Shown here piece after piece: positions 1-6,414 of a stretch of DNA of 6,414 nucleotides (its first letter is position 1; each line of letters starts with the position of its first letter). A program made the translations under genes and the position numbers. This stretch comes from Syntrophorhabdus sp. (lineage in GTDB: Bacteria > Desulfobacterota > BSN033 > UBA1163), in NCBI GenBank assembly GCA_020724025.1, contig DYHU01000024.1, forward strand, positions 15,327 to 21,740, written 5' to 3'. The notes below the pieces were generated by a model, which did no database searches, was not told where the DNA came from, and saw nothing but the letters and a program-made list of their open reading frames with translations.

Positions 1-2
1 TG

Positions 3-98
3 GAGAAGGCGAAAGAAGTCCTTGGAAAGGTGACGCCCAAGAAAAAGGAAAAGAAGGAGAAACCGAAGAAAAAAACTGAAAAAAGCAAACCCCATTAG
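3..98 (+). CDS. C-terminal end of an unrecognised protein with a Lys-rich tail (partial)
   Basis: The frame is open from the window edge to a TAG at 96-98 and gives 31 residues. It opens EKAKEVLGKVTPKKK and continues with alternating Lys and Glu, then ends in KSKPH. A terminator follows about 30 nt later on the same strand, so this is the real 3' end of a gene. Lys-rich disordered tails occur on many nucleic-acid-binding and ribosome-associated proteins, but there is no domain here to identify it, so I give no function. Confidence 0.7.
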   Translation, partial: EKAKEVLGKVTPKKKEKKEKPKKKTEKSKPH

Positions 99-126
99 AA
101 TAATTCAATTTGATTTTTATTCTTGG

Positions 127-156
127 GGCCCTGATCCAAAAGGTCAGGGCCTTTTT
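127..156 (+). terminator. Rho-independent terminator of the upstream + strand gene
   Basis: The arms GGCCCTGA (127-134) and TCAGGGCC (144-151) pair perfectly. The stem continues past one bulged T with CC/GG around an AAAA loop, and is followed directly by TTTTTATTT. The T-tract is only on the + side, so the terminator serves the gene ending at 98 and not the minus-strand gene ending at 168. Confidence 0.9.
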
Positions 157-167
157 ATTTCTGTTCT

Positions 168-542
168 CTACTCCACCTTCATGAATTCATAATACATCTT
201 CTGGACTTTTGCCGTGGTGACATGGGACTTGTGGGCCCGGAAGCCTCCCCCGAAGGAATGCGGGATATGGAGAACCTCATGGATCAATACCTTGGTCTGA
301 TCTTCCTTGCTGAGCCGATCAAACTTCTCGGAGAGAACCTCAATGACATAATGGGGTTTCTTGCTAAGGGCCATCTGCATGATTCGTGACAGCCCGTGGC
401 ACCTGGCAATCACCCTTCTGCCCCCTGAACCCTTACTCCTCATACAGACCACCCGGGTTTCATCAATGTGGGTCATCCTCAGTTTCCGGATGATCTCTTT
501 CACCCTTAAATCAATATCCTCGGCCAGGCCATACTGAATCAT
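168..542 (-). CDS. Small putative zinc metallopeptidase (phage-metallopeptidase-like, HExxH)
   Basis: From an ATG at 542 the protein has 124 residues. It carries the zinc-protease motif HEVLH at residues 88-92 within LIHEVLHIPHSFGGG, with His104 or His107 as a possible third metal ligand. A middle segment has MRSKGS (34-39) and ARCHGL (46-51). I recognise this pattern as the small putative metallopeptidase family often annotated as phage metallopeptidase, which is widespread in anaerobes and archaea and has no characterised substrate. The frame can be extended to a TTG at 578, which adds a hydrophobic 12-residue stretch. That TTG sits directly after an in-frame TAG and has no Shine-Dalgarno, so I prefer the ATG, although its own ribosome site is also weak. 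No signal peptide is evident, so it is probably cytoplasmic. It lies 46-80 nt downstream of fmdB on the same strand and may be cotranscribed with it. The family call is fairly firm; the start is not. Confidence 0.8.
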   Translation of the reverse strand: MIQYGLAEDIDLRVKEIIRKLRMTHIDETRVVCMRSKGSGGRRVIARCHGLSRIMQMALSKKPHYVIEVLSEKFDRLSKEDQTKVLIHEVLHIPHSFGGGFRAHKSHVTTAKVQKMYYEFMKVE

Positions 543-596
543 GACCAAAAGAATAATCCAATCTATTTCTTTTCGCAACTAATCGGTTGGGAATGA

Positions 597-611
597 CCGG
601 TGAACCACCGG
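597..611 (-). other. Small hairpin between fmdB and the metallopeptidase gene
   Basis: CCGGTG and CACCGG form a perfect 6-bp stem around a 3-nt loop in the 46-nt gap after the fmdB stop. No T-run follows on either strand, so it is not a convincing terminator. It may be a weak processing or pausing hairpin, or chance. Confidence 0.35.
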
Positions 612-624
612 ATGAGGATCAGGT

Positions 625-819
625 TCAAGAGAATCTTGAACCGCCTCCGGAACCACATGAAGAATCCGAACCCTTCGAGGAAGAGAAACTCGAAAAAACT
701 TTTTCAGGCTTCTTCTCCCCACAATAAGGACATGTCAAATCATCTCCACCTTCCTGGGCTTTCTGAAACCTCTCAAAAACTACTCCACACTTCCGACATC
801 GATATTCGTAGATAGGCAT
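625..819 (-). CDS. FmdB-family zinc ribbon protein
   Basis: This is a 64-residue protein. It opens MPIYEYRCRKCG, the hallmark start of the FmdB / CxxC-CxxC-SSSS zinc ribbon family. Two zinc knuckles are visible, Cys8-Cys11 and Cys30-Cys33 (TCPYCG), followed by a low-complexity Ser/Gly tail (SSFSSSKGS onward), which is also typical. Proteins of this family are small and cytoplasmic and are named after a putative regulator of formamidase/amidase expression; their true role is mostly unknown. The ATG at 817-819 is preceded by an AGGGAG ribosome site about 5 nt away, which fixes the start. The + strand open frame lying over the gene is a shadow. Confidence 0.93.
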   Translation of the reverse strand: MPIYEYRCRKCGVVFERFQKAQEGGDDLTCPYCGEKKPEKVFSSFSSSKGSDSSCGSGGGSRFS

Positions 820-846
820 CTTTTTCTCCCTCTTATAAGACTTATG

Positions 847-966
847 GTTATCCGGTGATCAGGATATCAAGTGGCAGGATAACAGGTAATCAGGGCTTCA
901 GAGAAAAAATCTGATACCCAGATATCCTGATAACTGCTTCCTGATCATCTGATGACCTGATAACTT
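847..966. repeat. Cluster of inverted ATCAGG / CCTGAT words between fmdB and copZ
   Basis: The 150-nt gap holds ATCAGG at 858-863 and 889-894, then CCTGAT at 926-931, 940-945 and 956-961, so two words face three. The longest paired arms are GATCAGGATATC (857-868) and GATATCCTGATA (921-932), 11 of 12 complementary. Variants such as CAGGATAACAGG fill the spaces. The segment could fold into a stem-loop in RNA or be a decayed intergenic repeat family. It does not code. Confidence 0.6.
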
Positions 967-971
967 TCGAA

Positions 972-1175
972 TTATGACGGAATCACTTCATATCCAGCGT
1001 CCCCAATGGCTTTCTCGATTTGATCGGAGGCCACTGACTTCGTATTCTCAAAGCGGACTTCACCTTTGGCAAGGTCCACCTGGACATTCTGAATTCCCTC
1101 CAATTGATTCAATGCCTTTGTCACAGACATGACACAGTGCTGACAGCTCATCCCTTTCACTTTCAAAGTAGTCAT
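972..1175 (-). CDS. copZ: CopZ-like heavy-metal-associated (HMA) domain protein
   Basis: The 67-residue protein is a single HMA (ferredoxin-like beta-alpha-beta-beta-alpha-beta) domain of normal family length. The metal-binding loop is GMSCQHC at residues 8-14, with Cys11 and Cys14 as the soft-metal ligands. The end DAGYEVIPS is also typical. Such proteins carry Cu(I) to P-type ATPases or repressors in the cytoplasm. No CopA ATPase is in the window, so copper is inferred from the family only. Two adjacent ATGs exist (1176-1178 and 1173-1175). The ribosome site AAGGAG (1182-1187) is 3 nt from the first and 6 nt from the second, so I chose the second; the alternative adds one Met. Confidence 0.92.
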   Translation of the reverse strand: MTTLKVKGMSCQHCVMSVTKALNQLEGIQNVQVDLAKGEVRFENTKSVASDQIEKAIGDAGYEVIPS

Positions 1176-1220
1176 CATCTTCTCCTTTAGATCATCAATC
1201 GCTTTAGGCTCTCGATCTTT

Positions 1221-1244
1221 AACCTCAACCTCAGCCTTAACCTC
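1221..1244. repeat. Four tandem AACCTC-type hexamers
   Basis: AACCTC at 1221-1226 and 1227-1232, the variant AGCCTT at 1233-1238, and AACCTC at 1239-1244 are in exact 6-bp register. This is a short simple repeat between the micro-ORF and copZ that overlaps the micro-ORF stop codon. It probably arose by slippage. No function is visible. Confidence 0.6.
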
Positions 1245-1320
1245 TCTTCTCGTTAAAAGCCTCCAGTACTTCCTCTACAAACTCCGCTGAATGCCTCTTG
1301 TGAATCTGATGATCTCCCAT
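1237..1320 (-). CDS. Possible 27-aa micro-ORF upstream of copZ
   Basis: An ATG at 1318-1320 opens a 27-residue frame ending in TAA at 1237-1239. It begins MGDHQIHKRHSAEFVEEVL and ends NEKRG. The first ten residues are rich in His and Lys and include three His, and the rest is a charged, helix-prone stretch. A G-rich AGGGGG lies about 7-8 nt before the ATG and could serve as ribosome site. It is on the copZ strand, about 60 nt upstream of the copZ start, so it could be a leader peptide or a small metal-linked protein. I do not recognise a family. The coding-like composition and ribosome site support it, but a frame this short can occur by chance. Confidence 0.4.
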   Translation of the reverse strand: MGDHQIHKRHSAEFVEEVLEAFNEKRG

Positions 1321-1383
1321 GGCAAAACCCCCTTTTTATCCAAGGTTCTACCACAGAAATATCTTTCCTCATCTCCCCCTAAT

Positions 1384-1437
1384 GTCTACTTGTTGTCTAC
1401 TTTCCGTCTACTTATGATGGTCACATCATGTCTACTT
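1384..1437 (-). repeat. Phased array of four AAGTAGAC repeats
   Basis: On the + strand, GTCTACTT begins at 1384, 1395, 1406 and 1430. The first three are spaced exactly 11 bp, about one helical turn; the last is 24 bp further. The wider gap contains the dyad ATGATG-GTCA-CATCAT (1414-1429). Identical octamers on one face of the helix suggest cooperative binding of a protein, either a regulator of the copZ side or an activator for the RpoN promoter about 210 bp away. Multiple short repeats beginning with TGT also occur at some insertion-sequence ends, so a transposon-end remnant is possible; no transposase is present. Confidence 0.6.
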
Positions 1438-1441
1438 TTGA

Positions 1442-1455
1442 TTGTTCCAGAACAA
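1442..1455. promoter_or_regulatory. Palindrome TTGTTC-CA-GAACAA, possible operator
   Basis: This is a perfect 6-bp dyad with a 2-bp centre. It lies about 190 bp upstream of the RpoN -24 element, a distance compatible with an enhancer site for a sigma-54 activator. That use is inferred from position only. Confidence 0.35.
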
Positions 1456-1642
1456 GAAAATGGTTTGATCAGTGTCATTACTTTTTTAGTCCTTTTTGTT
1501 ACCTTTGTGCCTGGTTTTCCGGTTACTTATTGTCAAAAAGGTCATGAAATAGTTCAAAAAACGGCTCTTCATTCATTCTCCTAAATATTAGTTTTTGCAG
1601 GAAACACTTTAAAATCAAATGGTTACTTAATTAGGACACATT

Positions 1643-1658
1643 TGGCACTGAAATTGCT
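1643..1658 (+). promoter_or_regulatory. Sigma-54 (RpoN) promoter of the riboswitch unit
   Basis: TGGCAC-TGAAA-TTGCT matches the consensus TGGCACG-N4-TTGCW except for the base after CAC. GG (1644-1645) and GC (1656-1657) are separated by exactly 10 bp as required. Transcription should begin near 1668, a little upstream of the riboswitch aptamer, so transcript start and RNA element fit each other. The activator is unknown. Confidence 0.85.
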
Positions 1659-1682
1659 CTATAATTCTTAAAAATTAAATAT

Positions 1683-1820
1683 GCCGATAAAGCCAAACTC
1701 CGAGTAATCGGAGGACGCCAGTCCCGACATTATCTGTCGGGAGGGCCCCCTGTTCCAAAGATTGAGCAGGGGGGAAAGCCACGGATCCCATTTTTAAGGG
1801 ATGGCCGGGTTGCCGAAGCA
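1683..1820 (+). promoter_or_regulatory. GEMM-I cyclic dinucleotide riboswitch with an internal double-hairpin insertion
   Basis: The conserved GEMM-I pieces occur in order: AAAGCCAAAC (1689-1698), a 6-bp hairpin with a GUAA (GNRA) tetraloop (1698-1713), GGACGC (1713-1718), AAAGCCACGG (1775-1784), a second stem AUCCC/GGGAU (1785-1789/1798-1802), and GGCCGGGTTGCCGAAGC (1803-1819). In the canonical aptamer GACGC runs straight into AAAGCC. Here 56 nt (1719-1774) separate them, forming two stable hairpins (1722-1742 and 1746-1773). The family binds c-di-GMP, or cAMP-GMP in Geobacter-type variants. By my alignment the selectivity base (position 20 of the Vc2 aptamer) is G1692, which would favour c-di-GMP, but the inserted element makes this uncertain. 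An intrinsic terminator follows as expression platform. Family identity is firm; whether it still binds ligand is not known. Confidence 0.88.
1722..1773 (+). other. Two inserted hairpins within the riboswitch junction
   Basis: Hairpin A pairs TCCCGACA (1722-1729) with TGTCGGGA (1735-1742), 8 perfect bp around a 5-nt loop. Hairpin B pairs CCCCCTGTTC (1746-1755) with GAGCAGGGGG (1764-1773), 10 bp with one G-U and an 8-nt loop. Only three G lie between them, so they could stack. They fill almost the whole stretch between the two conserved aptamer halves. Confidence 0.8.
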
Positions 1821-1834
1821 AAGACCGGATTTAT

Positions 1835-1865
1835 ACCCGTGGCGCAACTCTACCACGGGTTTTTT
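1835..1865 (+). terminator. Riboswitch-linked intrinsic terminator (expression platform)
   Basis: ACCCGTGG (1835-1842) pairs perfectly with CCACGGGT (1853-1860) around a 10-nt loop, followed by a run of T to 1865. It lies about 16 nt after the last conserved aptamer base and before a small ORF, so it is the expected control point. The left arm can also pair with aptamer bases 1778-1784 (GCCACGG with CCGTGGC, 7 bp), which would give a competing antiterminator. Confidence 0.88.
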
Positions 1866-1901
1866 ATTGATTCAAAACCGTATTAAAAAGACGAGGAAAA
1901 T

Positions 1902-2024
1902 ATGAAATTACTATTGACAGCAATGATCTCCCTCTCATTCGTTTTGGGAATTGGGATGATCGGGCTAACCTTCTTTCTTGGAAAGATAGCTTTAGCCTAT
2001 GCCGTAAGAGACCGGAATCTTTAA
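1902..2024 (+). CDS. 40-aa riboswitch-controlled small membrane protein (unrecognised)
   Basis: ATG at 1902, 37 nt after the terminator U-tract, opens a 40-residue frame ending in TAA at 2022-2024. GAGGAAAA before the ATG supplies a plausible ribosome site. The protein starts MKLLLTAMISLSFVLG, is almost wholly hydrophobic to about residue 34 with glycines at 16, 18, 21 and 27, and ends in a charged AVRDRNL tail. It is most likely a single-span inner-membrane peptide with the charged end in the cytoplasm; a cleaved export signal is an alternative. It is the first gene after the RpoN promoter, riboswitch and terminator, so it is the direct target of cyclic dinucleotide control. I recognise no family. 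A type IV pilin follows 256 nt downstream from its own promoter, which suggests a role in the same surface programme. Confidence 0.75.
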   Translation: MKLLLTAMISLSFVLGIGMIGLTFFLGKIALAYAVRDRNL

Positions 2025-2209
2025 TCCCGGATCAGAACATCGCCCATCCTCAGATTTCTATTGCTCACCTTACCCCTTTCCGAATAATGCCCAAAAATGT
2101 CTTTTTTTGACTTTTTGTCCATTTTGTCGGGTGAATTATCATCTCCCCCATTTTTGAAATATCTTAATGATATCAATCAAATATCCATTCGCTGACCTTG
2201 GAAAAAAAT

Positions 2210-2225
2210 TGGCACAAATTATGCT
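2210..2225 (+). promoter_or_regulatory. Sigma-54 (RpoN) promoter of the pilin gene
   Basis: TGGCAC-AAATT-ATGCT has GG (2211-2212) and GC (2223-2224) separated by exactly 10 bp, with one mismatch (ATGC for TTGC). Transcription should start near 2236, which gives a 45-nt leader. RpoN control of pilin genes is well known (Pseudomonas, Geobacter). The site also shows that the pilin reading frame cannot begin at the upstream in-frame ATG at 2167. Confidence 0.78.
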
Positions 2226-2232
2226 CAATTAC

Positions 2233-2279
2233 ATTTCATTCCCTGTTGTAAAGGCTTGTTGTAGTTTTTGGAATGAAAT
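2233..2279 (+). promoter_or_regulatory. Inverted repeat in the pilin leader covering the ribosome site
   Basis: ATTTCATTCC (2233-2242) is perfectly complementary to GGAATGAAAT (2270-2279), with a 27-nt loop. The right arm contains GGA (2270-2272), the only ribosome-site candidate, and ends one base before the pilin ATG. The left arm begins at the predicted transcription start, so most of the stem would be present in the mRNA and could lower translation until opened. Confidence 0.6.
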
Positions 2280-2280
2280 T

Positions 2281-2715
2281 ATGATGAAAGGTAAAAGAGG
2301 ATTTACACTGATTGAATTGTTAATTGTGATAGCGATTATTGGGGTCCTTGCCGCCATCGCCATCCCGATGTATAGATCTCACACAACCAAGGCAAGAATG
2401 TCCGAAGTGGTCAATGCTCTCGGTCATCTTGCAAAGTCTGTGGGTCTGTATCAGGAAGAGGCAGGGGCAGCAGTCTGGCCTGATTGTCCGGATATGGCGG
2501 CCATTCAGACAAGCCTGGGGGTTGGGTTAAGTAGTCTCAGGATCAGTGATGCCAGAATAGATCAGGCAACCAGAACTATTGAGGTTACTCTCAATAACAT
2601 TGGTGTAGAGGTTGATGGCCGAACCCTGGTTCTCAGTGGCAACCAAAATGGCGATGGTTCAATTGCGTGGCAATGGGGCGGCACAGTCCCACAGGCTTAT
2701 ATGCCAAAAAGGTAA
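2281..2715 (+). CDS. pilA: Type IV pilin major-subunit-like protein
   Basis: The 144-residue protein has a type III (prepilin) signal: leader MMKGKRG, cleavage before Phe8, then [14 protein letters not shown] with Glu at mature position 5, the residue needed for methylation and assembly. The hydrophobic N-terminal helix runs to AIAIPMYRS and is followed by a globular domain of about 110 residues. The ending [15 protein letters not shown] resembles the D-region of Neisseria/Pseudomonas-type pilins (PF00114), but the usual Cys pair is missing; the only Cys is in WPDCPD. Such subunits are processed by PilD in the inner membrane and polymerised into pili for motility, adhesion or electron transfer. 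The frame extends to an ATG at 2167, but that region holds the promoter, and the leader peptide fixes the start at 2281 (or 2284). No pil assembly gene is nearby, so a minor pilin or pseudopilin remains possible. Confidence 0.9.
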
Positions 2716-2751
2716 CATCTGTCCGAAATCGTATGATCCTCTATTTTTACC

Positions 2752-2915
2752 TCAAAAGCCTCTCTTCCTGAAAACCGGTCCCGAATAGTAGGCGGTGACC
2801 ATTTCGTTGCTCTGGTCGGTATCGGTCTGGATGCCGATGGCCAGCGCCGGTGGAGGCTCTTTCCCGAAAGCCTCTAAAAACCTTTACAGATACCGCATAA
2901 TAGACTTCCGGCCTC
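2752..2915 (-). pseudogene. Decayed C-terminal fragment resembling DUF3047 proteins
   Basis: On the minus strand, the frame from 2883 to a TGA at 2752-2754 reads RFLEAFGKEPPPALAIGI, then QTDTDQSNEMVTAYYSGPVF. The pattern 'F(G)xEPP...AIxI-TDTD...AYY' is, from memory, the C-terminus of DUF3047 family proteins, secreted proteins of unknown function common in proteobacteria. An in-frame TAA (2884-2886) blocks the start. Coding-like residues continue upstream in another frame (EGVRPEVYYAVSVK to about 2915), which suggests a frameshift near 2884. There is no start codon or ribosome site, and only about 50 of the expected 200 or more residues remain. Composition is more GC-rich than the flanks. That it is a remnant is fairly sure; the family is less sure. 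Confidence 0.5.
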
Positions 2916-2989
2916 ACGCCTTCAAAAATTTTGAGATATTTAATTTACTATTCTTTGCACATAAAGTGTGGAGGACATTAAATTTTTTC

Positions 2990-3017
2990 TTGACAAAAAT
3001 ATGTTTCTATATATAAA
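2990..3017 (+). promoter_or_regulatory. Sigma-70 promoter for the tctCBA operon
   Basis: TTGACA (2990-2995) and TATAAA (3012-3017) are separated by 16 bp, with the alternative ATAAAT at 17 bp. Transcription should begin near 3024, giving a 5' leader of about 175 nt before tctC. It is the only strong promoter seen between the pilin and the transporter genes. Confidence 0.75.
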
Positions 3018-3025
3018 TATAGAAA
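3004..3025. promoter_or_regulatory. Dyad centred on the -10 element, likely repressor operator
   Basis: TTTCTATA (3004-3011) and TATAGAAA (3018-3025) are perfect 8-bp inverted arms around the 6-bp TATAAA of the -10. A protein bound here would block RNA polymerase. The GntR-family regulator at the end of the operon is the natural candidate, though this assignment is inference and the AT-rich context makes chance palindromes more likely. Confidence 0.5.
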
Positions 3026-3030
3026 TTATC

Positions 3031-3049
3031 AATGATAATCCTTCTCATG
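3031..3049. promoter_or_regulatory. Fur-like box just downstream of the tctC transcription start
   Basis: AATGATAATCCTTCTCATG matches the symmetrical Fur pattern AATGATAATCATTATCATT at 16 of 19 positions. A second GATAAT-type dyad, ATTATC-AAT-GATAAT (3025-3039), overlaps it. The position at about +8 to +26 would suit repression. The site is seen; iron control is inferred. Confidence 0.5.
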
Positions 3050-3109
3050 ACTGGTTAAAAAGTGTTGCAATTCATTGGAGATCGTCTTTAAATCAAATAT
3101 CTTCAATAT

Positions 3110-3172
3110 GGGGAATCGGTGGGTGGCTGCTCCAGTAGAATGAATTTTTATATGGGAAGCCATCCACTCCCC
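3110..3172 (+). other. Long hairpin in the tctC leader
   Basis: Bases 3118-3128 pair with 3158-3168 over 11 bp, including two G-U pairs. After a small bulge, GGGG (3110-3113) pairs with CCCC (3169-3172). The apical loop is AT-rich and about 29 nt long. The hairpin ends 12 nt before the ribosome site and leaves it free, so mRNA stabilisation is as likely as regulation. Confidence 0.5.
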
Positions 3173-3198
3173 TTCCAACATTCCAAGGAGGTGCGATT

Positions 3199-4170
3199 AT
3201 GATAGCTTTTAGAAAATGGTGTTTTATGATTTGCATCGCAATGGTTTTCGTTATTTCAGGTATCTGCCCTGGATTAACCCAGGAGATCAAGGGCCCCATT
3301 AAGATCATCGTGCCCTACGCGGCCGGGGGCAGTTCGGATATTGTGGCTCGACTTATTGCGGACAAAATGAAAGACCTCCTGGGCCAGGCGGTCATTGTTG
3401 AGAACAAACCAGGCGCTGGTGGCCGAATCGGCGCTGAATATGCCAAGGGCCAACCGGGTGATGGGAGCTCCATGCTGGTTATGAATCCCGCTCTGTTTGT
3501 TGTGAGTCCATTGGTTTATTCCAAATTACCCTACGACCCGGACAACGATTTCAAGCCCGTATCCCAAATCCAAGTCTATCAGTTCATCCTCTCTGTCCCG
3601 GCAAGTTCTCCTATTAAGGATGTGAAAGACCTGATCGATTGGATAAAGAAGAATCCGAAACAGGCCAACTACGGTTCCCCGGCTACAGGGAGCCTCCCCC
3701 ACTTCTTCGGTTTAATGATCGGTAAATATGCCGGGGTTGAAATGGTCCATGTGTCTTACAATGGATCAGGCCCTCTTATCACTGCCTTGATCGGTGGTCA
3801 AATTCCAATGGGTGTGGATACTTACGATGCCCAGTCAGCACATCATCCTGATAAAATCCGGATTCTGGCCACTGCTGGAGCTTCCCGCAAGCACCCCAAT
3901 ATCCCAACTTTTAAGGAGTTGGGATACAAGGATATTGAAGGGGCAGGCTGGAATGGGATCATGGTTCCCTCCAAGACACCCCAGGCGGTCATTGACAAGC
4001 TGAACCAGGCAATCGTCAAGGCTGTCAAAATGCCGGATGTGACGCTGAAACTCCAACAGCTTGGGGCTGATGTGAGCGGGACCACAGCAGAAGAATTCGC
4101 CGGAATCATCAAGCAAGATCGCGAAAAATGGGGGCCCATCATCAAGGCATCAGGATTCAAAGCTGAGTGA
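3199..4170 (+). CDS. tctC: TctC/Bug-family periplasmic substrate-binding protein of a tripartite tricarboxylate transporter
   Basis: The 323-residue protein is normal for the family. A Sec signal peptide covers about residues 1-28 (positively charged start, hydrophobic CFMICIAMVFVISG, then the mature protein at about QEIKG). Bug-family hallmarks follow: IVPYAAGGSSDIVAR (37-51), a ligand-binding loop with the conserved Asp, and VENKPGAGG (67-75), then the two-domain venus-flytrap fold to a C-terminal EKWGPIIKASGFK. It captures a carboxylate in the periplasm and delivers it to TctAB; the exact ligand (citrate, tartrate, aromatic acid or other) cannot be read from sequence. AAGGAGG 7 nt before the ATG fixes the start. 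It is first in the operon tctC-tctB-tctA, which suits the high level needed for a binding protein. A Cys in the signal region lacks a proper lipobox, so it is probably soluble rather than a lipoprotein. Confidence 0.95.
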   Translation: MIAFRKWCFMICIAMVFVISGICPGLTQEIKGPIKIIVPYAAGGSSDIVARLIADKMKDLLGQAVIVENKPGAGGRIGAEYAKGQPGDGSSMLVMNPALFVVSPLVYSKLPYDPDNDFKPVSQIQVYQFILSVPASSPIKDVKDLIDWIKKNPKQANYGSPATGSLPHFFGLMIGKYAGVEMVHVSYNGSGPLITALIGGQIPMGVDTYDAQSAHHPDKIRILATAGASRKHPNIPTFKELGYKDIEGAGWNGIMVPSKTPQAVIDKLNQAIVKAVKMPDVTLKLQQLGADVSGTTAEEFAGIIKQDREKWGPIIKASGFKAE

Positions 4171-4212
4171 TCTGACCCTGTGATCGCCCAAACCGTTGCC
4201 CTAGTTCGTTAT

Positions 4213-4241
4213 GTCGGTCCAAGGTTATCCTTTGGGCCGAC
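4213..4241 (+). terminator. Stem-loop after tctC, partial terminator or mRNA-stabilising hairpin
   Basis: GTCGGTCCAAGG (4213-4224) pairs with the segment ending at 4241 over 12 bp, with two wobble pairs and a 5-nt loop. Only an interrupted T-rich run (ATTTATTTT) follows, so termination would be incomplete. Such elements between a binding-protein gene and its membrane subunits typically give more binding protein than permease. Confidence 0.6.
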
Positions 4242-4301
4242 ACCATTTATTTTCCCGCCCACCTCATATCAATCCACAGAGACCAATGGATGGGGGTTGT
4301 G

Positions 4302-4781
4302 ATGCACATCAGAAACACTAAAGATTTAAACGCCGGTCTTATATTTATGCTATTTGGTATAGCCGCAATGGTTTTTGCCAGAAGTTACCAAATCGGCACA
4401 GCGGCAAAGATGGGATCCGGATACTTTCCTTTCATCCTTGGTTTCATGCTTACAGTGTTAGGGTTTGTGATTTCGATAAGGAGTCTCTCCGCAGGAAGAG
4501 GGGTAAGAAGGGCAGTGTCCTTTCGGATTAGGCCGGTTGTCCTCGTGCTTTCTTCTGTTGTCCTCTTCGGGCTGCTCCTTCGGCCACTTGGTCTCTTACT
4601 TTCTACAGTTATTCTTATCATTCTATCAAGCAGGGCGAGTGACGAGCATAAGACAAAGGAAGCCATCCTGAATGCCTTCGTGCTGCTCGCCATCGTTTTA
4701 ATCATCTTTGTTTACTTCCTCAGATTCCAGATACCCCTTTTGCCTTCATTTCTGACCGGCCTAACCTCAATACGAGGATAG
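4302..4781 (+). CDS. tctB: TctB-family small membrane subunit of the tripartite tricarboxylate transporter
   Basis: A 159-residue membrane protein with four predicted spans: about residues 11-28, 41-63, 76-107 (possibly two short spans) and 120-147. The opening RNTKDLNAGLIFMLFG and the motif KMGSGYFPFILG after the first span are typical of TctB, the poorly conserved small subunit that pairs with TctA in the inner membrane. I start at the ATG at 4302 because GGGGG lies 5-6 nt upstream and family members begin with a similar short charged segment; an in-frame ATG at 4290 would add four residues but has a weaker ribosome site. It follows tctC by about 130 nt including a hairpin, and its stop is 5 nt before tctA, so coupling with tctA is tight. 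Confidence 0.9.
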   Translation: MHIRNTKDLNAGLIFMLFGIAAMVFARSYQIGTAAKMGSGYFPFILGFMLTVLGFVISIRSLSAGRGVRRAVSFRIRPVVLVLSSVVLFGLLLRPLGLLLSTVILIILSSRASDEHKTKEAILNAFVLLAIVLIIFVYFLRFQIPLLPSFLTGLTSIRG

Positions 4782-4786
4782 ACGAT

Positions 4787-6301
4787 ATGGATCTCTTTTC
4801 CAATCTGGCGCTCGGTTTTCAAACGGTATTCTGTCCGCAGAACCTTCTCTACTGTTTCCTCGGGACGTTGATCGGGACGCTCATTGGCGTGCTACCGGGG
4901 ATTGGACCCGTTCAGACAATTGCCATCCTCCTCCCCGCAACCTTTGCTTTACCTCCTGTTACGGCTTTGATTATGCTCGCTGGTATCTACTACGGGGCTC
5001 AATATGGCGGGTCTACCACATCCATTTTAGTGAATGTGCCAGGAGAGGCCTCTTCGGTCGTGACCTGCCTGGACGGCTATCAGATGGCCCTTCAGGGTCG
5101 AGCAGGGGCTGCCCTCACGATCGCAGCGCTCGGCTCTTTTGTTGCAGGTTCATTCGCCACACTCCTTCTTGCCGTCTTAGCCATCCCTTTGTCGGAACTT
5201 GCTTTCAAATTCGGACCGGCGGAGTACTTCTCACTGATGGTCTTTGGATTAATCGGTTCCATTGTGTTTGCTTCGGGATCGGTGATCAAAGCCGTGGGGA
5301 TGGTTGTGCTTGGTCTGCTCCTTGGGGTGGTGGGCACGGACATTACGAGCGGCACTCAGCGCTTCTCTTTCGGCATCCCCGAACTGGCCGATGGCATCGG
5401 ATTTGTCCCTCTTGCCATGGGCCTTTTCGGTATATCCGAGATCATCAAGAGCCTTGAACGAAGAGAAAAGCGTGAGATTCTCAAAAGTAAAATAATGGGG
5501 TTTTGGATGTCCAAAAAGGAGATCAAGGCGGCTGCACCCGCTGTGGTTCGTGGAACGCTCACCGGATCCCTGTTGGGAATTCTGCCAGGCGGGGGCGCCA
5601 TCCTCGCTTCATTTATCTCCTATATGCTGGAGAAGAAGATCTCCCGTGACCCTGGAAGTTTTGGTAAAGGCAACATCCGTGGTGTTGCATCTCCAGAGTC
5701 GGCGAACAACGCGGCTTCACAAACCTGCTTCGTACCCCTCCTCACACTCGGGATACCGCCCAATGTCATCTTAGCAATGATGGCTGGCGCAATGATCATT
5801 CACGGCATTCAACCAGGACCCCGGGTCATCAGCAGCAACCCCTCACTCTTCTGGGGTGTTATCGTATCTATGTGGGTCGGCAACGTGATGTTGGTAATCT
5901 TGAACTTGCCGTTGATCCGGATATGGGTGAAACTCCTCTCTGTTCCCTACCGTCTCCTCTACCCTGCCATCCTGCTCTTTTGCTGTATCGGCATCTATAG
6001 CGTTAACAATAATACCTTTGACATCGGGTTAACAGCGCTCTTCGGGCTTCTGGGTTACCTTTTCGCAAAACTTAAATGTGAGCCGGCACCGTTAATCCTG
6101 GGCTTTGTTTTGGGACCGATGATGGAAGAGAATTTGCGGCGAGGCATGCTCCTCTCACGGGGCGATCCTTCGGTCTTTTTCGCCCGTCCGTTGTCTCTTC
6201 TGTTCTTGCTGATGGCCCTTGCCATGTTAGTCGTTATTATCCTCCCGGCCATCCGTCGGAAAAGGGAGGACGCCTTCCACGAGGAAGGGGAGAAAGGGTA
6301 A
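4787..6301 (+). CDS. tctA: TctA-family large permease subunit of the tripartite tricarboxylate transporter
   Basis: The 504-residue protein has full family length and about ten to twelve membrane spans in two homologous halves. The first half has LIGVLPGIGP (32-41) and YYGAQYGGSTTSILVNVPGE (68-87); the second repeats it as LLGILPGGGA (262-271), then GVASPESANNAA (299-310) and LLTLGIPPN (318-326). These are the signature TctA motifs, probably lining the substrate path. It imports the TctC-bound carboxylate using an ion gradient. A hydrophilic loop rich in Lys, Arg and Glu (223-246) separates the halves and should be cytoplasmic; a charged tail (RRKREDAFHEEGEKG) ends the protein. GAGGA lies about 9 nt before the ATG. 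No frameshift or missing motif is seen. Confidence 0.96.
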   Translation: MDLFSNLALGFQTVFCPQNLLYCFLGTLIGTLIGVLPGIGPVQTIAILLPATFALPPVTALIMLAGIYYGAQYGGSTTSILVNVPGEASSVVTCLDGYQMALQGRAGAALTIAALGSFVAGSFATLLLAVLAIPLSELAFKFGPAEYFSLMVFGLIGSIVFASGSVIKAVGMVVLGLLLGVVGTDITSGTQRFSFGIPELADGIGFVPLAMGLFGISEIIKSLERREKREILKSKIMGFWMSKKEIKAAAPAVVRGTLTGSLLGILPGGGAILASFISYMLEKKISRDPGSFGKGNIRGVASPESANNAASQTCFVPLLTLGIPPNVILAMMAGAMIIHGIQPGPRVISSNPSLFWGVIVSMWVGNVMLVILNLPLIRIWVKLLSVPYRLLYPAILLFCCIGIYSVNNNTFDIGLTALFGLLGYLFAKLKCEPAPLILGFVLGPMMEENLRRGMLLSRGDPSVFFARPLSLLFLLMALAMLVVIILPAIRRKREDAFHEEGEKG

Positions 6302-6302
6302 A

Positions 6303-6414
6303 ATGGAGATCAAAATGGCGCAACGGAAGAAATTACCTCTGTATCTCCAAATTGAGTCGATTCTCAAATCGAAAATCCTTACGGGAGAATTGAAGGAGGG
6401 CGATCGTCTTCCTC
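6303..6414 (+). CDS. GntR-family transcriptional regulator (N-terminal part, cut by window end)
   Basis: From ATG at 6303 the frame stays open to the end, about 37 residues. It contains LPLYLQIESILKSKILTGEL followed by KEGDRLP, the first helix and wing-helix entry of a GntR winged-helix DNA-binding domain. The effector domain (FadR, HutC or other subfamily) is outside the window, so ligand class cannot be told; the LPLYLQI start is common in HutC- and FadR-type members. The start codon is 1 nt after the tctA stop. A second in-frame ATG at 6315 has GGAG 6 nt upstream and may be the true start. Cotranscription with tctCBA suggests an autoregulated local repressor acting at the -10 dyad; that link is inferred. 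Confidence 0.88.
   Translation, partial: MEIKMAQRKKLPLYLQIESILKSKILTGELKEGDRLP

Follow-up and report, generated by a model that had tools for sequence, protein, structure and literature searches.

The window analysed here, a stretch of 6,414 nucleotides from Syntrophorhabdus sp., encodes a variant form of the known c-di-GMP-I (GEMM-I) riboswitch, in which two hairpins (A and B) are inserted at the floor of the ligand pocket. The RNA probably works as a c-di-GMP-I riboswitch that turns a type IV pilin transcript off, with the insert playing a structural or kinetic role instead of providing a new ligand site. An earlier sequence-only reading had called the RNA a GEMM-I riboswitch with a 56-nt double-hairpin insertion, and both the Rfam match to RF01051 and the two strong stems bear this out. 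Searches of the open-licence PMC literature brought up no description of such an insertion.

The aptamer and its inserted double hairpin

Like the c-di-GMP-I aptamers of RF01051 (Vc2, Cd1), the RNA in the window has the core bases, a GNRA loop on P2, P3, the floor pairs and the interhelical C-G pair (Table 1). It departs from them in the two hairpins, 56 nt in all, that part base 45 from base 46, in the four-way junction that these add to the three-way junction, and in a flipped pair 21-46. The Rfam alignment holds 68 bases at a place where the model has 12. The c-di-GMP-I-GGC model (RF03167) spans the same insert with a score similar to that of RF01051 (39.2 bits), but under its cut-off of 59. 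The aptamer stretch folds better than 200 of 200 shuffled sequences (z = -4.5).

Table 1. Features of the riboswitch, its leader and the genes that follow, in window coordinates
Feature	Position	Strand	Basis
Sigma-54-like promoter, TGGCAC-N5-TTGC	1643..1657	+	Read in sequence; kept in four relatives
c-di-GMP-I (GEMM-I) aptamer, insert included	1682..1817	+	RF01051, 38.9 bits, cut-off 35
G20, C21, C22 equivalents	1692..1694	+	Rfam alignment; 21/46 covariation
Partners: C1693 with G1774; C1694 with G1717 or G1773		+	Rfam alignment; 21/46 covariation
P2 hairpin, GUAA tetraloop	1698..1713	+	Pair probability 0.99
GACG: C1716 = C44, pairs with G1804 (interhelical); G1717 = G45	1714..1717	+	Sequence, alignment
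Inserted hairpin A	1718..1745	+	Covariation; missing from relatives' matching locus
Inserted hairpin B	1746..1773	+	Covariation; missing from relatives' matching locus
G1774 = base 46, pairs with C1693; A1775 = A47	1774..1775	+	Empty-site alignment
P3	1777..1811	+	Fold pair list; P3 covariation
P3 strand GCCACGG, common to antiterminator	1778..1784	+	
C92 equivalent	1813	+	Rfam alignment; contact role from PMC4744006
Intrinsic terminator	1835..1866	+	Fold; kept in four relatives
40-aa ORF, small hydrophobic protein	1902..2024	+	Relatives at same place in L099, L082, L058, L069; distant relative in L012
Type IV pilin	2284..2715	+	Pfam N_methyl and Pilin above cut-off

We take the Vc2 numbering to map onto the window as G20 = G1692, 21 = C1693, C22 = C1694, C44 = C1716, G45 = G1717, 46 = G1774, A47 = A1775, G83 = G1804 and C92 = C1813. 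PMC4744006 describes G20, A47 and C92 as contacting the ligand and the interhelical C-G pair as universal among GEMM RNAs. By alignment, the window keeps all three contact equivalents (G1692, A1775 and C1813) as well as the interhelical pair C44-G83 (C1716 with G1804). Riboswitches for 3',3'-cGAMP (GEMM-Ib) belong to the same fold family but have an A at position 20, where the window has G1692, and membership of that class was therefore rejected. The change G20A is tied to 3',3'-cGAMP riboswitches in PMC6274999. A tandem riboswitch, with a second aptamer in the leader or the insert, and a terminator inside the insert were both set aside: in a search of positions 1600-1920 with an E limit of 1, the only matches listed besides the c-di-GMP family were anti-hemB and P11, far under their cut-offs.

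The insert lies between G45 and base 46 and separates floor pair 22-45 from floor pair 21-46. Its inner stems form with mean pair probabilities of 0.98 (A) and 0.99 (B), and the hairpins abut each other and both floor pairs with zero unpaired bases, giving a gap-free four-way junction. A shift of the junction by one pair is possible, so that the bounds of the insert are equally 1718-1773 (with C1694-G1717 and C1746-G1773) or 1717-1772 (with G1717-C1746 and C1694-G1773), and C1693-G1774 is possible beside them. The energy model favours the second form (-73.5 versus -67.7 kcal/mol). In the ligand-free model the pairs 1693-1774 and C1694-G1717 have probabilities of only 0.018 and 0.007, and the floor pairs therefore rest on comparison with relatives rather than on folding energies. 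The last base of the GACG segment is G1717 and the first base of AAAGCC is A1775; in four relatives the matching locus has a plain aptamer with the sequence GGACG-GAAAGCC, which makes G1774, and not C1718, base 46. The sequence-only reading was thus right about the length of 56 nt but had placed C1718 as the base before the insert. Other natural four-way junctions that leave no base unpaired, such as that of the hairpin ribozyme, can likewise promote the docking of helices side by side; the junction in the window differs in that it is added to an aptamer which also occurs in a plain form.

The canonical architecture of the class, with bases 45 and 46 adjacent, is interrupted in the window by these 56 nt, which makes the RNA a variant while the features of the class are retained. 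The low Rfam score (38.9 bits against a cut-off of 35) and the unusual junction might suggest that the aptamer has decayed or switched ligand and has stopped sensing c-di-GMP. We regard this as very improbable, since none of the contact bases, P2, P3, the antiterminator or the terminator is damaged and many loci share the layout. The earlier view, that the switch is not broken but has evolved an additional domain, agrees with the homologues and the covariation in both hairpins described below.

Covariation and distribution among relatives

A fixed-pattern scan of the genome collection, whose narrow pattern means that phyla without a match may still carry the insert, returned 16 stretches; 10 had the same structure by eye and 6 looked like chance. 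The 10 were split between Syntrophaceae or other Deltaproteobacteria (5) and Omnitrophota (5). The window and four of these stretches served to build a model, R1. In the order around genome G001 this model matched 16 of 17 genomes, and 15 insertion loci were recognized in 11 of the 17, or 16 loci of this Syntrophales type with the window included. Among Omnitrophota, 190 of 285 genomes matched, plain aptamers counted in. A structural parser, run on the window plus 208 loci, gave 95 hits, of which 28 were dropped and 67 kept; its 57 Omnitrophota hits, a count that leaves out 9 deltaproteobacterial hits and locus L109, all have the gap-free two-hairpin junction. The 64 gap-free parser members were selected for being gap-free, and shuffled inserts gave an equally gap-free hairpin pair in 677 of 12,800 cases. 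The homologue search thus places the insertion in 16 Syntrophales-type loci and 57 Omnitrophota parser hits.

Base pairing in the insert is conserved through sequence change. The 16 Syntrophales-type rows, fitted to the structure of R1, pair in 94.4% of cells (87.2% when shuffled), with two-sided changes in 17 of 39 pairs, five in each of hairpins A and B. In 68 matches from 66 Omnitrophota loci, also fitted to the R1 structure, 93.3% of cells pair versus 64.6% shuffled, 690 cells versus 202 are changed on both sides, and every one of the 19 modelled pairs of A and B shows two-sided change; this set, checked by eye in part, includes one plain aptamer (L014, 2844-2937). Pair 22-45 is broken in 25 of the 68 rows, which we attribute to the slid form. 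In the parser set, both floor pairs and pairs 1 to 3 of either hairpin were required by the parser and cannot be counted as covariation. Pairs 4 to 6, which it did not demand one by one, form in hairpins A and B in 45-54 of 54-57 sequences against 23-28 when shuffled. Covariation in the 16-row and 68-row sets indicates that the stems of A and B are under selection, and together with the empty sites described below it rules out a chance origin of the double hairpin.

Pair 21-46 also covaries. Among 82 plain aptamers read without constraint at these positions, 52 have C-G, 30 have G-C and none has anything else, which supports the proposed pairing of C1693, as base 21, with G1774. The suggestion that the flip to C-G is tied to the insertion did not hold, since four empty-site relatives have C-G without an insert and the Omnitrophota inserts mostly go with G-C (56 of 57, the parser having demanded a Watson-Crick pair). 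The flipped pair is a trait of the lineage, shared by plain aptamers. Likewise, the choice of the ligand-specificity base 20 and the graft appear uncoupled: five Omnitrophota aptamers (L250, L252, L263, L269 and L264) have at position 20 the A linked to 3',3'-cGAMP, and L250 combines it with the double hairpin.

The two groups differ in how far the hairpins vary. G45 stands ahead of the insert in 30 of the 57 Omnitrophota hits and behind it in 27, so the one-pair slide of the junction is also an evolutionary variable there. Hairpin lengths range from 12 to 42 nt (A) and 14 to 47 nt (B) with variable sequence and loops, no loop of either hairpin recurring in more than 4 of the 57, and in Syntrophales the sequence of hairpin B is recurrent. 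This recurrence, and an insert at the pocket floor kept in many loci of two phyla, would suit a double hairpin that serves as a second input, a protein, RNA or small-molecule site acting through the shared junction. The variability of the Omnitrophota hairpins speaks against it, as does the lack of any other RNA family above cut-off in the window or the 16 insertion loci, and we consider such a second input unlikely. The conserved equivalents of G20, A47, C92 and C44-G83, with the wide variation of the Omnitrophota hairpin sequences, give no pointer to a new ligand either, contrary to the earlier idea that the variant may bind a different one.

A sample of 35 Omnitrophota genomes yielded 31 R1 matches, spread over 18 of the genomes. 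Among the 30 matches listed, 10 (8 genomes) had the double hairpin at the floor, 17 were plain, 1 (L257) had a double hairpin in P2 and 2 were unreadable; as R1 derives from insertion members, this sample may overstate the share of insertions. In L257 (1510-1650) the double hairpin sits within the 5' strand of P2, after the fourth pair, and the floor is plain. In the phylum around G001, 99 of 345 genomes matched, and 9 long matches that were read comprised 7 plain junctions, one double hairpin (L246) and one single-hairpin insert at the same junction (L135). Bacillota (92 of 249 genomes) were rejected as a source of further examples, 12 long matches read among the matches listed being without a junction insert (11 judged by pattern, L238 by eye). 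Pseudomonadota had 7 matches in 4 of 249 genomes, none longer than 97 nt; viral contigs gave no exact pattern match and plasmids no match.

The RF01051 model passes its cut-off in the window, at 3 of the 6 insertion places from a set of nine genomes and in 4 of the 16 insertion loci (in L001 its match starts inside the insert), and the objection that the canonical model already holds many such inserts is therefore only partly excluded.

Other elaborations were seen along the way. In L014 a plain c-di-GMP-I aptamer (2844-2937) stands directly ahead of a double-hairpin aptamer (2967-3120), forming a natural tandem. In four loci with the insert (L051, L052, L055 and L008), P3 is extended by several hairpins missing from related riboswitches. 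In L056, L064, L065, L066, L090 and the plain L089, a long segment follows CACG and interrupts P3. It begins in all of them with CCTG(C/T)GTGCC, and several copies resume later with CACGGGTCC; this segment looks like a mobile or repeated element.

Empty sites and the history of the insert

The order of riboswitch and small ORF is kept in four other genomes (L099, L082, L058 and L069), three of which have the pilin (82-92% identical) within the stretch examined. Their riboswitches have an identical P2, the junction GGACGGAAAGCC and the same terminator, and the 56 bases are exactly absent; in L082 the junction is plain and P3 carries a long multi-hairpin extension instead. The exact absence marks the segment as a module that can be gained or lost. 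The most parsimonious history is a gain on the branch that leads to the window, judged on a weak tree of five (supports of 53 and 91). In locus L012, which carries the insert, the leader is related and a distantly related small ORF (41% over 34 aa) stands ahead of a different gene; the insertion may instead be old and have been lost several times.

The window insert is identical at 48 of 56 aligned positions to that of L055, a non-matching locus, and the upstream 70 bases of the window agree with those of L099 at 62 of 70 positions and with those of L055 at 45 of 63 aligned. These identities suggest that the insert may be a module passing between riboswitch copies. A query with the insert against 7 genomes hit riboswitches that carry the insertion, with E values of 1.5e-6 or lower, and no copy outside riboswitch loci at E <0.09. 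A neutral or selfish graft, in which the junction merely tolerates a gap-free hairpin pair spread by recombination among riboswitch copies, would account for the exact empty sites, the likeness to L055 and the similar double hairpin inside P2 of L257. This explanation seems doubtful, however, since covariation places the stems under selection and the query of the seven genomes gave no copy elsewhere at that limit. It is conceivable, and we offer it tentatively, that gap-free hairpin pairs form a graftable four-way-junction module that slots between stacked riboswitch pairs, leaves the host helix stacked and is gained, lost and exchanged between copies in Omnitrophota and Syntrophales, tuning c-di-GMP switches or adding an input to them.

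Leader, downstream genes and proposed switching

The sigma-54-like motif ahead of the aptamer, read against the GG/GC spacing rule of sigma-54 promoters, is kept at the matching locus in the four relatives, where L058 reads TGGCAT, and a strict form stands upstream in 11 of 16 insertion members. Downstream, the 5' arm of the terminator (CCGUGGC, 1837-1843) is complementary to the GCCACGG strand of P3. The best fold of 1681-1868 combines P3 with the terminator (-79.3 kcal/mol), only 0.6 kcal/mol better than the forced antiterminator (-78.7); in the slightly longer stretch 1670-1870 the best fold is the antiterminator. Of the 16 insertion loci, 15 have an antiterminator complement downstream and the remaining one was unreadable. 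The complement is strong in some, such as L005, L052 and L055, where 0 of 300 shuffles reach it, and in others no better than shuffles; the 7-bp match of the window is reached by 29 of 300 and the match of L064 by 200 of 300. Among ten downstream proteins from insertion loci, hand-chosen and several of them for a prepilin-like start, five score above the Pfam N_methyl cut-off and a sixth just under it. The window also holds, on the minus strand at 168-578, an ORF that matches PF18894, a putative phage metallopeptidase domain, and, downstream of the pilin at 3199-6301, genes for a tripartite tricarboxylate transporter (TctC, TctB and TctA).

We propose that c-di-GMP binding would stabilize P3 and so keep GCCACGG from the antiterminator; the terminator would then form and the genes would be silenced. 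This predicted OFF-switch logic resembles that of Cd1 as described in PMC9262584. Because the junction has no unpaired base, P2 could stay stacked on the floor pair while hairpins A and B stack on each other, an arrangement that would leave the pocket intact. The insert may help to hold the floor pair and the docking of P2 with P3, a structural role suggested by the gap-free junction, and with it the polymerase would have 56 nt more to transcribe after P2 before it reaches the switching strand. According to PMC9262584, longer transcription before the decision point favours capture of the ligand, and on this argument the insert may also act kinetically. A structural or kinetic role is the most likely one for the insert, ahead of a new ligand site, although we count against a functional graft that the four relatives do without it at the matching locus.

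The binding core of this riboswitch thus tolerates a large graft at the floor of its pocket, with base pairing kept under selection in two phyla. The matching locus offers both natural forms, grafted and plain, as ready-made controls for the effects of the graft on affinity, docking and switching speed. The variant further suggests that standard annotation overlooks some c-di-GMP switches.
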